64,000 nucleotides of DNA. Origin: Spirochaetales bacterium (lineage in GTDB: Bacteria; Spirochaetota; Spirochaetia; JABEVK01). The position numbers and the translations under genes were made by a program. The notes below the pieces were generated by a model. The model saw nothing but the letters and a program-made list of their open reading frames with translations. It was not told the origin of the DNA and made no database searches. The stretch covers positions 1 to 64,000 of the forward strand of contig CANJXC010000016.1 in the NCBI GenBank assembly GCA_947478845.1. Reading direction: 5' to 3'. Within the stretch, counting starts at the first letter, position 1, and every line of letters starts with the position of its first letter. Shown in pieces: positions 1-64,000 of this stretch.

Positions 1-86
1 GCCACCTCGCTGACAGGCCTCCCTTTCTCAGTGACCTGCTTGATCGCCTCGTCCTTGAACTCGGCCGTGAACTTCGATACGCCCAT
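1..86 (-). CDS. IS3-family transposase OrfA, N-terminal part
   Basis: The frame starts with ATG at 86 and reads MGVSKFTAEFKDEAIKQV, then a segment ending GRPVSEVA, before running off the window. This is the standard opening of the helix-turn-helix OrfA protein of IS3-family elements (IS911/IS150 type), which binds the terminal repeats. Only 28 residues are visible. In this family the active transposase is normally made by frameshifting between OrfA and OrfB; OrfB would lie outside the window. Confidence 0.8.
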   Translation of the reverse strand, partial: MGVSKFTAEFKDEAIKQVTEKGRPVSEV

Positions 87-148
87 GGGCTCCCCTTTTG
101 CCTAGACTTCTGAGTGTATCAGGTGTCTAGGAATTTGGGGGAAGTCCA
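1..148 (-). mobile_element. Left end of an IS3-family insertion sequence
   Basis: Reading leftward from 148, the sequence begins TGGACTTCCCCCAAATT, which has the form of an IS3-family terminal inverted repeat. It runs into the start of an OrfA-type reading frame at 86. Only this end lies in the window, so element length, the second ORF and target duplication cannot be seen. Its edge lies about 220 bases upstream of the defence operon. Confidence 0.8.
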
Positions 149-158
149 AGTTTGCTAC

Positions 159-251
159 ATGTGCGGAGTCGACTTGAGCGAGGGCGAGGTCGCTGAGCTA
201 GAGGTACGCTTAGTGAGCTCTGGCGCCGTACTTCCTGGCAAAATCGGTTGA
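159..251 (+). pseudogene. Possible 3' remnant of a gene cut by the IS element
   Basis: The first 100 bases beyond the IS end contain an open frame that enters from the IS edge and stops with TGA at 249-251; a formal ATG lies at 159 (about 30 residues, opening MCGVDLSEGEVAELEVRL). It could be the tail of a gene of the defence locus truncated by the insertion, or chance. No family is recognised. The rest of 252-372 holds no gene that I can see. Confidence 0.25.
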
Positions 252-372
252 CCGACTTGCTGGACTGTGACCGTCATTTCACCGTTGAGTGTTGCCGGAA
301 CTCAGGTTCTTCATCTCGCCTTCGTAATTCGGCTGGGAGGTTTCTTTCGTCTTTACACAGTGGGAAACTTCC

Positions 373-2556
373 GTGACTCTGGGTCAACCTCTTGACGGTA
401 AACTGGACCACTTGGGCAAGCAAGATCATGTTTCAGCCTGCCTAGCCGTACTTCAGCTAAGTCAAGAGTACAGGAACCAGGCAGAAAACGTAGTCCAAGA
501 GTTCTACATGCCTTGTCTAGATGTTGCATCCGTGTACTGCAGGGCAGTCGGCTTCTTCTCGTCTTCCGCTCTTGTAGAGCTCTCGAAGGGACTAGGGCCC
601 TTTGCGAAAAATGGCGGCAAGATCAAACTTGCAGTCTCTCCGCGACTATCCCGGGAAGACTTTGAACAAATCAGACTTGGTTACGCTGAGCGGAGAAAGC
701 TGGTCCTTAAAAGGGTCATTGATTCTTTGTTACCACCACAAGGTGAAGAAGAAGCGGTTCGCCTAAGTCATTTAGCCCATCTCATTGCCCGCCGAGTTCT
801 GGACATAAGAGTCGTATTTCTTTCTCGAGGCGATGGAATTGGCATGTACCATGAAAAAATCGGCTACTTTCAAGATTTGTGTGGGCACATCGTCGCATTT
901 TCCGGATCGATGAATGAATCCCACAACGCATTCTTTGAGAATTACGAAAGTCTTGACGTCTTTGCAAGCTGGACTCAAGACGAAAGTCGTGCGAACGGCA
1001 AACGTGAAGTGTTTGATCGAATTTGGGAAGGTGAAGAGGCTGGACTCACTGTAGTAAGCGGAGAAGAACTCGAAGAAAAGATCGTGGAACTCTATCAGAA
1101 CGGCGATTTTGACCCTGATTTCGAAGCAAACCTTCGCTCCAAGCTACAACTTCGCCCCGATCCCGTGGAAGACACCCTATATGACTATCAGCAGTTCGCA
1201 GTGAGTGCTTGGATAGCCGCTGGTTTTCGTGGTGTTTTTGAGATGGCAACGGGAGCCGGCAAGACCATAACGGCTATCAAAGGAGTTCTAGAGCTACTTA
1301 CTAGATTTCCAAGAACTCTTGTTATCGTTGCGTGTCCATTTCAAAATCTTGCAGATCAGTGGTCGGATGAGTTTCGCGTCAGGGGTATGGACTCGATTGT
1401 ATGCCATAGTGCTTCAAATGAGCCGAGCTGGCCATCACGACTCTCGAGGCATGTAACTCAACTCAACTACTCGAGTGGTGTGCCCCCCCAAAAGGTAGTT
1501 ATAACAACAATTGCGACATTTCGGTCTGATGAGTTTCAAACTCAAGCTGGAAGGCAAAAGAACGAGTCACTGCTTGTTTGCGATGAGGTTCACAATTTCG
1601 GAACTGATTCGCTCCGCGAGGTTCTTAAGGACGCCTATTCGTTTCGCTTGGGACTGTCGGCGTCTTTTGCCCGACACAAAGATCCAGAAGGTACAGACTC
1701 AATTAGGACGTTTTTTGGAGCGAGCTGCGTAACCTACACACTTGAAGACGCTCTTCGTGATGGTAGGCTCTGCCCATTTGAGTACAACCCGATCGAGGTT
1801 GTTCTCGACGAAGATGAGCAAGCTAGGTACACTGAACTCAGCGATAAAATTGAGAACCGACTGCGGTCCGTAGATCCGAAAGCAAGGCGTTCGGACCGCA
1901 TCCTACAACTGCTGTATCAAGAATGTGACGAAATTGCCACTGTGGCGAAAGGCAAGCTGGAAGCATTGAGTGGACTGCTATCGGGTAATACCATGCAATC
2001 TCACGTCCTTGTGTACTGTGGGTCCGGAAGACTCATGCATGCCGAACATGAGTCTTCTCCCAATCTACTACCGAGGCAAATTGACGCAGTCACGAAGTTG
2101 CTGGGCGATGGGCTTCAAATGAGGGTTGGCAGGTATACTTCGAACGAAAGTTCAGGCGAACGAAAGAAACTACTTGATGCTTTCTCGAAAGGTACACAAA
2201 TCCAGGTGCTCGCCGCAATCCGCTGTCTCGATGAAGGGATCAACGTTCCCGCAATCAAGACTGCCTTCCTAATGTCAAGCTCGCGAAATCCAAAAGAGTT
2301 CATCCAACGTCGAGGTAGGTTACTTCGACATGCGCCAAACAAGAAATTGGCGCGGATCTACGACTTCGTAGTTATGCCAATGGGCTATAGCCCGTTAGTT
2401 GATGGACAGAGGAACGCCCTATACGACCGCCTAGTCTTCGGTGAATTGGCCAGAATTAGGGAATACTCATCTGGATCACAGAATGAGGTTACGTCGCACC
2501 GTGTTGTACGAGATATTGAACGTCGATTTGGTCCGTTTGTGGACTTCGTTGAGTAA
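373..2556 (+). CDS. PLD-like nuclease / SF2 (DEAD/DEAH) helicase
   Basis: A 727-aa protein that probably cuts or remodels foreign DNA. The N-terminal ~230 residues look like a phospholipase D-type nuclease domain, with an HxK...D cluster (HEKIGYFQD) and the GSMNES element expected after it. A superfamily 2 helicase follows: Walker A ATGAGKT near residue 292, DEVH near 395, LGLSAS, and arginine-finger motif QRRGRLLR near 640. This architecture is common among phosphorothioation-linked restriction proteins; that role here is inference. The start is GTG with no strong ribosome site, so the start is uncertain. The next gene follows 14 bases downstream behind a strong GAGGAGGT. Confidence 0.85.
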   Translation: MTLGQPLDGKLDHLGKQDHVSACLAVLQLSQEYRNQAENVVQEFYMPCLDVASVYCRAVGFFSSSALVELSKGLGPFAKNGGKIKLAVSPRLSREDFEQIRLGYAERRKLVLKRVIDSLLPPQGEEEAVRLSHLAHLIARRVLDIRVVFLSRGDGIGMYHEKIGYFQDLCGHIVAFSGSMNESHNAFFENYESLDVFASWTQDESRANGKREVFDRIWEGEEAGLTVVSGEELEEKIVELYQNGDFDPDFEANLRSKLQLRPDPVEDTLYDYQQFAVSAWIAAGFRGVFEMATGAGKTITAIKGVLELLTRFPRTLVIVACPFQNLADQWSDEFRVRGMDSIVCHSASNEPSWPSRLSRHVTQLNYSSGVPPQKVVITTIATFRSDEFQTQAGRQKNESLLVCDEVHNFGTDSLREVLKDAYSFRLGLSASFARHKDPEGTDSIRTFFGASCVTYTLEDALRDGRLCPFEYNPIEVVLDEDEQARYTELSDKIENRLRSVDPKARRSDRILQLLYQECDEIATVAKGKLEALSGLLSGNTMQSHVLVYCGSGRLMHAEHESSPNLLPRQIDAVTKLLGDGLQMRVGRYTSNESSGERKKLLDAFSKGTQIQVLAAIRCLDEGINVPAIKTAFLMSSSRNPKEFIQRRGRLLRHAPNKKLARIYDFVVMPMGYSPLVDGQRNALYDRLVFGELARIREYSSGSQNEVTSHRVVRDIERRFGPFVDFVE

Positions 2557-2570
2557 GAGGAGGTGGCGAA

Positions 2571-2738
2571 TTGGAAGAAATGAACTCAGAACTCGTACAC
2601 GCGGTTGATGATCGGGTTGTAGAAAGACTGGTCACGCAGATTCTTCGGCTCGAAATACAGAACTGTCGGACGAACTCCTTTAGCAATCCCGAGATGGTAA
2701 GCAAGATTCAGAAGTGCTTCGAGGCAGAAGTCAATTGA
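2571..2738 (+). CDS. Small 55-aa defence-operon protein
   Basis: A short, unrecognised gene between the helicase and the ATPase. It starts with TTG at 2571, six bases after a near-perfect Shine-Dalgarno GAGGAGGT (2557-2564); an in-frame ATG at 2580 is a second choice but too far from that site. The product looks helical and acidic, with no membrane segment (for example VVERLVTQILRLEIQ). Its stop overlaps the TTG start of the ATPase (TTGA, 2735-2738). The strong ribosome site and coupling argue that it is a real component, perhaps a small subunit or regulator. Confidence 0.65.
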   Translation: MEEMNSELVHAVDDRVVERLVTQILRLEIQNCRTNSFSNPEMVSKIQKCFEAEVN

Positions 2739-3613
2739 AAATTATACATCTTAAGTTGCAAAACTTCCGCCAGTTCGTTGGTACTCATTTCGTCAAGTTC
2801 TCAACAGATACGGAAAGGAATGTCACAGTGGTGCTGGGAGACAATGGAACAGGGAAGACCACGTTGGCCCAAGCATTTAGATGGTGCCTCTATGGAAAGA
2901 CCGAGTTTGCGGATGAATCTTTGGTCAACAAGGATGCACTTGCAACCAGCAAACGCGGGCAGGGGCTTGACGTTAGCGTTGAGCTTGAAATTATACACAG
3001 AGGGACCACTTATGTGATCGAACGAGCCCTTATGTGTACTGTCGAGAAGCAAGGTCTACTTGGAAGGGACGTTGTCAAAGACTTCTCAATCACGTTTAAA
3101 GATGATCTTGGAAAGAGCCGACCCATTCCTGAGCTTGAACTCGAGGCCAAGATCCAAGAGTTGCTTCCGGCGTCGATGTCCAGGTACTTCCTGTTCGATG
3201 GAGAGCGAATCCACAGCCTGAGCAAGCAGATTCAAGTCGGTCGCAAGAGCAAGGAGTTTGCGGAGGCAGTTCGTGGTCTACTTGGTCTCGATCCACTAGT
3301 GAATGCGCTTCAGCATCTAGATGGCTCCAAGAATACCACTAGCGTAAGGAAGAACTTCGACAAGCAGTACGATGCCAGTCACAATAGTCGGATCGAGGAG
3401 CTTGCACTCGAAATCAGGCACCATGAAGAGGAGCTAGATAAAGTTGGGCAGGAAGTATCCGAACAACGCGAGGTCATTTCCGAACTTGAGAACGAGATTC
3501 GAAAGGAGGAATTGAACCTTGGGCGATTCGAGGAAGCAGCGCGCCTGCAGAGACAGCGCAAAGAAACTATGCAAAGAAAAGATGGATACTCGAAAGAACT
3601 TAGCTTGAATTGA
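2735..3613 (+). CDS. DndD-like SMC/ABC ATPase, N-terminal part
   Basis: This is the N-terminal half of an SMC-like ATPase of the DndD type, opening MKIIHLKLQNFRQF. It carries Walker A (GDNGTGKTT, about residues 36-44) and the YFLFDGERI motif typical of DndD-like proteins (about residue 148), then a charged coiled coil. The TTG at 2735 overlaps the stop of the small upstream gene. The frame stops at 3611-3613 inside the coiled coil, while the Walker B half continues in the -1 frame from about 3604. One protein broken by a frameshift, programmed frameshifting, or two coupled polypeptides are all possible. DndD family proteins are normally about 650 aa in one chain. Confidence 0.8.
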   Translation: MKIIHLKLQNFRQFVGTHFVKFSTDTERNVTVVLGDNGTGKTTLAQAFRWCLYGKTEFADESLVNKDALATSKRGQGLDVSVELEIIHRGTTYVIERALMCTVEKQGLLGRDVVKDFSITFKDDLGKSRPIPELELEAKIQELLPASMSRYFLFDGERIHSLSKQIQVGRKSKEFAEAVRGLLGLDPLVNALQHLDGSKNTTSVRKNFDKQYDASHNSRIEELALEIRHHEEELDKVGQEVSEQREVISELENEIRKEELNLGRFEEAARLQRQRKETMQRKDGYSKELSLN

Positions 3614-4746
3614 AGGCGATTCCGAGAAATGTTAGTGAATCTAGCCTTGGGTACTTTGCGAAGAACTTGGTAGGGCGAGCTGTTCAAATGTTCGGTGAAC
3701 TTGGCGACTTCGACCGTGGTATTCCTGATATTCATGCGAGGACTCTCGATTTTCTTCTGAGCCAGAAGAAATGCCTCTGCGGTAACGATTTATTGGAAGG
3801 TGAGCAGCACTTTGAGGCCATACGAGCACTTAAGAAGTTCGTACCCCCAGAGAGCCTCGGGACTTCCATTAATCACTTCCTAAAGATAGCAGAGTCAAAC
3901 CTCAGGACAGGTGAGGCGTTCCGGACTAACTTCAATGAAACTATTGTTCGTATTGGTACTCTTCGAGAAAAGATTTCAAAAGAAGAGAGTGAGCTCGAGT
4001 TAATAGACCAGATGTTGGCCGGTCGAGATGATGTTGCCCACACCCAGAGGCACTTGACCGAGTGTCGGACTGACCTAAAGCGGGTTCGGGAAGAGAATGA
4101 AAGAACTCTAGTTCGAAAAGGGCAATCCGAGAGCGCGTTTAAGAGGGCACGCGAAGAGCGGGCGGCAATAAGCAAGGGAAATGAGCAGAACCGTAAGATC
4201 GAGGCTAGGCAACTATACTTGAAACAATGTTACAAGATTCTCTCAGATGTTTACTCGGAGAGGGAGTCAGAGACTCGAAAGTCGCTCGAAGATGAAATCA
4301 ACAGTGTCTTTCGTAAGATATTTCAAGTAAACCTTTCGATTGAAATTGACGAGAACTACGGTATTTCGGTCGTTATCGGGGATGAACGACTTTCTGAGCG
4401 TGGCGTCGAGACTTCGACTGCGCAGAGCGGGTCGGTGATACTTGCGTTCATTGCAGGTATCATTGCCCTGGCAAGGCGAAAGAGCGTTGAAGACAGTGAA
4501 CCCGGTCTTTCCCTTGTAGGCGAACCATATCCACTGATCATGGACGCACCTCTGTCAGCCTTCGATTCTTTGAGAATCGAAGCGTTCGCAACGGTCCTGC
4601 CTAGTGTAGCAGAGCAGGTGATACTTTTTATCAAGGATGTGGATGGAGCTATTGCCGTTTCCCACATGAAAAACAAAGTCGGTTTGAGCTATCGCCTTAG
4701 GGGGCTGAGTGCCTTCTCAACAACAGTAGAGGTACAGAATGTTTGA
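3610..4746 (+). CDS. DndD-like SMC/ABC ATPase, C-terminal part
   Basis: The C-terminal half of the ATPase, 378 aa if it starts at TTG 3610 (overlapping TTGA with the previous stop). It has a CLCG zinc-hook-like element near residue 56, a second coiled-coil arm, a STAQSGS stretch where the ABC signature belongs, and a Walker B / D-loop region (LIMDAPLSAFDSLR, near residue 315). Without the N-terminal half it cannot bind ATP in the usual way. The frame is open from 3604, just after a TAG at 3601, so the two frames overlap over only 10 bases. No strong ribosome site precedes 3610. The next gene overlaps its end by 8 bases. Confidence 0.8.
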   Translation: MKAIPRNVSESSLGYFAKNLVGRAVQMFGELGDFDRGIPDIHARTLDFLLSQKKCLCGNDLLEGEQHFEAIRALKKFVPPESLGTSINHFLKIAESNLRTGEAFRTNFNETIVRIGTLREKISKEESELELIDQMLAGRDDVAHTQRHLTECRTDLKRVREENERTLVRKGQSESAFKRAREERAAISKGNEQNRKIEARQLYLKQCYKILSDVYSERESETRKSLEDEINSVFRKIFQVNLSIEIDENYGISVVIGDERLSERGVETSTAQSGSVILAFIAGIIALARRKSVEDSEPGLSLVGEPYPLIMDAPLSAFDSLRIEAFATVLPSVAEQVILFIKDVDGAIAVSHMKNKVGLSYRLRGLSAFSTTVEVQNV

Positions 4747-5263
4747 CAATGACTACGTATTGCGGGGCCGTCACGCCGAGTTCGCGGATAAGCTCGTTTC
4801 CGAGTCGACCAAAGGGGTTGCCGTCTTCAAACGACTCGTTGACTTGCTCTACATCGCTCCAATTGTTGGTCTGCTTTTTGATCGTGATGCGGTAGTCGAG
4901 AGTGGCACTGAAAAGCGGATCTTTGCTGCAGTGCTGAACAAGGAGTCGGAAAGTCTGCTCTTTGCATTCAGGCTAGTGCTTCTCCTCGATCAGAAGCTTG
5001 GGCTTGATGACCAGGATCGCACCCGGCAGGCCTTCAGCTACTCCCTGAGTACGGAAGGTTTGCTTTCTGCTCGCATCGAGTCTCGAGTTCGTGGTGGCAT
5101 AGAAGTACTGCACGAACACTTGTGTGAGGGTGACGCAAGGAAACGCGACCTCTTGGATAATCTCGTTCAGTATCTTGAGGTTGTAGATATCACTTCGCCA
5201 ACGTCCACTGTGGAGGATCTACTTGCTGAATGTCGAAAAGTTTCTCGCGCTCCGTCAATGTAG
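4739..5263 (+). CDS. Unknown 174-aa defence-operon protein
   Basis: Last gene of the operon, starting ATG at 4739 inside the end of the ATPase frame. The protein is mostly helical, with a hydrophobic segment near residues 30-50 (LLYIAPIVGLLFDRDAV) that looks like a buried helix rather than a membrane span, and a VRGGIEVLHEHL segment near residue 115. It does not resemble DndE as I know it. Similar small proteins accompany DndD-like ATPases, so a structural or DNA-binding partner is plausible, but no function can be assigned. A palindrome GTTTGG-GCC-CCAAAC follows at 5263-5277 and may help end transcription. Confidence 0.65.
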   Translation: MFDNDYVLRGRHAEFADKLVSESTKGVAVFKRLVDLLYIAPIVGLLFDRDAVVESGTEKRIFAAVLNKESESLLFAFRLVLLLDQKLGLDDQDRTRQAFSYSLSTEGLLSARIESRVRGGIEVLHEHLCEGDARKRDLLDNLVQYLEVVDITSPTSTVEDLLAECRKVSRAPSM

Positions 5264-5393
5264 TTTGGGCCCCAAACATTCTCACAGCGCCGGAAATCTG
5301 CTTAAGTCTCCCTTTAATGTTTTCTTTGTTCAACCTGATCGAAATGTCTCACCACTCCCGCGCCTGTGTTTGCTTTCCTACTGCCTGACGTAA

Positions 5394-7181
5394 TTATCGA
5401 CTATGATCATAGAACTCCACCTTTTGGTTGCTCAGATTCACCTTGGTTCGAAGACAGGTCCTCTTTTCTTCGATGGGTTCGTGATAGACCAGAAACGTGA
5501 CCTTACTCGACGCTTTATGAATCTTGATTTCGTGAGCCTGAGATCTGTCGCCAAAGAAAAGTTCGCCAGTCTCGACGTAGATTCGGAGGACCGGTTCAAG
5601 TTTACTGACTTCGCTAGGAGTTACATGGAGCGCCTGTTCGTCCAGCCTGCCTACGGGTGACTTGTTACAGAGTTCAGTGATCACCTGGGGTTTGCCAATT
5701 TGAAACAGGTTATTCTTTGCGGTGTTCCATGCAAGTTCAAAACTCGGAAATGTTGCCTGAATGTCCCTCTGAATGTCCGTTGGTAGCTTCTTGAGTGGTA
5801 GCCGCTTTTGAAAGTGCCTGAGGGCAAGGAACACGATCACGTCCTCCCGCTTTCGCGCGTTGGCATTCTGGAACGCTTCTGCCCCGAAATGCTCCACCAA
5901 CCAAGTTTGGAGCCGCTTCTGTGCTCCAGTCTGGTTCAATAACGAACCCAATTCGGGAAACTCTTCCGGTACTGGGAACCTCCCAAGTTCCATCGTGAGG
6001 TTCCAATAGCGTTCAATGGTAGCCTCATGTTCGGCGAAGAACTTGTCGCGTTTAAGTTGGGCACGTTCCTCGGCCGACCAAGTCGCGCGGATTCCCCAAT
6101 CGGTCCAGACCGTTGGCCGCCGATTCTTTGTCAGAAAGAAGGCTTCAGCTTCCTCTGGTCGACGGAACACGAAGAAGATTCCTGGACCGATAGCGGCTGT
6201 CGGATGCTCCAACACGTCTTCGAGAAGCTGAACCAGCTCGGCCTGTTGGAAGTACTTCTGAAAAGTGTTTCGGGACGTGAGAAATCCGTCCTTGTATGGC
6301 TTGAGGGTGACGGCTGTCTGTTGGTTCTCAATGAGTGTGCTCACACACAGGATTGAACGTGTTAACCCGAAGGCACTCTTCAGTACCTCGATCCGTTCGG
6401 CCGCGTCCTCGATGACATTGAGAACAAACCCAAGGTTGACTACGTCGGCTGGTTTCTTGGTTTCTTTCGGGCGGTGAACAGGGTCCCAACCTGAAACCGA
6501 AAACCCCGCAGCTCCGAGATAGTCAAGATCGTCGCCTTTGCCACAGCCGTAGTCGAAAAACGTCTTTTCAGCCGTAAGGACACCTGCCGAGAGGAGAGCC
6601 TGAACAGGCTTTGACGCTGATGTTCGCGAGATAGCCGTCTTGTGACGATCCACTTTGACATCGGGCTCTGCAACGGGTTCTTGTGGTTTAAGGCCCTTCT
6701 GCCTCAAAAGTTCGTGCCAGTTTCTGAGAAACCCAATCGTCTTGGTCTCCTCATAGAGGCCAAGAGCTTCCTCTTGCTTCGTCAACTCGGCCCATTCCGG
6801 CGCCTTCGGGTGGTCAGGGGCAACAAGTAACTCTTTTCGGTGGAGAATAGGAGGATTGTGTTCTACCTCGTACTTAACCAGTCGCGATCGACCGTTTGCC
6901 AGGTGGCAAGTGAGCGCCGCTGCCAAGATTGGGTGCTGACTCAGTTCAAAGTCGAGGTATTCCAAGAAGCTGACCGTTCCGGCAGACTTTGAGGCCTTGA
7001 GGCAGTTCCAGTTCGGAAGCTTCTGAGCGGCTACTTCGAGCAGAAACAATGGAAGGGTAATGTCAGTTGTGGTGAGGCTACGATGCACGTAGATTGCACC
7101 TCCCACACGCTTCCCAACCAAAAGCTTGTCCACTTGAACAAAGAAGTCGGCATCAACACCCATTCCTTCCAGTTTGATCAT
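5394..7181 (-). CDS. Dnd-associated putative DNA methyltransferase
   Basis: A 595-aa protein convergent with the operon. Residues ~200-310 form a SAM-dependent methyltransferase-like domain: the glycine loop DYGCGKGDDLDYL, then GWDP, then NLGFVLNVIED and ERIEVLKSAF. The preceding VDRHKTAISR and this whole arrangement match the phosphorothioation-associated putative methyltransferase family. The N- and C-terminal regions (~190 and ~280 residues) have no domain I can name. The frame stays open upstream of 7181 but has no usable start codon there, so ATG 7181 is the first choice even though no ribosome site is visible. The target base is unknown. Confidence 0.8.
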   Translation of the reverse strand: MIKLEGMGVDADFFVQVDKLLVGKRVGGAIYVHRSLTTTDITLPLFLLEVAAQKLPNWNCLKASKSAGTVSFLEYLDFELSQHPILAAALTCHLANGRSRLVKYEVEHNPPILHRKELLVAPDHPKAPEWAELTKQEEALGLYEETKTIGFLRNWHELLRQKGLKPQEPVAEPDVKVDRHKTAISRTSASKPVQALLSAGVLTAEKTFFDYGCGKGDDLDYLGAAGFSVSGWDPVHRPKETKKPADVVNLGFVLNVIEDAAERIEVLKSAFGLTRSILCVSTLIENQQTAVTLKPYKDGFLTSRNTFQKYFQQAELVQLLEDVLEHPTAAIGPGIFFVFRRPEEAEAFFLTKNRRPTVWTDWGIRATWSAEERAQLKRDKFFAEHEATIERYWNLTMELGRFPVPEEFPELGSLLNQTGAQKRLQTWLVEHFGAEAFQNANARKREDVIVFLALRHFQKRLPLKKLPTDIQRDIQATFPSFELAWNTAKNNLFQIGKPQVITELCNKSPVGRLDEQALHVTPSEVSKLEPVLRIYVETGELFFGDRSQAHEIKIHKASSKVTFLVYHEPIEEKRTCLRTKVNLSNQKVEFYDHSR

Positions 7182-7404
7182 ACTGTCGGGCAGGTCAAGC
7201 GCCTTACCGAAGCAAGTGTTTGGTTCTACCGTGGTGGCATGATTGAAGAAGTCCGACTGACTCTTTAGAAGCCGCGAAACGGCTCCATTTTGATTCTAGT
7301 ACCCTGATGCACCCTTACGAGCATCTTCTACCGGCCAGTGCCAGCCTCACTTCCGGCCATAGTCGTTCTCTCTCCCCCTCCTCATGATTTTGAACCGCAG
7401 AGCC

Positions 7405-7716
7405 CTAGTTGTCTGCTGTTGCCACCGAGTTTCCCTGTTTTCCGAAAGCATGAAAAACGAAGGGGCCGAATGGAAGCACCCCGGCAAGAAAGCCCAGTGC
7501 AACCCTGAAAAACGTCCAGCGGGACTGCACGGCGGTAAGGGCCATGAAGACTAGGTAGGCCACGAAAATGATGCCGTGGAGCGAACCAACGATGGTAACG
7601 GCGAAGGGCATTGCAAAGAGATATTTCAGTGGCACGGCCACAAAAAGCAACAAAAGGAACGAAACCCCCTCTACGTAGCTGAAGTTTCGAAAGTTATTAG
7701 GGTTGAAGAACGACAT
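7405..7716 (-). CDS. DUF3817 small integral membrane protein
   Basis: A 103-aa protein with three hydrophobic segments, containing the family pattern EGVSFLLLLFVAVPLKYLF, the HGIIFVAYL stretch and LPFGPFVFH near the C-terminus. These match DUF3817 (YdzA-like) inner-membrane proteins of unknown function, which are often about 100 aa. It stands alone and faces leftward. The start ATG at 7716 lacks a Shine-Dalgarno but lies six bases after a -10 box, suggesting a leaderless message. Confidence 0.85.
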   Translation of the reverse strand: MSFFNPNNFRNFSYVEGVSFLLLLFVAVPLKYLFAMPFAVTIVGSLHGIIFVAYLVFMALTAVQSRWTFFRVALGFLAGVLPFGPFVFHAFGKQGNSVATADN

Positions 7717-7722
7717 GGGTAG

Positions 7723-7751
7723 AAGATAGGAAAAGTTCGGGAACCGGACAA
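7723..7751 (-). promoter_or_regulatory. Promoter of the DUF3817 gene (predicted leaderless)
   Basis: Leftward, TTGTCC (7751-7746) and TATCTT (7728-7723) are separated by 17 bases. The -10 box ends six bases before the ATG, so transcription should begin at or next to the start codon. Confidence 0.5.
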
Positions 7752-7871
7752 CAGCTAGGGCTACTTGGGTGGGTTTTTATTGTGGGAAGCAATTTTGGTA
7801 TTATCCATGAGCTTGGTAGGTTCCTAAGGCTCTACCATAAGAAGTTTCGCAACACCCAGGAGGCGCATTAA

Positions 7872-8411
7872 ATGACCCAAGCGCTCAAGCTCTTCGCTAC
7901 CTACAACAGTGCCACCAACGAGCAGGTTGCCACCCTGCTCTCCCAACTAGGCCCCGCGGCATACACGCAGGAGCGCAACACACACTTCAAAAGCCTTCAT
8001 GCCTTGCACTTTCACTTGCTGACATCTACCCGTTTCCTGCAGTGCCTCGTTAGGACGAACTCAGAGAATAAGTACCTCGTTAGTCCTCTGACGGAAGAGT
8101 CCTACGAGTTGAAAACAGAAACCTCTGAGGAAGTTTGTCTCCTACAAGCGCAATACGACAAGAACTTCCTCGCCTTCACCGAAGCCCTCGATGAGAAGGA
8201 TGTCACCCGCCTAAAGACCAAAATGGTGATCAACAGAAGGACTTTCCTTATGTCGCTATCGGACATCCTCACTCAGTACATCGTCCACACCGTCCACCAC
8301 CGGGGCCAGTTCTCACAGCTTCTCGACGAAATGGGAATTGAGCACGACATCGGAGGGGTATGGGTGTTCACCGAAGAACTCCAGACTGAAGGCAGGTCTT
8401 ACGCAGGATGA
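7872..8411 (+). CDS. DinB-family protein with altered C-terminus
   Basis: A 179-aa four-helix-bundle protein of the DinB/YfiT superfamily, which are usually metal-binding thiol-dependent enzymes. The signature HTVHHRGQ lies near residue 139, and a further metal-ligand candidate is the HALHFHLL segment near residue 38. AGGAGG precedes the ATG. The last ~10 residues ([10 protein letters not shown]) are read out of frame from a helix-turn-helix gene fragment that begins near 8383. The original end of the DinB gene has therefore probably been replaced by a recombination event. The bundle itself looks complete, so activity may be kept. Confidence 0.75.
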
Positions 8412-8544
8412 GTTTGCCAGTCGGATCAAGACCAAGAAGTCTAACATCTCAAGAATCGAGAATCACGCCCAGGACATCAAGCTCTCGACCCTAGAGAAGT
8501 TCGCAGCTGCGGTGGGCAAGCGGGTAAAGATCAAGATCGTTTAG
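8383..8544 (+). pseudogene. Truncated XRE-type helix-turn-helix regulator or antitoxin
   Basis: In the frame ending at 8544 the sequence encodes [15 protein letters not shown], then [18 protein letters not shown] and a short tail. This is the recognition half of an XRE/HigA-type helix-turn-helix domain. The first helix and the start are missing and replaced by the DinB coding region. It resembles the antitoxin of a HigBA-type pair, and a RelE-like toxin lies just downstream on the other strand but has its own Phd antitoxin. Translation of this fragment is unlikely. Confidence 0.65.
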
Positions 8545-8559
8545 GCGAAAGTGCCAACC

Positions 8560-8841
8560 TTACTTCTTGCTGTAGATGTTCTGATGGTTGCCGACATTCA
8601 CGAGAATGACTTCCTTTTCAGCAATGAGGAACTCGATGGAAATGCGGTAGGAGAGGTTGATGGAAACCGAGTAGCCCTCGAAGCGGCTTGTCTTGAAGGG
8701 GTGCAGGCGGAGGGACGGGTGATGAGGATTAAGTTCGAGGAGGGTAAGGCACTTCGAGTACTGATTCTTAACCTCGGGATGCTTGTTCAGAAAGCGTCGG
8801 GCCTTTTCTTCGTAAGATTCCGAGAAGATCAGTTTATACAT
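8560..8841 (-). CDS. RelE/ParE-superfamily toxin (YafQ-like)
   Basis: A 93-aa basic protein reading MYKLIFSESYEEKARRF with LSYRISIEFLI and a terminal segment VILVNVGNHQNIY, the usual fold order of RelE/ParE/YafQ mRNA interferases. In such toxins an internal arginine and a C-terminal histidine act in RNA cleavage; YRISIEF and GNHQNIY are the candidates here. It overlaps the upstream antitoxin by eight bases, the normal type II toxin-antitoxin layout. Whether it cleaves mRNA is inferred from family only. Confidence 0.8.
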   Translation of the reverse strand: MYKLIFSESYEEKARRFLNKHPEVKNQYSKCLTLLELNPHHPSLRLHPFKTSRFEGYSVSINLSYRISIEFLIAEKEVILVNVGNHQNIYSKK

Positions 8842-9091
8842 CGGTGATCCGCTTCATGTGATCTTCGACTGAGCCGGAGTGAAACCGTCCCTCCGCGATA
8901 TTCTTTCGGGATTCCTGAATCGCCGCGTCCAACTCCAGTTCCCTGAGCTGGTTGTACTCGTCCATCGAAAGCACAACATATTTTTCTTTCCCACGTACCG
9001 TGATGATGACCCCGTCGTTGCCGGGAACAAGTTCATCAATCGCGGTGATGCCCTTGGTCTTCAGTTCATTGGCGGTGATTTGCGCAATCAT
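8834..9091 (-). CDS. Phd/YefM-family antitoxin
   Basis: An 85-aa protein with the Phd/YefM fold order: MIAQITANELKTKGITAI, then GVIITVRGKEKYVVLSMDEYNQL and an acidic C-terminal arm that would wrap the toxin. The antitoxin gene comes first in the operon, as is usual, behind a GGAGGG ribosome site. Phd proteins bind their own promoter, so autoregulation at 9092-9130 is expected, although I see no clear palindrome there. Confidence 0.85.
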   Translation of the reverse strand: MIAQITANELKTKGITAIDELVPGNDGVIITVRGKEKYVVLSMDEYNQLRELELDAAIQESRKNIAEGRFHSGSVEDHMKRITDV

Positions 9092-9200
9092 AGAGCCCTC
9101 CGATCTGTCGAGAGTACTTTATATCGTGCGATTAATCAAATCCTGGAGAGCGTCATGGTCGTTCTCCGTCTCGGGAGGGTGACCGAGTACACCGGCTGCG

Positions 9201-9246
9201 CAAAAAAAAGAGCACTTTCAAGGCGCGTGCGCCCGAAAATGCTCTC
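9201..9246 (-). terminator. Rho-independent terminator, leftward
   Basis: A hairpin with outer arms AGAGCA/TGCTCT and an inner GGCG/CGCC stem (9209-9246) is followed leftward by a run of eight T residues (complement of 9202-9209). No intact gene on the minus strand ends here, so it probably belonged to a gene now lost from the graveyard to the right. Confidence 0.65.
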
Positions 9247-9405
9247 TGCCGTGTTAGGAGTCACTTCAACCGTAAGGTTGTCCGCGCCCCAGCATACCGC
9301 CCGTTGGTGATTCACCAAAAGTGACCACGCCACAGACTAACTCCCGCTGCTACCCCTAAAGGTTTTGGCAAAAGTCGACGTGCGCGCACAGCCTGTAAGA
9401 AAGCA

Positions 9406-9516
9406 CTGATAGGAACTGTGATCCCGGCGCAAGCCGTGGTTTTCGACCAACCGGGGCAGAAAGAGCCCGGGGACGACCCTTGGTCTTACCCCAGTGACGG
9501 TGAAATTGCCACACGC
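9406..9516. repeat. 111-nt dispersed repeat, copy 1 (contains the 49-nt core)
   Basis: This segment matches 11910-12020 at 109 of 111 positions. The first 49 bases (9406-9454) are also found identically at 11727-11775. The core holds a CGGC/GCCG stem-loop in its middle. Copies 1 and 3 have the same orientation and bracket the IS91 relic, the attC-like site and the desaturase gene. Origin unknown: CRISPR remnant, mobile-element end and recombination duplication are the candidates. Confidence 0.85.
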
Positions 9517-9701
9517 CGGTCCTGAATCGGTTCCCGCAACCTCGGCAACGCCGAGCTGAGCCAATTTTGGGCGCGAACAGCGGCGGTTGTCAATCCCAAA
9601 CGCGATTCGGGTCAGGTAGCCAGTGAGGCTCGGGGCATACCTGCCTAGAGGATGCAAATCTCATGAGTCGAAAAGTCGCTGACACGATGGAAGTGGGCGG
9701 T

Positions 9702-10310
9702 TCAGGCTTGAGGGATTGGCGGTCCTCGTACCTCGTGTTGGGCCGACTGTTGCCCAGCGGCCCATTCGATGATCGCCTTGAGCCCAGCCGGGTCGTCGAT
9801 CACCCCGACCACGAGTCGGGCACTTCGGGGAGTTCGGCTGTTTCGGAATCACCCTCGGAGGGCTCCAGTTCGGCTTCGTGGGCTTTGGCCAAGCACGGGC
9901 ATTTCGACCCACTTTGACCTGACTCGGCTGGAATAGATTCCATACCGGCGCACCAGTTGTGCCCGGAGGGGTGGAACGTGTGCGACAAGAAATCAATGGA
10001 GTGGAGAATCCCTTAGGGATTCTCCAGGCATAAGGAACGAAGTGGCGTCCGTCGGGAAGATGTGGAACGTCTTGCACGAAAACGGCCGGAAGTAGGAATA
10101 GTCGCAGGCAGTACACTTGACCCGGGCTACACCTCTGGACCAATCAGAACATGCGAGAAATTCGTCGACCCTGACCAAAGTGTCGGCGGGTGGGGATGCA
10201 TAGCCTTCGTAGCTGACGCGAGATTTGCGAAAGATCGTCTGCACGACGGATGCCCCGTGCGGGGTGTAGACGGCCATATACTGCCCAAACGGGACTTTAT
10301 GGCATTCCAC
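9702..10310 (-). pseudogene. IS91-family transposase relic
   Basis: Leftward from GTG 10310 the frame opens MECHKVPFGQYMAVYTP and contains the zinc-binding region (RVKCTACDYSYFRPFSCK) typical of IS91-type Y2 transposases. Near 10000 it jumps out of frame to C-terminal segments VAHVPPLRAQLVRRYG and YSSRVRSKWVEMP, then out of frame again to VIDDPAGLKAIIEWA before a stop at 9702. The catalytic tyrosine region is deleted and at least two frameshifts are present, so the element is dead. Confidence 0.8.
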
Positions 10311-10384
10311 TTCTACGAAACCGTCAACTTGACACAGAATGCCCCCCGAATCGAAGATGAAGGGTTCAAAGCTGAGTCCGGGCC

Positions 10385-10448
10385 GCCTAACAATCCGATC
10401 AACCGGACTCAGGCCATTCGGCCTTCGCAGGTTATAGGAGCGTTATGT
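10385..10448. other. attC-like integron recombination site
   Basis: The ends read GCCTAAC (fits RYYYAAC) and GTTATGT (one mismatch to GTTRRRY). Inside them, CCGATCAACC can pair with GGTTATAGG leaving one unpaired base, as in the L box of attC sites, and a GGCC-ATTC-GGCC hairpin sits at the tip. Read leftward the site ends GTTAGGC, a perfect core. That orientation fits a cassette carrying the leftward desaturase gene, whose stop lies about 180 bases away. No integron integrase is in the window. Confidence 0.5.
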
Positions 10449-10629
10449 GGACCCTTCGGGATACGGGGCTGCGTGGCCGGCCCGGCGGTACGCCGTTCCG
10501 GGGCTCTGGTAAAGGTACTCCCGGCCGGCCTTATTCCGGATGGAGGCCACCTTGCCCCCGAAGTCCGACAGAACCCTCACCTTAAGGCTGGGTGACTCGA
10601 GGACGAGGCAGGCGACGTCCTTCTAGGTG

Positions 10630-11640
10630 TCAGACCGGATCATCGTCCACAGCCTTGCCCGCCTTCTTCTTCCGGGCAGCCATCATTTGGGCATGGGACT
10701 CGGGCGAACCGTCGTGGACGGTCTTGAACCACCAGTCTAGGGGGAACTCCTGCACGCCGAAGTTCACCGTGAAGTAACGGTGGTGGAGGTAGTGGAAATA
10801 GTGGTCGGCCTCCAACCCCTTGTCGTCCTTACCGGTCAACAGCTTATGAAAACTGGTGTGGCCCAGGGCAGGGCTCACCCCCGCATGGAGCAAGTGGAAA
10901 ATGGCGTGGGCCGGGCTGGAAGGGATGACCCAATGGAGCAGAACACCGGAAAAGTACAAGAGGTGCTCGATGGGGTGCATGGACAACCCCGACCACGGGC
11001 CGATGTTGACGTTCTTGTGGTGCAGGTAGTGGCTGACTTTGAACAAGGGCTTCCAGTGGCTGACCCAGTGGACGAAGTAGAAATGAAAGTAACGCAGGTA
11101 GATGACGGCCCACATCAGCAGCACAAAGTAGACTGGGTTTTCCCGGAAGTCCACCAGAGGAATGAGCTTATTGGAGAAGGCCCACAGGGTCACCACCTCG
11201 TAGGCGCTCCAGATCAGGCAGCCGCTGGTCAGGTTCCAAAAGATGTTGTCCCACACCTGGTTGCCGAACAAGAACTTCTTGTCCTTCCGGGCCATCCATT
11301 TGTCGTTGTATTTGAACTGGATGCCCTGGGTCTTGGCCACGTACAGCCACAAGTGCAGTCCCCCGGCGATGACCGTCACCAGGGCGACGTTGCGTAGGTA
11401 CACAAACAACACCCAGCCCCAATCAAAGGTCTTGGTGGTCTCGAGGCTGGGGGTGAGGTACAGCCAGACCAAGATCGCCAGGGCCATGTAGATCAGGTTG
11501 TGGGGCCACAAATTGTCCCAAAGGTTCTTCAGAGCTTTGAGGGGCTTCCAAGGCCATCCAAACAGTGCGCCAGGTTTGGGCAGGTGGCTGGGTTGCCACT
11601 CGCCGCGGGAGTCGCGGTCGCCCCAGGGTTGGTCGCTCAT
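10630..11640 (-). CDS. Sterol desaturase / fatty acid hydroxylase superfamily protein
   Basis: A 336-aa membrane di-iron enzyme. It has four to five hydrophobic segments and the histidine clusters of the superfamily: HWVSHWKPLF followed by SHYLHHKN near residue 200, HLLHAG, and HYFHYLHHRYF near residue 288. These bind two irons that activate O2 to hydroxylate or desaturate a lipid; the substrate cannot be read from the sequence. GGAGAG precedes the ATG. The gene stands alone between repeats and next to an attC-like site, so it may have arrived on mobile DNA, although its GC-rich codon use resembles the core. The C-terminal tail is lysine/alanine-rich. Confidence 0.85.
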   Translation of the reverse strand: MSDQPWGDRDSRGEWQPSHLPKPGALFGWPWKPLKALKNLWDNLWPHNLIYMALAILVWLYLTPSLETTKTFDWGWVLFVYLRNVALVTVIAGGLHLWLYVAKTQGIQFKYNDKWMARKDKKFLFGNQVWDNIFWNLTSGCLIWSAYEVVTLWAFSNKLIPLVDFRENPVYFVLLMWAVIYLRYFHFYFVHWVSHWKPLFKVSHYLHHKNVNIGPWSGLSMHPIEHLLYFSGVLLHWVIPSSPAHAIFHLLHAGVSPALGHTSFHKLLTGKDDKGLEADHYFHYLHHRYFTVNFGVQEFPLDWWFKTVHDGSPESHAQMMAARKKKAGKAVDDDPV

Positions 11641-11726
11641 TTTGCACTCTCCGTTTGAAAGTCCTTCACGGCCCCGTACATGGCCATGAGGTTTTCCACC
11701 GAGGTCTTGCCCACGATGTTACTGAC

Positions 11727-11775
11727 CTGATAGGAACTGTGATCCCGGCGCAAGCCGTGGTTTTCGACCAACCGG
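11727..11775. repeat. 49-nt dispersed repeat core, copy 2
   Basis: Identical over 49 bases to the first part of the copies at 9406 and 11910, but without the 62-base extension they share. It lies 86 bases upstream of the desaturase start and 134 bases from copy 3. Confidence 0.85.
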
Positions 11776-11909
11776 AAAGCGTCATCAGAATCAGAACCGA
11801 AAATAGTCCTGCCACAGTGTTCCTCCGAAGGATATCCTTGATTATCAGGGCCTTTTGCCCATCTGTCTTTGGACTGTAGAAACGAGTTTTTGTAGCTTTC
11901 AGCGGTCAA

Positions 11910-12020
11910 CTGATAGGAACTGTGATCCCGGCGCAAGCCGTGGTTTTCGACCAACCGGGGCAGAAAGAGCCCGGGGACGACCCCTGGTCTTACCCCAGCG
12001 ACGGTGAAATTGCCACACGC
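11910..12020. repeat. 111-nt dispersed repeat, copy 3
   Basis: Two mismatches to copy 1 over 111 bases, same orientation. Just after it, an 18-base stretch near 12019-12036 again resembles a segment at 9601-9618. The similarity to the copy 1 region therefore continues after an ~85-base deletion or insertion. Confidence 0.85.
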
Positions 12021-12051
12021 GATTCGGTTCAGGTACCTATTTCAACTCGGG

Positions 12052-12207
12052 TCATAGGGTCAGGTACTTGAAGTGGCTGGGTTCCTCGATGATGGCCTCC
12101 ATCGCCATCCGAATCGGCTCCAACTGGCTGAAGATCGCTTTCTGATAGGTGTCCACAACCGCCCCCTGACTGTGCCCAACTGCATAGTCAATTCGAGGTC
12201 GGCTCAT
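12052..12207 (-). pseudogene. Possible tyrosine recombinase C-terminal remnant
   Basis: A 51-residue frame reads MSRPRIDYAVGHSQGAVV, then DTYQKAIFSQL and a helical tail. GHSQ followed about nine residues later by a tyrosine resembles the last catalytic block of phage-type integrases. Everything upstream is missing; a TGA lies 27 bases before the ATG in the same frame. It sits about 150 bases beyond the 3' end of tRNA-Pro, the usual place for an integrase. The family assignment is weak. Confidence 0.4.
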
Positions 12208-12244
12208 GTGGCGAGTTTGCGACCCCGGAGTTCAAAAGTCAAGC

Positions 12245-12273
12245 TTTTTTGTATACACCTTTTTGTATACACT
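12245..12273. repeat. Direct repeat TTTTTGTATACAC, two copies
   Basis: GTATACAC occurs at 12251-12258 and again at 12265-12272, 14 bases apart, each after a run of T. GTATAC is itself palindromic. It may be a relic operator or recombination-site arm of the lost element beside tRNA-Pro. Confidence 0.5.
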
Positions 12274-12310
12274 TTCTAATAAAAACAGCAATAATGTTTG
12301 GAAAAAGAAA

Positions 12311-12339
12311 CGGGGCAAGAACCATAAGTCCTTACCCCG
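12311..12339 (-). terminator. Terminator of tRNA-Pro
   Basis: CGGGG (12311-12315) pairs with CCCCG (12335-12339), with an additional AAG/CTT step inside. Leftward it is followed by TTTCTTTTT. It lies 15 bases beyond the tRNA 3' end. Confidence 0.65.
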
Positions 12340-12354
12340 AATCAAATTGAAAAA

Positions 12355-12428
12355 TCGGGCTAGGCGGATTTGAACCGCCGACCCCTAGTCCCCCAGACTA
12401 GTGCGCTAAACCCCTGCGCTATAGCCCG
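12355..12428 (-). tRNA. tRNA-Pro (anticodon GGG)
   Basis: A complete cloverleaf on the minus strand: acceptor CGGGCTA/TAGCCCG, anticodon stem CTAGT/ACTAG around loop CTGGGGG (anticodon GGG), and T arm GGCGG-TTCAAAT-CCGCC. No CCA is encoded. Its 3' side faces the mobile-element graveyard, which fits use of this tRNA as an integration site. Confidence 0.95.
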
Positions 12429-12497
12429 TAATGCGGAGACAAAGCTAACAGAGTGCTCACAAACTGTCAACACTGCGCCAATGCGAACCCTTTGTCC

Positions 12498-12526
12498 TTG
12501 ACCACGCTCGGGGGGGCCGGTATTCT
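12498..12526 (+). promoter_or_regulatory. Promoter of pyrF-pyrE (predicted leaderless)
   Basis: TTGACC (12498-12503), 17-base spacer, TATTCT (12521-12526). The ATG at 12534 lies seven bases further on, with no Shine-Dalgarno between. Confidence 0.6.
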
Positions 12527-12533
12527 CAGGGCC

Positions 12534-13958
12534 ATGAAACCAGCCTCCGAGGACTTTTTTAACCAACTGGAAGCCGCCTGCGCCCGAAAAAACAGCCTGC
12601 TTTGCGTCGGTCTCGACCCCCGAGTTGAGGCCAAAACACCGCAGGAAGCCCGAAAAGCCATCGTGGCAGCCAACCGCGTGCTCATCGAGGCCACCAAGGC
12701 GGTAGCGGCGGCCTACAAGCCCAACATCGCCTTCTACGAGGCCTGGGGACCCGAAGGCCTGATGGCCTTGGACGACACTCTCGAGTTGATTACCGACGGC
12801 ACTCCGGTCATTCTCGACGCCAAACGTGGCGACATCGGACCCACCGCCGAGGCCTACGCCACGGCGAGTTTCCGTAACCCCAAGGTGGGAGCGGTCACAA
12901 TTGCCCCGTGGATGGGCCGGGATTCGGCAGACCCGTTTTTAAAGCACGAGGGCAAGGGAATTTTTGTGCTCGCGCGCACCTCCAACCCCTCGGCCTCTGA
13001 ACTGCAAGACCTTCCTTGGAAGCGCGACCCACTCTACCGCAAAGTAGCCCGCATCGCGGCCGGTTGGGACCGGAGGGTGGGCCTGGTAGTTGCCGGCAAC
13101 GACGAGACGGCGCTGGCCCTGCTCCGGGAAGCCTTGCCGCAGACATGGTTCCTCTCGCCGGGGGTAGGGGCCCAAGGCGGCACCATGAAGGGCGCCATTG
13201 GAGCCGGGTTGCGCGCCGACGGCCTAGGAATCCTGGTCAATGTGTCGCGCGAGATTGCTCAGGCCGCCGACCCAGCCGCCAAAGCCACCGAATTGTGGCA
13301 GCAGATCAACCTCACCCGCGCCAGCGAACTCGCCTCGCGCGTGAGTGAGCCCGCGCCCATGACCAAGCTCAAACGAAAGGTGCTGGAAGGGCTGATTCGC
13401 ACGGAATGCTTCAAGCTCGGTGAGTTTACCCTCAAAAGCGGCCTCAAAAGCCCTTTCTATGTCGATTTGCGCCGGGTGGCCAGCGACCCCAAAGTGCTCA
13501 AGCTGGTGGGCAAGGCCTACGGGCTTCTCATGCGCGACCTAGACTTTCACCGTGTGGCAGGCATACCGCTGGCGGCCCTGCCGCTGGCAACGGCAGCCAG
13601 CCTCTACACCGGTTCGCCGCTGATCTACCCGCGCATACCCCCCAAGCCCCATGGTACGGGCAACAACGTAGAAGGCGAGTTCAAAAAAGGCGAAAAAGCC
13701 CTACTGCTTGACGACCTGATTACCACCGGTAAGAGCAAGGTGGAAGCCCTCGAGGTGCTACGCTCCGAAGGGTTGGTGGTCACCGACCTTGTTGTGCTGT
13801 TGGAGCGGGGAGCCCAAGGCCGCGGCGACATGGAAGCCCAGGGGGTGCGTCTGCACGCGTTTGCCCAGATTGAGGAGTTTTTCACGGTGGCTAAAGCTCT
13901 GGGACTCATCGACAGCGCCAAAGAAGCCGAGCTTCTGGCCTTCGCCCGGGCCAATTGA
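12534..13958 (+). CDS. pyrFE: Fused OMP decarboxylase / orotate phosphoribosyltransferase
   Basis: A 474-aa bifunctional enzyme for the last two steps of UMP synthesis, with the decarboxylase first, the reverse of the animal order. Residues ~1-280 are a type 2 OMP decarboxylase (LCVGLDPR, then the catalytic DAKRGDIG near residue 100). From ~residue 285 an orotate phosphoribosyltransferase follows, with the PRPP-binding loop LLLDDLITTGKSK near residue 394. The decarboxylase half is of the bacterial type found alone in many phyla. ATG 12534 is chosen because it aligns with the family start and sits just after a good -10 box; earlier in-frame starts lie in the promoter. Confidence 0.93.
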   Translation: MKPASEDFFNQLEAACARKNSLLCVGLDPRVEAKTPQEARKAIVAANRVLIEATKAVAAAYKPNIAFYEAWGPEGLMALDDTLELITDGTPVILDAKRGDIGPTAEAYATASFRNPKVGAVTIAPWMGRDSADPFLKHEGKGIFVLARTSNPSASELQDLPWKRDPLYRKVARIAAGWDRRVGLVVAGNDETALALLREALPQTWFLSPGVGAQGGTMKGAIGAGLRADGLGILVNVSREIAQAADPAAKATELWQQINLTRASELASRVSEPAPMTKLKRKVLEGLIRTECFKLGEFTLKSGLKSPFYVDLRRVASDPKVLKLVGKAYGLLMRDLDFHRVAGIPLAALPLATAASLYTGSPLIYPRIPPKPHGTGNNVEGEFKKGEKALLLDDLITTGKSKVEALEVLRSEGLVVTDLVVLLERGAQGRGDMEAQGVRLHAFAQIEEFFTVAKALGLIDSAKEAELLAFARAN

Positions 13959-13977
13959 CCGCTGAACACCTGCGCGC

Positions 13978-15327
13978 TCAGAAGGCGCTGAGAATCTCGC
14001 CCACGAGGTAAAATGAGCCGCAGACCAGTATGGGCCCACCATTGTTTTGGCCCAGAGCCCACTGCAAGGCGGTGCTGGGGCTCTGGGCTATTTCGAGGGT
14101 ACTGGGAGCGTGAGGTGAAGCTCGAAAGGCTTGGGCCATGGCCTCGGGATCGCTGGGTCGGAAGCTGCTTGGCTTTGTCACCACCACCTTTGGAAAAAAC
14201 GGGGCCAACGCCGCCGCCATTGGGCCGATGTCCTTGCCAGAAAAGGCTCCAAACACCAGAGTGCCGCCCCCACCGAAGAGCTCTTGCCACGAGCGGGCCA
14301 AAAGCTCGATGCTCACAGCCGTATGGGCCCCATCGAGCACCACCCACGGGTCGCGACACAGAACTTGCATGCGTCCGGTAAGTTTCACACGCTCGAGGCC
14401 AAGCCGCAAAACCTGAGCGAGCGGCAGGTTGTTTTTCAGCTTGAGCTGGCCCTCTTCCACAAGGGTTTTCACCACCAGAGCGGCGAACGCTGCGTTGGTG
14501 CCCTGAGCTAGGCCCAGCACAGGCAACTGGGCGTCCAGCAGCTCGCCGTCGCCAAACTCCACCTGCACGCGGGTGCCGTTGCGCTCGAGCCCGAGTTCCA
14601 GTTTTTTGATCTCCCGGTCGAAGCTATAAAGCCGCGAGCCGGTCTCTTTGGCCTTGCGTAAAAAAACGCCCATCGCTTCCGGACCCTGAGGGGCGACAAA
14701 AACCGGAACTCCCGGCTTGATGATGCCCGCCTTCTCGCCAGCAATGAGTTCCAGGGTATCGCCAAGGATTTCGACGTGTTCGCGCTCAATCAAGGTAATA
14801 ACGCTGGCAGTGGGTACTTGGGCGTTAGTGGCATCCAGCCTTCCTCCGAGGCCCGTTTCCAGCACCCGCGCCTCGATGCCCTCCAGCCGGAACAGTTCAA
14901 ACGCGGCCAGGGTGAGCCATTCAAACGTGGTGGGTTCGCCACCCCAGGCGGAAACGAACTGCCGTCTCGAGGCCTGAGGAAGTGCGTCCCAAAACTGCTT
15001 TAGTTGTTCCACCGCTTCGAGGTAAGCACCGGGGCGGAACAACTCTCCGTTCAAGGTGATTCTTTCGCGCCAGTCGGTCACATGGGGCGAGGTGTACAGG
15101 CCCGTCTGCCAGCCTCCTTGGGTGAGGATGGAGGCCAAAAACGCAGCCGTCGAGCCCTTGCCCTTGGAACCCGCCACGTGGAGGCCCAGCGCACAAGCCT
15201 CCGGGTGGTCGCGGAGCTCTAGCAGGGCATGCATGCGGTCGAGCCGCCAGGTGCGCATGGTTGCCGAAGGGGTCTTTTCGAGGTTGGTGAACTGCTCTAG
15301 CCACTGCCAAGCTTCCTGCAGCGTCAT
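13978..15327 (-). CDS. folC: Folylpolyglutamate synthase / dihydrofolate synthase
   Basis: A 449-aa ATP-dependent ligase that adds glutamate to dihydropteroate and folates. Visible motifs are the P-loop GSKGKGSTAAFLASIL near residue 49, SPHVTDWRERI, the ETGLGGRLDATN block near residue 150, and VLDGAHTAVSIELL in the C-terminal domain (normally DGAHNP; the asparagine is threonine here). Start ATG 15327 is chosen because longer in-frame starts run deep into hisD. It follows hisD after eight bases, so the two are probably one transcript. It is convergent with pyrFE. Confidence 0.92.
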   Translation of the reverse strand: MTLQEAWQWLEQFTNLEKTPSATMRTWRLDRMHALLELRDHPEACALGLHVAGSKGKGSTAAFLASILTQGGWQTGLYTSPHVTDWRERITLNGELFRPGAYLEAVEQLKQFWDALPQASRRQFVSAWGGEPTTFEWLTLAAFELFRLEGIEARVLETGLGGRLDATNAQVPTASVITLIEREHVEILGDTLELIAGEKAGIIKPGVPVFVAPQGPEAMGVFLRKAKETGSRLYSFDREIKKLELGLERNGTRVQVEFGDGELLDAQLPVLGLAQGTNAAFAALVVKTLVEEGQLKLKNNLPLAQVLRLGLERVKLTGRMQVLCRDPWVVLDGAHTAVSIELLARSWQELFGGGGTLVFGAFSGKDIGPMAAALAPFFPKVVVTKPSSFRPSDPEAMAQAFRASPHAPSTLEIAQSPSTALQWALGQNNGGPILVCGSFYLVGEILSAF

Positions 15328-15335
15328 CTCTGAGC

Positions 15336-16640
15336 CTAGTTGTCGCCGCGTTTGCGAAAGGCATCGGCGTGCGCAGGAAACCCTTCGTAGTCGGCGAGGG
15401 TGGTCACAGGGCCACGCAGGGCGTCGTAGCCCCGCCCGGTGGCAAAAATTACCGAGTTGTACTTGATGAAGTCGCGAACGCTCACCGGGCCGAAGGTCTT
15501 GGCGGCCCCTCCGGTGGGGAGGATGGCGTTGGGTCCGGCGGCGTAGTTGGCACCGGAAAACGGAAGGTTTTCGCCCAACAGGATTTCGGAAGCGTTGGTA
15601 ATGAGGCTCAGGGTTTCGAAGGGTTCTTCGGTTTGTATGGAAAGGTGCTCGGGAGCAAACTCGTTGACGATGAATGCGCCTTCCTCGAGGGTTTCGCACA
15701 CCACGATGGCGCCGTAACCGGAGAACACCTGTTTGACAAAGGTGCGCCGGGGTTCCGGTAGGCCCTCGGCCAGCGCCCCGATGTACTGCGCGCTCTGATG
15801 GGCCAACTCTTCGCTGGTGGTGACCAACACCACGCTTGAGTCGCTGCCGTGCTCGGCCTCCACCAAAAGGTCGAGGGCCACTTTCCACGGCTTGGCGGTC
15901 TCATCGGCCAAAAGCATGGACTCCGAAGGACCCGCCGGAAGACCCACATCGACCACACCGGCAAGCAGGCGCTTGGCCGCCGCCACGTACTGGCTCCCGG
16001 GGCCGTTGATTTTCACCACCGGGGCAATGCTTTCGGTGCCGTAGGCGAGAGCCGCAATGGCCTGCGAGCCGCCGGTTTTGTACACCTCGTGGACTCCGCA
16101 AAGCTTGGCCGCATAGAGGCAGGCCGGGTCGATGGTTCCATCGGGCAGGGGAGGGGTGACCAGCACAATGCGTGGCACGCCAGCAATCTGCGCCGGCACC
16201 GCCTGCATGTACACCATGGAAGGAAAGCTCCCGCGGCCTCGCGGCACATAGAGGCCAACTGAGTCGATGGGAAGCGGCCTTTCCCCGGCCATCAGCCCAG
16301 GGCGAACCTCCTGCCAGGTCATTACCTCGGGTTTTTGCGGCAAATGCACCTTGCGCACGTTGGCAATGCAGAAGGCCAGAGCTTCCCTGACTTCCACCGT
16401 GAGAAGTTTCTCGGCGGCGGCAAACTCAGCCTCGGAAACCCGGAGGGGCTTGTTCTTCAGGTCGGTGTTGTCGAACTTCAAGGCATAACGGTAAAGGGCC
16501 TCGTCCCCGTGGGCCTTTACATCGTCCAAGATGGCTTGAACGGCTGGTAGCACCTCGTTGATGTCTTGGCCTGAGCGGCGCAGGAGGCGGGCTTTGGCGG
16601 CTTCCGAAAGGTCGCGCCAACGGGAAACGGGAACAAGCAT
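15336..16640 (-). CDS. hisD: Histidinol dehydrogenase
   Basis: Catalyses the last two NAD-dependent oxidations of histidine synthesis. The ~434-aa protein has the normal length and the expected landmarks: GLYVPRGRGSFPSMVYM, KTGGSQAIAALAYGT, INGPGSQYV, AGPSESMLLAD with zinc ligands, AEHGSDSSVVLVT, NEFAPEHLSI and the closing GPVSVRDFIKY. GAGG lies upstream of both ATG 16640 and a TTG one codon earlier (16643); either may be used. No other his genes are adjacent. A small inverted repeat CTCAC-AAA-GTGAG sits just before the start (16650-16662). Confidence 0.95.
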   Translation of the reverse strand: MLVPVSRWRDLSEAAKARLLRRSGQDINEVLPAVQAILDDVKAHGDEALYRYALKFDNTDLKNKPLRVSEAEFAAAEKLLTVEVREALAFCIANVRKVHLPQKPEVMTWQEVRPGLMAGERPLPIDSVGLYVPRGRGSFPSMVYMQAVPAQIAGVPRIVLVTPPLPDGTIDPACLYAAKLCGVHEVYKTGGSQAIAALAYGTESIAPVVKINGPGSQYVAAAKRLLAGVVDVGLPAGPSESMLLADETAKPWKVALDLLVEAEHGSDSSVVLVTTSEELAHQSAQYIGALAEGLPEPRRTFVKQVFSGYGAIVVCETLEEGAFIVNEFAPEHLSIQTEEPFETLSLITNASEILLGENLPFSGANYAAGPNAILPTGGAAKTFGPVSVRDFIKYNSVIFATGRGYDALRGPVTTLADYEGFPAHADAFRKRGDN

Positions 16641-16686
16641 CAAAATACCTCACAAAGTGAGAGTATCGGAAACCTCGGGCGCGTGC

Positions 16687-17358
16687 CTATCGTTTCAGTT
16701 CTACGGTGGGAGCCTCGGGCGCTGCCGGGGCCACAGGCGCTAATGGAGCCACGCCAACAGAGACAACCTTGGCCGTGGGTGGCGCTAACTTTGCCACCTG
16801 ACGTTGCACCAGCGACAGCTGCGCCACCTTGCCACCATCGAGGGTGCCATGAACGGATGTGGCGTAGGCGCCTGGCTGAATCTGCACTTCCACAATTTTG
16901 GTAACCTCGTTAGCGCCCGCGAGTTCGCCATAGACCCGGCTCCAGGTACCGGTGGTTCCCAGCGCCCCATCGGTCCACGGCTTGAACAGCACCTGCAACT
17001 GACGCAGACGCACCGTCCTTCCCGCCACCGTGCACAACAAGCGCAGGCCCGCAACGGCGCTTCCGGTTTTCTCTACCCGCACTGTTTGAGCTGGTTTGGT
17101 CCCTTTCCAGGTTCCCACGACTGCCAAAGCGAGATTGCCCTCGCCGGCCAGGGTAGCCGTCAATTCCGCAATTGCCGACAAGGGACCTGTTGCGGGCAGT
17201 TCAAACCCCACCAAAACACCCAAAAGCGTCGAATCGCCCTGAGAAAAAGCCAACCCATCGGCGTTTGAAACTGGAAGGGGAAGGTAGGTCAGCGATTGAG
17301 ACGAAACCGGCACCCCGGCGAGCGCCAAAAGCGCGAACAGGACAACTGTGAGTTTCAA
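16687..17358 (-). CDS. Exported protein of unknown function, Ala/Pro-rich tail
   Basis: A 223-aa protein with an apparent signal peptide (MKLTVVLFALLALAG, cleavage near SSQS). The middle is beta-rich with no domain I recognise, and the last ~25 residues are a low-complexity Ala/Pro/Val tail. The start is TTG at 17358 overlapping the stop of the upstream gene (TTGA); no ATG is available without losing the signal peptide. Coupling to the upstream exported protein suggests a joint envelope or periplasmic role. Confidence 0.7.
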   Translation of the reverse strand: MKLTVVLFALLALAGVPVSSQSLTYLPLPVSNADGLAFSQGDSTLLGVLVGFELPATGPLSAIAELTATLAGEGNLALAVVGTWKGTKPAQTVRVEKTGSAVAGLRLLCTVAGRTVRLRQLQVLFKPWTDGALGTTGTWSRVYGELAGANEVTKIVEVQIQPGAYATSVHGTLDGGKVAQLSLVQRQVAKLAPPTAKVVSVGVAPLAPVAPAAPEAPTVELKR

Positions 17359-17939
17359 TTTTTTTGGTTGTCGGGAAGGAACATCATCATCGATTCCTTG
17401 TGCGCAGTCGTGGTGCGGTGGCCTAGATTGCTCCAGGTGAGGGGCAGGGTGCTCTTGGTGACAAGCGCGGCGCCGTACGAGCCGATTTCCGGCGCCTTGG
17501 CCTCGATAAAATTGGCAGTATCGGGATACTCCACCACGGCAGTGAGTCCGCCTCGGGCCACCTCGACGCGGTTGAGGTTGGGGGGAAAGGCAAGCGACTG
17601 CGAATCGAACACCACCAGCATCATGTAACGCGACCAGTCGAAGCGCGGCCGCTGCAGTAGCAGATCCTTGTTTGGCCCCGGGTTTGTGGGCCGTGTAACA
17701 TCCAAGAGGGGCAAATACGAAAGAAAATGCTCAAACTCCGCTTGGTTGGTGAGTAGCATCGAAGCAGGTTCTGTGGGAACCATGGAAGAAGACACCAACA
17801 TCTTGGCCGGGCCGCCAAAACGCTGAATGATCTCCAGCCCCTGATTGGGAAGCTTGGGAGCCGCCGACAAAGCCTCGGCCGTCAGACCCAAGGGAGTGAC
17901 TATCACAGCCAAAAAACCAAAAACCAACGAGAGCCGCAT
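17355..17939 (-). CDS. Exported protein of unknown function (weakly PrcB-like)
   Basis: A 194-aa protein beginning MRLSLVFGFLAVIVTP with a signal peptide ending near residue 25. The pattern of a buried aromatic strand (FDWSRYMMLVVFDSQ) followed by a VEVARGGLTAVVEY strand is weakly like the C-terminal domain of PrcB-type proteins; I would not rely on it. ATG 17939 is chosen over longer frames because it gives the signal peptide and lies seven bases after a -10 box. It overlaps the next gene by four bases. Confidence 0.65.
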   Translation of the reverse strand: MRLSLVFGFLAVIVTPLGLTAEALSAAPKLPNQGLEIIQRFGGPAKMLVSSSMVPTEPASMLLTNQAEFEHFLSYLPLLDVTRPTNPGPNKDLLLQRPRFDWSRYMMLVVFDSQSLAFPPNLNRVEVARGGLTAVVEYPDTANFIEAKAPEIGSYGAALVTKSTLPLTWSNLGHRTTTAHKESMMMFLPDNQKN

Positions 17940-17946
17940 GCGAAAA

Positions 17947-17975
17947 AGCCTAACCGGGCTTGGACCAAGGGTCAA
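17947..17975 (-). promoter_or_regulatory. Promoter of the exported-protein pair (predicted leaderless)
   Basis: Leftward TTGACC (17975-17970), 17-base spacer, TAGGCT (17952-17947), then seven bases to ATG 17939. No Shine-Dalgarno is present. Confidence 0.5.
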
Positions 17976-18005
17976 CCGTTGGGCTAAGATACTCCCGGAG
18001 GAACC

Positions 18006-18608
18006 ATGGACAATCTCAACCTCGGCCGTCAGGAGTTCGGACGGCTGCAAGACAAGGGCAGCCTACCTAGCCGTGACGAGGCCCTCGGCCTGCTCAACAC
18101 TTGGGTCGACAACGAGCGCCTGCGCCTGCACATGCATCAGGTGGCTGCTCTGCTCGAAGCGTGGGCCCGCGATACCCTCGCCTTACCCGCTGCAGAAGTC
18201 GATAAGTGGTACCTGGCCGGTTTGCTCCACGATGCCGATTGGGACAAGTGGCCCGAAACCCACCCCCAAAAAATCATCGAGCACCTCGAGACCGGCCATC
18301 ACGACCCCGAACTCATTCACGCCATCGCGGCCCATGGCCCCCGGCATTTCGGGGTTGCCGCCATCAATGAACTCGATCGCATGATTTTTGCCTTCGATGA
18401 ACTATCAGGTTTTGTTCACGCCTGCAGTCTGGTCCGTCCCGAAAAGTATGTTGGCATGGAAGTCAGCTCCGTCAAGAAAAAGCTCAAAAACCCCGGTTTT
18501 GCCGCCCAGGTAGACCGCCAAGACATCGCCGAAGGAGCCCAAGGCGCGGGTGTGGACCTCGACGACCTCATCTCCTTCGTGATCGCGACGCAAAAAGACC
18601 TCCGGTGA
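18006..18608 (+). CDS. HD-domain hydrolase
   Basis: A 200-aa soluble protein of the HD metal-dependent phosphohydrolase superfamily. The metal site can be followed as HMHQVAAL near residue 38, LLHDADWDKWPETHP near residue 74 (the HD pair), HH at about 99 and the HAIAAHG helix near residue 107. Members cleave phosphate from nucleotides or related small molecules; the substrate is unknown. GGAGG lies just before the ATG. It diverges from the exported-protein pair across a 66-base gap. Confidence 0.82.
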   Translation: MDNLNLGRQEFGRLQDKGSLPSRDEALGLLNTWVDNERLRLHMHQVAALLEAWARDTLALPAAEVDKWYLAGLLHDADWDKWPETHPQKIIEHLETGHHDPELIHAIAAHGPRHFGVAAINELDRMIFAFDELSGFVHACSLVRPEKYVGMEVSSVKKKLKNPGFAAQVDRQDIAEGAQGAGVDLDDLISFVIATQKDLR

Positions 18609-18710
18609 CCAATTGCTCGTTTGCGCTGGACACCCCCCGGGGTTTTTTGTATATTCACCTTCGCTGACCATCGAGCACGGTTTGGCCCGGTTGAGTTCCC
18701 AGAACGGAGC

Positions 18711-18841
18711 AACCACCAAAGCGTAGTGAGGATGGTGCCGGGTGAGGCTGAGACGAAGGAGAAGCGGAGCGTATTTGTCTACGCGAGCATTCGATCGAGT
18801 CGAAGACGATAGCCGGTGCCGCCGCAGTAGCTTTGGTGGTT
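18711..18841. other. 12-bp inverted repeat enclosing 107 bases
   Basis: AACCACCAAAGC (18711-18722) is repeated exactly inverted at 18830-18841, just upstream of tRNA-Cys. The enclosed bases are rich in G and A on the plus strand. No gene is evident in 18609-18855, and the arms could close a long stem in RNA. Confidence 0.6.
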
Positions 18842-18855
18842 GTGACGTGATACCC

Positions 18856-18927
18856 GGCGCCGTACCCAAGTGGTAAGGGAGAGCTCTGCAAAAGCTTCAT
18901 TCAGCGGTTCGAATCCGCTCGGTGCCT
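18856..18927 (+). tRNA. tRNA-Cys (anticodon GCA)
   Basis: The acceptor GGCGCCG pairs with CGGTGCC with one G-U. The D arm is CCC/GGG. The anticodon stem GAGCT/AGCTT surrounds loop CTGCAAA (anticodon GCA), and the T arm is AGCGG-TTCGAAT-CCGCT. No encoded CCA. A strong terminator follows seven bases later. Confidence 0.93.
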
Positions 18928-18933
18928 GACAAC

Positions 18934-18968
18934 GCAAAAGACCCCGCCTCGGCGGGGTCTTTTGCTTA
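18934..18968 (+). terminator. Terminator of tRNA-Cys
   Basis: A perfect 15-bp stem (GCAAAAGACCCCGCC, 18934-18948, pairing with 18951-18965) closes a two-base loop. The T run is inside the right arm, so it can work in both directions. A shorter relative of the core occurs at 19870-19885. Confidence 0.9.
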
Positions 18969-19145
18969 TGTCTGACGAAGCTTTGCTTCGTCCACAAAAC
19001 AGTTGGCAAAAGCCAAACTCTAGGTTGGTAGTACGCCAGCTTCGGCGCTTTCTTTTGCTTATGTCTGACGAAGCTTTGCTTCGTCCACAAAACAGTTGGC
19101 GGAAGCCAAACTCCAGGTTGGTAGTACGCCCGCTTCCGCGGGGTC
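18960..19145. repeat. Two tandem copies of a 93-bp structured unit
   Basis: The unit starts TTTTGCTTATG at 18960 and again at 19053, with a few substitutions between copies. Each copy contains the hairpin GACGAAGC-TTT-GCTTCGTC (18974-18992; 19067-19085) and a second CCAA...TTGG stem. Copy 1 begins inside the tRNA-Cys terminator. Nothing coding is credible here; 19146-19244 shows nothing further. Confidence 0.85.
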
Positions 19146-19244
19146 CTAACCCGAAGGATAAGCCGATCTACCTCTATTTCAAATCTCGACAGAACTGAAT
19201 GTCAATGAGTGGACTAGCAACGTTACAGCTACCTTTTCAATGAC

Positions 19245-19274
19245 TCGACGTCACCCCACTTGAACCCGTATACT
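19245..19274 (+). promoter_or_regulatory. Promoter of the MNT gene (predicted leaderless)
   Basis: TCGACG (19245-19250), 18-base spacer, TATACT (19269-19274), then six bases to ATG 19281, with no Shine-Dalgarno. Confidence 0.45.
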
Positions 19275-19280
19275 TGTCGA

Positions 19281-19586
19281 ATGGATGCTGCAATCGTCGT
19301 TGGACTTCAAAAAGCAAAAGCCGCTTTTCCCGGGGCTGACCTCATCGTCTTCGGCTCGCAAGCCCGCGGTTCGTTGCGCCCAGGAAGCGACTTGGACGTC
19401 TGCGCGCTTTTCCCGACGCTCACCAAAGACGCATTCGAACTTGCCTACGACGTGAGCACGGAGATCCACCGGCATCTCGACTTGGCCCTAGACGTTGTAG
19501 TGTGTGATCGTCAGCAGTTCAATGCTCGAAGCCAAGAGACCTGGACGCTGGAATACCAGATCCGTGCCGAAGGGGTTATCGTCTGA
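19281..19586 (+). CDS. MNT-domain nucleotidyltransferase (MntA-like antitoxin)
   Basis: A 101-aa minimal nucleotidyltransferase with the family signature FGSQARGSLRPGSDLD near residues 25-40 and a third acidic strand (LALDVVVCD). In MNT-HEPN pairs this protein adenylylates and so silences the HEPN ribonuclease. Here the HEPN partner directly downstream is broken, so the antitoxin is an orphan. ATG 19281 gives the usual start and fits the -10 box at 19269. Stretches of this sort are common in accessory DNA. Confidence 0.82.
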   Translation: MDAAIVVGLQKAKAAFPGADLIVFGSQARGSLRPGSDLDVCALFPTLTKDAFELAYDVSTEIHRHLDLALDVVVCDRQQFNARSQETWTLEYQIRAEGVIV

Positions 19587-19720
19587 TTTCCAAGCCAGCA
19601 ACTAAGGAGTGGGTCACGTTTGCCGAACATGATCGCGATGCCGTAATGGTTCTCTCGGAGGCGCACTCGCCGGTGCGTTCCCTGAACTTCGCAGTATCGA
19701 AAGAGAGTGCGGTATGTTGA
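19583..19720 (+). pseudogene. HEPN-domain toxin fragment
   Basis: Overlapping the MNT stop, one frame reads ISKPATKEWVTFAEHDRDAV and continues for about 45 codons to a TGA at 19718. This is the opening helix of a HEPN protein (W..FAE.D..A pattern). The catalytic RX4-6H region is absent, and no ATG, GTG or TTG is available at the expected start (the codon there is CTG). Confidence 0.55.
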
Positions 19721-20361
<641 letters not shown>

Positions 20362-20461
20362 CTGACACTGAAAGTGATACTGCTGCGCAGAATCACTAAG
20401 TCAATACAGGATTGCACTATTGGCGCATCGCCGGCGATTATGGTGTACACGGAGGCTACTT

Positions 20462-21133
20462 ATGAACATCAACCTGACCGAAATTGCCGTTGTCGTCGAC
20501 CGAAGCGGTTCGATGCACGAAATCTGGACCGACACCCTCGGAGGACTCAAGCAGTTCCTTGCCGATCAGCAGAAGCTCGAAGGCGAGGCCAACTTTAACC
20601 TCAATGTTTTCGACAACGAGTTCCTACCCCTAGTGAGCCGTTTGCCCATCAGGCAGGTTGATCTCGAGAAGTTCGAGTTCCCGCCCCGGGGAAACACCGC
20701 GCTCTACGACGCCATCGGGCGTACCGTGAGCACCCTCGCGCAGCAGATAGCCTCCACCAAAGAAACGGAACGGCCGGCAAAAGTGGTGGTGGCAATCTTT
20801 ACCGATGGAGCCGAAAACGCTTCGAGCGAGTACAACCGCAAACGGGTCTTTGAGCTGATCCAGCAGAAAGAGACGCAAGACGGCTGGAGTTTTCTGTACA
20901 TGGCCGCCGGCAAGGAGGCTATGATCGAGGGTGAGCACTTGGGAATCCAGAGCAACAAACGAGTTTTGTACGAGGCTACGGGCGAGGAAGCCAAATTGGC
21001 CTACGAAAACCTAACCGAAGTTGTAGCGTCAAACCGTGCCTCCTCAGTAAACGAGTTTCGGGCAAGCCGCGACACCATGAATCTTACCGAGAGCTTCGCC
21101 AGGAAGAAGGCCGCCAAGGCGAAGAAAGTTTAA
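20462..21133 (+). CDS. VWA-domain protein
   Basis: A 223-aa soluble von Willebrand factor A domain with an intact metal-ion-dependent adhesion site: VVVDRSGSMHEIW near residue 10, the threonine in GNTALYDAI near residue 80 and the aspartate in IFTDGAENAS near residue 120. It has no signal peptide, so it acts in the cytoplasm. Stand-alone VWA proteins often work with MoxR-type ATPases, but none is near. GGAGG precedes ATG 20462; the C-terminal 20 residues are lysine-rich. The gene is followed by mgsA, 55 bases on. Confidence 0.85.
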   Translation: MNINLTEIAVVVDRSGSMHEIWTDTLGGLKQFLADQQKLEGEANFNLNVFDNEFLPLVSRLPIRQVDLEKFEFPPRGNTALYDAIGRTVSTLAQQIASTKETERPAKVVVAIFTDGAENASSEYNRKRVFELIQQKETQDGWSFLYMAAGKEAMIEGEHLGIQSNKRVLYEATGEEAKLAYENLTEVVASNRASSVNEFRASRDTMNLTESFARKKAAKAKKV

Positions 21134-21161
21134 CTCAGCACAGACCCGCAAAACTGGTGTA

Positions 21162-21177
21162 GTGTGAATTAACACAC
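21162..21177 (+). promoter_or_regulatory. Small hairpin before the mgsA ribosome site
   Basis: GTGTG (21162-21166) and CACAC (21173-21177) can pair around AATTAA directly upstream of the AGGAG of mgsA. It may affect translation; this is speculative. Confidence 0.3.
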
Positions 21178-21188
21178 AGGAGTTTCCT

Positions 21189-21644
21189 ATGAACATCGCC
21201 TTGGTCGCGCACGACAACCAGAAGAAGGACATGGCAGAATGGGTTGGTTTCAATTACCAAACGCTCGCCCAGCATCACCTGATCTGCACCGGAACCACCG
21301 GACGCATTGTTGACGAGTCGATGACTGCCATGGCCAAAGGCCACGGCCTCACCATGGCCCTCAACCTGACAAAGCTGAGTTCCGGACCGCTAGGCGGCGA
21401 CCAGCAACTCGGCGCGCTCATCACCGAGGGAAAAGTCGACCTGATGATTTTCTGGTGGGACCCTATGCAGCCCCAGCCTCACGATGTGGATGTGAAGGCC
21501 CTTCTGCGCCTTTCGGTGCTTTATAACCTACCCTCGGCCTGCAACAGGGCTACTGCCGACTTCCTGATCAGTTCGCCGCTGTTTGCCAATGGTTACGAAA
21601 AAAAACCGGTGGACTTTTCCCTTTACGTCAATCGGGTGGTCTAG
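21189..21644 (+). CDS. mgsA: Methylglyoxal synthase
   Basis: A 151-aa enzyme that turns dihydroxyacetone phosphate into methylglyoxal and phosphate, a bypass used when sugar phosphates build up. Landmarks are MNIALVAHDNQKKDM, the phosphate-binding TGTTGR, LSSGPLGGDQQLGA with the catalytic aspartate, and FWWDPMQPQPHDVDV. Length and order are normal. CAGGAG precedes the ATG. The many VOC-fold (glyoxalase-like) genes further right could be relevant to methylglyoxal handling, but none is a recognisable glyoxalase I. Confidence 0.95.
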   Translation: MNIALVAHDNQKKDMAEWVGFNYQTLAQHHLICTGTTGRIVDESMTAMAKGHGLTMALNLTKLSSGPLGGDQQLGALITEGKVDLMIFWWDPMQPQPHDVDVKALLRLSVLYNLPSACNRATADFLISSPLFANGYEKKPVDFSLYVNRVV

Positions 21645-21683
21645 GAGGCAAAAATGCGCCGGCCCCTGTGGCCCTTGGGAGAC

Positions 21684-21724
21684 AAAAAAAAAGGTAACAC
21701 CCCGGAAAATCCCGAGGTGTTACC
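21684..21724 (-). terminator. Terminator of the YHYH gene
   Basis: GGTAACACC (21693-21701) pairs with GGTGTTACC (21716-21724), extended inward by CGG/CCG. Leftward it is followed by nine T residues. It ends the YHYH-protein transcript 18 bases after the stop codon and also sits just past mgsA. Confidence 0.85.
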
Positions 21725-21741
21725 GCTAAAGCACTTTTACC

Positions 21742-22710
21742 TTATTGGGTGATGGTGCCCTTCTTGCCGCCGAGGTATTTGCCCACGAGGTAGAATACCG
21801 GAACGACGGTTCCCGACTTAGACCCTTTTCTCTCCTGAGTGGTTTTCAGGTAGTAATTCGCAACCGCGCGATAATGAGGCAGACCGCTCGGTGTGGGGTC
21901 CTGTTCGTTGCTGACCCAGTTGTTGAGCGTGGCATTCCCATTGGGCTTGTCCATCGAACCCTTGCCATCGATGACGTACTTTCCGTTGTCATCCTGAGTT
22001 CCGTAGATGGGAAAACCGTCGAGGGCGATACCGATCAGTTCATTGTGGTAGCCGGAAGAGGGAATCAACTCGGCTGGTTCGGTATGGTAGTGGTAGATTC
22101 CCCTATCGGTAGGGTGGGCGTCATGATTGTCGAAAGTCGAAACTTCGTTCGCAAGGTAGTCCGGCGGAGCCGCAACGTTGTTAAAAATTACCAGTCCGTC
22201 CACAGCAATTCCGATGATCCCCATGGGACACTCGATGGCCGTAGAGTTCAGATTAGGCGAGGCGAGGGTTGGCTTAGATGGAACAACCAAAGTGACCGAC
22301 AACTCCTTGATCTTGTTTGGGTTGAGGTCTTTAGGCATACCGTCGGTAGTGTAGCGGGCATGGCCTGAGCCCCAGTAAGGTGAAGTATAGGGAGGTAAAC
22401 TCCGGGTTTGAAGTACGACGTTGCCGTCCTTCATGTAGGCCCGGATACCGTGAAAATTATCCTTGATCCAGGCCGGAACATCTGCATCAATATTGGTCGT
22501 GATGACTCCGCTGGTAAGGTCGGGAACATCGCTCCCTAGCTTGGCAGCACTCGACTGCTGGCCACCGGGACCACCTGAGCCGCCTGGGCCACCGCCGGGA
22601 GGAGGGCCTTTTTGACCAGGGGGCGGCGGAGCCGGCTGAGCGTACACAGGTAAGCTTACGCCCACCACCGCCACTACCACGAGAAACAAGATTCTTCGCA
22701 TCGAAATCAT
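21742..22710 (-). CDS. Exported YHYH-domain protein
   Basis: A 322-aa secreted protein. A signal peptide (MRRILFLVVVAVVGV, cleavage near VYAQ) precedes a Gly/Pro-rich linker of ~35 residues and a YHYH domain with the naming motif IYHYHTEP near residue 205, plus GIALDGFPIYG. The domain occurs in surface or periplasmic proteins of unknown function; the histidines suggest metal binding. GAGAGG lies seven bases before ATG 22710. A good terminator follows. Confidence 0.85.
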   Translation of the reverse strand: MISMRRILFLVVVAVVGVSLPVYAQPAPPPPGQKGPPPGGGPGGSGGPGGQQSSAAKLGSDVPDLTSGVITTNIDADVPAWIKDNFHGIRAYMKDGNVVLQTRSLPPYTSPYWGSGHARYTTDGMPKDLNPNKIKELSVTLVVPSKPTLASPNLNSTAIECPMGIIGIAVDGLVIFNNVAAPPDYLANEVSTFDNHDAHPTDRGIYHYHTEPAELIPSSGYHNELIGIALDGFPIYGTQDDNGKYVIDGKGSMDKPNGNATLNNWVSNEQDPTPSGLPHYRAVANYYLKTTQERKGSKSGTVVPVFYLVGKYLGGKKGTITQ

Positions 22711-22796
22711 TCCTTAACCTCTCTACACCCGTCTTGCGGATATAACAGTAACCTAGTCGGGAAGTGGCTTTTCGGTCAACCTTTTGACCTATCAGG

Positions 22797-23825
22797 TCAC
22801 TTCACAGGCTTGGGGTTGCGCTCGCCAAAACCCCACTGATGCCAGTAAGGATAAATGGTAGGTGTTTGGCTCACGGCATCCAGGCGCGCTACCTGTTCGG
22901 CAGAAAGATTCCAACCCACGGCGCCCAAGTTGTCTTTCAATTGCTCTTCATTGCGGGCACCGAGCACGACGGTACTGACGGTAGGGCGCTGGAGCAACCA
23001 GTTGAGCGCCACCTGCGAACAGCTCTTACCGGTTTCCGTGGCCACCAACCACAAAGTATCGACGAGGGTGTACAGAAACTCGTCGGGAACGTCAGGGCCT
23101 TCGGCAGCGCCTTGGTCAACGCGGCTTCCGTGCGGAATTGGCTGCCCTCGGCGGAACTTGCCGCTCAAACGCCCTTGCGATAAGGGACCCCAAACCATGG
23201 AACCGACGTTTTGATCGAGAGCCAGCGGCATCAGTTCCCACTCCAATTCGCGGCGAAGGAGAGAATAGTGCACCTGCTGTACCGTAAAACGCGGCCACCC
23301 ATGGTGCTTGGCCTCTCCCAAGGCCTTCATGAGGTGCCAGCCGGAATAATTGGAGCAGCCTGTTTCCCTGACCTTTCCGCTCTGCACCAGCGCATCGAGG
23401 GTACGAAGAGTTTCGTCGACGGCGGTCTTGGCATCAAAGCCGTGAAGGATGAACAGGTCCAGATAGTCGGTTCCCAGACGCTTCAGGCTTCCCTCCACCG
23501 ACCGCATCAGGTGATGGCGGGAGTGGCCCACGTCGTTGGTCTCGCCGCTCATACGGAAACTCGCCTTCGTGGAAATCAGCGCTTTGTCGCGGCGGCCCTT
23601 CAAGGCGGCCCCCAAGATCTCTTCCGACTGCCCGTGCGAATACACGTCGGCGGTGTCGAACAAATTTACCCCGGCCTCAAGGCAGAGGTCCACCAGTCGA
23701 GTGGCTTCGGCCAAATCGGAACGGCCCCATTTGCCAAAAAACTCGTGATTTCCGCCGAAGGTACCGGTGCCGAAACTCAGCGCAGACACATTGAGGCCCG
23801 ATCGGCCTAATACTCGATATTCCAT
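22797..23825 (-). CDS. Aldo/keto reductase, first of two in the cluster
   Basis: A 342-aa NADPH-dependent oxidoreductase with a TIM-barrel fold. It has LSFGTGTFGG, then FDTADVYSHGQSEEILG with catalytic Asp and Tyr near residues 53-58, the lysine in ISTKASF near 83, and the histidine in LFILHGFD near 125. ATG 23825 is chosen for the AAGGGG site ahead of it; longer frames have none. It diverges from the VOC-LacI genes across a promoter region carrying two LacI-type operators, so it probably belongs to the same regulon. The substrate is unknown, probably a sugar-derived carbonyl. Confidence 0.88.
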   Translation of the reverse strand: MEYRVLGRSGLNVSALSFGTGTFGGNHEFFGKWGRSDLAEATRLVDLCLEAGVNLFDTADVYSHGQSEEILGAALKGRRDKALISTKASFRMSGETNDVGHSRHHLMRSVEGSLKRLGTDYLDLFILHGFDAKTAVDETLRTLDALVQSGKVRETGCSNYSGWHLMKALGEAKHHGWPRFTVQQVHYSLLRRELEWELMPLALDQNVGSMVWGPLSQGRLSGKFRRGQPIPHGSRVDQGAAEGPDVPDEFLYTLVDTLWLVATETGKSCSQVALNWLLQRPTVSTVVLGARNEEQLKDNLGAVGWNLSAEQVARLDAVSQTPTIYPYWHQWGFGERNPKPVK

Positions 23826-23917
23826 TGTGTTTTCCCCTTTGCCTAGATAGCTCATCAAATTGATCAAAAATCTTATTGACAATTATGGTTTATGCCCTGA
23901 TAGTCGAATTGTCAAGA

Positions 23918-23929
23918 GAACGCGTGTTC
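23918..23929. promoter_or_regulatory. LacI-type operator O1
   Basis: GAACGCGTGTTC, one base from a perfect palindrome. It lies between a TTGTCA -35 (23909-23914) and a TATTTT -10 (23931-23936) for the rightward VOC-LacI transcript, where binding would block RNA polymerase. Confidence 0.75.
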
Positions 23930-23938
23930 GTATTTTAA

Positions 23939-23950
23939 GAACACGTGTTC
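23939..23950. promoter_or_regulatory. LacI-type operator O2
   Basis: GAACACGTGTTC, a perfect 12-bp palindrome, centred 21 bp (two helical turns) from O1 and just after the -10 box. The same 12 bases recur at 25532-25543. Confidence 0.8.
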
Positions 23951-23975
23951 GTAGTTTGTTGAAGGAAGTTTCTTC

Positions 23976-24440
23976 ATGTCTCAACCGACGATCGATTTGA
24001 AGGGCCTCATCCAGATTGCCTTTGTGGTAAAGGATATAACTGCAACCGCCAAGGCGTGGAGCGAAGTTTTTGGGGTAGAAGTTCCTGCCATTCATGAGAT
24101 TTCCACGCCGGAAGAATGCCAGATCTGGTACCGCGGTGAAAAGTCTTTTTCCCGGGCCCTGATTGCGTGTATCGAAGTCGGTACGCTGACCATAGAACTC
24201 ACCCAACCTGATGAGCACGACAGCTCCTGGAAAGAGTTTCTGGAAACTCATCATGGAAACGGTGTGCACCACCTAGGCTTTTCGGTGGGCTCGGACGAGC
24301 GCCGCGACGCTGTGGTGGCCATGCTGGCCCAGCGTGGTATCGGTGTGCGCCATTACGGCTACTACCCTGGTGGAAGCTACACTTTTGTCGACAGTGAACA
24401 ACAGTTGGGCGTGGTCCTCAACATCAAGCCGCACGCCTAG
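23976..24440 (+). CDS. VOC-superfamily protein (epimerase-like)
   Basis: A 154-aa vicinal-oxygen-chelate protein, similar in layout to methylmalonyl-CoA epimerase: IQIAFVVKDITATAKAW at the start, TIELTQPDEHDSSWKEFL in the middle and VHHLGFSV near residue 95. These supply the usual metal ligands (Q/H/E). It resembles the gene at 32673 and so probably acts in the same pathway on a related substrate. GAAGGAAG precedes the ATG. It heads the transcript with the LacI gene. Confidence 0.82.
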   Translation: MSQPTIDLKGLIQIAFVVKDITATAKAWSEVFGVEVPAIHEISTPEECQIWYRGEKSFSRALIACIEVGTLTIELTQPDEHDSSWKEFLETHHGNGVHHLGFSVGSDERRDAVVAMLAQRGIGVRHYGYYPGGSYTFVDSEQQLGVVLNIKPHA

Positions 24441-24450
24441 GAACGATGGA

Positions 24451-25506
24451 ATGAAGCCTACGATTGATAGTGTAGCCATTGCCAAACTCGCCGGTGTGTC
24501 TCGAAGCACAGTGAGCAAAGTCATCAACAACTATGCCAGTATCTCGGCGCTCACGAAGGAACGCATTTGGAAGGTGATACGCGAAAAGGGCTATACCCCA
24601 AATATGTCGGCCCGGATACTTGCCGGAAAGAAAACGGAAACTCTTGGTTTTTTTCTGTTTGGCCGTGAGTCTTTCGCCTCGGATGCCCTGGTGAACTTGA
24701 TGATTGCAACAGTCATCGAATCGGCCGCGCACGCTGGGTTTCATATCCTTACCTACATTGTTTCTGATTCCAGTAAATCTGAGTCAAAGGCCATGGTGAA
24801 AGAGGTGTTCCAACAAGGACGCATCGACGCTGGAATCGTTCTCGGGGCCGTCGATCGCGATGTTTTGGTGGAGGAGTTGGTCGCCGAAGGCTATGTGCTA
24901 GGCGTGTTTGACCTAAGCCCTGAGTTCCACAACCAACCTAACCTGATACTGGCCAACCTTGATGATGAGGTTACGGCTTCGAGGGCTGTGGAACACTTGT
25001 ATGCGAAGGGTCACCGTTCCATTGGCGTGATCAATGGCGACCACAACCGGAACGCAGGTACCGCGAAGGCCAAGGGTTTTCAAAACATGATAGGCCACCT
25101 CGGCATGGAATGCCGCTCAGAATGGGTGTTGGAAACTGACTTTTCGGAGAAGGACAGTTTTGACACTGTCAAGGGAATGCTCAGGAGGCTCAAGGGAGAT
25201 CTTCCTTCCTGTTTCGTCGCGGTGAACGATGCCGTAGCTTTCGGGGCTATACGAGCCTTGGAATCCAGCGGCTTTTCAATGCCCCACGATGTTTCCATCA
25301 TTGGCATCGACGACCACCCGTTTTCGCCCTACGTGAATCCGCCGCTAACTACGTTTTCCTACGATTTTCACGAGGTTTTTCAAGACCTCATTGCTCGAGT
25401 GGTAGGTTTCTTAGTGGGCAAACAGACCGAGATACCGCGGGTCAGGTCTTTCCCGGCAACCTTAAGGGAACGTGGCTCGTGTCGGGATCTGCAATTAGCT
25501 ACTTGA
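24451..25506 (+). CDS. LacI-family transcriptional regulator
   Basis: A 351-aa repressor. Residues 1-55 are the DNA-binding headpiece (SVAIAKLAGVSRSTVSKVIN, then the hinge-linked YTPNMSARILAGKKT). The rest is a periplasmic-binding-like sensor with VINGDH, CFVAVNDAVAFGAIRAL, and DVSIIGIDDHPFSPYVNPPLTT. Three nearly identical palindromes at 23918, 23939 and 25528 flank the gene and are its likely operators. It should therefore control itself, the divergent reductase and the ABC operon. The inducer is unknown. ATG 24451 is chosen for the headpiece alignment. Confidence 0.92.
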   Translation: MKPTIDSVAIAKLAGVSRSTVSKVINNYASISALTKERIWKVIREKGYTPNMSARILAGKKTETLGFFLFGRESFASDALVNLMIATVIESAAHAGFHILTYIVSDSSKSESKAMVKEVFQQGRIDAGIVLGAVDRDVLVEELVAEGYVLGVFDLSPEFHNQPNLILANLDDEVTASRAVEHLYAKGHRSIGVINGDHNRNAGTAKAKGFQNMIGHLGMECRSEWVLETDFSEKDSFDTVKGMLRRLKGDLPSCFVAVNDAVAFGAIRALESSGFSMPHDVSIIGIDDHPFSPYVNPPLTTFSYDFHEVFQDLIARVVGFLVGKQTEIPRVRSFPATLRERGSCRDLQLAT

Positions 25507-25527
25507 GAGTCCTTGTTTTTTGCGTGC

Positions 25528-25547
25528 TTAGGAACACGTGTTCCTAA
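25528..25547. promoter_or_regulatory. LacI-type operator O3 before the ABC operon
   Basis: TTAGGAACACGTGTTCCTAA is a perfect 20-bp palindrome whose core equals O2. It lies 29 bases before the permease start and 21 after the LacI stop. A weak AAACTTT/AAAGTTT stem with a T run follows at 25546-25566. Confidence 0.85.
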
Positions 25548-25576
25548 ACTTTGGAAAAGTTTTTTTGGGGGGTTTT

Positions 25577-26464
25577 ATGGCTAAAGTGAAAGGAACCTCG
25601 TTCGTACACAGGCATGCTGCTTCGCTGGCCGTTGTACCTGTGATGCTGATCGCACTGGTGTTTTATTTTGGGTCGGCAGTTTGGTCCATGGTGATGTCGA
25701 TGACGGCCAGCAAGATTTTTCCCGACATGACCTTTGTTGGGATGAAGCAATACATTCGTTTGTTCAGCGATGCTCTGTGGGCTCTTTCGCTTTCTAACCT
25801 CGGCTGGTACGCGCTCGGCAGCCTCGGCAGCCTAGTGCTCGGATTTTTCCTAGCAGTCATGCTGGAATCGAACCTCGCCGGTGAGCGGTTTTTCAAAACA
25901 GTGTTTCTCTACCCGATGGCTGTTTCGCTCATCATTACCGGCTTGGTGTGGCAATGGTTGTTCAATCCTTCGATGGGTCTGCAACAGTTCTTCCGCGACT
26001 TAGGGCTACAAGACTTCGATTTTAATCTCGTAGGCAAGAAAGAAACCGTCATGTGGGCGCTGGTGATCGCTTCCATCTGGCAAAGCACCGGTTTCTATAT
26101 GGTGCTCAGTTCGGCGGGAATCAAAGGTATCGACAGCGAAGTATGGGCAGCGAGCCGCATCGACGGGATTTCAAAACTACGCATGTACATCGAAGTCATC
26201 ATCCCGATGATGAAGTTCACCTTTCTCACCAGTTTTGTTTTGCTCTCCATCGGAGCGGTGAAGGCCTACGACATCATCGTAGCCATGACCAACGGAGGCC
26301 CTGGAGGCCACTCGGAACTGCCCTCCTATTACATCGTCGACATGTACGTTAACCGGCAAAACATCGGCATGGGAGCCGCGGGTTCCACCATTCTTCTGGC
26401 CTTGGTTCTCGGATTCATTTTGCTTTTTGCTGCCATTAACTTGCTCTCAAAGAAGAAGGAATAG
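25577..26464 (+). CDS. Sugar ABC transporter permease (MalF/UgpA type)
   Basis: A 295-aa inner-membrane protein with six hydrophobic segments and the EAA loop EVWAASRIDGISKLRMYIEV IIP near residue 195, which docks to the ATPase. It belongs to the CUT1 carbohydrate-importer class. The start ATG 25577 follows a G-rich ribosome site; upstream in-frame codons overlap operator O3. The second permease begins three bases after its stop. Confidence 0.92.
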   Translation: MAKVKGTSFVHRHAASLAVVPVMLIALVFYFGSAVWSMVMSMTASKIFPDMTFVGMKQYIRLFSDALWALSLSNLGWYALGSLGSLVLGFFLAVMLESNLAGERFFKTVFLYPMAVSLIITGLVWQWLFNPSMGLQQFFRDLGLQDFDFNLVGKKETVMWALVIASIWQSTGFYMVLSSAGIKGIDSEVWAASRIDGISKLRMYIEVIIPMMKFTFLTSFVLLSIGAVKAYDIIVAMTNGGPGGHSELPSYYIVDMYVNRQNIGMGAAGSTILLALVLGFILLFAAINLLSKKKE

Positions 26465-26467
26465 GCC

Positions 26468-27373
26468 ATGAAAATCGATCCCTCAATACGAAGCCAGATG
26501 ATCCTGCCTAATCGGGTTCCGTCAAAAAACCCGGTCAGCAAGACTGTTTTCTACCTTCTGCTCTCGGTGTTTGCTGTCCTTTTTGCCATGCCCTTGTATG
26601 TGATGATCGTCACATCGCTGAAGTCGATGGATGAGATTCGCATGGGGCACATTTTTGCCCTACCGATTACCCCTAGTTTTGACGCTTGGGACATGGCTTG
26701 GAACAAAGCCGCCAGCGGTTTCGATAATGCCGGCCTGAAGTCGGGCTTCTGGAACTCCGTCATCATCTTGATACCCAGTCTAGCCATGTCAGTGGCTTTT
26801 TCGTCGGTGTGCGGTTATGCGTTGGCCTGTTGGAACGTGAAGATGGGCAATTTCCTGTTGATGGCTCTGCTGGTGTGCGCCTTCATTCCGTTTCAGGTCA
26901 TCATGTACCCGCTGATCAAGATGTCGGTGGCGGTGAAGCTCTACAACACCTCGTTCGGAGTCTCGGTAGTCCACACCGTTTTGGCGCTTCCCATCCTCAC
27001 GATGATTTTCAAGAACTATTTCGCCTCAATTCCCGAGGAACTGATCAAGGCCTCACGGGTCGATGGGGGTCGCTTTTGGGGCACCTTCGTTTATGTCGTT
27101 TTGCCCCTTTCGCCCAACATCATGATCGTCGTGGCCATCATGCAAATCACCGGTATCTGGAATGACTTTCTGGTTGGATTGACCTTCGGAAATGTGAAGG
27201 CCTATCCGATGACCGTCAACCTGAACAACATCACGCAAACCCAAACCGGGGTGCGCGTGTACAACGTGTACATGGCCGCAGCGATGCTGACTGCCATTCC
27301 ACCCCTGTTGATCTATTTCTTTTCGGGAAAGATGTTTATCCGCGGTATTACCGCCGGCGCGCTGAAAGGTTAA
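26468..27373 (+). CDS. Sugar ABC transporter permease (MalG/UgpE type)
   Basis: A 301-aa partner permease with six membrane spans. The EAA loop reads IPEELIKASRVDGGRFW near residue 195, and the C-terminus ends FIRGITAGALKG, a typical MalG-class ending. It pairs with the preceding permease to form the channel of a CUT1 importer and is followed 11 bases on by the ATPase behind AAGGAG. Confidence 0.93.
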   Translation: MKIDPSIRSQMILPNRVPSKNPVSKTVFYLLLSVFAVLFAMPLYVMIVTSLKSMDEIRMGHIFALPITPSFDAWDMAWNKAASGFDNAGLKSGFWNSVIILIPSLAMSVAFSSVCGYALACWNVKMGNFLLMALLVCAFIPFQVIMYPLIKMSVAVKLYNTSFGVSVVHTVLALPILTMIFKNYFASIPEELIKASRVDGGRFWGTFVYVVLPLSPNIMIVVAIMQITGIWNDFLVGLTFGNVKAYPMTVNLNNITQTQTGVRVYNVYMAAAMLTAIPPLLIYFFSGKMFIRGITAGALKG

Positions 27374-27384
27374 GGAGAAAAAGC

Positions 27385-28476
27385 ATGTCCACAGTTTCGG
27401 TCAAGAACATCGACAAAGTGTACCAGGGTAAGACCCACGTCCTCAAAGACCTGAGCCTCGCTATTGAGTCCGGTGAGTTTCTGGTGCTACTCGGGCCCTC
27501 AGGCTGCGGTAAAACCACGTTGCTCAATTGCATCGCAGGGCTTCTGGATATTGAGGGTGGCCGCATAGAGATCGCCGGAAAGGACGTCACCAACAAGGAT
27601 CCGAGCGACCGTGAAATCGCCATGGTGTTCCAATCTTACGCCCTGTATCCCACAAAAACCGTGTACGGAAACATGGCCTTTTGCCTCCGCATGAAAAAGA
27701 AACCCAAGAGCTTTATCGACAAAAAGGTGCAGGAAACCGCCGAACTACTGCAGATCTCAGAACTGCTGCATCGCAAGCCCGCCACGTTGTCGGGCGGGCA
27801 GCGGCAGCGCGCCGCCATAGGCCGGGCTCTGGTGCGCGATGCCGCTGTGTGCCTGTTTGATGAACCTCTTTCTAACCTCGACGCCAAGCTTCGCACGGAG
27901 ATGCGCATCGAGCTCAAGAAACTGCACAACAAGTTGAAAAGTACCTTTATCTACGTCACCCACGACCAGGTGGAAGCCATGACGCTGGCCACACGGATTG
28001 CGGTGATGGACGGGGGCCAATTCTCACAAATTTCAACCCCCGACGAGCTTTACGAGCACCCTGCCAACATGTTCGTGGCCCGGTTTATCGGTTCACCTGC
28101 CATGAACTTTGTAGCGGGAACGCTACGCTTAGACGGAGCCAAGTCGATACTCGTGACCCAAGAAGGGCTCGAGTTCGATGTGAGCCACTACCCGTTTGTC
28201 GTCAGGCCGTCCAACGGACATCAGGTGGTGCTTGGCCTTAGGCCCGAATCGTTTCACCGGCCCACAGGCAAGGGTGCCACCTACCAGTTGACCAATGGAA
28301 TCTTGGAACCGTTGGGAGCCACGGTTTTGTACTACTGCCAACTCGGTGGTACCGACGTTGTGGTGTCTTTTAATCCAAGTGACCTGCAAGGGGTAAAAAC
28401 CGACCAAGCCCTCGAGGTATCCATCGACCTCGACGCGCTCTCGATCTTCGATGCGGCCACGGAGCTGCGTCTGTAA
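27385..28476 (+). CDS. Sugar ABC transporter ATPase (MalK/UgpC type)
   Basis: A 363-aa ATPase with Walker A GPSGCGKTT near residue 37, Q-loop VFQSYALYP, signature LSGGQRQR near 135, Walker B VCLFDEPLSNLDAKLR near 155 and the switch THDQVEAM. The segment after the Q-loop is TKTVYGNMAF where HMTVYDNM is usual. A C-terminal OB-like regulatory domain (from ~240) is present, as in MalK and UgpC. It energises the permease pair upstream. Having the ATPase inside the operon is less common for CUT1 systems, which often share one. Confidence 0.93.
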   Translation: MSTVSVKNIDKVYQGKTHVLKDLSLAIESGEFLVLLGPSGCGKTTLLNCIAGLLDIEGGRIEIAGKDVTNKDPSDREIAMVFQSYALYPTKTVYGNMAFCLRMKKKPKSFIDKKVQETAELLQISELLHRKPATLSGGQRQRAAIGRALVRDAAVCLFDEPLSNLDAKLRTEMRIELKKLHNKLKSTFIYVTHDQVEAMTLATRIAVMDGGQFSQISTPDELYEHPANMFVARFIGSPAMNFVAGTLRLDGAKSILVTQEGLEFDVSHYPFVVRPSNGHQVVLGLRPESFHRPTGKGATYQLTNGILEPLGATVLYYCQLGGTDVVVSFNPSDLQGVKTDQALEVSIDLDALSIFDAATELRL

Positions 28477-28538
28477 ACCTGTAATGACTTCCAGTCATCG
28501 ACTGGAGACAAAGAGTCATCTATCCTAAGGAGGATATC

Positions 28539-29786
28539 GTGAAGAGAACATTGTCTGTGTTTCTCGTACTACTCGCGCTGGCTGTACCCGGCTTTGCGCA
28601 GAAAAAGGCCATCGGCGACCTGCTTGTGTTCAACAACTGGTCCGCTGCTAGTGAAATCGGCGCCTTAAACGTCGTACGCGGTGCGTTCCAAGCCCAGGGA
28701 GGCATCTGGAACGACATCACCATCGCCCACGACACCGGGGCAAGCATTCCGTTGATCAACATGGTCACAGGTGGGAATCCCCCCGATGTGTTCATCGAAA
28801 ATAACGTTTCGCTGCGCCGCCAAATGATGAAGCAAGGCCTGCTTGCCGACCTGACGAGTTTCTACAACGCTTCGGGAGCTGACAAGTTCATTCCCAAGGC
28901 AGCGAAGGATGCCATGGTTGTGGACGGCAAGGTGGTGAGCATTCCTTTGGGAATCCACATTGTGGGCACGATGTTCTACAACATCGCCGCGGCCAAGAAA
29001 GCCGGAGTTGACCCCAAGAGCTGGAAGACCGTCGATGCCATGTTTGCCGACTTCCCCAAAATCCGTAAAGCCGGACTACTTCCTTTGGTCGTCGGAGCTC
29101 AGAAGTGGCAGTTGGATTATCTGCTCGGCGCCCTCGTGGCTCAGGTAGATGGTCAGGTGTACGACGATGTGTTTGGCCTGACTCCCAAGAAGGCTTCCAT
29201 TGACTCGAAGGGAATGCGTGATGCTCTGGCCCTGTTCCGCAAGATTCAGCAGGAAGCCGACCCGGGTGCCGCCAACCGCAACTGGAACGATACAACCGCT
29301 CTGGTTATCCGCGGCGACGCGCTGATGCAGTTCCATGGCGACTGGATGAAGGGCGAGTTCATCGGAGCCAAGAAGGTATTGGGCGTGGACTACGACACGT
29401 TCTTCCTTCCCGGCGCCAAAGGCGTGGTGGTCACCGTCGATGAGGAGACCTTCCTCAAGCCCAACAACGACACCAAGAAGAACACCCAGGAACTGCTGGC
29501 TGGAATTATGCTTCAGAAAGAGATCACCGAGAAGTTTGCCGCTATCAAGGGTTCGACCCCAATTCGCACCGATGCTTCGGCCAACGTCGACAAGCATGCC
29601 AAAATGGTTCTTGCCGCCTTGTCTGACCCAAAACTTGGTCACCCCGTGCGCAACATTACCATGGACAACGACTATGCGGGTGCCTATGCCGATGTGACCG
29701 ACGCGTTCTGGAACACCCCTTCCATGACCGCCGACCAGTACATCAAGGCCCTTCAGACTTCTTTCGACCAGGTTTTCAGTAAATAA
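28539..29786 (+). CDS. Sugar ABC transporter substrate-binding protein
   Basis: A 415-aa periplasmic solute-binding protein (family 1). The signal peptide (MKRTLSVFLVLLALAVPGFAQ) has no lipobox cysteine, so it should be free in the periplasm. Landmarks are VFNNWSAASEIGAL, GNPPDVFIENN, and MQFHGDWMKGEF, typical of CUT1 binders. The start is GTG, five bases after a perfect AAGGAGG. A CCAGTC/GACTGG stem lies in the 62-base gap before it, which may protect or boost this highly needed message. A terminator follows. Confidence 0.92.
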   Translation: MKRTLSVFLVLLALAVPGFAQKKAIGDLLVFNNWSAASEIGALNVVRGAFQAQGGIWNDITIAHDTGASIPLINMVTGGNPPDVFIENNVSLRRQMMKQGLLADLTSFYNASGADKFIPKAAKDAMVVDGKVVSIPLGIHIVGTMFYNIAAAKKAGVDPKSWKTVDAMFADFPKIRKAGLLPLVVGAQKWQLDYLLGALVAQVDGQVYDDVFGLTPKKASIDSKGMRDALALFRKIQQEADPGAANRNWNDTTALVIRGDALMQFHGDWMKGEFIGAKKVLGVDYDTFFLPGAKGVVVTVDEETFLKPNNDTKKNTQELLAGIMLQKEITEKFAAIKGSTPIRTDASANVDKHAKMVLAALSDPKLGHPVRNITMDNDYAGAYADVTDAFWNTPSMTADQYIKALQTSFDQVFSK

Positions 29787-29791
29787 TTGAG

Positions 29792-29823
29792 AGCGCCGCT
29801 GGCAGTACGCCGGCGGCGCTTTT
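29792..29823 (+). terminator. Terminator after the substrate-binding protein
   Basis: AGCGCCGCTGG pairs with CCGGCGGCGCT around a short loop, followed by TTTT. It probably limits read-through into the TolB-like gene 15 bases later, so the downstream genes would be expressed at a lower level. Confidence 0.75.
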
Positions 29824-29837
29824 CACAGGAGTCTTTC

Positions 29838-31295
29838 ATGGCTAAGGCCAATTGCGGAGTTTTTTCCCATGTTGTAGACGTGGGCTCACCTCAGCTGGTT
29901 GGGAAATCCAGTTTTGATGCGGTTTCGCAGACTTACACCCTCACAGGGGGCGGAAGAAATCTATGGGCAGAGCGCGACGAGTTCCACTTCGCAGCGCTTC
30001 CCTGGCATGGTGATGGCATCTTTACCGTCGAAGCCAATTTTGAGGGCAAGGGTGTTGATCCCCACCGCAAGTGGGGCATCATGCTGCGTGATGGCATGGC
30101 GGCCGAGGCAGCCTATGCTGACGCCTGCGTGCATGGCGACGGTTTGACGTCGTTACAATATCGTACTGACGCAGGCAAAGAAACCCTTCAGGTTGCCGCT
30201 GCGATGACCTTTCCGCAGGTGGTGCAACTGGAAAGATCTGGCAACGAGTTCATCATGCGAGCTGCCAAGCGCGGCGAAAAGCTTGAGGAAACCGGGAGAG
30301 TCGTCCTGTCGTTTCCGCAGGACCTCCAGATGGGACTGTTTATTTGTTCCCATGAGCCGACGGTGCTGGAAACGGCCGTGTTCCGCAACTTCCGCGCCGA
30401 CGTTGCCGCAGCGCCCGAAGTCGATGGCGAGAAGGTACTTTCTCCTAGCCGACTCGAGGTAATGGAAGTCGCTACAGGCCACCGCCGTGTCGTTTATTAC
30501 AGCAAGCAGCATTTCGAGGCCCCAAACTGGTCGCCAGACGGGAGCTACCTTTTAGTCAATCAGGGCGGGCACCTTTACCGCTTCAACCTATCCACATCGA
30601 CGTACACGCTTCTGAACACCGGTGACGTGGCGGCCAACAACAACGATCACGGCATTTCCTTCGACGGAAAACTACTGGCTCTTTCGAGCACCACCGTGCA
30701 GGCCGGGCGCAAGACTTCGTCGCAAATCTACGTGGTGCCCATCGACGGCGGACAGCCCCGCAAAGTGACCGATGACGCGCCCTCTTACTGGCACGGCTGG
30801 TCACCCGATGGTAAAACCCTAGTCTACTGCGCTGAACGCAATGGGGTGTATAACATTTGGGGTATTCCTTCTGCGGGGGGCAAGGAGTTTCAACTCACCA
30901 ACAGCCCCGGCTTGGACGACGGCCCCGAGTATAGTCCCGATGGTAAGTGGATCTACTTTAACTCGACCCGCACGGGACGCATGAAGATTTGGCGCATGAA
31001 ACCCGATGGGTCGGGCCAAGAGCAAGTTACCAAAGGCGACGACAACGACTGGTTTGCGCACCCTTCGGCCGACGGAAAGGTGCTGGTTTACGTTACCTAC
31101 CCCCCAACCGTACCTGCGGCAAAACATCCCACCAACCAACGAGTCACCGTGCGCGAGCTCAACCTCGCGACCGGTCATGAGCGGGTGCTGGCCTGGCTCT
31201 ATGGCGGGCAGGGGACCATGAATGTGCCCTCTTGGAGTCCTGATGGCCGCTTCATAGCGTTTGCCTCTTATACCTATGGAGACCCATCGCTGTGA
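29838..31295 (+). CDS. TolB-like beta-propeller with N-terminal concanavalin-like domain
   Basis: A 485-aa protein without a signal peptide. Residues ~1-195 look like a DUF1349 / concanavalin-type lectin domain (FHFAALPWHGDG, KWGIMLRD). The remainder has six TolB/WD40-like blades with repeats such as NWSPDGSYLL, WSPDGKTLVYCA, YSPDGKWIYFNS and WSPDGRFIAFAS. Such proteins may bind or process oligosaccharides, but no catalytic site is evident. It follows the transporter terminator and is coupled (GTGA) to the next gene. ATG 29838 has a CAGGAG site. Confidence 0.75.
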   Translation: MAKANCGVFSHVVDVGSPQLVGKSSFDAVSQTYTLTGGGRNLWAERDEFHFAALPWHGDGIFTVEANFEGKGVDPHRKWGIMLRDGMAAEAAYADACVHGDGLTSLQYRTDAGKETLQVAAAMTFPQVVQLERSGNEFIMRAAKRGEKLEETGRVVLSFPQDLQMGLFICSHEPTVLETAVFRNFRADVAAAPEVDGEKVLSPSRLEVMEVATGHRRVVYYSKQHFEAPNWSPDGSYLLVNQGGHLYRFNLSTSTYTLLNTGDVAANNNDHGISFDGKLLALSSTTVQAGRKTSSQIYVVPIDGGQPRKVTDDAPSYWHGWSPDGKTLVYCAERNGVYNIWGIPSAGGKEFQLTNSPGLDDGPEYSPDGKWIYFNSTRTGRMKIWRMKPDGSGQEQVTKGDDNDWFAHPSADGKVLVYVTYPPTVPAAKHPTNQRVTVRELNLATGHERVLAWLYGGQGTMNVPSWSPDGRFIAFASYTYGDPSL

Positions 31296-32173
31296 CCGCC
31301 CCTCAGCCCCAGCGGCCGGCCATTACAGGCCTCTCGTCGATGGCTTTCTATGCTAGCGACGTGAAGCAGACGTTGGAGTATTACCGGAAGGTCCATGGAT
31401 TCGAAGACCAGAAATTGGTCACCGATGATAAAGGCGCCCTCCAGTCGGCGTTGGTTAGGATCAACGAGCGCCAGTGGGTTGAGCTTCGCCCTGAACTGGC
31501 TCCGGGCACCGACAGGCTGATTCAATTCGGCCTCGAGGTGGCAGACGCCGAGGCGTTGCGGGTGTGGTTAGGTTTCAAGGGCTGGGAAGTTCCACCTGCC
31601 ACGACTTTGAGCCCCCAGGGGAACCGCAGTTTTGTTGTCAAAGATCCCGACAACCATCGGGTGGAGTTTGCTCAGTACCTCCCCACCGGCTGGCCTCTTC
31701 GCGGCGCAGGTCTGGTGCCGATGCCTAGCCGACTTTCCACTTGCTTGATGCACACGGGTTTTGCTGTGGCTTCCCTCGAAAAATCCCTCGCATTCTACCG
31801 AGACCTATTGGGCTGCCGGGAGTTTTGGCGGGGCAGTTCCAACGAAAAGACCCTCGCCTGGGTGCATCTGAAGCTTCCCGAGGACGAGAACTACGTTGAG
31901 TTTATGCTCTACGACGAACCTCCCACGTTGGAATGGCTTGGGGTACTAAATCACTTTGGCCTAGAAGTTACGCAGATGGCACCGGTGATGGAAGAGGTCA
32001 GCCGCCGGGTGGGTGTGAAGCCTTATCCCAGGGAAGTTGGCTACAGCATTGGCAAGTGCCGTCACCGGTTGGCCAACGTTTACGATCCCGATGGAACGCG
32101 GGCCGAGTTCATGGAAAGAAGCACCTTTGACGGGATTCCGACTCCCTCATCACCCCTACCGGGGCCCGCATGA
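31292..32173 (+). CDS. Two-domain VOC-superfamily protein
   Basis: A 293-aa protein made of two VOC units: SSMAFYASDVKQTLEYYRKV at the start and HTGFAVASLEKSLAFYRDLL near residue 150. They have ligand-type residues in VELRP and RVEFAQ, and in YVEFMLYD and RAEFMER. The layout is that of glyoxalase/dioxygenase-fold enzymes, not a specific known one. It starts GTG at 31292, overlapping the previous stop by four bases, and itself overlaps the next gene (ATGA). Confidence 0.8.
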   Translation: MTAPQPQRPAITGLSSMAFYASDVKQTLEYYRKVHGFEDQKLVTDDKGALQSALVRINERQWVELRPELAPGTDRLIQFGLEVADAEALRVWLGFKGWEVPPATTLSPQGNRSFVVKDPDNHRVEFAQYLPTGWPLRGAGLVPMPSRLSTCLMHTGFAVASLEKSLAFYRDLLGCREFWRGSSNEKTLAWVHLKLPEDENYVEFMLYDEPPTLEWLGVLNHFGLEVTQMAPVMEEVSRRVGVKPYPREVGYSIGKCRHRLANVYDPDGTRAEFMERSTFDGIPTPSSPLPGPA

Positions 32174-32676
32174 AGGAAAACACCGTTTCCACCTCGCCAG
32201 TGGCCATCACTTGCGACTCCCTTCTCGCAGAGGAAGCTGAGCTTCAACTGAAGTACTTTGACGAGACTGTGGCTTGGCAATTGGGCACCTGGATGGTGGA
32301 AACGGCCCAACGGGAAGCTTCCGCGCCCACGCTTTCCATCACCCGGGGGCGTCACCGCTTGTTTCATTTTGCTTTTGCGGGTACCTCAGCCGACAACGAC
32401 GACTGGGTGGCCCGCAAGTCCAACACCGTTTACCGTTTTGGCCACTCGAGCTGGTATATGGCCTTGTTGGTCGCCAAGGAAAACACAGACGGAGCCACCC
32501 GCTACCAGATTTCGGCCGCCGACTACACCTTTGGCGGGGGCGGTGTACCAATTTTTGTGCGCCACGCGGGACTCGTTGGTTGTGTGGCTGTTTCGGGGAT
32601 TCCCGGCGACCGAGACCATACACTAGCCGTCGATGCTTTGTTGGCTGTGATCAAAAAACAAGGAGAAGAAGAATGA
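32170..32676 (+). CDS. UPF0303 / heme-degrading-domain-like protein
   Basis: A 168-aa protein of the UPF0303 (HbpS/GlcG-like) fold: LFHFAFAGTSADNDDWVARK near residues 63-83 and a conserved S-S pair in FGHSSWY, ending AVDALLAVI. The family is associated with small-molecule or heme binding, and members are often found next to sugar catabolism genes. No catalytic residue is certain. It overlaps both neighbours by four bases. Confidence 0.8.
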   Translation: MKENTVSTSPVAITCDSLLAEEAELQLKYFDETVAWQLGTWMVETAQREASAPTLSITRGRHRLFHFAFAGTSADNDDWVARKSNTVYRFGHSSWYMALLVAKENTDGATRYQISAADYTFGGGGVPIFVRHAGLVGCVAVSGIPGDRDHTLAVDALLAVIKKQGEEE

Positions 32677-33131
32677 GCATCCCCCTGAAAGACAATACCG
32701 CTGTGGTGCAGATTGCCATTGTGGTACGCGATATTGAAAAGACGGCGCGTGCGTTTGCCGGCGTGTTTGGTTTTCCGGTTCCCAGCTGGTCGTATACCGC
32801 CGGCTATGACCAAGCGGCAACCATCAATCGGGGCGTGCCCTCCGACGCCAGGGCCAAACTGGCTTTCATGCACTTTGGTGCGCTCGACATCGAACTGATT
32901 GAACCCGACAACGAGCCGAGTACCTGGAGGGAGTTTCTCGACGAGCACGGTGAGGGAATCCACCACCTGGCATTTTCGGTAAAAGGGATGGCGCAGCATA
33001 CCACCAACCTCGAGGCTCTCGGGATGCCCCTGATCATGAAAGGCGAGTTTACCGGAGGGCGATATGCCTACTTTGACTCCAACCCTTCCCTCAAGTTTAT
33101 TTTAGAATTGCTGGAGCACGACAAATCTTGA
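32673..33131 (+). CDS. VOC-superfamily protein (epimerase-like), second of this type
   Basis: A 152-aa VOC protein with VQIAIVVRDIEKTARAFAGV, DIELIEPDNEPSTWREFL and IHHLAFSVKG, closely parallel to the gene at 23976 (same spacing of the ligand segments). Two paralogues in one regulon suggest successive or stereochemically related steps. ATG 32673 is fixed by the ATGA overlap; the longer open frame to the left is a shadow of the UPF0303 gene. Confidence 0.85.
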   Translation: MSIPLKDNTAVVQIAIVVRDIEKTARAFAGVFGFPVPSWSYTAGYDQAATINRGVPSDARAKLAFMHFGALDIELIEPDNEPSTWREFLDEHGEGIHHLAFSVKGMAQHTTNLEALGMPLIMKGEFTGGRYAYFDSNPSLKFILELLEHDKS

Positions 33132-33784
33132 AAGCCCTCGGTTTTTTCGGAGACTTTTACCACAAGGAAGAAGCCCAGCAAACCTTTTTCTCGGCTGCGG
33201 CTCCTGGGGTAAACTGGCAATCGGTAACGCCACTGGCCTTTGACTGGGACCAACTTGATCACTATGAGTTGGTGGTAATGGCCGCCGAAAACCGTTTGGA
33301 TCCCCCTCGATCTGACGCCTCGTGGATGAGCGCTGCGCACGAGAAGCGGCTTGTCGACTGGGTGGAAAAGGGCGGTAACTTGCTAGCCTTTCACTCTGGG
33401 TTGGCTTCGTACCCGGAAGGGGGAGCCTATGCGGCCTTGGCAGGGGGGTCGTTCCAATTCCACCCCGTGGAGCACCCGCGGTTCCGATTTGTCCCCGAGC
33501 AGATACAACACCCGCTTCTGGCTGGAGTGGAAGCGTTCGAGCTGACAGACGAACAGTATTTTGTCCGCCGACCGGCCTCCGGTTCGCTTCTGCTTGGCAA
33601 GCTTGAATCGGCCGACTATGGCACTTCCTCGGCCTTTTGGTGCGCCGAGCGCGGAAAGGGCCGCATCGTTGGACTCACCCCAGGGCATACGCCCGCGTCG
33701 CTCACCAACCCCGGGTTGATCCGGCTGGCCTCCCATAGTATCTCTTGGCTGAGTGCTAATCCGCAGGCTCATCGTGCCCGCTGA
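33128..33784 (+). CDS. ThuA-like domain protein
   Basis: A 218-aa protein of the ThuA (class I glutamine-amidotransferase-like) family linked to trehalose and other disaccharide use. It has KALGFFGDFYHKEEAQ, the KGGNLLAFHSGLASYPEG strand-turn near residue 82 (no cysteine nucleophile, as is usual in ThuA), LTDEQYFVRRP, and FWCAERGKGRIVGLTPGH near residue 180. Start TTG 33128 overlaps the preceding stop (TTGA). Its role in sugar oxidation or reduction pathways is inferred from the family. Confidence 0.8.
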   Translation: MKALGFFGDFYHKEEAQQTFFSAAAPGVNWQSVTPLAFDWDQLDHYELVVMAAENRLDPPRSDASWMSAAHEKRLVDWVEKGGNLLAFHSGLASYPEGGAYAALAGGSFQFHPVEHPRFRFVPEQIQHPLLAGVEAFELTDEQYFVRRPASGSLLLGKLESADYGTSSAFWCAERGKGRIVGLTPGHTPASLTNPGLIRLASHSISWLSANPQAHRAR

Positions 33785-34691
33785 GCTCGGGCTCGGATGC
33801 TGGTCTTTTGGTGGCAAGGGGCCGCAGGCTCCCGATGACCAGAACTCAAGCAGACTCATGGAGCAAGCCTTGAAGGCAGGGGTGACCCACTTCGACACGG
33901 CCCAAGACTACGGCCAAGGGCACAGCGAAACGGTGGTAGGGCAATTCGCCGCTACTTCTTCCGCTAAACCGTTCTTGGCGACCAAGACCGCCACGTGCGA
34001 GCCTAGCGAAGTCCTCCAGCGCGTCCGCGAAAGCTTGAGTCGCCTCAAGCTTTCCACGATAGACCTGTTTTACATCCACTGGCCCAAAACTGGCAAAGAC
34101 CCCGCCCACATGGTGGAAGCCCTCGAAAACTGCCGCAGCCGGGGTTTGATCAAAGCCATCGGAGTGAGCAATTTTTCCGTGCCTCAGATGGAGGCCGCAG
34201 CCAAGGGTGGACGCATCGACTATCACCAAATGGGCTATAACCTCGCTTGGCGTTTCCCCGAAGAGGAGGTTTTACCCTTCTGCCGGGAGTACCAAATACA
34301 AGTGGTAGCCTACAGCCCCATGGCGCAAGGCCTGCTCACCAACCGCGGTTCCGATCCCGACAGGTGGGCTCCAGGCGACCCCCGCAGGGCGACCGTGTTC
34401 TACCAGCCGGAAGTATGGCCACGGGTGAAAACCTTCTTGGGGTCGCTTGGGGCTGTTGCTGCGGGAGCCGGGCTTACCCTTGAGGAGTTGGCACTCCGCT
34501 GGGTACTCACCCGACCGGGAGTCAGGGTGGCTGTCGCCGGGGCTAGCAGTTCGCAGCAACTGCAGGCTTTGGTTGAGTTTTCGCGCCGTGCCACGCAGCC
34601 GACGCCGGGTTTAGACCAGCTTGAAGAGTATTCGCTGGCTTTGAAGCACGACCTGCCTGCGGTGGGTAACATGTTTTTGCATTACCCTTGA
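33753..34691 (+). CDS. Aldo/keto reductase, second of two in the cluster
   Basis: A 312-aa aldo/keto reductase with LGLGCWSFGG, HFDTAQDYGQGHSE (catalytic Asp and Tyr near 48-53), the lysine in LATKTATC near 78, and YIHWPK near 110. The C-terminal NADP-binding region AVAGASSSQQL is near residue 270. The start is GTG 33753 or GTG 33774 (the latter has an AGG site); both overlap the ThuA gene, so it ends the operon. It is not close to the first reductase in detail, so the two probably act on different carbonyls. Confidence 0.88.
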   Translation: MLIRRLIVPAELGLGCWSFGGKGPQAPDDQNSSRLMEQALKAGVTHFDTAQDYGQGHSETVVGQFAATSSAKPFLATKTATCEPSEVLQRVRESLSRLKLSTIDLFYIHWPKTGKDPAHMVEALENCRSRGLIKAIGVSNFSVPQMEAAAKGGRIDYHQMGYNLAWRFPEEEVLPFCREYQIQVVAYSPMAQGLLTNRGSDPDRWAPGDPRRATVFYQPEVWPRVKTFLGSLGAVAAGAGLTLEELALRWVLTRPGVRVAVAGASSSQQLQALVEFSRRATQPTPGLDQLEEYSLALKHDLPAVGNMFLHYP

Positions 34692-34740
34692 TTTGGCGCC
34701 ATGGGTTGCATAAACCGCAAAAAACTGCCTTCGGTAGGAA

Positions 34741-36231
34741 CTATTTCTCGGTGTCTGGCATCACCAGAAGCATCAGGCTCAAAACCATGTCGAGAGCCAT
34801 CAAGGCTTTATCGAGTTGTGCAAAAACACTGGCCGTCCGCCGATGCAGAGAGGGGTCGAGAGAAAAGTAGCGGGGAGTCTTGGCGGTCGCATCGGCTTGG
34901 TAACCTAAAAGAAGGGTTTGGAGAGCCTTGAGGGAACTCAGTCCGAGACTGCAGACCAGTTCTGCCCGGTCGTTGGCGCGGGAAATAGCCAGTTGAGGAC
35001 TGTCACGATGATGGCCTTCTGTGAACTTTTGCTGCATCAGCTCGTCAATCTGGATCAAGGGCGACTGGGAAGAAGAGGCAAAGTCTACGCAGAACTTAGT
35101 CAGCATTTCGATCAACTTGAAGTAGGGCACCAAGACCTCGCGAAACTCCCGTCGGTCTGATTCCTTGATGAAGTCGATTTCCAGTTGAAACCGTTGAAAA
35201 ACGGGGCGAAACAGTTTCTCGTCGTAGGTTATTCGAAAAGACTCGAGAATCTGCAACCCTTCGAAAAAGTTGAGTTCCGGGAGGCGTTTGCTCAGGAGGA
35301 AGTCGTTGGTGAGCTGGTTGTACATAGGGATCACTGCCAATTCGTGGCCGGCAAACGCGGCTTCCACCTTTTGGGCATTTCCCTTCCTCTGGTCTTGGCG
35401 CTCCTGGAAACGGATCTCGCTCTCGAACTCGCCGAGCAGTTGCCGTATTTCGGCCTCGAGGTTTCCTTCATGGTAGGAGGCCTTTCTTAAGGGAAACTCG
35501 GCATCGCCAAGGATGCCCCTCACCAGCACAGAGAAACGGTCGCCGTCGAACAGCTTGGCCAAAGCTTGGCGAAGAGGCTTTAGCTTTTCCAAATCGACCT
35601 GCTGGTATGCGGCCTTGAGGACGAGGTCCATCATGGGGCCTAGCTGTATTGGCTTGGCAACGTAATACAAGTCAAGGAGCTGGTCTGCCATGAAAAGGCC
35701 TTTCGGTGGTGAGGTGGAGGTCGGATACAGCTCGTGAAGTTCATCCCAAGGATGACAGCACAGGTGCAGTAAAGCCACCAAATCGGTGTAGGCTAAGTCC
35801 CAGTCGTGGGCACTGGAGTGGGGAAGGCTCGCCACTCTGGCCACCAAGGTGGCACGCGCCGCAGCGTCGAGGGGAGCGGTAAGTTTGAGTTGCTCTGGCG
35901 TGAGCTGATGACGAGCTAGCAAATCCTCAATCAGGTGCTGCCTCACCACAGGCAAGTAACCCGAGGGAATGCTCACTTTGCTTTTAAGGTGAACCTCGGC
36001 CGCGACTTTCTCGCAAGCATCTCTCAACTCGGCTATCGAGGCTCGAAACTCAGGGGTAAAAACATCGAGGACAGGCCGATACCACGGGGGCTGAGTCTTG
36101 TAGAGCGAGCTCCACATTTTGGCGAGTAACCTGTCGTGGCTGTCGGCATTCACCAAGCCGGGAAAGTGAAGGATCAACCACCTGCGGAAGGGGTGAAACT
36201 CACTGGTTTTGGGCAAGGTTTCCGCCGCCAT
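34741..36231 (-). CDS. Helical protein of unknown function, 496 aa
   Basis: A soluble, mainly alpha-helical protein with no signal peptide or membrane span until a hydrophobic stretch at the extreme C-terminus (ALMALDMVLSLMLLVMPD). Phrases such as FRRWLILHFPGLVNAD, KMWSSLYKTQPPWYRPVL and a central LYYVAKPIQLGPMMDLVL resemble large conserved proteins I associate with spirochaetes (DUF5312-like), but only weakly. It follows the coiled-coil/KAP-rich gene by eight bases and is probably co-transcribed with it. I cannot assign a function. Confidence 0.6.
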   Translation of the reverse strand: MAAETLPKTSEFHPFRRWLILHFPGLVNADSHDRLLAKMWSSLYKTQPPWYRPVLDVFTPEFRASIAELRDACEKVAAEVHLKSKVSIPSGYLPVVRQHLIEDLLARHQLTPEQLKLTAPLDAAARATLVARVASLPHSSAHDWDLAYTDLVALLHLCCHPWDELHELYPTSTSPPKGLFMADQLLDLYYVAKPIQLGPMMDLVLKAAYQQVDLEKLKPLRQALAKLFDGDRFSVLVRGILGDAEFPLRKASYHEGNLEAEIRQLLGEFESEIRFQERQDQRKGNAQKVEAAFAGHELAVIPMYNQLTNDFLLSKRLPELNFFEGLQILESFRITYDEKLFRPVFQRFQLEIDFIKESDRREFREVLVPYFKLIEMLTKFCVDFASSSQSPLIQIDELMQQKFTEGHHRDSPQLAISRANDRAELVCSLGLSSLKALQTLLLGYQADATAKTPRYFSLDPSLHRRTASVFAQLDKALMALDMVLSLMLLVMPDTEK

Positions 36232-36239
36232 TCTGTAAC

Positions 36240-36644
36240 TTAGGTTTTGGGGGGATTCTTTTTGGCTGGTGGCTTAGTGGCGCTCGCCTTGGGCGCAACT
36301 TTGGGTGCCACGGCTTGAGGAGTTGACAGTTTTGGTGCAGCTTTAGGGGCCACGGCTTTAGGTGCTGATACTTTTGGCGCAGTTTTCGTTACGGTTTTCT
36401 TGGCCTGCTGGGCTCCTTCAAGTTCGGCCTCCAAACCCTTAAGTTCGGCTCTCAAGGCTTTCCAAACTACCTTGGCATCGTCGGAGTTTTCCACGAGCTT
36501 CGACTCCAGCCCGTCGCGGTCCTTTTGGAGTTGATCGAGGCGCTGAATCACCTTGGCTATCGCAGTGATGGAAACGCCGGCTGCGGCAGCCTTGTCGATG
36601 ACTTTTCGGCTGGCCTTCAGAACATCTTTTTTGTTTTTTGCCAT
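36240..36644 (-). CDS. Coiled-coil protein with Lys/Ala/Pro-rich tail
   Basis: A 134-aa basic protein. Residues ~1-75 form a helix and a coiled coil (IQRLDQLQKDRDGLESKL). The last ~55 are low-complexity repeats of APK type (APKAVAPKAAPKLSTP) like histone H1 or other bacterial nucleoid-binding tails. A nucleic-acid role is plausible but unproven. GGAGGA precedes the ATG. Confidence 0.6.
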   Translation of the reverse strand: MAKNKKDVLKASRKVIDKAAAAGVSITAIAKVIQRLDQLQKDRDGLESKLVENSDDAKVVWKALRAELKGLEAELEGAQQAKKTVTKTAPKVSAPKAVAPKAAPKLSTPQAVAPKVAPKASATKPPAKKNPPKT

Positions 36645-36827
36645 GACCTGTCCTCCCTAATCTAACACCTGCCCTTAATGCTAGTTCACAATAGGTCGGT
36701 TTTCAAGCAAAAGATTGACCACTGCGACGGGTTGATCACCAACGAAACCGAAAGGGCCGTGGCTTACCGCAAGAGCCACTAGCCTTTGGTCGCGGGAAGG
36801 GTTACTTTTTGTAACCTGGAGGGAAAC

Positions 36828-37640
36828 ATGTCCCGTTTGCCCACTCTTTCGCTTCCGCACGGCGGTGGACCTTGGAATGTCATGAAAAACGCCTTTGGTG
36901 ATCCGGCCCCTTTTGAAGAACTAGCCGCGTGGCTGGTCGCAGTGGGTAAGCGTTACCGGGGCCGTGCCAAGGCCCTCTTGGTGATTTCTGCCCATTGGGA
37001 GGAACGCCAGCCCACCGTGCATTTTGGCAAGGCGCCAGGGATGCTCTACGACTACGGCGGTTTTCCCGATTTTACCTACCAGCTGAAATGGCCCGCTCCT
37101 GGGGCTCCCGAAGTGGCTGCCCGCGTGGAGGAACTTTTGAAGGGTGCCGGTTTTACTCCTGGCCGAGAGGAAGATCGGGGCTACGACCACGGGACTTTTG
37201 TGCCCTTGATGGTGGCGTATCCGGAGGCCGACCTCCCGGTTGCTCAACTTTCCTTGGTGAGCTCACTCGACCCGGCGACCCATGTGGCTTTGGGAAAGGC
37301 CTTGACGCCCCTGCGCGACGAAGGAGTTCTTATTCTTGCCAGCGGAATGAGTTATCATAATATGAACGGCTTTATGACCGGCGACCCCCAAGTGGCCAAA
37401 ACCGCCCGGGGTTTCGATGCCTGGCTCAATCAAACGATTGCACTTTCCGACTCCGAGGAGCGCAATCGGCGGTTAATAGCCTGGGAATTGGCCCCCGGAG
37501 CCCGGGAATGCCACCCGCGCAGCGAACACCTGATTCCGCTCTTTGTGGCAGCGGGGGCGGCCGGAGCCGACCTAGGTCGAACCGATCACTCACAAGACCT
37601 GATGGGCGTGCCGATTTCTGGGCACATTTTTGGAGAATAA
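36828..37640 (+). CDS. Class III extradiol dioxygenase (DODA/YgiD type)
   Basis: A 270-aa non-haem iron enzyme of the 4,5-DOPA-extradiol-dioxygenase family: LSLPHGGGPWNVM with a metal-site His near residue 12, LLVISAHWEER near 47, DHGTFVPLMVAYP near 117 and SGMSYHNMNGF near 175. The physiological substrate in bacteria is usually unknown. TGGAGGG lies before ATG 36828, which fits the family start. The SDR gene follows six bases later. Confidence 0.85.
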   Translation: MSRLPTLSLPHGGGPWNVMKNAFGDPAPFEELAAWLVAVGKRYRGRAKALLVISAHWEERQPTVHFGKAPGMLYDYGGFPDFTYQLKWPAPGAPEVAARVEELLKGAGFTPGREEDRGYDHGTFVPLMVAYPEADLPVAQLSLVSSLDPATHVALGKALTPLRDEGVLILASGMSYHNMNGFMTGDPQVAKTARGFDAWLNQTIALSDSEERNRRLIAWELAPGARECHPRSEHLIPLFVAAGAAGADLGRTDHSQDLMGVPISGHIFGE

Positions 37641-37646
37641 ACCCCT

Positions 37647-38504
37647 ATGATGCAATCTGTTGTGATTACCGGCGTATCCACCGGCATCGGACGCTCGGCC
37701 GCCGAACACCTGCTGAAACTCGGTTACCGGGTATTCGGCTCGGTAAGGCAGGAATCTACCGCTGTTGAGATGAAGGCTCACTTGGGTGAATCGTTTATCC
37801 CGCTGGTATTTGATGTGACCGATGAGCCGGCAGTGGCGAAGGCAAAGGCTCTGGTAGAAGCGGCTCTAGCCGGACAAACTCTGTCGGCTCTGGTCAACAA
37901 CGCCGGCATAGCAGTCGCGGGTCCGCTAGAAACCATAAACACAGCCGACCTCCGGCGCCAATTGGAAACCAATTTGATGGGTCCGCACATTGTCACCCGT
38001 GCTTTTTTGCCCCTTTTGGGAGCGGTTAAAGGCTTTTCAGGCCTTCCTGGGCGTATCGTCAACGTCTCATCCATCGCCGGCCGGATTTCGTTTCCCCTTA
38101 TGGGGCCGTACGCGGTGAGCAAACATGGCCTTGAGGCCTACAGCGATTCGCTGCGTCGCGAGTTGCAGGTTTGGGGCATCGATGTCATTGTTTTGGGGCC
38201 CGGAGCCGTGAAGACTCCCATTTGGGACAAGGCCGAGCAGAACGACATGTCGTCGCTGGCTGGCGGACCCTACGAAGTGGCCGCCAAAGGCATGATGGGC
38301 TACGCGGCTTCCTCGGCCATCAACGGACTCGAAGCCTTGGTGATTGCAAAAGCCGTGGAAAAGGCCATCACCGCAAAACGACCGAAGGCTCGTTACGTTC
38401 TGGTGAAAAACTTCCTGATCGACTGGTGGGTTCCCGCACATTTGCCTAAGCGACTGTTTGATGCTGCTCTGGCCAAGGGGTTGGGGCTTCACCGGCAAAA
38501 ATGA
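37647..38504 (+). CDS. Short-chain dehydrogenase/reductase
   Basis: A 285-aa classical SDR with the cofactor loop TGVSTGIGRSAA near residue 8, NNAG near 87, the catalytic serine in IVNVSSIAG near 138 and YAVSK near 154. Its C-terminal region (WWVPAHLPKRLFD) resembles retinol-dehydrogenase-like or sterol SDRs. Its end overlaps or abuts the start of the transporter gene. Confidence 0.9.
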   Translation: MMQSVVITGVSTGIGRSAAEHLLKLGYRVFGSVRQESTAVEMKAHLGESFIPLVFDVTDEPAVAKAKALVEAALAGQTLSALVNNAGIAVAGPLETINTADLRRQLETNLMGPHIVTRAFLPLLGAVKGFSGLPGRIVNVSSIAGRISFPLMGPYAVSKHGLEAYSDSLRRELQVWGIDVIVLGPGAVKTPIWDKAEQNDMSSLAGGPYEVAAKGMMGYAASSAINGLEALVIAKAVEKAITAKRPKARYVLVKNFLIDWWVPAHLPKRLFDAALAKGLGLHRQK

Positions 38505-38526
38505 CCTGCTCCCTCTCCTTCTGCGT

Positions 38527-40779
38527 ATGGACGACCAAGCCCCGATAAAGCTATCCTCAGGGCACATGGACTCGGTTACCGAAAAACAAAAACTGGCCTC
38601 GGGACGCTCCACCTCGGTCGTTGAAGGATTCATCCAGACCATTGGCATCAACATGGGAGGGATCTACCTTCCCAACTTCATTTTGACCGCCTTCCTTCTC
38701 GAAGTGATGCACGCTTCCCATGCGCTCATCGGACTGGCCACTTCGGTGCAGTTTTTTGTCGGTCTTCTCCAGCCGCTGGCGAACATTTTCGTGCACAAAG
38801 TTGCCTCCCGCAGGGTCGTGGCGGCCATTTCGGGCCTGTTGAGCCGCCTGCTGTTTGTGGGTGCCATTTTTTACGGTATGGCCAACTCAGGGCCCGGGGC
38901 AGAGGTCGTTTTCATGGTGATCCTCGTTGTCGGCGCCTTTCTGATGGCCGCAGCGAGCTCGGTATGGAGCACCTGGATTGCCGACCTCGTGCCCGAGGCA
39001 ATCCGAGGCCGCTACTTTGCCTTGCGCAACTCGATTTCTTCCGTTGCCGGGATTTTCGCGGTGCTCATCGGTGGCTGGTTGCTCAAGGTTCTTCCCGGCG
39101 AGACGGGATATACGGTGGTGTACGTGATCGCGGTTATTACCGCCATTATCGGATCCGTTCTGGTGCTCATGCAGTACGAGCCAGCCCAAGCCGAACAGCC
39201 CAAGGGATCGATGTGGTCGAGCTACCAGGAGATTCTCAAAGACCGCAACTTCATGGCTTTCGTGCGGATGGTGCTGTTTTTCAATTTGGCTCTGGTGATT
39301 GCAGGGCCGTTCTTCACCGTGCATTTTCTGGAAATTCTGCGTATTCCCATCGACCAGCTGGCCTATCTCACGGCGGGTGCTGCTGTGGCGGGAATTTTAG
39401 GCAATTTCTTCTTCGGGAAGATGAGCGACATTCTCGGCAACCGGTTTATCATCCGTTTCAGCCTCCTCATGCTCATGATTCCTACTGGGCTCATGTTGTT
39501 TTTGCCGGCCCGAAACCCTCTTCCTTTAGTAGCTGCCGTCATTTTGTTGCAGGCCTTTTTCGGCTCGGGTTGGGGGCTGGCAACCTTCAACACCTCGCTG
39601 TCGATTTCGCCGCGGGGAAAGCGAGCCCTCTACATTGGAGTCTACAACTCGCTCAACTCGCTCTCGGCGGTAGCCGCTCCCATTTTGGGCGGTTTTTTGA
39701 TCGACCTTTATAAGAACAACCACCTCCCCGTGCTCGGCTTTGTGTTTCCACCCACCTACGTTGTCTTCGCCCTGAGCCTCATCCTTCTGCTCATCGGCCT
39801 GTTGGCCTTCCCTTTCTACTCCGAGGGAAGTCGCCACGAGGACTACAGCCTCCGAGACGTGGTATTCCGCATGAACTTTCCTGAAATCCTCTACAAGCTT
39901 TTTGTGAGCACCTTTATACCACGCATCTCGAGCCGCCATAAGCTTACAGAGGACATCGCCGACCTCCGTTCTCCGGCTGCTGTGAGGCCGCTTGAGCGCC
40001 TGCTCGACGACATGGACCCCGAGGTCCGCATGAGCGCCTTGGAGGGCCTGGGCAAAACCGAGTCGCTCGGTGCTCTCGAGGCCCTGCTCGAGTTTCATCC
40101 CCGAGCCGGGGTGTTGGAAAAGGTGGAGCTCTTAAGGGCCTACAAGCCGTTTGCTACCGACCCGCGGGTAAGAGCCCTCTTGCTAGCGGAAACCCGCTCA
40201 GAGTTGCTCACCCGGCGCCTGCGGGCCCTGAGGTCGCTCGGTCCGGCGGCGTCCGACCCGGAGGTAGCCTCCCTAGCTCTCGAACAGACCAAGCTGACGA
40301 GCCTCGATGAAGAGGAGTATCTGGCGTGGGTAGAACTCTGTGTTCAGGCCAAGGAGTGGGACGTGATAGAGCACACGTTACCCCGCTACAGTACCCTCTC
40401 GTTTCCCGCTGGCCGCCGGGGACTCCTTTTCCACTGGAGCCAACTGTTCGATTTCCGGGACAAGTTTTATCGCTACCTGAGCTACGAAAATGCCGATGAG
40501 CGGGAATCTGTGCTCGATGAGCAGCGCGCGGCGTCGATTGAAGCCCTCAGCCGGAGTCGGTTGGTGAGCGAAATCAAGTACAGCCTACGCACCGAGGCCC
40601 GCGCCAACGGCAACCATGCCCTCGAGTTCTTCCGTTCCATGGACAAAGCACTTTTCCATGCCCTCAAGCCCTGGAATGCGCATGTGCAGGCCTTGGTGAA
40701 AGCCTTCCTGTACCAGAACACCCTCAGCGAGGAAGAGGAAGTTTTCCTCCTGATGACCGTGAGAAAACTGCTCGAGTAG
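38527..40779 (+). CDS. MFS transporter with large C-terminal HEAT-like domain
   Basis: A 750-aa protein. Residues ~30-450 are a 12-span major facilitator (GFIQTIGINMGGIYLPNF, DLVPEAIRGRYFALRN near residue 155, and IYLPLR-type loops). From ~490 the chain is soluble and helical, with HEAT-like units such as RPLERLLDDMDPEVRMSALEGL, followed by a region with no named domain. Typical MFS proteins stop near 420-450 aa. The tail is presumably cytoplasmic. ATG 38527 is chosen over longer frames that run through the SDR; ATG 38566 is also possible. Confidence 0.82.
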   Translation: MDDQAPIKLSSGHMDSVTEKQKLASGRSTSVVEGFIQTIGINMGGIYLPNFILTAFLLEVMHASHALIGLATSVQFFVGLLQPLANIFVHKVASRRVVAAISGLLSRLLFVGAIFYGMANSGPGAEVVFMVILVVGAFLMAAASSVWSTWIADLVPEAIRGRYFALRNSISSVAGIFAVLIGGWLLKVLPGETGYTVVYVIAVITAIIGSVLVLMQYEPAQAEQPKGSMWSSYQEILKDRNFMAFVRMVLFFNLALVIAGPFFTVHFLEILRIPIDQLAYLTAGAAVAGILGNFFFGKMSDILGNRFIIRFSLLMLMIPTGLMLFLPARNPLPLVAAVILLQAFFGSGWGLATFNTSLSISPRGKRALYIGVYNSLNSLSAVAAPILGGFLIDLYKNNHLPVLGFVFPPTYVVFALSLILLLIGLLAFPFYSEGSRHEDYSLRDVVFRMNFPEILYKLFVSTFIPRISSRHKLTEDIADLRSPAAVRPLERLLDDMDPEVRMSALEGLGKTESLGALEALLEFHPRAGVLEKVELLRAYKPFATDPRVRALLLAETRSELLTRRLRALRSLGPAASDPEVASLALEQTKLTSLDEEEYLAWVELCVQAKEWDVIEHTLPRYSTLSFPAGRRGLLFHWSQLFDFRDKFYRYLSYENADERESVLDEQRAASIEALSRSRLVSEIKYSLRTEARANGNHALEFFRSMDKALFHALKPWNAHVQALVKAFLYQNTLSEEEEVFLLMTVRKLLE

Positions 40780-40796
40780 CTGGTCAAAAGAGCTTT

Positions 40797-41609
40797 CTAT
40801 TTCTTCTTGGCCGCCACAATGGTCGCGGCCCGGAGAGCCTCACCCGAGCGAGCATGAAACTCAAGCAGCAGTTGCTGCAAGTCGCCAAACCACTTCTTCT
40901 GTACGGCGCAGGCCGCTACGCCGAGATAGCGAAAATGCCAGGGTTCAAATTGATAGCCGGTAAGGGCTTCTTGGGCCTCAGGGTAACTCATCGACAGCCC
41001 AAACTCACCGGCGTGCTCGGCCAGCCATTGACCCTCGGCAGTATCGGCAAACTCTGGGGTAATGCTTCCAAAGTCGATCACTGTGCCCAATTGGTGCTGG
41101 CTGTGGCCGGCCCGGGCTGAATACCGGTCGGCGGTAGCCACCCCGTCTTTATTCACATAGCTCTGAAACAAGTCGCGTTGGTAGATCCAGCTCCGATAAG
41201 CCGACGAGAACACGAGGTTGAGACCAGCCTTTTTGGCGGCTTTGCTCAGGGCCTGCAAGGCGGGTACGTAGGCCTTGCGGAACTTAAGGTCGTTTCGGTT
41301 CAGGGGAAGGCTGTAATTGCGCAGAAGCACCAGATCTTTGGGTTCGTAGTCGTTGGGAAGGGCGACTTTCTTGTCGACAAGCACAAGTTGGTCTGCTGGC
41401 GCGCCGAGGAGCACTTGGTACTCTTTCAGAAAATCTGCGGGACTGGCCAGTATGGCGGCTCGATAGGGCTCAGGCACCGCTTCGATTAGCGGCGCAAACG
41501 TTGAGGCTGTGAAGGTAAAGCCCTGGGCCAGAACCGGTTGGGCTTCAACTGGTGACCACAGGCCCGCTGCGAGGAACAACGCCAGCAGTCGGAGCGCAGG
41601 AGCCTTCAC
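40797..41609 (-). CDS. D-alanyl-D-alanine carboxypeptidase (VanY-type)
   Basis: A ~270-aa exported zinc peptidase acting on peptidoglycan side chains. It has a signal peptide (MKAPALRLLALFLAAGLW), VFSSAYRSWIYQ near residue 135, the zinc block AGHSQHQLGTVIDFG near 165 and EPWHFRYLG near 225, the M15 signature. GTG 41609 forms a GTGA overlap with the end of lon and gives a positively charged signal peptide; GTG 41615 is the alternative. Being directly downstream of lon, it is probably co-transcribed. Confidence 0.88.
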   Translation of the reverse strand: MKAPALRLLALFLAAGLWSPVEAQPVLAQGFTFTASTFAPLIEAVPEPYRAAILASPADFLKEYQVLLGAPADQLVLVDKKVALPNDYEPKDLVLLRNYSLPLNRNDLKFRKAYVPALQALSKAAKKAGLNLVFSSAYRSWIYQRDLFQSYVNKDGVATADRYSARAGHSQHQLGTVIDFGSITPEFADTAEGQWLAEHAGEFGLSMSYPEAQEALTGYQFEPWHFRYLGVAACAVQKKWFGDLQQLLLEFHARSGEALRAATIVAAKKK

Positions 41610-44053
41610 TCCCACTCTGCCTTGGGCTGCTGGCTCGGTTGGCCCCCTTCCGGGCGGGAAGGGGCAGGGCGGGGCGGTAACTTGCGCTCACCAAGCTTCA
41701 GACCAAGAAGAATCTCGACCACCGACTCCATCCTGTCCACCACACGGAACTCCAGTCCCTTTCGGATGTAAGCGGGAATCTCCTCCCAGTCCTTGAGGTT
41801 CGACTGAGGAAAAATCACTGTTTTGGTGCCCGTGCGTCGGGCCGCGATCACTTTTTCCTTCAGGCCGCCGATAGGCATCACCTTGCCGGTGAGGCTGAGC
41901 TCGCCAGTCATTGCATGGCCCTTTTTCACCACTTTGTTGATAGCCAGGCTGGTCAGCGCGGCGGCCATGGTGATTCCCGCACTCGGGCCATCCTTGGGTG
42001 TCGCGCCCTCGGGAATATGCAGGTGCACCAAATGTTTCTCGAAGTAGCTTTCGGGGATTCCATACGAAGCGGCATGAGTATGGACCCAGGTGTAGGCAAT
42101 CTGAGCGCTTTCCTTCATCACCTCGCCCATGCGACCGGTGAGTTTGATGCCGCCTTTCCCATCGGTTTTTACAGCCTCGATAACAAGAACTGCGCCGCCC
42201 ATGCTGGTCCAAGCCAAGCCCATCACCATGCCTGGCAGCACGGGGGGCAGGTCTTCTTCTTCGGGAAAATACGGTTTTCCAAGGTAGCTGTTGAGGTCTG
42301 GAACATCGATGGGGAAGGGTGGCACCAGGTTTTCGGTCACCATTTTGAGCGCCAGTTTGCGGTGAATCTTGTCCAGCGATTTTTCGTAGTTGCGCATGCC
42401 AGACTCACGAGCATATCGGCGGCCGATTTCCCCCAAGGCTTTCTTGGTGTACTTGACGCTACCCTTGGGTAGGCCGGAAGCCGCCGCACTCTTGGGCACC
42501 AGGTATTTCTGCGCTATGGCCACTTTTTCTTCTTCGATGTAGCCCGATAGGCGAATCACCTCCATGCGGTCGAGCAAGGGCTTGGGAATCGAGTCGAGGC
42601 TATTGGCCGTGCAGATGAACAGAATCTGTCCCAAGTCGAAGGGCAAATCGAGGTAGTGGTCGCGGAAAGCAATATTCTGTTCCGGATCCAGGACTTCCAG
42701 AAGTGCGCTGGAAGGATCTCCCTGGTAGCTGGTCCCCAATTTGTCGATTTCATCGATCATGAACACAGGATTCTTCTTGCCGGCGATTTTCAGGCCTTGA
42801 AGTATCTTACCTGGCATGGCGCCAACGTAGGTGCGCCGGTGACCCTTGATTTCCGCCTCGTCGCGCATGCCACCCACGCTAAAGCGGAAAAATGGCCGGC
42901 TTAACGCCTTGGCTATGCTCCTTCCGATGCTGGTCTTCCCAACGCCAGGGGGACCCATGAGCAGCACAATCGACCCCTTGTTGTCGTGTTTAAGTTTGCG
43001 AACCGCCAAAAACTCGAGGATGCGCTCCTTAATGTCTTCCAACCCATAATGGTCGGCTTCGAGAATCTTCTTGGCGCGGGCCATATCAATGTCATCCACT
43101 TTTTCGTTGTTCCACGGCAGACCGCAAATCGTTTCGAGATAGTTTCGGGTAACGAAGAACTCGCTGGAATTGGGGTCCATTTGGGCAAACTTCTCGAGCT
43201 CGGTATTGGCCGCCTCTCTCAGTTCGCCGGTGAACTCAAAGCGGTCGATTTTTTCGCGGAAACGCGCCAAATCCTGACTCTTGGGATCGGTGGTGATGCC
43301 GAGCTCCTTCTGTATGGCCTTCAGTTCTTCGCGAAGAAAGAAATCACGTTGGTTTTTCTCGATTTTCTCGTTGATCTGCTTGCTGATTTTTTTCTGGATG
43401 CGCAGAAGTTCCTGCTCTTTTTTGATGTGGATGAGCACCTGTTGCATGCGCTCGCGAAGGTCGATGGTTTCGAGTAGTTTCTGCTGGCCCTCGCGGGGCA
43501 CATTCATGATGCTCGCCACAAAGTCGGCGAGTTTGCCGGGCTGGTCGATGTTTACCATGTTGAGGCGAACCTCTTCGCTGAACAGCGGGTTGTTCTCCGA
43601 GAGCATTTTCATTTCGCTGAAAATACTGCGGGTGAGAGCCTTCATCTCCTGCGCAGAGGCAGTACTCATGTCGTCTTCCAAGTATTCTACGGCAGCCGTA
43701 CGGAACGAGGTATCGGTGAGCATCTTCTTCACCTCAAAACGTTTAATGGTGCTCACAAAGATATTGAGGCCGCCGTCGGGCAGATGGATTTTCTTCAAGA
43801 TGCGAGCTGCCGTGCCTACCTTGAAAAAACGGTCGGCCGAAGCGGGGGCCCCTTCTTCCGACTCCTCAATCAGCAGCAGCAGACCGATAATTTTTGTGGT
43901 GGCCAGCGCCTCTTCCACCACCGCCACATCGTCTTTGTCGGTGATCATCAGCGGTGTAAAAATTCCGGGAAAAATGGGGCGGCTCTCGAGAGGGACAATG
44001 GTGAGTAGATGAGGAAGCAGGGAATCGGCGGGAACCAGAGGAAGGTCGGACAT
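41606..44053 (-). CDS. lon: ATP-dependent Lon protease
   Basis: An 815-aa AAA+ serine protease that degrades damaged and regulatory proteins. The N-terminal substrate domain leads to Walker A GPPGVGKTS near residue 368, Walker B VFMIDEIDKLG near 430, and the proteolytic domain with catalytic Ser in PKDGPSAGITMA near 690 and Lys in GKVMPIGGLKEKVI near 730. Length is normal. ATG 44053 lies six bases after a -10 box with no Shine-Dalgarno. The C-terminus ends in a Pro/Arg-rich tail that overlaps VanY. Confidence 0.96.
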   Translation of the reverse strand: MSDLPLVPADSLLPHLLTIVPLESRPIFPGIFTPLMITDKDDVAVVEEALATTKIIGLLLLIEESEEGAPASADRFFKVGTAARILKKIHLPDGGLNIFVSTIKRFEVKKMLTDTSFRTAAVEYLEDDMSTASAQEMKALTRSIFSEMKMLSENNPLFSEEVRLNMVNIDQPGKLADFVASIMNVPREGQQKLLETIDLRERMQQVLIHIKKEQELLRIQKKISKQINEKIEKNQRDFFLREELKAIQKELGITTDPKSQDLARFREKIDRFEFTGELREAANTELEKFAQMDPNSSEFFVTRNYLETICGLPWNNEKVDDIDMARAKKILEADHYGLEDIKERILEFLAVRKLKHDNKGSIVLLMGPPGVGKTSIGRSIAKALSRPFFRFSVGGMRDEAEIKGHRRTYVGAMPGKILQGLKIAGKKNPVFMIDEIDKLGTSYQGDPSSALLEVLDPEQNIAFRDHYLDLPFDLGQILFICTANSLDSIPKPLLDRMEVIRLSGYIEEEKVAIAQKYLVPKSAAASGLPKGSVKYTKKALGEIGRRYARESGMRNYEKSLDKIHRKLALKMVTENLVPPFPIDVPDLNSYLGKPYFPEEEDLPPVLPGMVMGLAWTSMGGAVLVIEAVKTDGKGGIKLTGRMGEVMKESAQIAYTWVHTHAASYGIPESYFEKHLVHLHIPEGATPKDGPSAGITMAAALTSLAINKVVKKGHAMTGELSLTGKVMPIGGLKEKVIAARRTGTKTVIFPQSNLKDWEEIPAYIRKGLEFRVVDRMESVVEILLGLKLGERKLPPRPAPSRPEGGQPSQQPKAEWE

Positions 44054-44059
44054 CCTGCG

Positions 44060-44088
44060 AATTTAAAGTTTTCCGCCTCGGTGGGCAA
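44060..44088 (-). promoter_or_regulatory. Promoter of lon (predicted leaderless)
   Basis: Leftward TTGCCC (44088-44083), 17-base spacer, TAAATT (44065-44060), then six bases to ATG 44053. No heat-shock inverted repeat is visible in this short gap. Confidence 0.5.
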
Positions 44089-44116
44089 GGCCCGGCGAGT
44101 CTGATACCCTTACCAG

Positions 44117-45277
44117 ATGTCTACTGTTCCGGGGTTTCACCTCATCCTGTTTGCCGCTTCTTTCCTGCTGGCCCTGGCTTCCGGAATGGAGAATTACGCC
44201 CTTATTTTTTACGTGCGAGAGTTGTTTGGAGCCGACAAAAACGCTGTGGGTTGGATTGCCGGGGCTTTTGATCTGGCCTACCTAGGCGGCATCCTGGCCT
44301 TTTTGCGCTGGAAGGCTCCTCACCCGAGGCGGGTGCTTTGGTTGTCGGCGTGGGCCATGGCGGCCTCCATTGCGGTGTTTCTGGCCTTCCCTCTCTGGAC
44401 AGTGACCTTTGTGTTCCACGCCCTGTTCGGGCTGGCCATGGCGCTGTTTTGGCCCCGCATCATGGGCTGGCTGAGCTGGGGGGTCGAAGGGAAGTCCCTC
44501 ACCCGCACCATGGGGCTTTTCAACACCAGCTGGTCGTTCGGGTCTATTCTTTCTCCGTGGTTGGGAGGCTTGTTGGTGGAGATCAATCCCCGCTGGCCCT
44601 TCCTCACAGCCGTTGTCATTCTGTTTCTTCTTGGACTCTTGATGCCTTTGGGGAGCCGCTTGTTTCCGGCCATGCGCCAAGGGCCACCGGAAGCAAAACC
44701 GCAGGTTGAAGGCGAGCCGACCACAAGATCTTCCCTGCGCTACCCGGCCCGCATCGGCATCGCCGCCACGTATTTTGTGAGCGGAAGCCTGCTGTTCATT
44801 TTTCCCGCGTGGGCCAAAGAGGCATTAGGGTTTTCTGAATCCCTGACCGGAAGTTTTCTTCTGGTGCGGATGGCCCTTGCCACGGTGGGGTTCAGTCTCT
44901 TTGCCCGCTGGACCTTTTGGCACCACAGGCTATCGGCCCTCTTGGGCGGGATGTTAGCGTTGCTGGTGCTTTTAGCACTTTTTCCGCTAGGCACTCAGGC
45001 CTGGCAGTTTTATCTACTTTTTGGTGCCTCTGGCCTAGTTTTCAGTTTCCTGTACAGTACGACGCTGTTTCACGGTGTATCGGGCAGCTCCGACCGGGAA
45101 CGGGCCACCACCTTTCACGAGGCCCTGCTTAACCTCGGGCTTTTTCTAGGCACGGTTGCGGCGGGGTGGATTTCGCAAACTTGGTCGATGGCGTGGGCCT
45201 TCGGCTTGTGTGCCGCCGTGGTGCTCTCGTTGATGGCCTTGCAGGTGGCCCTTTACCGGGCTACCCTGAGCCGATGA
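44117..45277 (+). CDS. MFS transporter, 386 aa
   Basis: A 12-span major facilitator without a recognised substrate: ALASGMENYALIFYVRELFGA at the start, the cytoplasmic loop RIMGWLSWGVEGKSLTRTMG, and LLALFPLG in the C-half. The divergent lon gene suggests no functional link. Its stop overlaps the recO start (ATGA). A TACCCT six bases before the ATG may be another -10 box with no leader. Confidence 0.85.
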   Translation: MSTVPGFHLILFAASFLLALASGMENYALIFYVRELFGADKNAVGWIAGAFDLAYLGGILAFLRWKAPHPRRVLWLSAWAMAASIAVFLAFPLWTVTFVFHALFGLAMALFWPRIMGWLSWGVEGKSLTRTMGLFNTSWSFGSILSPWLGGLLVEINPRWPFLTAVVILFLLGLLMPLGSRLFPAMRQGPPEAKPQVEGEPTTRSSLRYPARIGIAATYFVSGSLLFIFPAWAKEALGFSESLTGSFLLVRMALATVGFSLFARWTFWHHRLSALLGGMLALLVLLALFPLGTQAWQFYLLFGASGLVFSFLYSTTLFHGVSGSSDRERATTFHEALLNLGLFLGTVAAGWISQTWSMAWAFGLCAAVVLSLMALQVALYRATLSR

Positions 45278-46038
45278 GCCGCGATTTCACATTTGAAGCC
45301 TTGGTGCTCCGTCGTTACCCCGTGGGCGAGTCGCATCGCTCGGTAACCTTTCTCACCAAGGAGAGGGGTTTGCTATCGGCCCTTGCTCACGGGGCCGCCA
45401 AAAGCCAGAATCGGCTCAAGCTGCTGACCACCCCTATCCGCCACGTGCGCCTCAAGGCCTACCACGACCCGGTGGCCGACAGTTGGAAGGTGACAGACTT
45501 GGAACCCCTGAACCTGTTGGGCGGGCTGGGTGAGCTCTTGGAAAGAAGCGCGGCTGCCACCGTGTGGACCGAACTCCTGTTGGCGAGCTGGGAGTCCGGA
45601 GGAGTCTTCGACCTTTTTGCCCAGGCGTTTGCCCTGCTCGACACTGCGGATTCCGCCACGGTTGCTCGGCTCGAGGGGCAGACTTTGTGGAGGTCCCTCG
45701 AAATTGCTGGCCTCATGCCCGAGTTTTCACGCTGCTCGGTTTGCGGTAAGCCCCTGGCTGGCAAACCGATCTGGTTCTCGGTGATCGACGGGGAGCCTGT
45801 CTGCCAGTCTTGCCGGGCCGGAATTACCTCTTCTGGTGAGCTATCGCTTCCATCGGTGGCTATCGATAGTTTGCTCGCGACTCTGGTTCTCCCGCTCGAC
45901 GAAGCGTTGGCTTCACCCGTTTCCGCTGTGGCGGCCGCAGGCCTTCGTACCCACGGCCTTAAGGCGTGGGAAAGGGCCTTGGGGCGTCGGTTACGCTCGG
46001 TTGTGATTGACCAGAGTTCTGGCCCCGCCCCATACTAA
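45274..46038 (+). CDS. recO: DNA repair protein RecO
   Basis: A 254-aa RecFOR-pathway mediator that loads RecA and anneals strands. The N-terminal OB fold opens FEALVLRRYPVGESHRSVTFL; a four-cysteine zinc site follows (CSVCGKPL near residue 152, CQSC near 175). ATG 45274 is fixed by the ATGA overlap with the MFS gene; the longer frame is a shadow. It is the first of a run of coupled genes with pdp, recJ, an M23 peptidase and rpsU. Confidence 0.9.
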   Translation: MSRDFTFEALVLRRYPVGESHRSVTFLTKERGLLSALAHGAAKSQNRLKLLTTPIRHVRLKAYHDPVADSWKVTDLEPLNLLGGLGELLERSAAATVWTELLLASWESGGVFDLFAQAFALLDTADSATVARLEGQTLWRSLEIAGLMPEFSRCSVCGKPLAGKPIWFSVIDGEPVCQSCRAGITSSGELSLPSVAIDSLLATLVLPLDEALASPVSAVAAAGLRTHGLKAWERALGRRLRSVVIDQSSGPAPY

Positions 46039-46069
46039 GTGGGTTGCCTTTGGGGCAGGAGGTCACGCG

Positions 46070-47398
46070 ATGCGCGCCGTCGAACTGATCATGGACAAGC
46101 GTTCGGGAGGCGAGCACAGCGAAGCCCAGATCCGCTTTCTTGTCGAAGGCTACACGAAAGGCCAGATTCCCGATTACCAGATTTCGGCATGGATGATGGC
46201 GGTTTATTTCCGGGGCATGTCGTTCCGAGAAACCGGTTACCTCACGCGGGCTATGATTGATAGCGGTGAAGTACTTCCTTTGGAAGGGCTTGCAGGCCCG
46301 TTGGTCGATAAGCACTCCACCGGTGGCGTGGGCGATAAGATTTCGCTCATGTTGGCACCCTTGGCGGTGGCGTGCGGCCTCAAGGTTCCGATGATGTCGG
46401 GGCGTGCGCTGGGGCATACCGGGGGAACCCTCGATAAACTCGATGCCATACCCGGGTTCAGCACCAAACTCACCAACGATCAAATCCGCCAGGCTTTGGT
46501 TGAGGTAGGCTACTTCATGACCGGACAAAGCGAGGCTGTGGTGCCTGCCGACCGGCTGATGTACGGCCTGCGCGACGTGACGGCCACGGTGGAATCCATT
46601 CCCCTCATCACGGCCAGCATCTTGAGTAAAAAGTTCGCCGAGGGCGCCCAAGCGCTGGTGTTCGATGTAAAGGCTGGCCGGGGTGCGTTTATGAAGACCC
46701 CCGAAGAGGCCCGGGCTCTGGCCGAAAGTCTGGTGAAAACGGCAGAGAGTCTGGGGCGCAAATCGGTGGCCTTGCTTACCAATATGGAGCAGCCCTTGGG
46801 CCGGATGACGGGAAACTTCCTCGAAGTAGAGGAAGCCGTGCTTTTCTTACGTGGTGAAGGCTACGAAGGCACACCTCCGGCCGCCGACCTACTGGAACTC
46901 ACCTTGCGGCAGGTGGGCTGGATGCTGGTGGCTGGTGGCCAGTGCACTACCGTGGAGCAGGGAGAGAGCTTGGCCCGTCAACGCTTGGAAGACGGCTCTG
47001 CGCTCAAAGTGTGGGAAAAAAATGTAGCCTTTCAGGGTGGCGACGTCGCTAAACTTAACTCTCAGCTCGGTCTACGTCGCTCTCGGTTCAAGGCCGAGTT
47101 ACGCGCCGAAGCCGAGGGTTATCTGGCGGGCTGGGATGCGCTCACCTGCGGGTTGGCCGCTACCTCCTTAGGTGCCGGACGCTCCACCAAGACCGACCTC
47201 GTCTTGCCCGAGGTGGGCCTCGAGTTCCACCGAAAACAGGGCCAAAGGGTAAAAAACGGCGAGGTGCTGCTGACAATCTGGGCTGACACGGAAGTAAAGC
47301 GCGACGAAGCCCTGTCTCGATTGTCACAGGCTTGGTCGATTGTTCCGCTTCCGGTGGCAACCCCTAAGTTACTGCTGGGAGAGGTGACCGCCCTGTGA
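46070..47398 (+). CDS. pdp: Pyrimidine-nucleoside / thymidine phosphorylase
   Basis: A 442-aa salvage enzyme splitting pyrimidine nucleosides with phosphate. Landmarks are MRAVELIMDKRSGGEHSEA, the family signature KHSTGGVGDKISL near residue 80, SGRALGHTGGTLDKL near 110, LSKKFAEGAQALVFDVKAG near 190 and a barrel-sandwich C-domain (FHRKQGQRVKNG). The choice between pdp and deoA cannot be made from sequence alone; length and signature fit either. GGAGGT precedes ATG 46070. The stop overlaps recJ (GTGA). Confidence 0.9.
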   Translation: MRAVELIMDKRSGGEHSEAQIRFLVEGYTKGQIPDYQISAWMMAVYFRGMSFRETGYLTRAMIDSGEVLPLEGLAGPLVDKHSTGGVGDKISLMLAPLAVACGLKVPMMSGRALGHTGGTLDKLDAIPGFSTKLTNDQIRQALVEVGYFMTGQSEAVVPADRLMYGLRDVTATVESIPLITASILSKKFAEGAQALVFDVKAGRGAFMKTPEEARALAESLVKTAESLGRKSVALLTNMEQPLGRMTGNFLEVEEAVLFLRGEGYEGTPPAADLLELTLRQVGWMLVAGGQCTTVEQGESLARQRLEDGSALKVWEKNVAFQGGDVAKLNSQLGLRRSRFKAELRAEAEGYLAGWDALTCGLAATSLGAGRSTKTDLVLPEVGLEFHRKQGQRVKNGEVLLTIWADTEVKRDEALSRLSQAWSIVPLPVATPKLLLGEVTAL

Positions 47399-49533
47399 AG
47401 AAGGTGTCTGTCATGTCGTGGCTCAAGAAAGACCTCGTTGCTGAAGAAGTGCGTGAGCTGGCACTCCGCTACGACCTCAACCTCATGGAGGCCTCGATTC
47501 TCGTGCGCCGTGGGGTAACTCAACCCGAAGACTTGTTGTATTTCCTGGAAGACGATCTGCGTTTTGTTCCTAACCCTTTCTTGTTTCAGCATATGGAGGA
47601 TGTGGTAGATAGGCTCACGGGCGCTTTGGACGACGAAGAAGCCGTGTTGGTCTTCGGTGACCGCGATGCCGACGGGATCACTTCTACGGTGCTCCTCGTG
47701 GAAGCATTCACCGCTTTGGGGCTCAAGGTGGGCTGGAAAGTCCCCCAGGGAGACGAGGCCTATGGACTCACGGTGGCGGCGGTGGAAGAGTTTGCGCAGG
47801 CCGGTGGCGGCCTGATTGTCACGGTAGACTGCGGTATCTCCAACCTGGCTGAAATCACCTTGGCAGGAGAATTAGGCGTAGATGTGCTGGTATTCGACCA
47901 CCACGTTGCGCCCGAAGTCCTGCCACCCGCACTGGCCATCATCAACCCCAAGGTTCCTGGGGAACCCTATCCGTTTGCCACGATGGCAGCCTGCGCGGTG
48001 GCTTCCAAGGTCATCTGGGCCCTCAGGTTTTCGCAGACTCCTCTTTACAATCAACGCATGTGTGTCCTTCACTGCCATCAGGAAGAGGAAGGTCTGGTGG
48101 TGGAGGCCATCCGCCTGGTCAATCTCGCCGAGCGTCGGCGCCTGCGGCTGCTGTTTAACGACAAGAGTGGAACCCAAGATCTCCAAGCCTTGGTCGATTT
48201 CTTGCAGGACCAGGAGATTTTTGTGTTTGACGAGCGGGCTCAGACCAAAATGCTCCGCTTGCTCTTCGGCCCCGGGGTTGAAATTGGGCTTTTCGATTTG
48301 GCACCGGAAATTCGCAAGTCGTTTCCCAGTTTGGCCGGCCTTGATTTCCGGGCCGTCAAGGGGAAAAGCCGCTTGCCACGCTACCTAGTGGGTGCGGGCG
48401 ACCTCGACATCCTGGTGAGCCTGTTTACCAGCAGCGTCTTCAAGGCCTACCCCAGCTTGGGGGCAGACTTTGTGCCCTTGCTCGATTTGGTTGCACTGGG
48501 GACTCTCGCAGACCTCATGCCTCTGGCGGGTGAGAACCGCATTCTGGTCAAACTCGGCATGCAGGCTCTCCATTCGACGCGCAGGGAAGGCCTGAGAGTG
48601 CTGCTGCTCAAACTTAAACTTCTCGGTAAACCCCTTACCACCACCGACGTGAGTTGGCAGTTGATTCCCACCATCAACGCGGCTGGTCGACTCGGACACC
48701 CCGAGAAGGCCGTTGAGCTTCTGCTCACCACCGACCCCGAACGGCGTCGGGTTTTGGCCGAGGAGTTGGATCAGCTCAACCAGCAGCGCAAGCAGATGAC
48801 CCTCGACGCTTGGGACCTCGTGCTTCCGCTCGCTCGGGCCTCCCACGTCGAACTAGCCGAGGCGATGGTGCTCGTGATTTCCGAGCAGATTCCGCGGGGA
48901 ATCACGGGACTGGTGGCCTCGCGTTTGGTTTCAACTTTTGCAGTGCCTTCGCTGGTGCTCACCCGTCAGGGCGAGAAGTACATCGGGTCGCTTCGCGCTA
49001 ACCGCGGTTTCGAGACCCGGCGATTTCTCGACAGCTTTGCGGACCTGTTTACCGACTACGGCGGTCACGACCAAGCGGCCGGGTTCAACCTGCCCGAGAC
49101 AGCTATCCAGGAGTTTCAGACGCGGCTCAAAACCCTGTTGCCACGCTTTCCCCTGCAGGGGGATGGCGAGCTCAAGCTGGAGATTGACGCCGAGTTGCCC
49201 CTGGCGTTTTTCACCCCTGAGCTGATACAGACGGTGGACAAGCTCGAACCCTACGGAGAAGGCCACCGGCCTTTGGTGTTTGTGGCCAGAGGCGTGACCA
49301 TCGTGGCCCTCGATCTGGTGGGTAAATTAGGTGCTCAGCACGTGAAACTTACCTTAGACGCCGGCACAACGAAGTGGCCCGCCATTTACTTTCACGCTCT
49401 TGAACGCTTGGAAGCCGGAGAGTTTCATCAGGGCGACCGGGTTGACGCCGCCTTCCATGTGGCCCGCAACACGTTTCAAGGCCATGACAAACTTCAGCTC
49501 ACTATTCTGGATTTAAGGCGCAGTGCCCAGTGA
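47395..49533 (+). CDS. recJ: Single-stranded-DNA exonuclease RecJ, long form
   Basis: A 712-aa 5'-3' exonuclease of the DHH family: FGDRDADGITST near residue 88, VTVDCGISN, DHHVAPEVLP near 165, GTLADLMPL near 370 and the DHHA1 block YGGHDQAAGFNL near 563, then an OB domain. Most RecJ proteins are ~560-580 aa; here ~160 extra residues lie between the DHH motif and GTLAD. Starts GTG 47395 in a GTGA overlap. Confidence 0.92.
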   Translation: MKKVSVMSWLKKDLVAEEVRELALRYDLNLMEASILVRRGVTQPEDLLYFLEDDLRFVPNPFLFQHMEDVVDRLTGALDDEEAVLVFGDRDADGITSTVLLVEAFTALGLKVGWKVPQGDEAYGLTVAAVEEFAQAGGGLIVTVDCGISNLAEITLAGELGVDVLVFDHHVAPEVLPPALAIINPKVPGEPYPFATMAACAVASKVIWALRFSQTPLYNQRMCVLHCHQEEEGLVVEAIRLVNLAERRRLRLLFNDKSGTQDLQALVDFLQDQEIFVFDERAQTKMLRLLFGPGVEIGLFDLAPEIRKSFPSLAGLDFRAVKGKSRLPRYLVGAGDLDILVSLFTSSVFKAYPSLGADFVPLLDLVALGTLADLMPLAGENRILVKLGMQALHSTRREGLRVLLLKLKLLGKPLTTTDVSWQLIPTINAAGRLGHPEKAVELLLTTDPERRRVLAEELDQLNQQRKQMTLDAWDLVLPLARASHVELAEAMVLVISEQIPRGITGLVASRLVSTFAVPSLVLTRQGEKYIGSLRANRGFETRRFLDSFADLFTDYGGHDQAAGFNLPETAIQEFQTRLKTLLPRFPLQGDGELKLEIDAELPLAFFTPELIQTVDKLEPYGEGHRPLVFVARGVTIVALDLVGKLGAQHVKLTLDAGTTKWPAIYFHALERLEAGEFHQGDRVDAAFHVARNTFQGHDKLQLTILDLRRSAQ

Positions 49534-50483
49534 GCCTTGCCTGGAGTTCACGGTGGGTTACCCTTTTTGTTGTTTTTCTTCTCGTTGTCCCTGCCCAAGC
49601 TGTGGCGCGCACCTTTGCGCCGGTGTCGCTCAAACCCGGTGCCCTCAACGAAGTCTATGCCTGGGATGACCAAGAGTTCCCCGTGTTTCAGGTGGAGCTG
49701 ACACGAGGCTCCACGGTTTTGGCCTTGAGCTCGTCTTTGATTTGGCCCCACGAGAGCCCGTGGAAGATTTCGGTGGCCTTTCTGGCTTTTGATGTGCTCA
49801 CCAAACCTGGACCTGCCCGCCTCAGGTTTTTGAATGCCCAAGGCAAGGAACTGGCCAAACAGGAAGTGGAAGTGACCCCTCGCGTGCTACCGGTGGAACA
49901 CATTGCCCTCGACCGGCAGATGTCAACCTTGCGGGCCGTGCCTGACCCCCGCAAGGACAAAGAGGCCCAGCAGATCTGGAGAATCTACCAGACCCTTAAT
50001 AAAACAAACTTGTGGGCCACGGGTCGGTTCGAGCTACCAGTAACCGGAATCCCGTATTCGGCTTCCTTCGGGGATGAGCGCGTTTACGATTATTCAGATG
50101 GAACCACGGCGTCTGATTACCATCGGGGAACGGACTTCGCAGCTCCGGTAGGCACGCCCGTGTATGCGCCGGCCGCTGGTTTGGTCGTGCTGGCTGCCGA
50201 GCGCATGCTAACCGGGAACACAGTTGTCATCGAGCACGCACCGGGCCTCTACTCCGACTATTTTCACTTGAGCAAGCTCGAGGTTAAGTTGGGCGACAGG
50301 GTGAAGGCCGGCGATCTGTTGGGCCTGAGCGGCAAAACAGGCCTTGTCACGGGGCCACACCTGCACTGGGAGCTGCGGTATCAGGGAGTTCCTGTCGATG
50401 CCCTTGACCTGGTTACCGAGGGTCTGCTTGACACGGAGCGGGTCAACACGCTAATTTCTTCCATCGAACGAAAAAGGGGGTGA
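49530..50483 (+). CDS. Exported M23 (LytM-type) peptidase
   Basis: A 317-aa periplasmic protein with a signal peptide ([18 protein letters not shown]). The N-terminal ~170 residues are Ig-like and beta-rich. The C-terminal M23 domain has [17 protein letters not shown] near residue 197, HLSKL, and the zinc pair GPHLHWEL near 277. It probably cuts peptidoglycan cross-links or acts as an activator. GTG 49530 overlaps the recJ stop; the frame overlaps rpsU the same way. Confidence 0.88.
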
Positions 50484-50698
50484 TTACTATCGCCGTCATC
50501 CAGTTGGACGACAACGAAGCTTTGGAAAAGGCTATCAAGCGCTTCAAGCGCATCGTCGAGAAGGAAGGCATTATTCGCGAATGGAAAAAGCGCGAATTTT
50601 TTGAGAAGCCGTCCACCATCAACAACCGCAAAAAGAAGGCCCTTCAGCGCAAGCAAATGAAGAAGTTGCGCAAAGTGGCAACCAGCACCCGGGGTTAA
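50480..50698 (+). CDS. rpsU: Ribosomal protein bS21
   Basis: A 72-aa small-subunit protein: [19 protein letters not shown], then [19 protein letters not shown] and a basic tail. S21 helps the 30S subunit find the mRNA start region near the 16S 3' end. The GTG at 50480 overlaps the M23 stop (GTGA). Strong tandem hairpins and a T run follow. Confidence 0.93.
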
Positions 50699-50726
50699 CC
50701 AACAGCCGTCCGAAAGGACGGGAAAC

Positions 50727-50757
50727 AGACCGTCCTTTCGGGGACGGTCTTTTTTTT
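50727..50757 (+). terminator. Terminator after rpsU
   Basis: AGACCGTCC (50727-50735) pairs with GGACGGTCT (50742-50750), followed by eight T residues. Just before it lies a second small hairpin CCGTCC-GAAA-GGACGG (50707-50722), so the operon has a double stop. Confidence 0.9.
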
Positions 50758-50806
50758 GTCCAAACAAGACTGACAAGCCGATATTGAAGGCACGCAGGAG
50801 TGTCTG

Positions 50807-51217
50807 ATGCCCAAGGCCGTCTCAGTGTGGATGTTAGCTGGTGTTCTCGTTTTCGGTGGCTCGGCCACCAGTGCCCAAGAGTTCAATGCCGACGAACTGA
50901 GCGATTACGAGGGCCTGGCCAACGCCTTGAACGACGGGCATGTCAAGAATCTCCTGGTGCTGGACATCCGCCCGCGCGAGCTGTTTTTGCAGGCTCATAT
51001 CCCCAAAGCGATCAACCTTCCCCTCGACGAGCTATGGGACAAGGTGCCCGCCAAAGCCGGAGTCCAGCCGATCCTTGTGCTTTATGGCCGTCCAGCTAGT
51101 TCCGACACCCGCAAAGCTGCTGATATACTTAAGAGCAACGGTTTCACCCGCGTGATAATCTTTGGCTCTATCTCTTTCTGGAAAGGACCCCTTGTTGAAA
51201 TACCCCCCCGCCTTTGA
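50807..51217 (+). CDS. Exported rhodanese-like protein without catalytic cysteine
   Basis: A 136-aa protein with a signal peptide (VSVWMLAGVLVFGGSATS). The rhodanese fold is clear: LLVLDIRPRELFLQAHIPKAINLPL near residue 47 and a final ADILKSNGFTRVIIFGS. The active-site loop reads LVLYGRPASSDT near residue 92, with glycine where the cysteine should be, so sulfur transfer is unlikely and a binding or regulatory role is more probable. The end overlaps the M16 protease gene by about 23 bases. Confidence 0.8.
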   Translation: MPKAVSVWMLAGVLVFGGSATSAQEFNADELSDYEGLANALNDGHVKNLLVLDIRPRELFLQAHIPKAINLPLDELWDKVPAKAGVQPILVLYGRPASSDTRKAADILKSNGFTRVIIFGSISFWKGPLVEIPPRL

Positions 51218-54110
51218 ACTCCTCCAATCCGACGATCTGAGTGAGTTTCGCTGTTCAGGCCACCTGTACCGTCACAAGAAGTCCGGTGCTACGGTGTACC
51301 ACGTTGCAGCTTCCGACCGGGAGAATCTCGTCGCTTTTGTGTTTCCCACGCCTCCCACCAACAGCACCGGAGTGGCACACATCCTTGAACATTCGGTACT
51401 CTGCGGTTCCAGCCGGTATCCTACCAAAGACCCCTTCCTATACCTGCACAAAAGCAGCCTCAATACTTTTTTGAACGCCATGACCTACCCCGACAAAACG
51501 GTGTACCCGGTGGCCAGCACGGTTCCCAAGGACTTTTTCAACCTGCTGCAGGTTTATGCCGATTCGGTGTATTTTCCTTTGCTCAAGCCGCAGGTTTTCG
51601 CTCAGGAGGGCCACCGGCTCGAGTGGGATGAAGAGGGGGGCTTGGTCCGCAGTGGGGTTGTGTTCAACGAGATGAAAGGCAACTACTCCAGTTCTGAAAA
51701 CGTGATCGGCGACCTTGTTCAGCAGTCTCTCCTCGACCAAGGGCCCTATTCTCACGATTCAGGTGGAAACCCGAAGAACATTCCCGAGCTAACCTACCAG
51801 CAGTTCCGTGATTTTCACGCTTCGCATTATCACCCTTCGCAAGGGCTGATTTTTCTGTATGGTGACCAGCCACTCGAGGCCAGCCTCAAGCTGCTCGACA
51901 AAGGCTGGCTGAGGCACTTCAGCGCCGGCGCTCCTCGGACCCTCCTCCCACGGCAACCGCGATGGACCAAAGCTCGGTCGGTTCGGGGTTTCTACCCAGC
52001 TTCGAAAGACCAAGCAGACGACCCGGGCACACTGGCGTTGAGTTGGCTGGTCGCTGACGCGACCGAGTCGGAACGTGTGCTGGAACTAGATATCCTCTCT
52101 GAGGTGCTACTTGGTGATGCGGGAATCTTGCAAAAAACTCTCCTCGAGTCGGGGCTGGGGCAGGACCTTTCGCCGGTGAGTGGCTTGATGACAGAAATCC
52201 GGGACATCAGCTTCACCGTGGGCTTGAGGGGTGCCCCTGAAAGCAATCGAGACGCGTTTGAGGCGCTGGTTTTCTCACAACTGGAAACCATCGCGACCCA
52301 AGGGATTCCGGCCGACCTCACTGGAAGTGTCATTGCCAGCTATGAGTTTAGCTTCCGCGAAGTGAAGGGGAGCGGCATGGGGCTGCGTTTCCTTTCCCGG
52401 CTGACGCGCGGCTGGCTGCATGGTCTGGAAATTGGTGATAGCCTGCGCTTTCAAGCAAGGATGGACCGCCTTAAAGCTCGGCTGGCTGCCGGAGAAAAGG
52501 TGCTTGAGTCCCTCATTCGCCAGACGCTCCTTGAGAATCCCCACCGCGTCTCGGTGGTAGCCGTTCCCGACAACGAGTTGCAATCGCGGGAACAAGAGGA
52601 CGCGCAAGAGGCGTTGTCTCAACTTCGCATCAGCCTCTCGGCTGCCGAAATTGAGCATCTCAAAGCGCAGCAGAAAGAACTCAGGGACTTTCAGGAGACC
52701 CCCGACCCGGCCTCGGCGGTTCGCAAGTTGCCAGAACTAAAGCTTTCCGACATTCCTCCCCAAGTCGACCGGTTGGTTCTCGACTGGCAACCTTTTGGTC
52801 TAGGCAAGGTTGGTGTGCACCGGGGATTTACCAATGGTGTCCTTTACCTTGATCTTTCCTTCGACACGACCGAACTCAGCGAAACGGAAGTTATGTTTCT
52901 ACCGCTGTTCCAACGCACTTTGGACGGTCTTGGTCTGGTGGGGGTTTCTCATGAATTGTTGGCGCGTGAATTGGCTGCCAACACGGGTGGTCTGTATTTT
53001 CGAAGCAACACCGACACCGCTCTTGGTACCCGGGAGCTGGTTTCACGATTTTATGTGCGCCTCAGAATGCTCGAGTCTAAACGCGTTGCCGCACTCGACC
53101 TCCTGCGCCGAGTCCTCACTGAGACCGACTGGTCGAACCGGGCGCGACTGTTTGAACTTGTCGAAGAAATGCGCAACGACTATCAGGGGGCGCTGGTTCC
53201 TCGCGGGCATTCCTTTGCCGCTCTCAGGGCGGCGCAGGGCTTTAGCCCTGGCGGACGGGTGTCGGAACTGACCAGCGGGCTGTCGCAGGTAGAACACCTC
53301 TCCCGGCTTGCAGCTCGAGGCTTAGAGGGTATGGGGGAAGTGCTGGAAATGCTCAAGGCAATAGCCTGGCGTGTTTTTCGTGGCCCTAACCTCGAAGCGG
53401 TTATCACCGGTGATTCAGGTGTCGAGGACCTGCTCAAAGACGCTCGCCAAATGCTTCCTCGGGTGACGACGGATCAAAAAATACAACCTCTGACTTGGGA
53501 GACTCCCGGTTTGCTTCCCGGAGCTGAAAAATCTTCCATCAAGATCATCCCGTCTACCGTAGGTTTCTCGGCGCACAGCCTTCGTGGTAGCCTCAGCAGC
53601 GATGGCTTCCATGCGGCCGACCTGGTACTGGCTCACCGCTTGCGAACAGGCTATCTGTACGAGGAAATTCGCCTCAAAGGAGGGGCGTATGGCGCCTTTG
53701 CCAGCCCCAACGGTTTGGAAGGAGTTTTCACGTTTGCCACTTACCGCGACCCCGGTCTTCTCGGTAGCCTGAGCGCCTTCCGAAACAGCCTCGGCGACGC
53801 TCTGAGCCACCCCATCTCAGGACGCGAGCTCATGAACACGATTATCGGCACCGTGAGCAACGACCTGATGCCGCGCTCACCTTCTGAAGAGGCCTTCCTG
53901 ACGTTGCAAAGGCAACAGCTCAATATCACCGACGAACTGCGGCAGCACAAGCGCGATACTCTGCTGTCCCTTAGGCCCGCAGACCTGAATCAGGCTGCCG
54001 AACGCCTGTTGTCGAACTTCGACCAAGGCACAACCTACATTCTTACTGGTCGCAAGATTGCCGAGGATGCCATGGCCAAAGCTCCGGGGCGGTTCACCCT
54101 CGAGGAATAA
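51195..54110 (+). CDS. M16-family (PreP/Cym1-type) zinc protease
   Basis: A 971-aa two-lobed peptidase of the presequence-protease class. It has inverted zinc motif HILEHSVL near residue 63, downstream Glu in the LEWDEEGG / NEMKGNYSS stretch, and four domains over the normal ~970 aa length. These enzymes clear signal or targeting peptides and other small peptides. There is no signal peptide. TTG 51195 (or 51192) is favoured by the GGAAAGGA eight bases ahead. It is coupled to the rhodanese-like gene. Confidence 0.88.
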   Translation: MKYPPAFELLQSDDLSEFRCSGHLYRHKKSGATVYHVAASDRENLVAFVFPTPPTNSTGVAHILEHSVLCGSSRYPTKDPFLYLHKSSLNTFLNAMTYPDKTVYPVASTVPKDFFNLLQVYADSVYFPLLKPQVFAQEGHRLEWDEEGGLVRSGVVFNEMKGNYSSSENVIGDLVQQSLLDQGPYSHDSGGNPKNIPELTYQQFRDFHASHYHPSQGLIFLYGDQPLEASLKLLDKGWLRHFSAGAPRTLLPRQPRWTKARSVRGFYPASKDQADDPGTLALSWLVADATESERVLELDILSEVLLGDAGILQKTLLESGLGQDLSPVSGLMTEIRDISFTVGLRGAPESNRDAFEALVFSQLETIATQGIPADLTGSVIASYEFSFREVKGSGMGLRFLSRLTRGWLHGLEIGDSLRFQARMDRLKARLAAGEKVLESLIRQTLLENPHRVSVVAVPDNELQSREQEDAQEALSQLRISLSAAEIEHLKAQQKELRDFQETPDPASAVRKLPELKLSDIPPQVDRLVLDWQPFGLGKVGVHRGFTNGVLYLDLSFDTTELSETEVMFLPLFQRTLDGLGLVGVSHELLARELAANTGGLYFRSNTDTALGTRELVSRFYVRLRMLESKRVAALDLLRRVLTETDWSNRARLFELVEEMRNDYQGALVPRGHSFAALRAAQGFSPGGRVSELTSGLSQVEHLSRLAARGLEGMGEVLEMLKAIAWRVFRGPNLEAVITGDSGVEDLLKDARQMLPRVTTDQKIQPLTWETPGLLPGAEKSSIKIIPSTVGFSAHSLRGSLSSDGFHAADLVLAHRLRTGYLYEEIRLKGGAYGAFASPNGLEGVFTFATYRDPGLLGSLSAFRNSLGDALSHPISGRELMNTIIGTVSNDLMPRSPSEEAFLTLQRQQLNITDELRQHKRDTLLSLRPADLNQAAERLLSNFDQGTTYILTGRKIAEDAMAKAPGRFTLEE

Positions 54111-54125
54111 CTCCTCGGGGGAGGC

Positions 54126-55571
54126 TTAACGCTCCCGGTAGGCTTTCACCATTTCGGCAAGAGCCGGCTTGGCATCCTTGAACAGCATCAGGGTATTGTC
54201 GTTGATGAACAGGGGGTTGGGGATTCCCGAGAACCCAGGGCTCAACGACCGCTTGATGACCAGTACGGTGCGGGCCTTGTCGACATCAAGAATGGGCATC
54301 CCGTAGATGGGTGTATCCTTGGCCGTGCGCGCAAGAGGATTCACAACGTCGTTGGCTCCTAGAATGATAGCTACGTCGCAGTCTCCGAGAAAGGCATTTG
54401 AGTCGTCGAGTTCCAAAAGTTTGTCGTAGGGAATATCGACTTCAGCCAAGAGCACGTTCATGTGACCTGGCATGCGTCCTGCAACCGGGTGAATGGCAAA
54501 GGTGACCTGCTTACCATCCGCAGTCAGTTCGTTGTAAAGGTCACGGCATGTGCCCTGCGCCTGAGCCACCGCAAGACCGTAGCCGGGCACAATACACACA
54601 GAGTTGGCTGCCTCGAGAATCATGGCAAACTCTTCGGCAGAAGTGCTCTTAATCCGCCCCGCGTAGATATCGTCGGCGCCAGCGACAACCATGGTAGGTG
54701 GGGTGATGTTCCCCAGGATGATACCCCAGAAGTTGCGGTTAATCGCCTTAGCCATAGTTGCCGTGAGGATGAGGCCTGAGGCGCCCACCAGCGCTCCCAC
54801 CATGATCAGTCCATAGTTGAGATTCGTGAATCCCAGCGCCCCGGCGGAAAGCCCAGCGTAGCTGATGAACAGGGCGATGATGATGGGCATGTCTGCCCCG
54901 CCTACGGCCATCGTGAGGGTAAGGCCCAACAGGGTTGCCAGAACCAAGATGCCAATGAGGTAGGTCAGGTTGATCGGATTGCCCGGGTCGCTGGCATTCA
55001 GCGTGAGCAAAGCGGTCAGGACCACGGTACCCAACAACAATAGGCTGTTGATGACGTTCTTGAACGGCAACGAAAAGGCCTTTTCACTAATCAGGCCCTG
55101 CAATTTAGCAAAGGCAATCATCGAACCCCAAAAGGTCAGGGTTCCTATAAAGGTGTCGACACCGACAGCGCCAAAGAACAAACTGGGAGTCCTTTGCATG
55201 TCTGCGGACAAAGTGGAGATTCCTTTCTCCATCACCGAGTTCAGCTCGGCCACACCGACCAAAGCCGATACCGCACCACCAAAACCGTTCAGGATGGCGA
55301 CCATCTGCGGGATGGCCCGCAAGTCGATGGCGTAGGCGAGGACGGCACCAATGGCGCTTCCCACGACAAACACGATGAGGATGGTGGTGTAGTCGACCAC
55401 GCCGAAGGAAAACAGCGCGGTGCAAATCGCCACCAACATGCCGATACCCGACAGCAGGTTGCCTCTGCGCGCCGTCCTAGGCGAGGTCAGCATTTTCAGG
55501 CCGAAAACAAAGCAAACGACGGTGACCAGATAAAACAGAATCTGGATTTTGGGGTCAAGGTGGAGTTCCAT
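54126..55571 (-). CDS. pntB: NAD(P) transhydrogenase beta subunit
   Basis: A 481-aa subunit of the proton-driven transhydrogenase. Nine membrane segments make up the first ~270 residues. The NADP-binding domain III follows, with IVPGYGLAVAQAQGTCRDL near residue 312, the ILGANDVVNPLAR segment near 395 and VLVIKRSLSPGFSGIPNPLF near 430. It lies two bases after the pntA2 stop. Its end is convergent with the M16 protease gene. Confidence 0.95.
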   Translation of the reverse strand: MELHLDPKIQILFYLVTVVCFVFGLKMLTSPRTARRGNLLSGIGMLVAICTALFSFGVVDYTTILIVFVVGSAIGAVLAYAIDLRAIPQMVAILNGFGGAVSALVGVAELNSVMEKGISTLSADMQRTPSLFFGAVGVDTFIGTLTFWGSMIAFAKLQGLISEKAFSLPFKNVINSLLLLGTVVLTALLTLNASDPGNPINLTYLIGILVLATLLGLTLTMAVGGADMPIIIALFISYAGLSAGALGFTNLNYGLIMVGALVGASGLILTATMAKAINRNFWGIILGNITPPTMVVAGADDIYAGRIKSTSAEEFAMILEAANSVCIVPGYGLAVAQAQGTCRDLYNELTADGKQVTFAIHPVAGRMPGHMNVLLAEVDIPYDKLLELDDSNAFLGDCDVAIILGANDVVNPLARTAKDTPIYGMPILDVDKARTVLVIKRSLSPGFSGIPNPLFINDNTLMLFKDAKPALAEMVKAYRER

Positions 55572-55573
55572 AG

Positions 55574-55876
55574 TCAGGCCTTCTTTACCGGTCTGGAGTT
55601 TTTAAACTTAGCTAACATGCGGTCGGCAACCAGATAACCACCGACCACGTTGATCACCCCCAAGAGCAGGGCGACCACCGCGAGCACTTTCGACAGCACC
55701 GAGGCTTCGGCGCCTTCACCGGCCACAATGATGGCACTAACCACCATGATGGCCGCCATCGCGTGGCTGGCTACTACCAGCGGCGTATGCAATGTGGGTG
55801 GCACTTTGTTGATGACATCAAAGCCGATGATAACGGCGAACACGAACAGGACTAGGGCAATAATAACGGGATCCAT
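55574..55876 (-). CDS. pntAB: NAD(P) transhydrogenase alpha subunit, membrane part
   Basis: A 100-aa membrane protein with three to four spans (IALVLFVFAVIIGFDVI, then SHAMAAIMVVSAIIVAG), the small alpha-2 subunit of the three-subunit transhydrogenase found in many bacteria. It lies between alpha-1 and beta in the standard operon order. Confidence 0.93.
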   Translation of the reverse strand: MDPVIIALVLFVFAVIIGFDVINKVPPTLHTPLVVASHAMAAIMVVSAIIVAGEGAEASVLSKVLAVVALLLGVINVVGGYLVADRMLAKFKNSRPVKKA

Positions 55877-55908
55877 GGGGGCTCCTTCAGTGCAATCCGA
55901 TGTCTGGG

Positions 55909-57042
55909 CTACAGGCCAAGGGTTTTGGCAATTTTTTCGCTTCCGGGCTGACCTTTCCAGGTCAACAAGGTAGCTGCAACGATGTCGTCCTCTTTGTTCA
56001 CCACCAAGTTCTTCTCCTTGTCGATGAGCGACAGAAGGAAGGTGGTGATGTTCTTCGAGTACAATTGGCTGGCGTGGTAGGCGACCTGCGAGGGCACATT
56101 GATCGGACCAGAAATCGAAACCCCGTGCTTGACGACGATTTTCCCTGGTTCGGTGAGCTCGCAGTTACCGCCACGCTCGCTGGCCAGGTCTATGATGACC
56201 GACCCCTGGGCCATGGACTTGACCATGGCTTCGGTGATGAGTTTGGGAGAAGGGCGCCCAGGGATGGCGGCGGTACTGATAATGATGTCGATGCCTTGGG
56301 TGCGCAGGTAGTCTGCCATCAGTTCTTTTTGGCGGTTCTGCTGTTCGGGAGTGAGTTCCTTCGCATAGCCGCCAGCGGCGGAAGCGTCACCCACCTCGAA
56401 AGCAATGAACTTAGCACCGAGCGACTCGACCTGTTCCCTTACTGCAGAACGGACGTCAAACGCGCTGACCAAGGCTCCTAGGCGCTTTGCCGTCGCAATG
56501 GCCTGCAAACCAGCCACGCCGACACCAAGCACGAACACCTTGGTAGGCGTAATCGTACCGCCGGCCGTCATCATCATAGGGAAAATCTTGGGTAGCAGGT
56601 CTCCGGCTAGAAGCACCCCTTTGTACCCGGATAGGTTGGCCTGGCTCGACAACACGTCCATGGCCTGGGCCCTGGTGGTGCGCGGGATCAGCTCCATGGA
56701 GAAGCTGGTGATATTTTTTTGAATGAAGGTTGTGAACACGGGGGAAGGTTGGTAGGGATCCATCATACCGATGACGGTTTGGTCGTTCTTCAAACCTTCA
56801 GCGTCGGGGCGATGAACCGTTAAAAGCACATCCGACCCGGCCACCAGGGTCTTGTGATCGGGTGCCAGTGTAGCCCCCTTGTCGGTGTAGTCTTTGTCGG
56901 TGTAACCCGAAGACAAACCGGCGTTGGTTTCCAACACCACCTCGATTCCTACCTTGGTCAGCGAGGCGACATGTGCAGGCACGAGAGCGACCCGCCTTTC
57001 GCCCACAACTGTTTCGCGCGGCACTCCCACCTTGATCGGCAT
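55909..57042 (-). CDS. pntAA: NAD(P) transhydrogenase alpha subunit, soluble NAD-binding part
   Basis: A 377-aa soluble domain I that binds NAD(H): VGVPRETVVGERRVALVP at the start, FVLGVGVAGLQAIATAKRLGA near residue 170, and the mobile loop IISTAAIPGRPSP near 260. It completes the pump, which uses the proton gradient to reduce NADP+ from NADH. The ribosome site GGGGGAG lies before ATG 57042; no other gene is in front on this strand. Confidence 0.95.
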   Translation of the reverse strand: MPIKVGVPRETVVGERRVALVPAHVASLTKVGIEVVLETNAGLSSGYTDKDYTDKGATLAPDHKTLVAGSDVLLTVHRPDAEGLKNDQTVIGMMDPYQPSPVFTTFIQKNITSFSMELIPRTTRAQAMDVLSSQANLSGYKGVLLAGDLLPKIFPMMMTAGGTITPTKVFVLGVGVAGLQAIATAKRLGALVSAFDVRSAVREQVESLGAKFIAFEVGDASAAGGYAKELTPEQQNRQKELMADYLRTQGIDIIISTAAIPGRPSPKLITEAMVKSMAQGSVIIDLASERGGNCELTEPGKIVVKHGVSISGPINVPSQVAYHASQLYSKNITTFLLSLIDKEKNLVVNKEDDIVAATLLTWKGQPGSEKIAKTLGL

Positions 57043-57106
57043 ACCTAACTCCCCCTATCAGAGCGCAGTATAGAACTGTCCCAATTTTGGGTCAACACCA
57101 TTTAGC

Positions 57107-57135
57107 TTGACGTGACACTATTATGATATCATAAT
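57107..57135 (+). promoter_or_regulatory. Promoter of the SPFH gene
   Basis: TTGACG (57107-57112), 17-base spacer, CATAAT (57130-57135). A palindrome TATGATATCATA overlaps the spacer end and the -10 box (57122-57133) and could be the operator of the ribbon-helix-helix protein encoded downstream. AAGAGGTG then precedes the ATG. Confidence 0.6.
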
Positions 57136-57153
57136 GATATATAAGAGGTGCAT

Positions 57154-58044
57154 ATGAACTCCATGAAAGAAAAAGCCGCCTGGGCAATCAACGGGTTGCT
57201 GGTACTCATTGTGACTGCGGTGGCAGCTACAGGGTTCGTCACGGCTCTGTTCAATCTCATCGCCCTCGATGGCGTGGCGGGAGCCAATCTGACGCCCTGG
57301 ATTGCCCTTCTGGTTGTCAGTCTTCTCGTTGGGGTGGGCACTATTGCTGGCTATTTCGTCAACGCTCCCAACGAAGCGAAAGTGCTCACCGTTTTTGGCG
57401 CATACACCGGAACGGTTACCCACGGGGGCTTCTGGTGGGCCAACCCCTTTGCGGTGAAGAAACGTATTTCTCTGCGGCTACGAAACTTTAGCAGCGAGCA
57501 GATCAAGGTCAACGACCAGCATGGCAACCCCATCGAAATCGCCGCCGTAGTGGTTTGGCAGGTGACCGATACCGCCAGGGCTAGCTATGACGTCGAGGAC
57601 TTCGAGCAGTTTGTCACTGTGCAGAGTGAGACCGCTCTGCGGGCGCTGGCAGCCGAATATCCCTACGACGCCCAGGACGAGGAAAGAGCGTCCTTGCGTG
57701 CCAACCCTACCGAAGTGGCTGGCGTCTTGCAAACCCAGCTCCAACAGAGGCTTGAAGTCGCGGGGGTCACCGTACTGGAGGCCCGCCTCACCCATTTGGC
57801 GTATGCTCAGGAGATTGCTCATGCCATGCTGCGCCGCCAACAGGCCCGGGCCGTCATCGGCGCCAAGCAGCTCATTGTCGACGGGGCTGTGGGAATGGTT
57901 GAGGGGGCTCTCAAGGCCCTTAGTGAACGCAACATCGTCACCCTCGACGATGAGCGCAAAGCCGCCATGGTGAACAACTTGCTTGTGGCGTTGGTTTCCG
58001 ACAAGGATACCCAGCCCGTGCTCAATACGGGCTCTCTGTACTGA
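57154..58044 (+). CDS. SPFH (band-7) membrane protein
   Basis: A 296-aa protein with two N-terminal membrane spans ([17 protein letters not shown] and [14 protein letters not shown]). An SPFH domain follows ([26 protein letters not shown] near residue 77, then [15 protein letters not shown]), and then a coiled coil. SPFH proteins form rings or lipid microdomains that control proteases and channels. It is followed without a gap by an Arc-type DNA-binding protein. ATG 57154 has the best ribosome-site spacing. Confidence 0.85.
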
Positions 58045-58235
58045 TGTCCGAAAAGAAGAAGTTCCTACTTCGCGTAGACCCTGAACTCTACGCGGCGCTG
58101 GAACGCTGGTCTGCCGACGAACTGCGCAGCGTGAACGCACAGATTGAGTTTCTGTTAGTGGAATGTGTTCGTAAGTCGGGCCGACTGAGGAAGCTGCCTC
58201 CTTTGCAGGATACGGGTCAAGAAGGACAACCCTAG
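58044..58235 (+). CDS. Arc-type ribbon-helix-helix protein
   Basis: A 63-aa protein with the ribbon-helix-helix core KFLLRVDPELYAALERWS and a second helix ELRSVNAQIEFLLVECV, typical of Arc/MetJ DNA binders. The start overlaps the SPFH stop by one base (TGATG). It probably regulates its own operon; a pairing of SPFH and Arc genes recurs in bacteria but its purpose is unclear. Confidence 0.85.
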   Translation: MSEKKKFLLRVDPELYAALERWSADELRSVNAQIEFLLVECVRKSGRLRKLPPLQDTGQEGQP

Positions 58236-58260
58236 GCTCAGGAAAACTAGTACGGCTGAG

Positions 58261-59169
58261 CTACAAAATGGTAGCGCCTAAAAGGCTAGAGAGCATTTCC
58301 ACGGCGACAGTAGCCGTCTGATTGCGTACGTCGAGAATGGGGTTGACTTCCACCACTTCAGCACTGGCTACGCGGCCATCGGCTGCTAGCAGTTCCATGA
58401 GCAAGTGGAGCTCCCTGTAGGTAAGGCCGCCTTGGACAGGGGTTCCCACGCCCGGTGCCACCTGCGGGTCGAGGCTGTCTACGTCGAAGCTGACGTGCAG
58501 GCTCTGGAGGTGGGCCGGAAGGTGTGCGAGGGCCAAGCTGGCCACTTCGGCCATGCCCAACTGGTCTACATCGGCCATAGTGAAGCACTTTACCCCGGCT
58601 TCTTTCAGGTTGCGCTTTTCCTCGGGATCGACGTCGCGCAGGCCAATGATGACGATGTTGCGGGGGTCAACTTTGCGTTGTGTCCCCGCCAAATGCGTCA
58701 ACCGAGGGTCGCCTAAACCCGCCGAGGCGGCCAGGCTCATCCCGTGGATATTGCCCGAAGGCGTGGTTTGCCGTGTGTTGAAGTCGCCATGAGCATCTAT
58801 CCAAACCACACCAAAGTCGGTGTTGTTCTGCCGGTTGAAGTTGCCCACACCGGCGAGCGTTCCCACGGCAATCGAATGATCACCACCCATCACCAGCGGG
58901 AAAACGCCGGCGGCCAAAGCTTCCTCCACAAGGACGGCCAACTGCTCGCAGCCAGCGGCAATCGGGGCAAGGAACTTCATCCGGGGATCTCCTTCCTCGG
59001 TGTGTTCCTGAATGGGAATCCGAATGGCGCGCTTTTCTTCCTCCACCCTGTGGCCGAGCCGTTCGAGCGAGGCCTTCAGACCGGCCTGACGCAGGGCCGA
59101 GGGTCCCATGTCCACCCCCCGGCGGTTGGCTCCGAAGTCCATAGGAACCTCAATCAATCGGATGTGCAT
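58261..59169 (-). CDS. rocF: Arginase
   Basis: A 302-aa dinuclear manganese enzyme that splits arginine to ornithine and urea. All metal ligands are present: GGDHSIAVG near residue 95, DAHGDFNT near 124, and SFDVDSLDP near 230. Length and order match bacterial arginases. A G-rich stretch precedes ATG 59169. It is divergent from the propeller-GGDEF gene; no urease or ornithine genes are near, but an argA-like gene lies 2.9 kb away. Confidence 0.93.
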
Positions 59170-59227
59170 GGACGCCCCCCCATCAAAAGCCTATCTAATC
59201 TGACCCTTTTACTCTAGAGTTATCGCC

Positions 59228-62056
59228 ATGGTTTTCTGGCGACCGCTCGGTGTTCTTCTGCTTGGACTCTTGGTCCCCTGCCTGCCGGCCTGGGAGACGT
59301 TTGGAACTCCACAGGGGTTACCAAGCCCCGTGGTTTCTGCCGTTGCCCAGGACGACGAAGGATTTCTGTGGTTGGCAACCGGTAATGGATTGGCCCGATG
59401 GGACGGTTACAAGACAAAAGTCTGGCAAAAGGATCCCTTTTCTGCGAATAGCCTCTCGAGCAACTCGATACGGAGTCTGACCGTTGATGGGGGCCTTCTC
59501 TGGCTTGGAACCAACGCTGGTCTCGACAAGTTCGATACGGCCACGGGGGAGTTTCAGCATTTTCCGTGCGATGCGGTCACTTCGGTACTGCGCGACTCAC
59601 ACCAGCACTTATGGGTCGCTACCCTAGGTGGACTAAACCTTCTGGAGGAGGCGAGTTCGACTCTCCGCCGATTAGGCAACGACTCCCGTGTCTTTTCGAT
59701 GGCCGAAGACAGGCGGGGTCATCTGTGGCTGGGAACAGCCTTAGGGTTGGAACGTTTGTCGGATGATCAGACCAGCGTGCTCCCCTTTGACCTGCTTTTT
59801 CCGGGAAAGCCTCTCCCGCAAGGTGAATTGAGGTCGGTTCTGGTAGACAATGAAGGCGAAGTTCTCTGGTTGGGTATCTGGGGGCAGGGATTGACCCGCT
59901 TTGACCTTCAAACTGGAACAGCCCAACTCACCAAGCTTCCCGATAACCAGATCACGCATCTGGACGCCGGCGCCAAACGGGTGCTTTTCGTGGCCACAGA
60001 CGGGAGTGGTCTGGTCATCTTTGACCGCGTTACCGGTACCTTCCGTGAAGAAAAGCATGACAAAGCCCGGCATGACAGTCTGGCCCATGACCGGGTTAAT
60101 GCGGTGATGACCGATCGAACAGGAATTCTTTGGGTGCCCACTGCTAAGGGTGTCAGCTTCTTGAGTCCAAGCAGGGTTGTACTTCCCGCCACCGAAGTAA
60201 GGGGTAAAGTCACCGCGATGTATCGGGATTCTCGTTCGCGGCTTTGGGTGGGCCTCGCGGGGCGGGGTGCCTCGCTTTTTCACGAGCAAGTTGGCGTTGA
60301 ACCCTCCCTAAGCAATGATACGGTGCACGCTTTGGCAGAGGATGCGCAAGGCTCTCTCTGGTGGGCTACCGACAACGGCTTGGTAAGGGTGGATACAGCC
60401 AAGGGTACAGTTCAGCGCTGGGGTGTGGCCGAAGGTCTGCCTTCAAATAGCCTCACCAGCCTCTTGATCGATGCTGATGGAAGTTTCTGGATTGGAACGA
60501 CACAACAAGGCCTTCTCCATCGGTCGCCTCCAGGAACTTCTGGGCCGCAGACCACTTATCTACCAGGAACCTGCATCAACCTCAGTTTTTCTGATCGACG
60601 CGGCCGCCTTTGGGTGGGTACCGAAACGGGTTTGGCCCGGGTTCAAGCTTCCGGAGATCCCCTGATTTGGAGGCATAACTTGGCGGACCGGCGCTCGCTC
60701 GGTGGCGACTCGGTGCTGTCGATGTTGGAAGACAGCCAGGGCCAACTTTGGTTTGCCACCGACGGCGGCCTTTCACGGTATGATGAGACAACCTCCACCT
60801 TTACCACCCTAGGGCGAGCCGAAGGCCTCGATAACCTGTGTGTGCTAGCCCTTCAGGAAGACTTATCGGGCAACCTCTGGGTAGCGACCTCCGATGGACT
60901 TTTCCGTTTGTTGCCTTCCTCGACTTTCGTGCGCTTTGATACCACCGAAGGGCTGCCTAGCGCCGAGTTCGTGGCCGGTGCCTTGCGGCTTGAAGGCCGC
61001 CTCGCGTTCGGAGGCGCGAACTTCGTCACGGTGTTCGACCCCGAATCTCTCAAAAAGTCGCTTCCGCCATCACAGCTTGCGTTTACCAGCTTGACCGTCG
61101 TGAATCAGGATCGACCCCTGAAAAATCCCTTGGAACTGGCCTGGAACGAAAACTCGGTGACGCTGGGTTTCGCGCTACTGGAGTTTGCGCGACCAGAACA
61201 TCATCTTTTCCGCTACCAGTTGGAAGGATTTGACAAGGACTGGGTCGACGCCGGGACGAGCCATGAAGTCCGGTACACCGGACTTGACCCCGGTAGTTAC
61301 CAATTCCGCCTGCAGGGGAGCCCAGGCAATGGCGAATGGATTAGCGGTTGGGGAAATCTCAGCATCAAGGTCGAGGCTGCGCCGTGGCAACAGTGGTACG
61401 CGTGGATGCTCTATGTCGTGGCGGCAATAGTCATGATCCTGTTCGCGGGCCGAATGCTGTACGACCGCCGATGGAAGCAGAAGGTTTTGGAACTCGAGAA
61501 TGTTCGGTCCCTCCTCTTGGAGGCCAACCAACAACTCGATCAGTTGTCGCGCTTGGATTCGCTGACGTCCATCCCCAACCGCAGGGCCCTCGATGCCTGG
61601 TTGTCCAACGAATGGGCCATCGCACAACGTCAGAAGCACAAAGTAGCCCTTATTATGCTCGACATCGACTATTTCAAGCGCTACAACGACAATTACGGGC
61701 ATTTGATGGGGGATGCGTGCCTACGCCGTGTGGCAAAAGTGCTCTCGGATAGCCTGCACCGTACCACGGACTTCTGTGCACGCTATGGCGGCGAGGAGTT
61801 TGTAGTCATGCTCCACGATACCGAGCTTGATGGCGCCGAGGTGGTTGCCCAGAGGCTGCTCGAGGCCATCGATGTCTTGAGAATTCCCCACGAAAAATCT
61901 TCCGTGGCACCCCATATCACTATCAGCCTCGGGGTAGCGTCCCTTCAGCCCCACCCTGACTCCCTGCCTCAGGCACTGGTTCAACTGGCTGATCAGGCCC
62001 TGTACCAAGCCAAAGCAGGTGGCCGGCACCGTGTTGCCTTGGCGGTCAGCTCTTGA
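59228..62056 (+). CDS. Two-component-type propeller / Y_Y_Y / GGDEF diguanylate cyclase
   Basis: A 942-aa membrane signalling protein. A signal peptide is followed by ~12 regulator-propeller repeats of the form DDEGFLWLATGNGLARWDG, forming a large periplasmic sensor. Next come a Y_Y_Y domain near residue 660 (HHLFRYQLEGFDKDWV), one membrane span (YAWMLYVVAAIVMILFAG near 725), a short coiled coil and a GGDEF domain. The active site is intact (RYGGEEF near residue 855), and RTTD five residues before it forms a product-inhibition site. There is no EAL domain. It should make cyclic di-GMP when an outside ligand, perhaps a sugar, is sensed. Confidence 0.92.
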   Translation: MVFWRPLGVLLLGLLVPCLPAWETFGTPQGLPSPVVSAVAQDDEGFLWLATGNGLARWDGYKTKVWQKDPFSANSLSSNSIRSLTVDGGLLWLGTNAGLDKFDTATGEFQHFPCDAVTSVLRDSHQHLWVATLGGLNLLEEASSTLRRLGNDSRVFSMAEDRRGHLWLGTALGLERLSDDQTSVLPFDLLFPGKPLPQGELRSVLVDNEGEVLWLGIWGQGLTRFDLQTGTAQLTKLPDNQITHLDAGAKRVLFVATDGSGLVIFDRVTGTFREEKHDKARHDSLAHDRVNAVMTDRTGILWVPTAKGVSFLSPSRVVLPATEVRGKVTAMYRDSRSRLWVGLAGRGASLFHEQVGVEPSLSNDTVHALAEDAQGSLWWATDNGLVRVDTAKGTVQRWGVAEGLPSNSLTSLLIDADGSFWIGTTQQGLLHRSPPGTSGPQTTYLPGTCINLSFSDRRGRLWVGTETGLARVQASGDPLIWRHNLADRRSLGGDSVLSMLEDSQGQLWFATDGGLSRYDETTSTFTTLGRAEGLDNLCVLALQEDLSGNLWVATSDGLFRLLPSSTFVRFDTTEGLPSAEFVAGALRLEGRLAFGGANFVTVFDPESLKKSLPPSQLAFTSLTVVNQDRPLKNPLELAWNENSVTLGFALLEFARPEHHLFRYQLEGFDKDWVDAGTSHEVRYTGLDPGSYQFRLQGSPGNGEWISGWGNLSIKVEAAPWQQWYAWMLYVVAAIVMILFAGRMLYDRRWKQKVLELENVRSLLLEANQQLDQLSRLDSLTSIPNRRALDAWLSNEWAIAQRQKHKVALIMLDIDYFKRYNDNYGHLMGDACLRRVAKVLSDSLHRTTDFCARYGGEEFVVMLHDTELDGAEVVAQRLLEAIDVLRIPHEKSSVAPHITISLGVASLQPHPDSLPQALVQLADQALYQAKAGGRHRVALAVSS

Positions 62057-63407
62057 TGTTTCCCGCTTTCAAGTCGAGTGCAAAAATCCGGCTCTTGCGC
62101 GCATGGCTATAGGTTTTCTGCTTCTTCTCGGGTAGCGACTCCAAAACCGCTTCGGTAAAACCAAGTTGCTCAAACCAATCAAGAGTGCGCGTCGTCAGTG
62201 CAAACACTCGGCCATAGCCGGCTCTCCGCGCCTTGTCGGTAAGAAACGAAAGAATTTTTCGCCCCATGCTCAGGTGGGAGTAGGTGGGGTTGGTGGCAAT
62301 AGCGGCAACTTCACCCTGGCTGGCTTCATTGTCAGTTTTTCCTGGAAACGCGTGCAAGGCTCCACAAGCGTGCACCACCCCATCGATTTCATACACCACA
62401 AAATCTGCGAGCAGACCGAGCAAATCGTCTTGCGATCGCTGCAAGAGGATTCCTTCTTCCATCAGGGGTTGCATCAGGCGAAGCACTTCCGGAATGTCGG
62501 TGGCACGCATGGGACGAATAGACTCAAACTCGCTGCCATACACCATGGTTCCTACGCCTAAGTTGCTGAAAATCTCACGCAAAATGGCACCCTCTAGCCG
62601 ACCGTCGACTACGTGAGCCCGCTCGGTACCCTTGCGGCAGGCGGCGAGCGCCAGCTCAAGGTACTTCAAATCGTCATCGGTGTTCCCAGCGTTGAGTTTG
62701 AGCACCTGTTCAGCTTCCTCCAAACTCAGCCGAGCCACCCTTCCGTCTGAGTTTTTCACCAGCCCGTCGGGAAGCCGGAACCTGGAGTCCATAAAGCCAT
62801 CGCTTGAATTGACGAAGAAAAGTTTTTCAGCTTGGAGCGCCTCGGCAACGGCAAGAGCAATCTCGTCGCTCGAGAGGTTGTAGGGCTTGCCCGCCGCGTT
62901 CCAACCTATGCATGGAAAAATCGGAATCATCCCCTGGTCGAGCACTTTCTGCAGCGGTTCCACCAGAATCTTTTCCACTTTGCCCGTGTGTTCGAAATCT
63001 TGCCCGTCCAAGACCCCCAAACCTCTGGCTCGGATGAAGTTGCCAATCACAGCGTTAGCCTGAAAAGCGGTGAGGAGCGTCATAAGACGGTTGGCGACAT
63101 CAAAGGCGGCCATACGAATAAACGGAATCGCTTCCGCCGAGGCCACCCGCAGTCCCTCGTGGTAAACTGTGGTGATGTCGTATTCCTTGAGTACCGCATC
63201 GATCCACTGCTTGGCGCCGGGAACGAGAATGATCTCAATACCGGTTGCCCGCAACATAGCCAGGTCTTTCATGAACTGCGGAAAGTGCGGTTCTTGAAGA
63301 ATTGGTTCGTCGATCTTGAGTACGATGGTTTTTCCGTCGAAGCGGCTCTGATAGTAAAAAACTTCCCGGATCAGATCGACTTGTTCGCGGTGCTTGATTT
63401 CATCCAT
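62046..63407 (-). CDS. argA: N-acetylglutamate synthase-like (kinase + GNAT fusion)
   Basis: A 453-aa protein. Residues ~1-290 are an amino-acid-kinase domain (TIVLKIDEPIL, IILVPGAKQWIDAVLK, IPIFPCIGWNAAG). Residues ~300-440 are a GNAT acetyltransferase with VAAIATNPTYSHLSMGRKIL as the acetyl-CoA loop. This is the ArgA architecture that starts arginine synthesis. ATG 63407 lies six bases after TACAAT with no Shine-Dalgarno, and longer frames are less likely. Its 3' end overlaps the end of the GGDEF gene by 11 bases. Confidence 0.88.
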   Translation of the reverse strand: MDEIKHREQVDLIREVFYYQSRFDGKTIVLKIDEPILQEPHFPQFMKDLAMLRATGIEIILVPGAKQWIDAVLKEYDITTVYHEGLRVASAEAIPFIRMAAFDVANRLMTLLTAFQANAVIGNFIRARGLGVLDGQDFEHTGKVEKILVEPLQKVLDQGMIPIFPCIGWNAAGKPYNLSSDEIALAVAEALQAEKLFFVNSSDGFMDSRFRLPDGLVKNSDGRVARLSLEEAEQVLKLNAGNTDDDLKYLELALAACRKGTERAHVVDGRLEGAILREIFSNLGVGTMVYGSEFESIRPMRATDIPEVLRLMQPLMEEGILLQRSQDDLLGLLADFVVYEIDGVVHACGALHAFPGKTDNEASQGEVAAIATNPTYSHLSMGRKILSFLTDKARRAGYGRVFALTTRTLDWFEQLGFTEAVLESLPEKKQKTYSHARKSRIFALDLKAGNIKS

Positions 63408-63413
63408 GAGGTT

Positions 63414-63442
63414 ATTGTAGCCGGACCGAGGGGCTTGGAAAA
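63414..63442 (-). promoter_or_regulatory. Promoter of argA (predicted leaderless)
   Basis: Leftward TTTTCC (63442-63437, weak), 17-base spacer, TACAAT (63419-63414), then six bases to ATG 63407. Confidence 0.45.
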
Positions 63443-63491
63443 TAGGGCTGCCAAACCACACGTTCCAAGCCCGGCGACCAGGAGAGTGTTT

Positions 63492-63968
63492 TCAGCGCCG
63501 TGGCAACTCGAAGGCGGCACTGTAGCTCACCAACCGGATGACATGGTCGACTTCGCTGCGCGAAAAACACGTGGCCAAAGTAGGATCAAAGTAAAGTCCG
63601 CCCCATTCCATGGCATAGCGCTGACCTCCAGCACCCATGCGCACCAGAGCCAATCGGGGTTCAACCCCGAGCTCTCGCTTTGCGACGGCCATCAGGAGCA
63701 GCACTAGATCAAGGGAAGCACCCCGACCCTGCTTCAGGGTGACCGCTGGCGATTGAGCCGCCACGAATAAAGGATGCGGGGCTGTCAGAACTATGCGTTG
63801 ATGTACCTCGTTGTTGAGCTCTACGAGCCGAGAACTCGGGTCAAACACCTGTGGATGCTCGGGAAAGGCCGTCACCGCGCTTCCCGAAAAAATGACAAAC
63901 AGAACACCTGCCAGAACAGCCGCAAGCAAGGGAAATTTTCGAACACTCGATACCAGCCTAGGAACCAT
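63492..63968 (-). CDS. Membrane-anchored transglutaminase-like protein without catalytic residues
   Basis: A 158-aa protein with an N-terminal membrane anchor or signal (FPLLAAVLAGVLFVIFSGS). The later part follows a transglutaminase-like order: GRGASLDLVLLLMAVAKREL, then PRLALVRMG, then AMEWGGLYFDPT. The usual cysteine in the first block is absent (GRGAS) and the histidine before the DPT motif is not obvious. It would therefore be an inactive, binding-type domain; the family call itself is tentative. AAGGAG precedes ATG 63968; 63969-64000 holds the start of its upstream region. Confidence 0.55.
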   Translation of the reverse strand: MVPRLVSSVRKFPLLAAVLAGVLFVIFSGSAVTAFPEHPQVFDPSSRLVELNNEVHQRIVLTAPHPLFVAAQSPAVTLKQGRGASLDLVLLLMAVAKRELGVEPRLALVRMGAGGQRYAMEWGGLYFDPTLATCFSRSEVDHVIRLVSYSAAFELPRR

Positions 63969-64000
63969 GAGGTTTCTCCTTGCTGTGAGTATCGCCGATT

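Follow-up and report, generated by a model that had tools for sequence, protein, structure and literature searches.

Judging from its gene sequences, the four-gene block at the left end of the window (the whole stretch of 64,000 nucleotides analysed here, from a Spirochaetales bacterium) is pbeABCD, a named antiviral module that depends on phosphorothioate (PT). We consider it probable that the block is the effector half of a decayed SspABCD-PbeABCD system, which was once paired with an SspABCD-type PT module and is now probably inactive. The assembly comprises 22 contigs (2.99 Mb; completeness rating 99.75%), and position 1 of the window is the left end of contig C16.

A first-pass annotation of this DNA had described, at 373-5263, a Dnd-like defence operon of "four or five" genes with a PLD-helicase, a 55-aa protein, a DndD-like ATPase and a 174-aa protein, which faces a Dnd-associated methyltransferase, is AT-richer than its surroundings and has no modification genes within the window. 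Most of this description held. The open reading frames lie where they had been placed, the methyltransferase is confirmed on the opposite strand, the modification genes are indeed missing from the window, and the GC content of the block is 0.48-0.51 against mostly 0.53-0.61 in the remainder of the window. The implied novelty of the block did not hold, as the whole of it matches the named and characterised PbeABCD; the matches of its proteins to the PADLOC models of PbeA and PbeC, with scores well outside what chance would give, rule out a novel unnamed system. To the right of the block, an HTH protein, a Phd/YefM-type antitoxin and a small adjoining open reading frame (8338-9091) form a toxin-antitoxin-like group.

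Table 1. Features at the left end of the window (positions are those of the window).
Feature	Positions	Strand	Description
IS3-family-like element, right end	1..149	-	orfA N-terminal end and terminal repeat; also left end of C16
pbeA	373..2556	+	727 aa; PLD (HKD-type) nuclease domain fused to SF2 helicase; PADLOC PbeA 4e-201
pbeB	2571..2738	+	55 aa; slot between pbeA and pbeC
pbeC	2735..4746	+	CxC-type DndD-like ABC ATPase; single gene, frameshift ~3604-3610
pbeD	4739..5263	+	174 aa; same slot as pbeD of L002 and L071-L074
TIGR04096 PT-associated putative methyltransferase	5394..7181	-	595 aa; 1.9e-140, above curated cut-off; convergent with pbeD

The start codon of pbeA is uncertain (GTG 373 or TTG 412). 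Besides its PADLOC match, the 727-aa product matched TIGR04095 of NCBIfam (6.7e-132, under the curated cut-off), and Pfam gave ResIII and helicase C together with a weak PLD match, so that all three domains by which PbeA is defined were found. In an alignment of 11 homologues, residues H142, K144, G160, S161 and N163 (counted from codon 427) were invariant, as were the Walker A and DExH residues. A marginal DrmD score (1.4e-6) was also obtained in the PADLOC search of the block. The window's own PbeB and PbeD matched no PADLOC model and were recognised by their conserved slots, a small PbeB and a PbeD of ~150-175 aa, and by alignment with the proteins of relatives. PbeB is 42% identical over 43 aa to the same-slot protein of L047/L072, and PbeD is 27-30% identical to its counterparts in L002 and L071-L074. 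Among 11 aligned PbeD-slot proteins, seven matched TIGR04062 (dnd_assoc_4), while hhalign comparison of small alignments of PbeD and DndE gave no signal (probability 0.3%).

The ATPase is encoded by two open reading frames, 2714-3613 and 3610-4746, which matched PADLOC PbeC with 7.4e-58 and 2.5e-44 and cover positions 5-276 and 284-640 of the 644-position model; the first piece also gave a partial DndD match in NCBIfam. The TTG start of pbeC overlaps the pbeB stop. Frame 2 is closed by TGA 3611-3613 and frame 1 is open only from 3604, which amounts to a one-base (-1) shift, and the spacing relative to homologues is otherwise preserved around it. A split at this position is seen in none of the 10 homologues compared. 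Hence pbeC is one split gene, a five-gene block was ruled out, and the first-pass count stands at four. The motif KKCLCG aligns with the CxC of other PbeC proteins, so the defining feature of PbeC is present, albeit in a frameshifted gene. We read the break as the loss of one base or as an error of the assembly. A programmed frameshift seems unlikely, as by-eye inspection revealed no canonical slippery heptamer at 3595-3620. It should be further pointed out that TGA 3611-3613 overlaps TTG 3610-3612, and the two halves might conceivably still be made by coupled expression.

Homologues of the TIGR04096 methyltransferase adjoin dnd, ssp or FtsK-type PT-linked modules elsewhere, and some stand beside no recognisable one. 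In the window protein, model positions 319-468, from the C-terminal part, are matched by an N-terminal stretch ahead of the main match, which may reflect either a domain duplication or a permutation.

The first-pass annotation had suggested, as one of two options, that the rest of the system lies left of the insertion sequence (IS), and had proposed a search of the assembly for dndC-, dndE- or sspB-type genes. This search brought up sspA and a cut sspB, and no dndC. The search for DUF4007, identified as SspB by the match of a relative's protein to PDB 6juf, gave a single gene in the genome at the extreme end of contig C6, where a cysteine desulfurase (PADLOC SspA, 2.7e-102) is followed by SspB (1.3e-75); both SspA and SspB are thus represented. 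Only 238 codons of this sspB remain before the left end of an IS interrupts it, the same element whose right end occupies the first bases of the window, and the orientation at the C6 end is compatible with the order C6-IS-window. Moreover, the highest scores of the C6 SspB were to SspBs of same-phylum relatives in which the gene is linked to pbe (120, 107 and 89 bits, versus 82 or less for the rest).

Six identical (100%) occurrences of the IS repeat were located, each at a contig end, and one full copy of 1240 bp lies at C4:190908-192147. No read or contig spans the junction of C6 and the window. In the assembly, the IS has five flanks on the right and four on the left, the only 3-bp target duplication found pairs C6 with C2 rather than C16 (about one case in four would show such a match by chance), and no known right IS flank encodes the remaining end of SspB. 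For these reasons, it is on functional grounds only that C6 and the window are likely to have once been joined. The unequal flank counts may mean that a piece of the assembly is missing, in which sspC and sspD could exist unseen. DinB-family paralogues were observed at both broken ends, at 7872-8411 of the window beside the block and at 7652-8200 of L095 beside the C6 ssp remnant. In a same-genus genome (G001; 71 of ~210 contigs compared, at most 20 kb of each), a C6-like DinB gene is found close to the orthologues of the 13.7-18 kb part of the window, in inverted order. Because of this inversion, and because a DinB paralogue is also present at window 7872, the synteny does not decide the question of the join. 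Of the two first-pass options, a missing left part is favoured by the Ssp remnant that ends at the same IS and by relatives whose Ssp genes lie upstream of pbeA, while the junction itself is unproven.

These relatives were found in five genomes of the same phylum (L071-L075). In L071, L073 and L074 the Ssp genes directly adjoin pbeA or almost do so, and a gap of ~2.2 kb separates them from it in L072 and L075. A Bacillota MAG (L002) carries sspB-sspC after pbeD, and the Ssp and pbe modules of a Rhizobium plasmid (L040) are convergent. The linkage of Ssp and PbeABCD thus recurs in seven loci with at least three arrangements. The A-B-C-D order and similar gene sizes were also seen in annotated plasmids of Pontibrevibacter, Haloprofundus and L. 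plantarum.

Pairing with a canonical dnd module, in which the TIGR04096 gene would be the last gene of a dnd operon lost right of the methyltransferase, is an unlikely alternative. On a plasmid of Arthrobacter sp. StoSoilB13 (L055, 10266-23036), an unannotated pbeABCD converges on TIGR04096-dndEDCB with dndA beyond, at a junction like that of the window, and dndCDE lie upstream of pbeABCD in Pontibrevibacter; since the Arthrobacter locus has Dnd as its partner, Dnd could be the lost partner here as well. Three genes of that locus, namely pbeA, pbeC and the methyltransferase gene, look split, which probably reflects sequencing errors. However, TIGR03183 (dndC) was matched nowhere in the assembly, the genome carries sspA and a cut sspB instead, and the pbe blocks of the same phylum adjoin ssp. 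A DndE profile search of the genome gave no match, and control genomes likewise gave none.

More doubtful still is a complete and active Ssp-Pbe system, with sspC-sspD lost only in IS assembly gaps and the split of pbeC being a sequencing error or compatible with coupled expression of the two pieces. The unequal IS flanks and the stop/start overlap in pbeC would allow it. Nevertheless, the IS interrupts sspB, whose remaining end is missing from every known right flank, the genome is rated nearly complete, and a split pbeC occurs in none of the homologues compared. SspC was absent from the contig ends examined. The only gene of the PAPS-reductase family (PF01507) in the assembly is CysD-like and stands beside a CysN-like gene, and SspD was accordingly not found in the assembly.

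A solitary, working pbeABCD that relies on another modification, made for example by the TIGR04096 methyltransferase or by a genomic N6/N4 DNA methylase, is less probable again. Solitary PbeAC pairs are common: 320 of 553 pairs in a 2019 survey had no dnd genes nearby, and 155 of these 320 lie near methyltransferase genes. Several PF01555 (N6/N4-type methylase) matches also exist elsewhere in the genome. On the other hand, pbeC is frameshifted, PbeABCD required PT in the published test (PMC6459918), the TIGR04096 homologues accompany PT modules, and the genome gave no match to the C5 cytosine methylase family (PF00145). Least probable of all is the version in which the TIGR04096 methyltransferase itself marks the host DNA and PbeABCD reads a non-phosphorothioate modification; the first-pass idea of a self-standing system that recognises something else found no positive support, with pbeC frameshifted. 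Elsewhere in the same genome (L087, 944-15073; G000:C1:172000-188000), a 912-aa PLD-helicase, a 1071-aa methylase-like protein and a 1029-aa AAA-like protein stand together in what looks like a separate defence locus.

The decayed SspABCD-PbeABCD system is therefore our preferred reading, and its mechanism is taken over from published work. If the system were intact, the host DNA would be marked by the Ssp proteins: sulfur would be mobilised and inserted by SspA and SspD, the DNA nicked by SspB and ATP energy provided by SspC. Scanning of DNA would fall to PbeC and PbeD. The helicase-nuclease PbeA, together with PbeB, would target invading DNA that lacks the mark and stop its replication. In this genome, the IS breaks sspB at the end of C6, no sspC, sspD or dndC turned up, and pbeC is frameshifted. 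With pbeC frameshifted and the PT module broken, the locus is probably inactive.

PT-dependent antiviral activity was published for the genes of Haloterrigena jeotgali A29 by Xiong et al. (PMC6459918). PbeABCD together with DndCDEA reduced plaques of virus SNJ1 ~10,000-fold; pbeB, pbeC and pbeD were indispensable and pbeA partly so; and PT-modified virus escaped. No cleavage of viral DNA was reported in that study, whereas a 2024 reappraisal (PMC10853773), which defines PbeC as a CxC ABC ATPase, argues for cleavage by the PbeA nuclease instead. The published partners on the Ssp side are SspE and SspFGH. In one survey, the co-occurrence of pbeA-D with ssp or dnd genes is counted by genome, and we found no explicit description of an adjacent SspABCD-PbeABCD pairing in the open-licence papers covered here. 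As the 2019 survey scored pairs as solitary by the absence of dndCD, some "solitary" PbeAC may have an Ssp partner. The present locus by itself adds little, being a known and probably decaying system, and the Ssp-Pbe pairing in seven loci is the only mildly new point.

Compared with known systems, DndFGH and DISARM resemble the block in their defence role and in PLD or helicase parts, but neither is the best match of any of its genes. SspABCD is represented in this genome by sspA and the 5' part of sspB on C6, and in relatives by the Ssp genes upstream of pbeA; it differs in that its published partners do not include Pbe and that sspC and sspD were not found here. DndCDEA-PbeABCD has the same effector module, while this genome lacks dndC. 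The closest system is PbeABCD itself. Although the block differs from it in the frameshifted pbeC, in having no adjoining dndCDEA and in the TIGR04096 methyltransferase that converges on pbeD, the two are alike in all four genes, in gene order and sizes, in the PLD-helicase and in the CxC ATPase.
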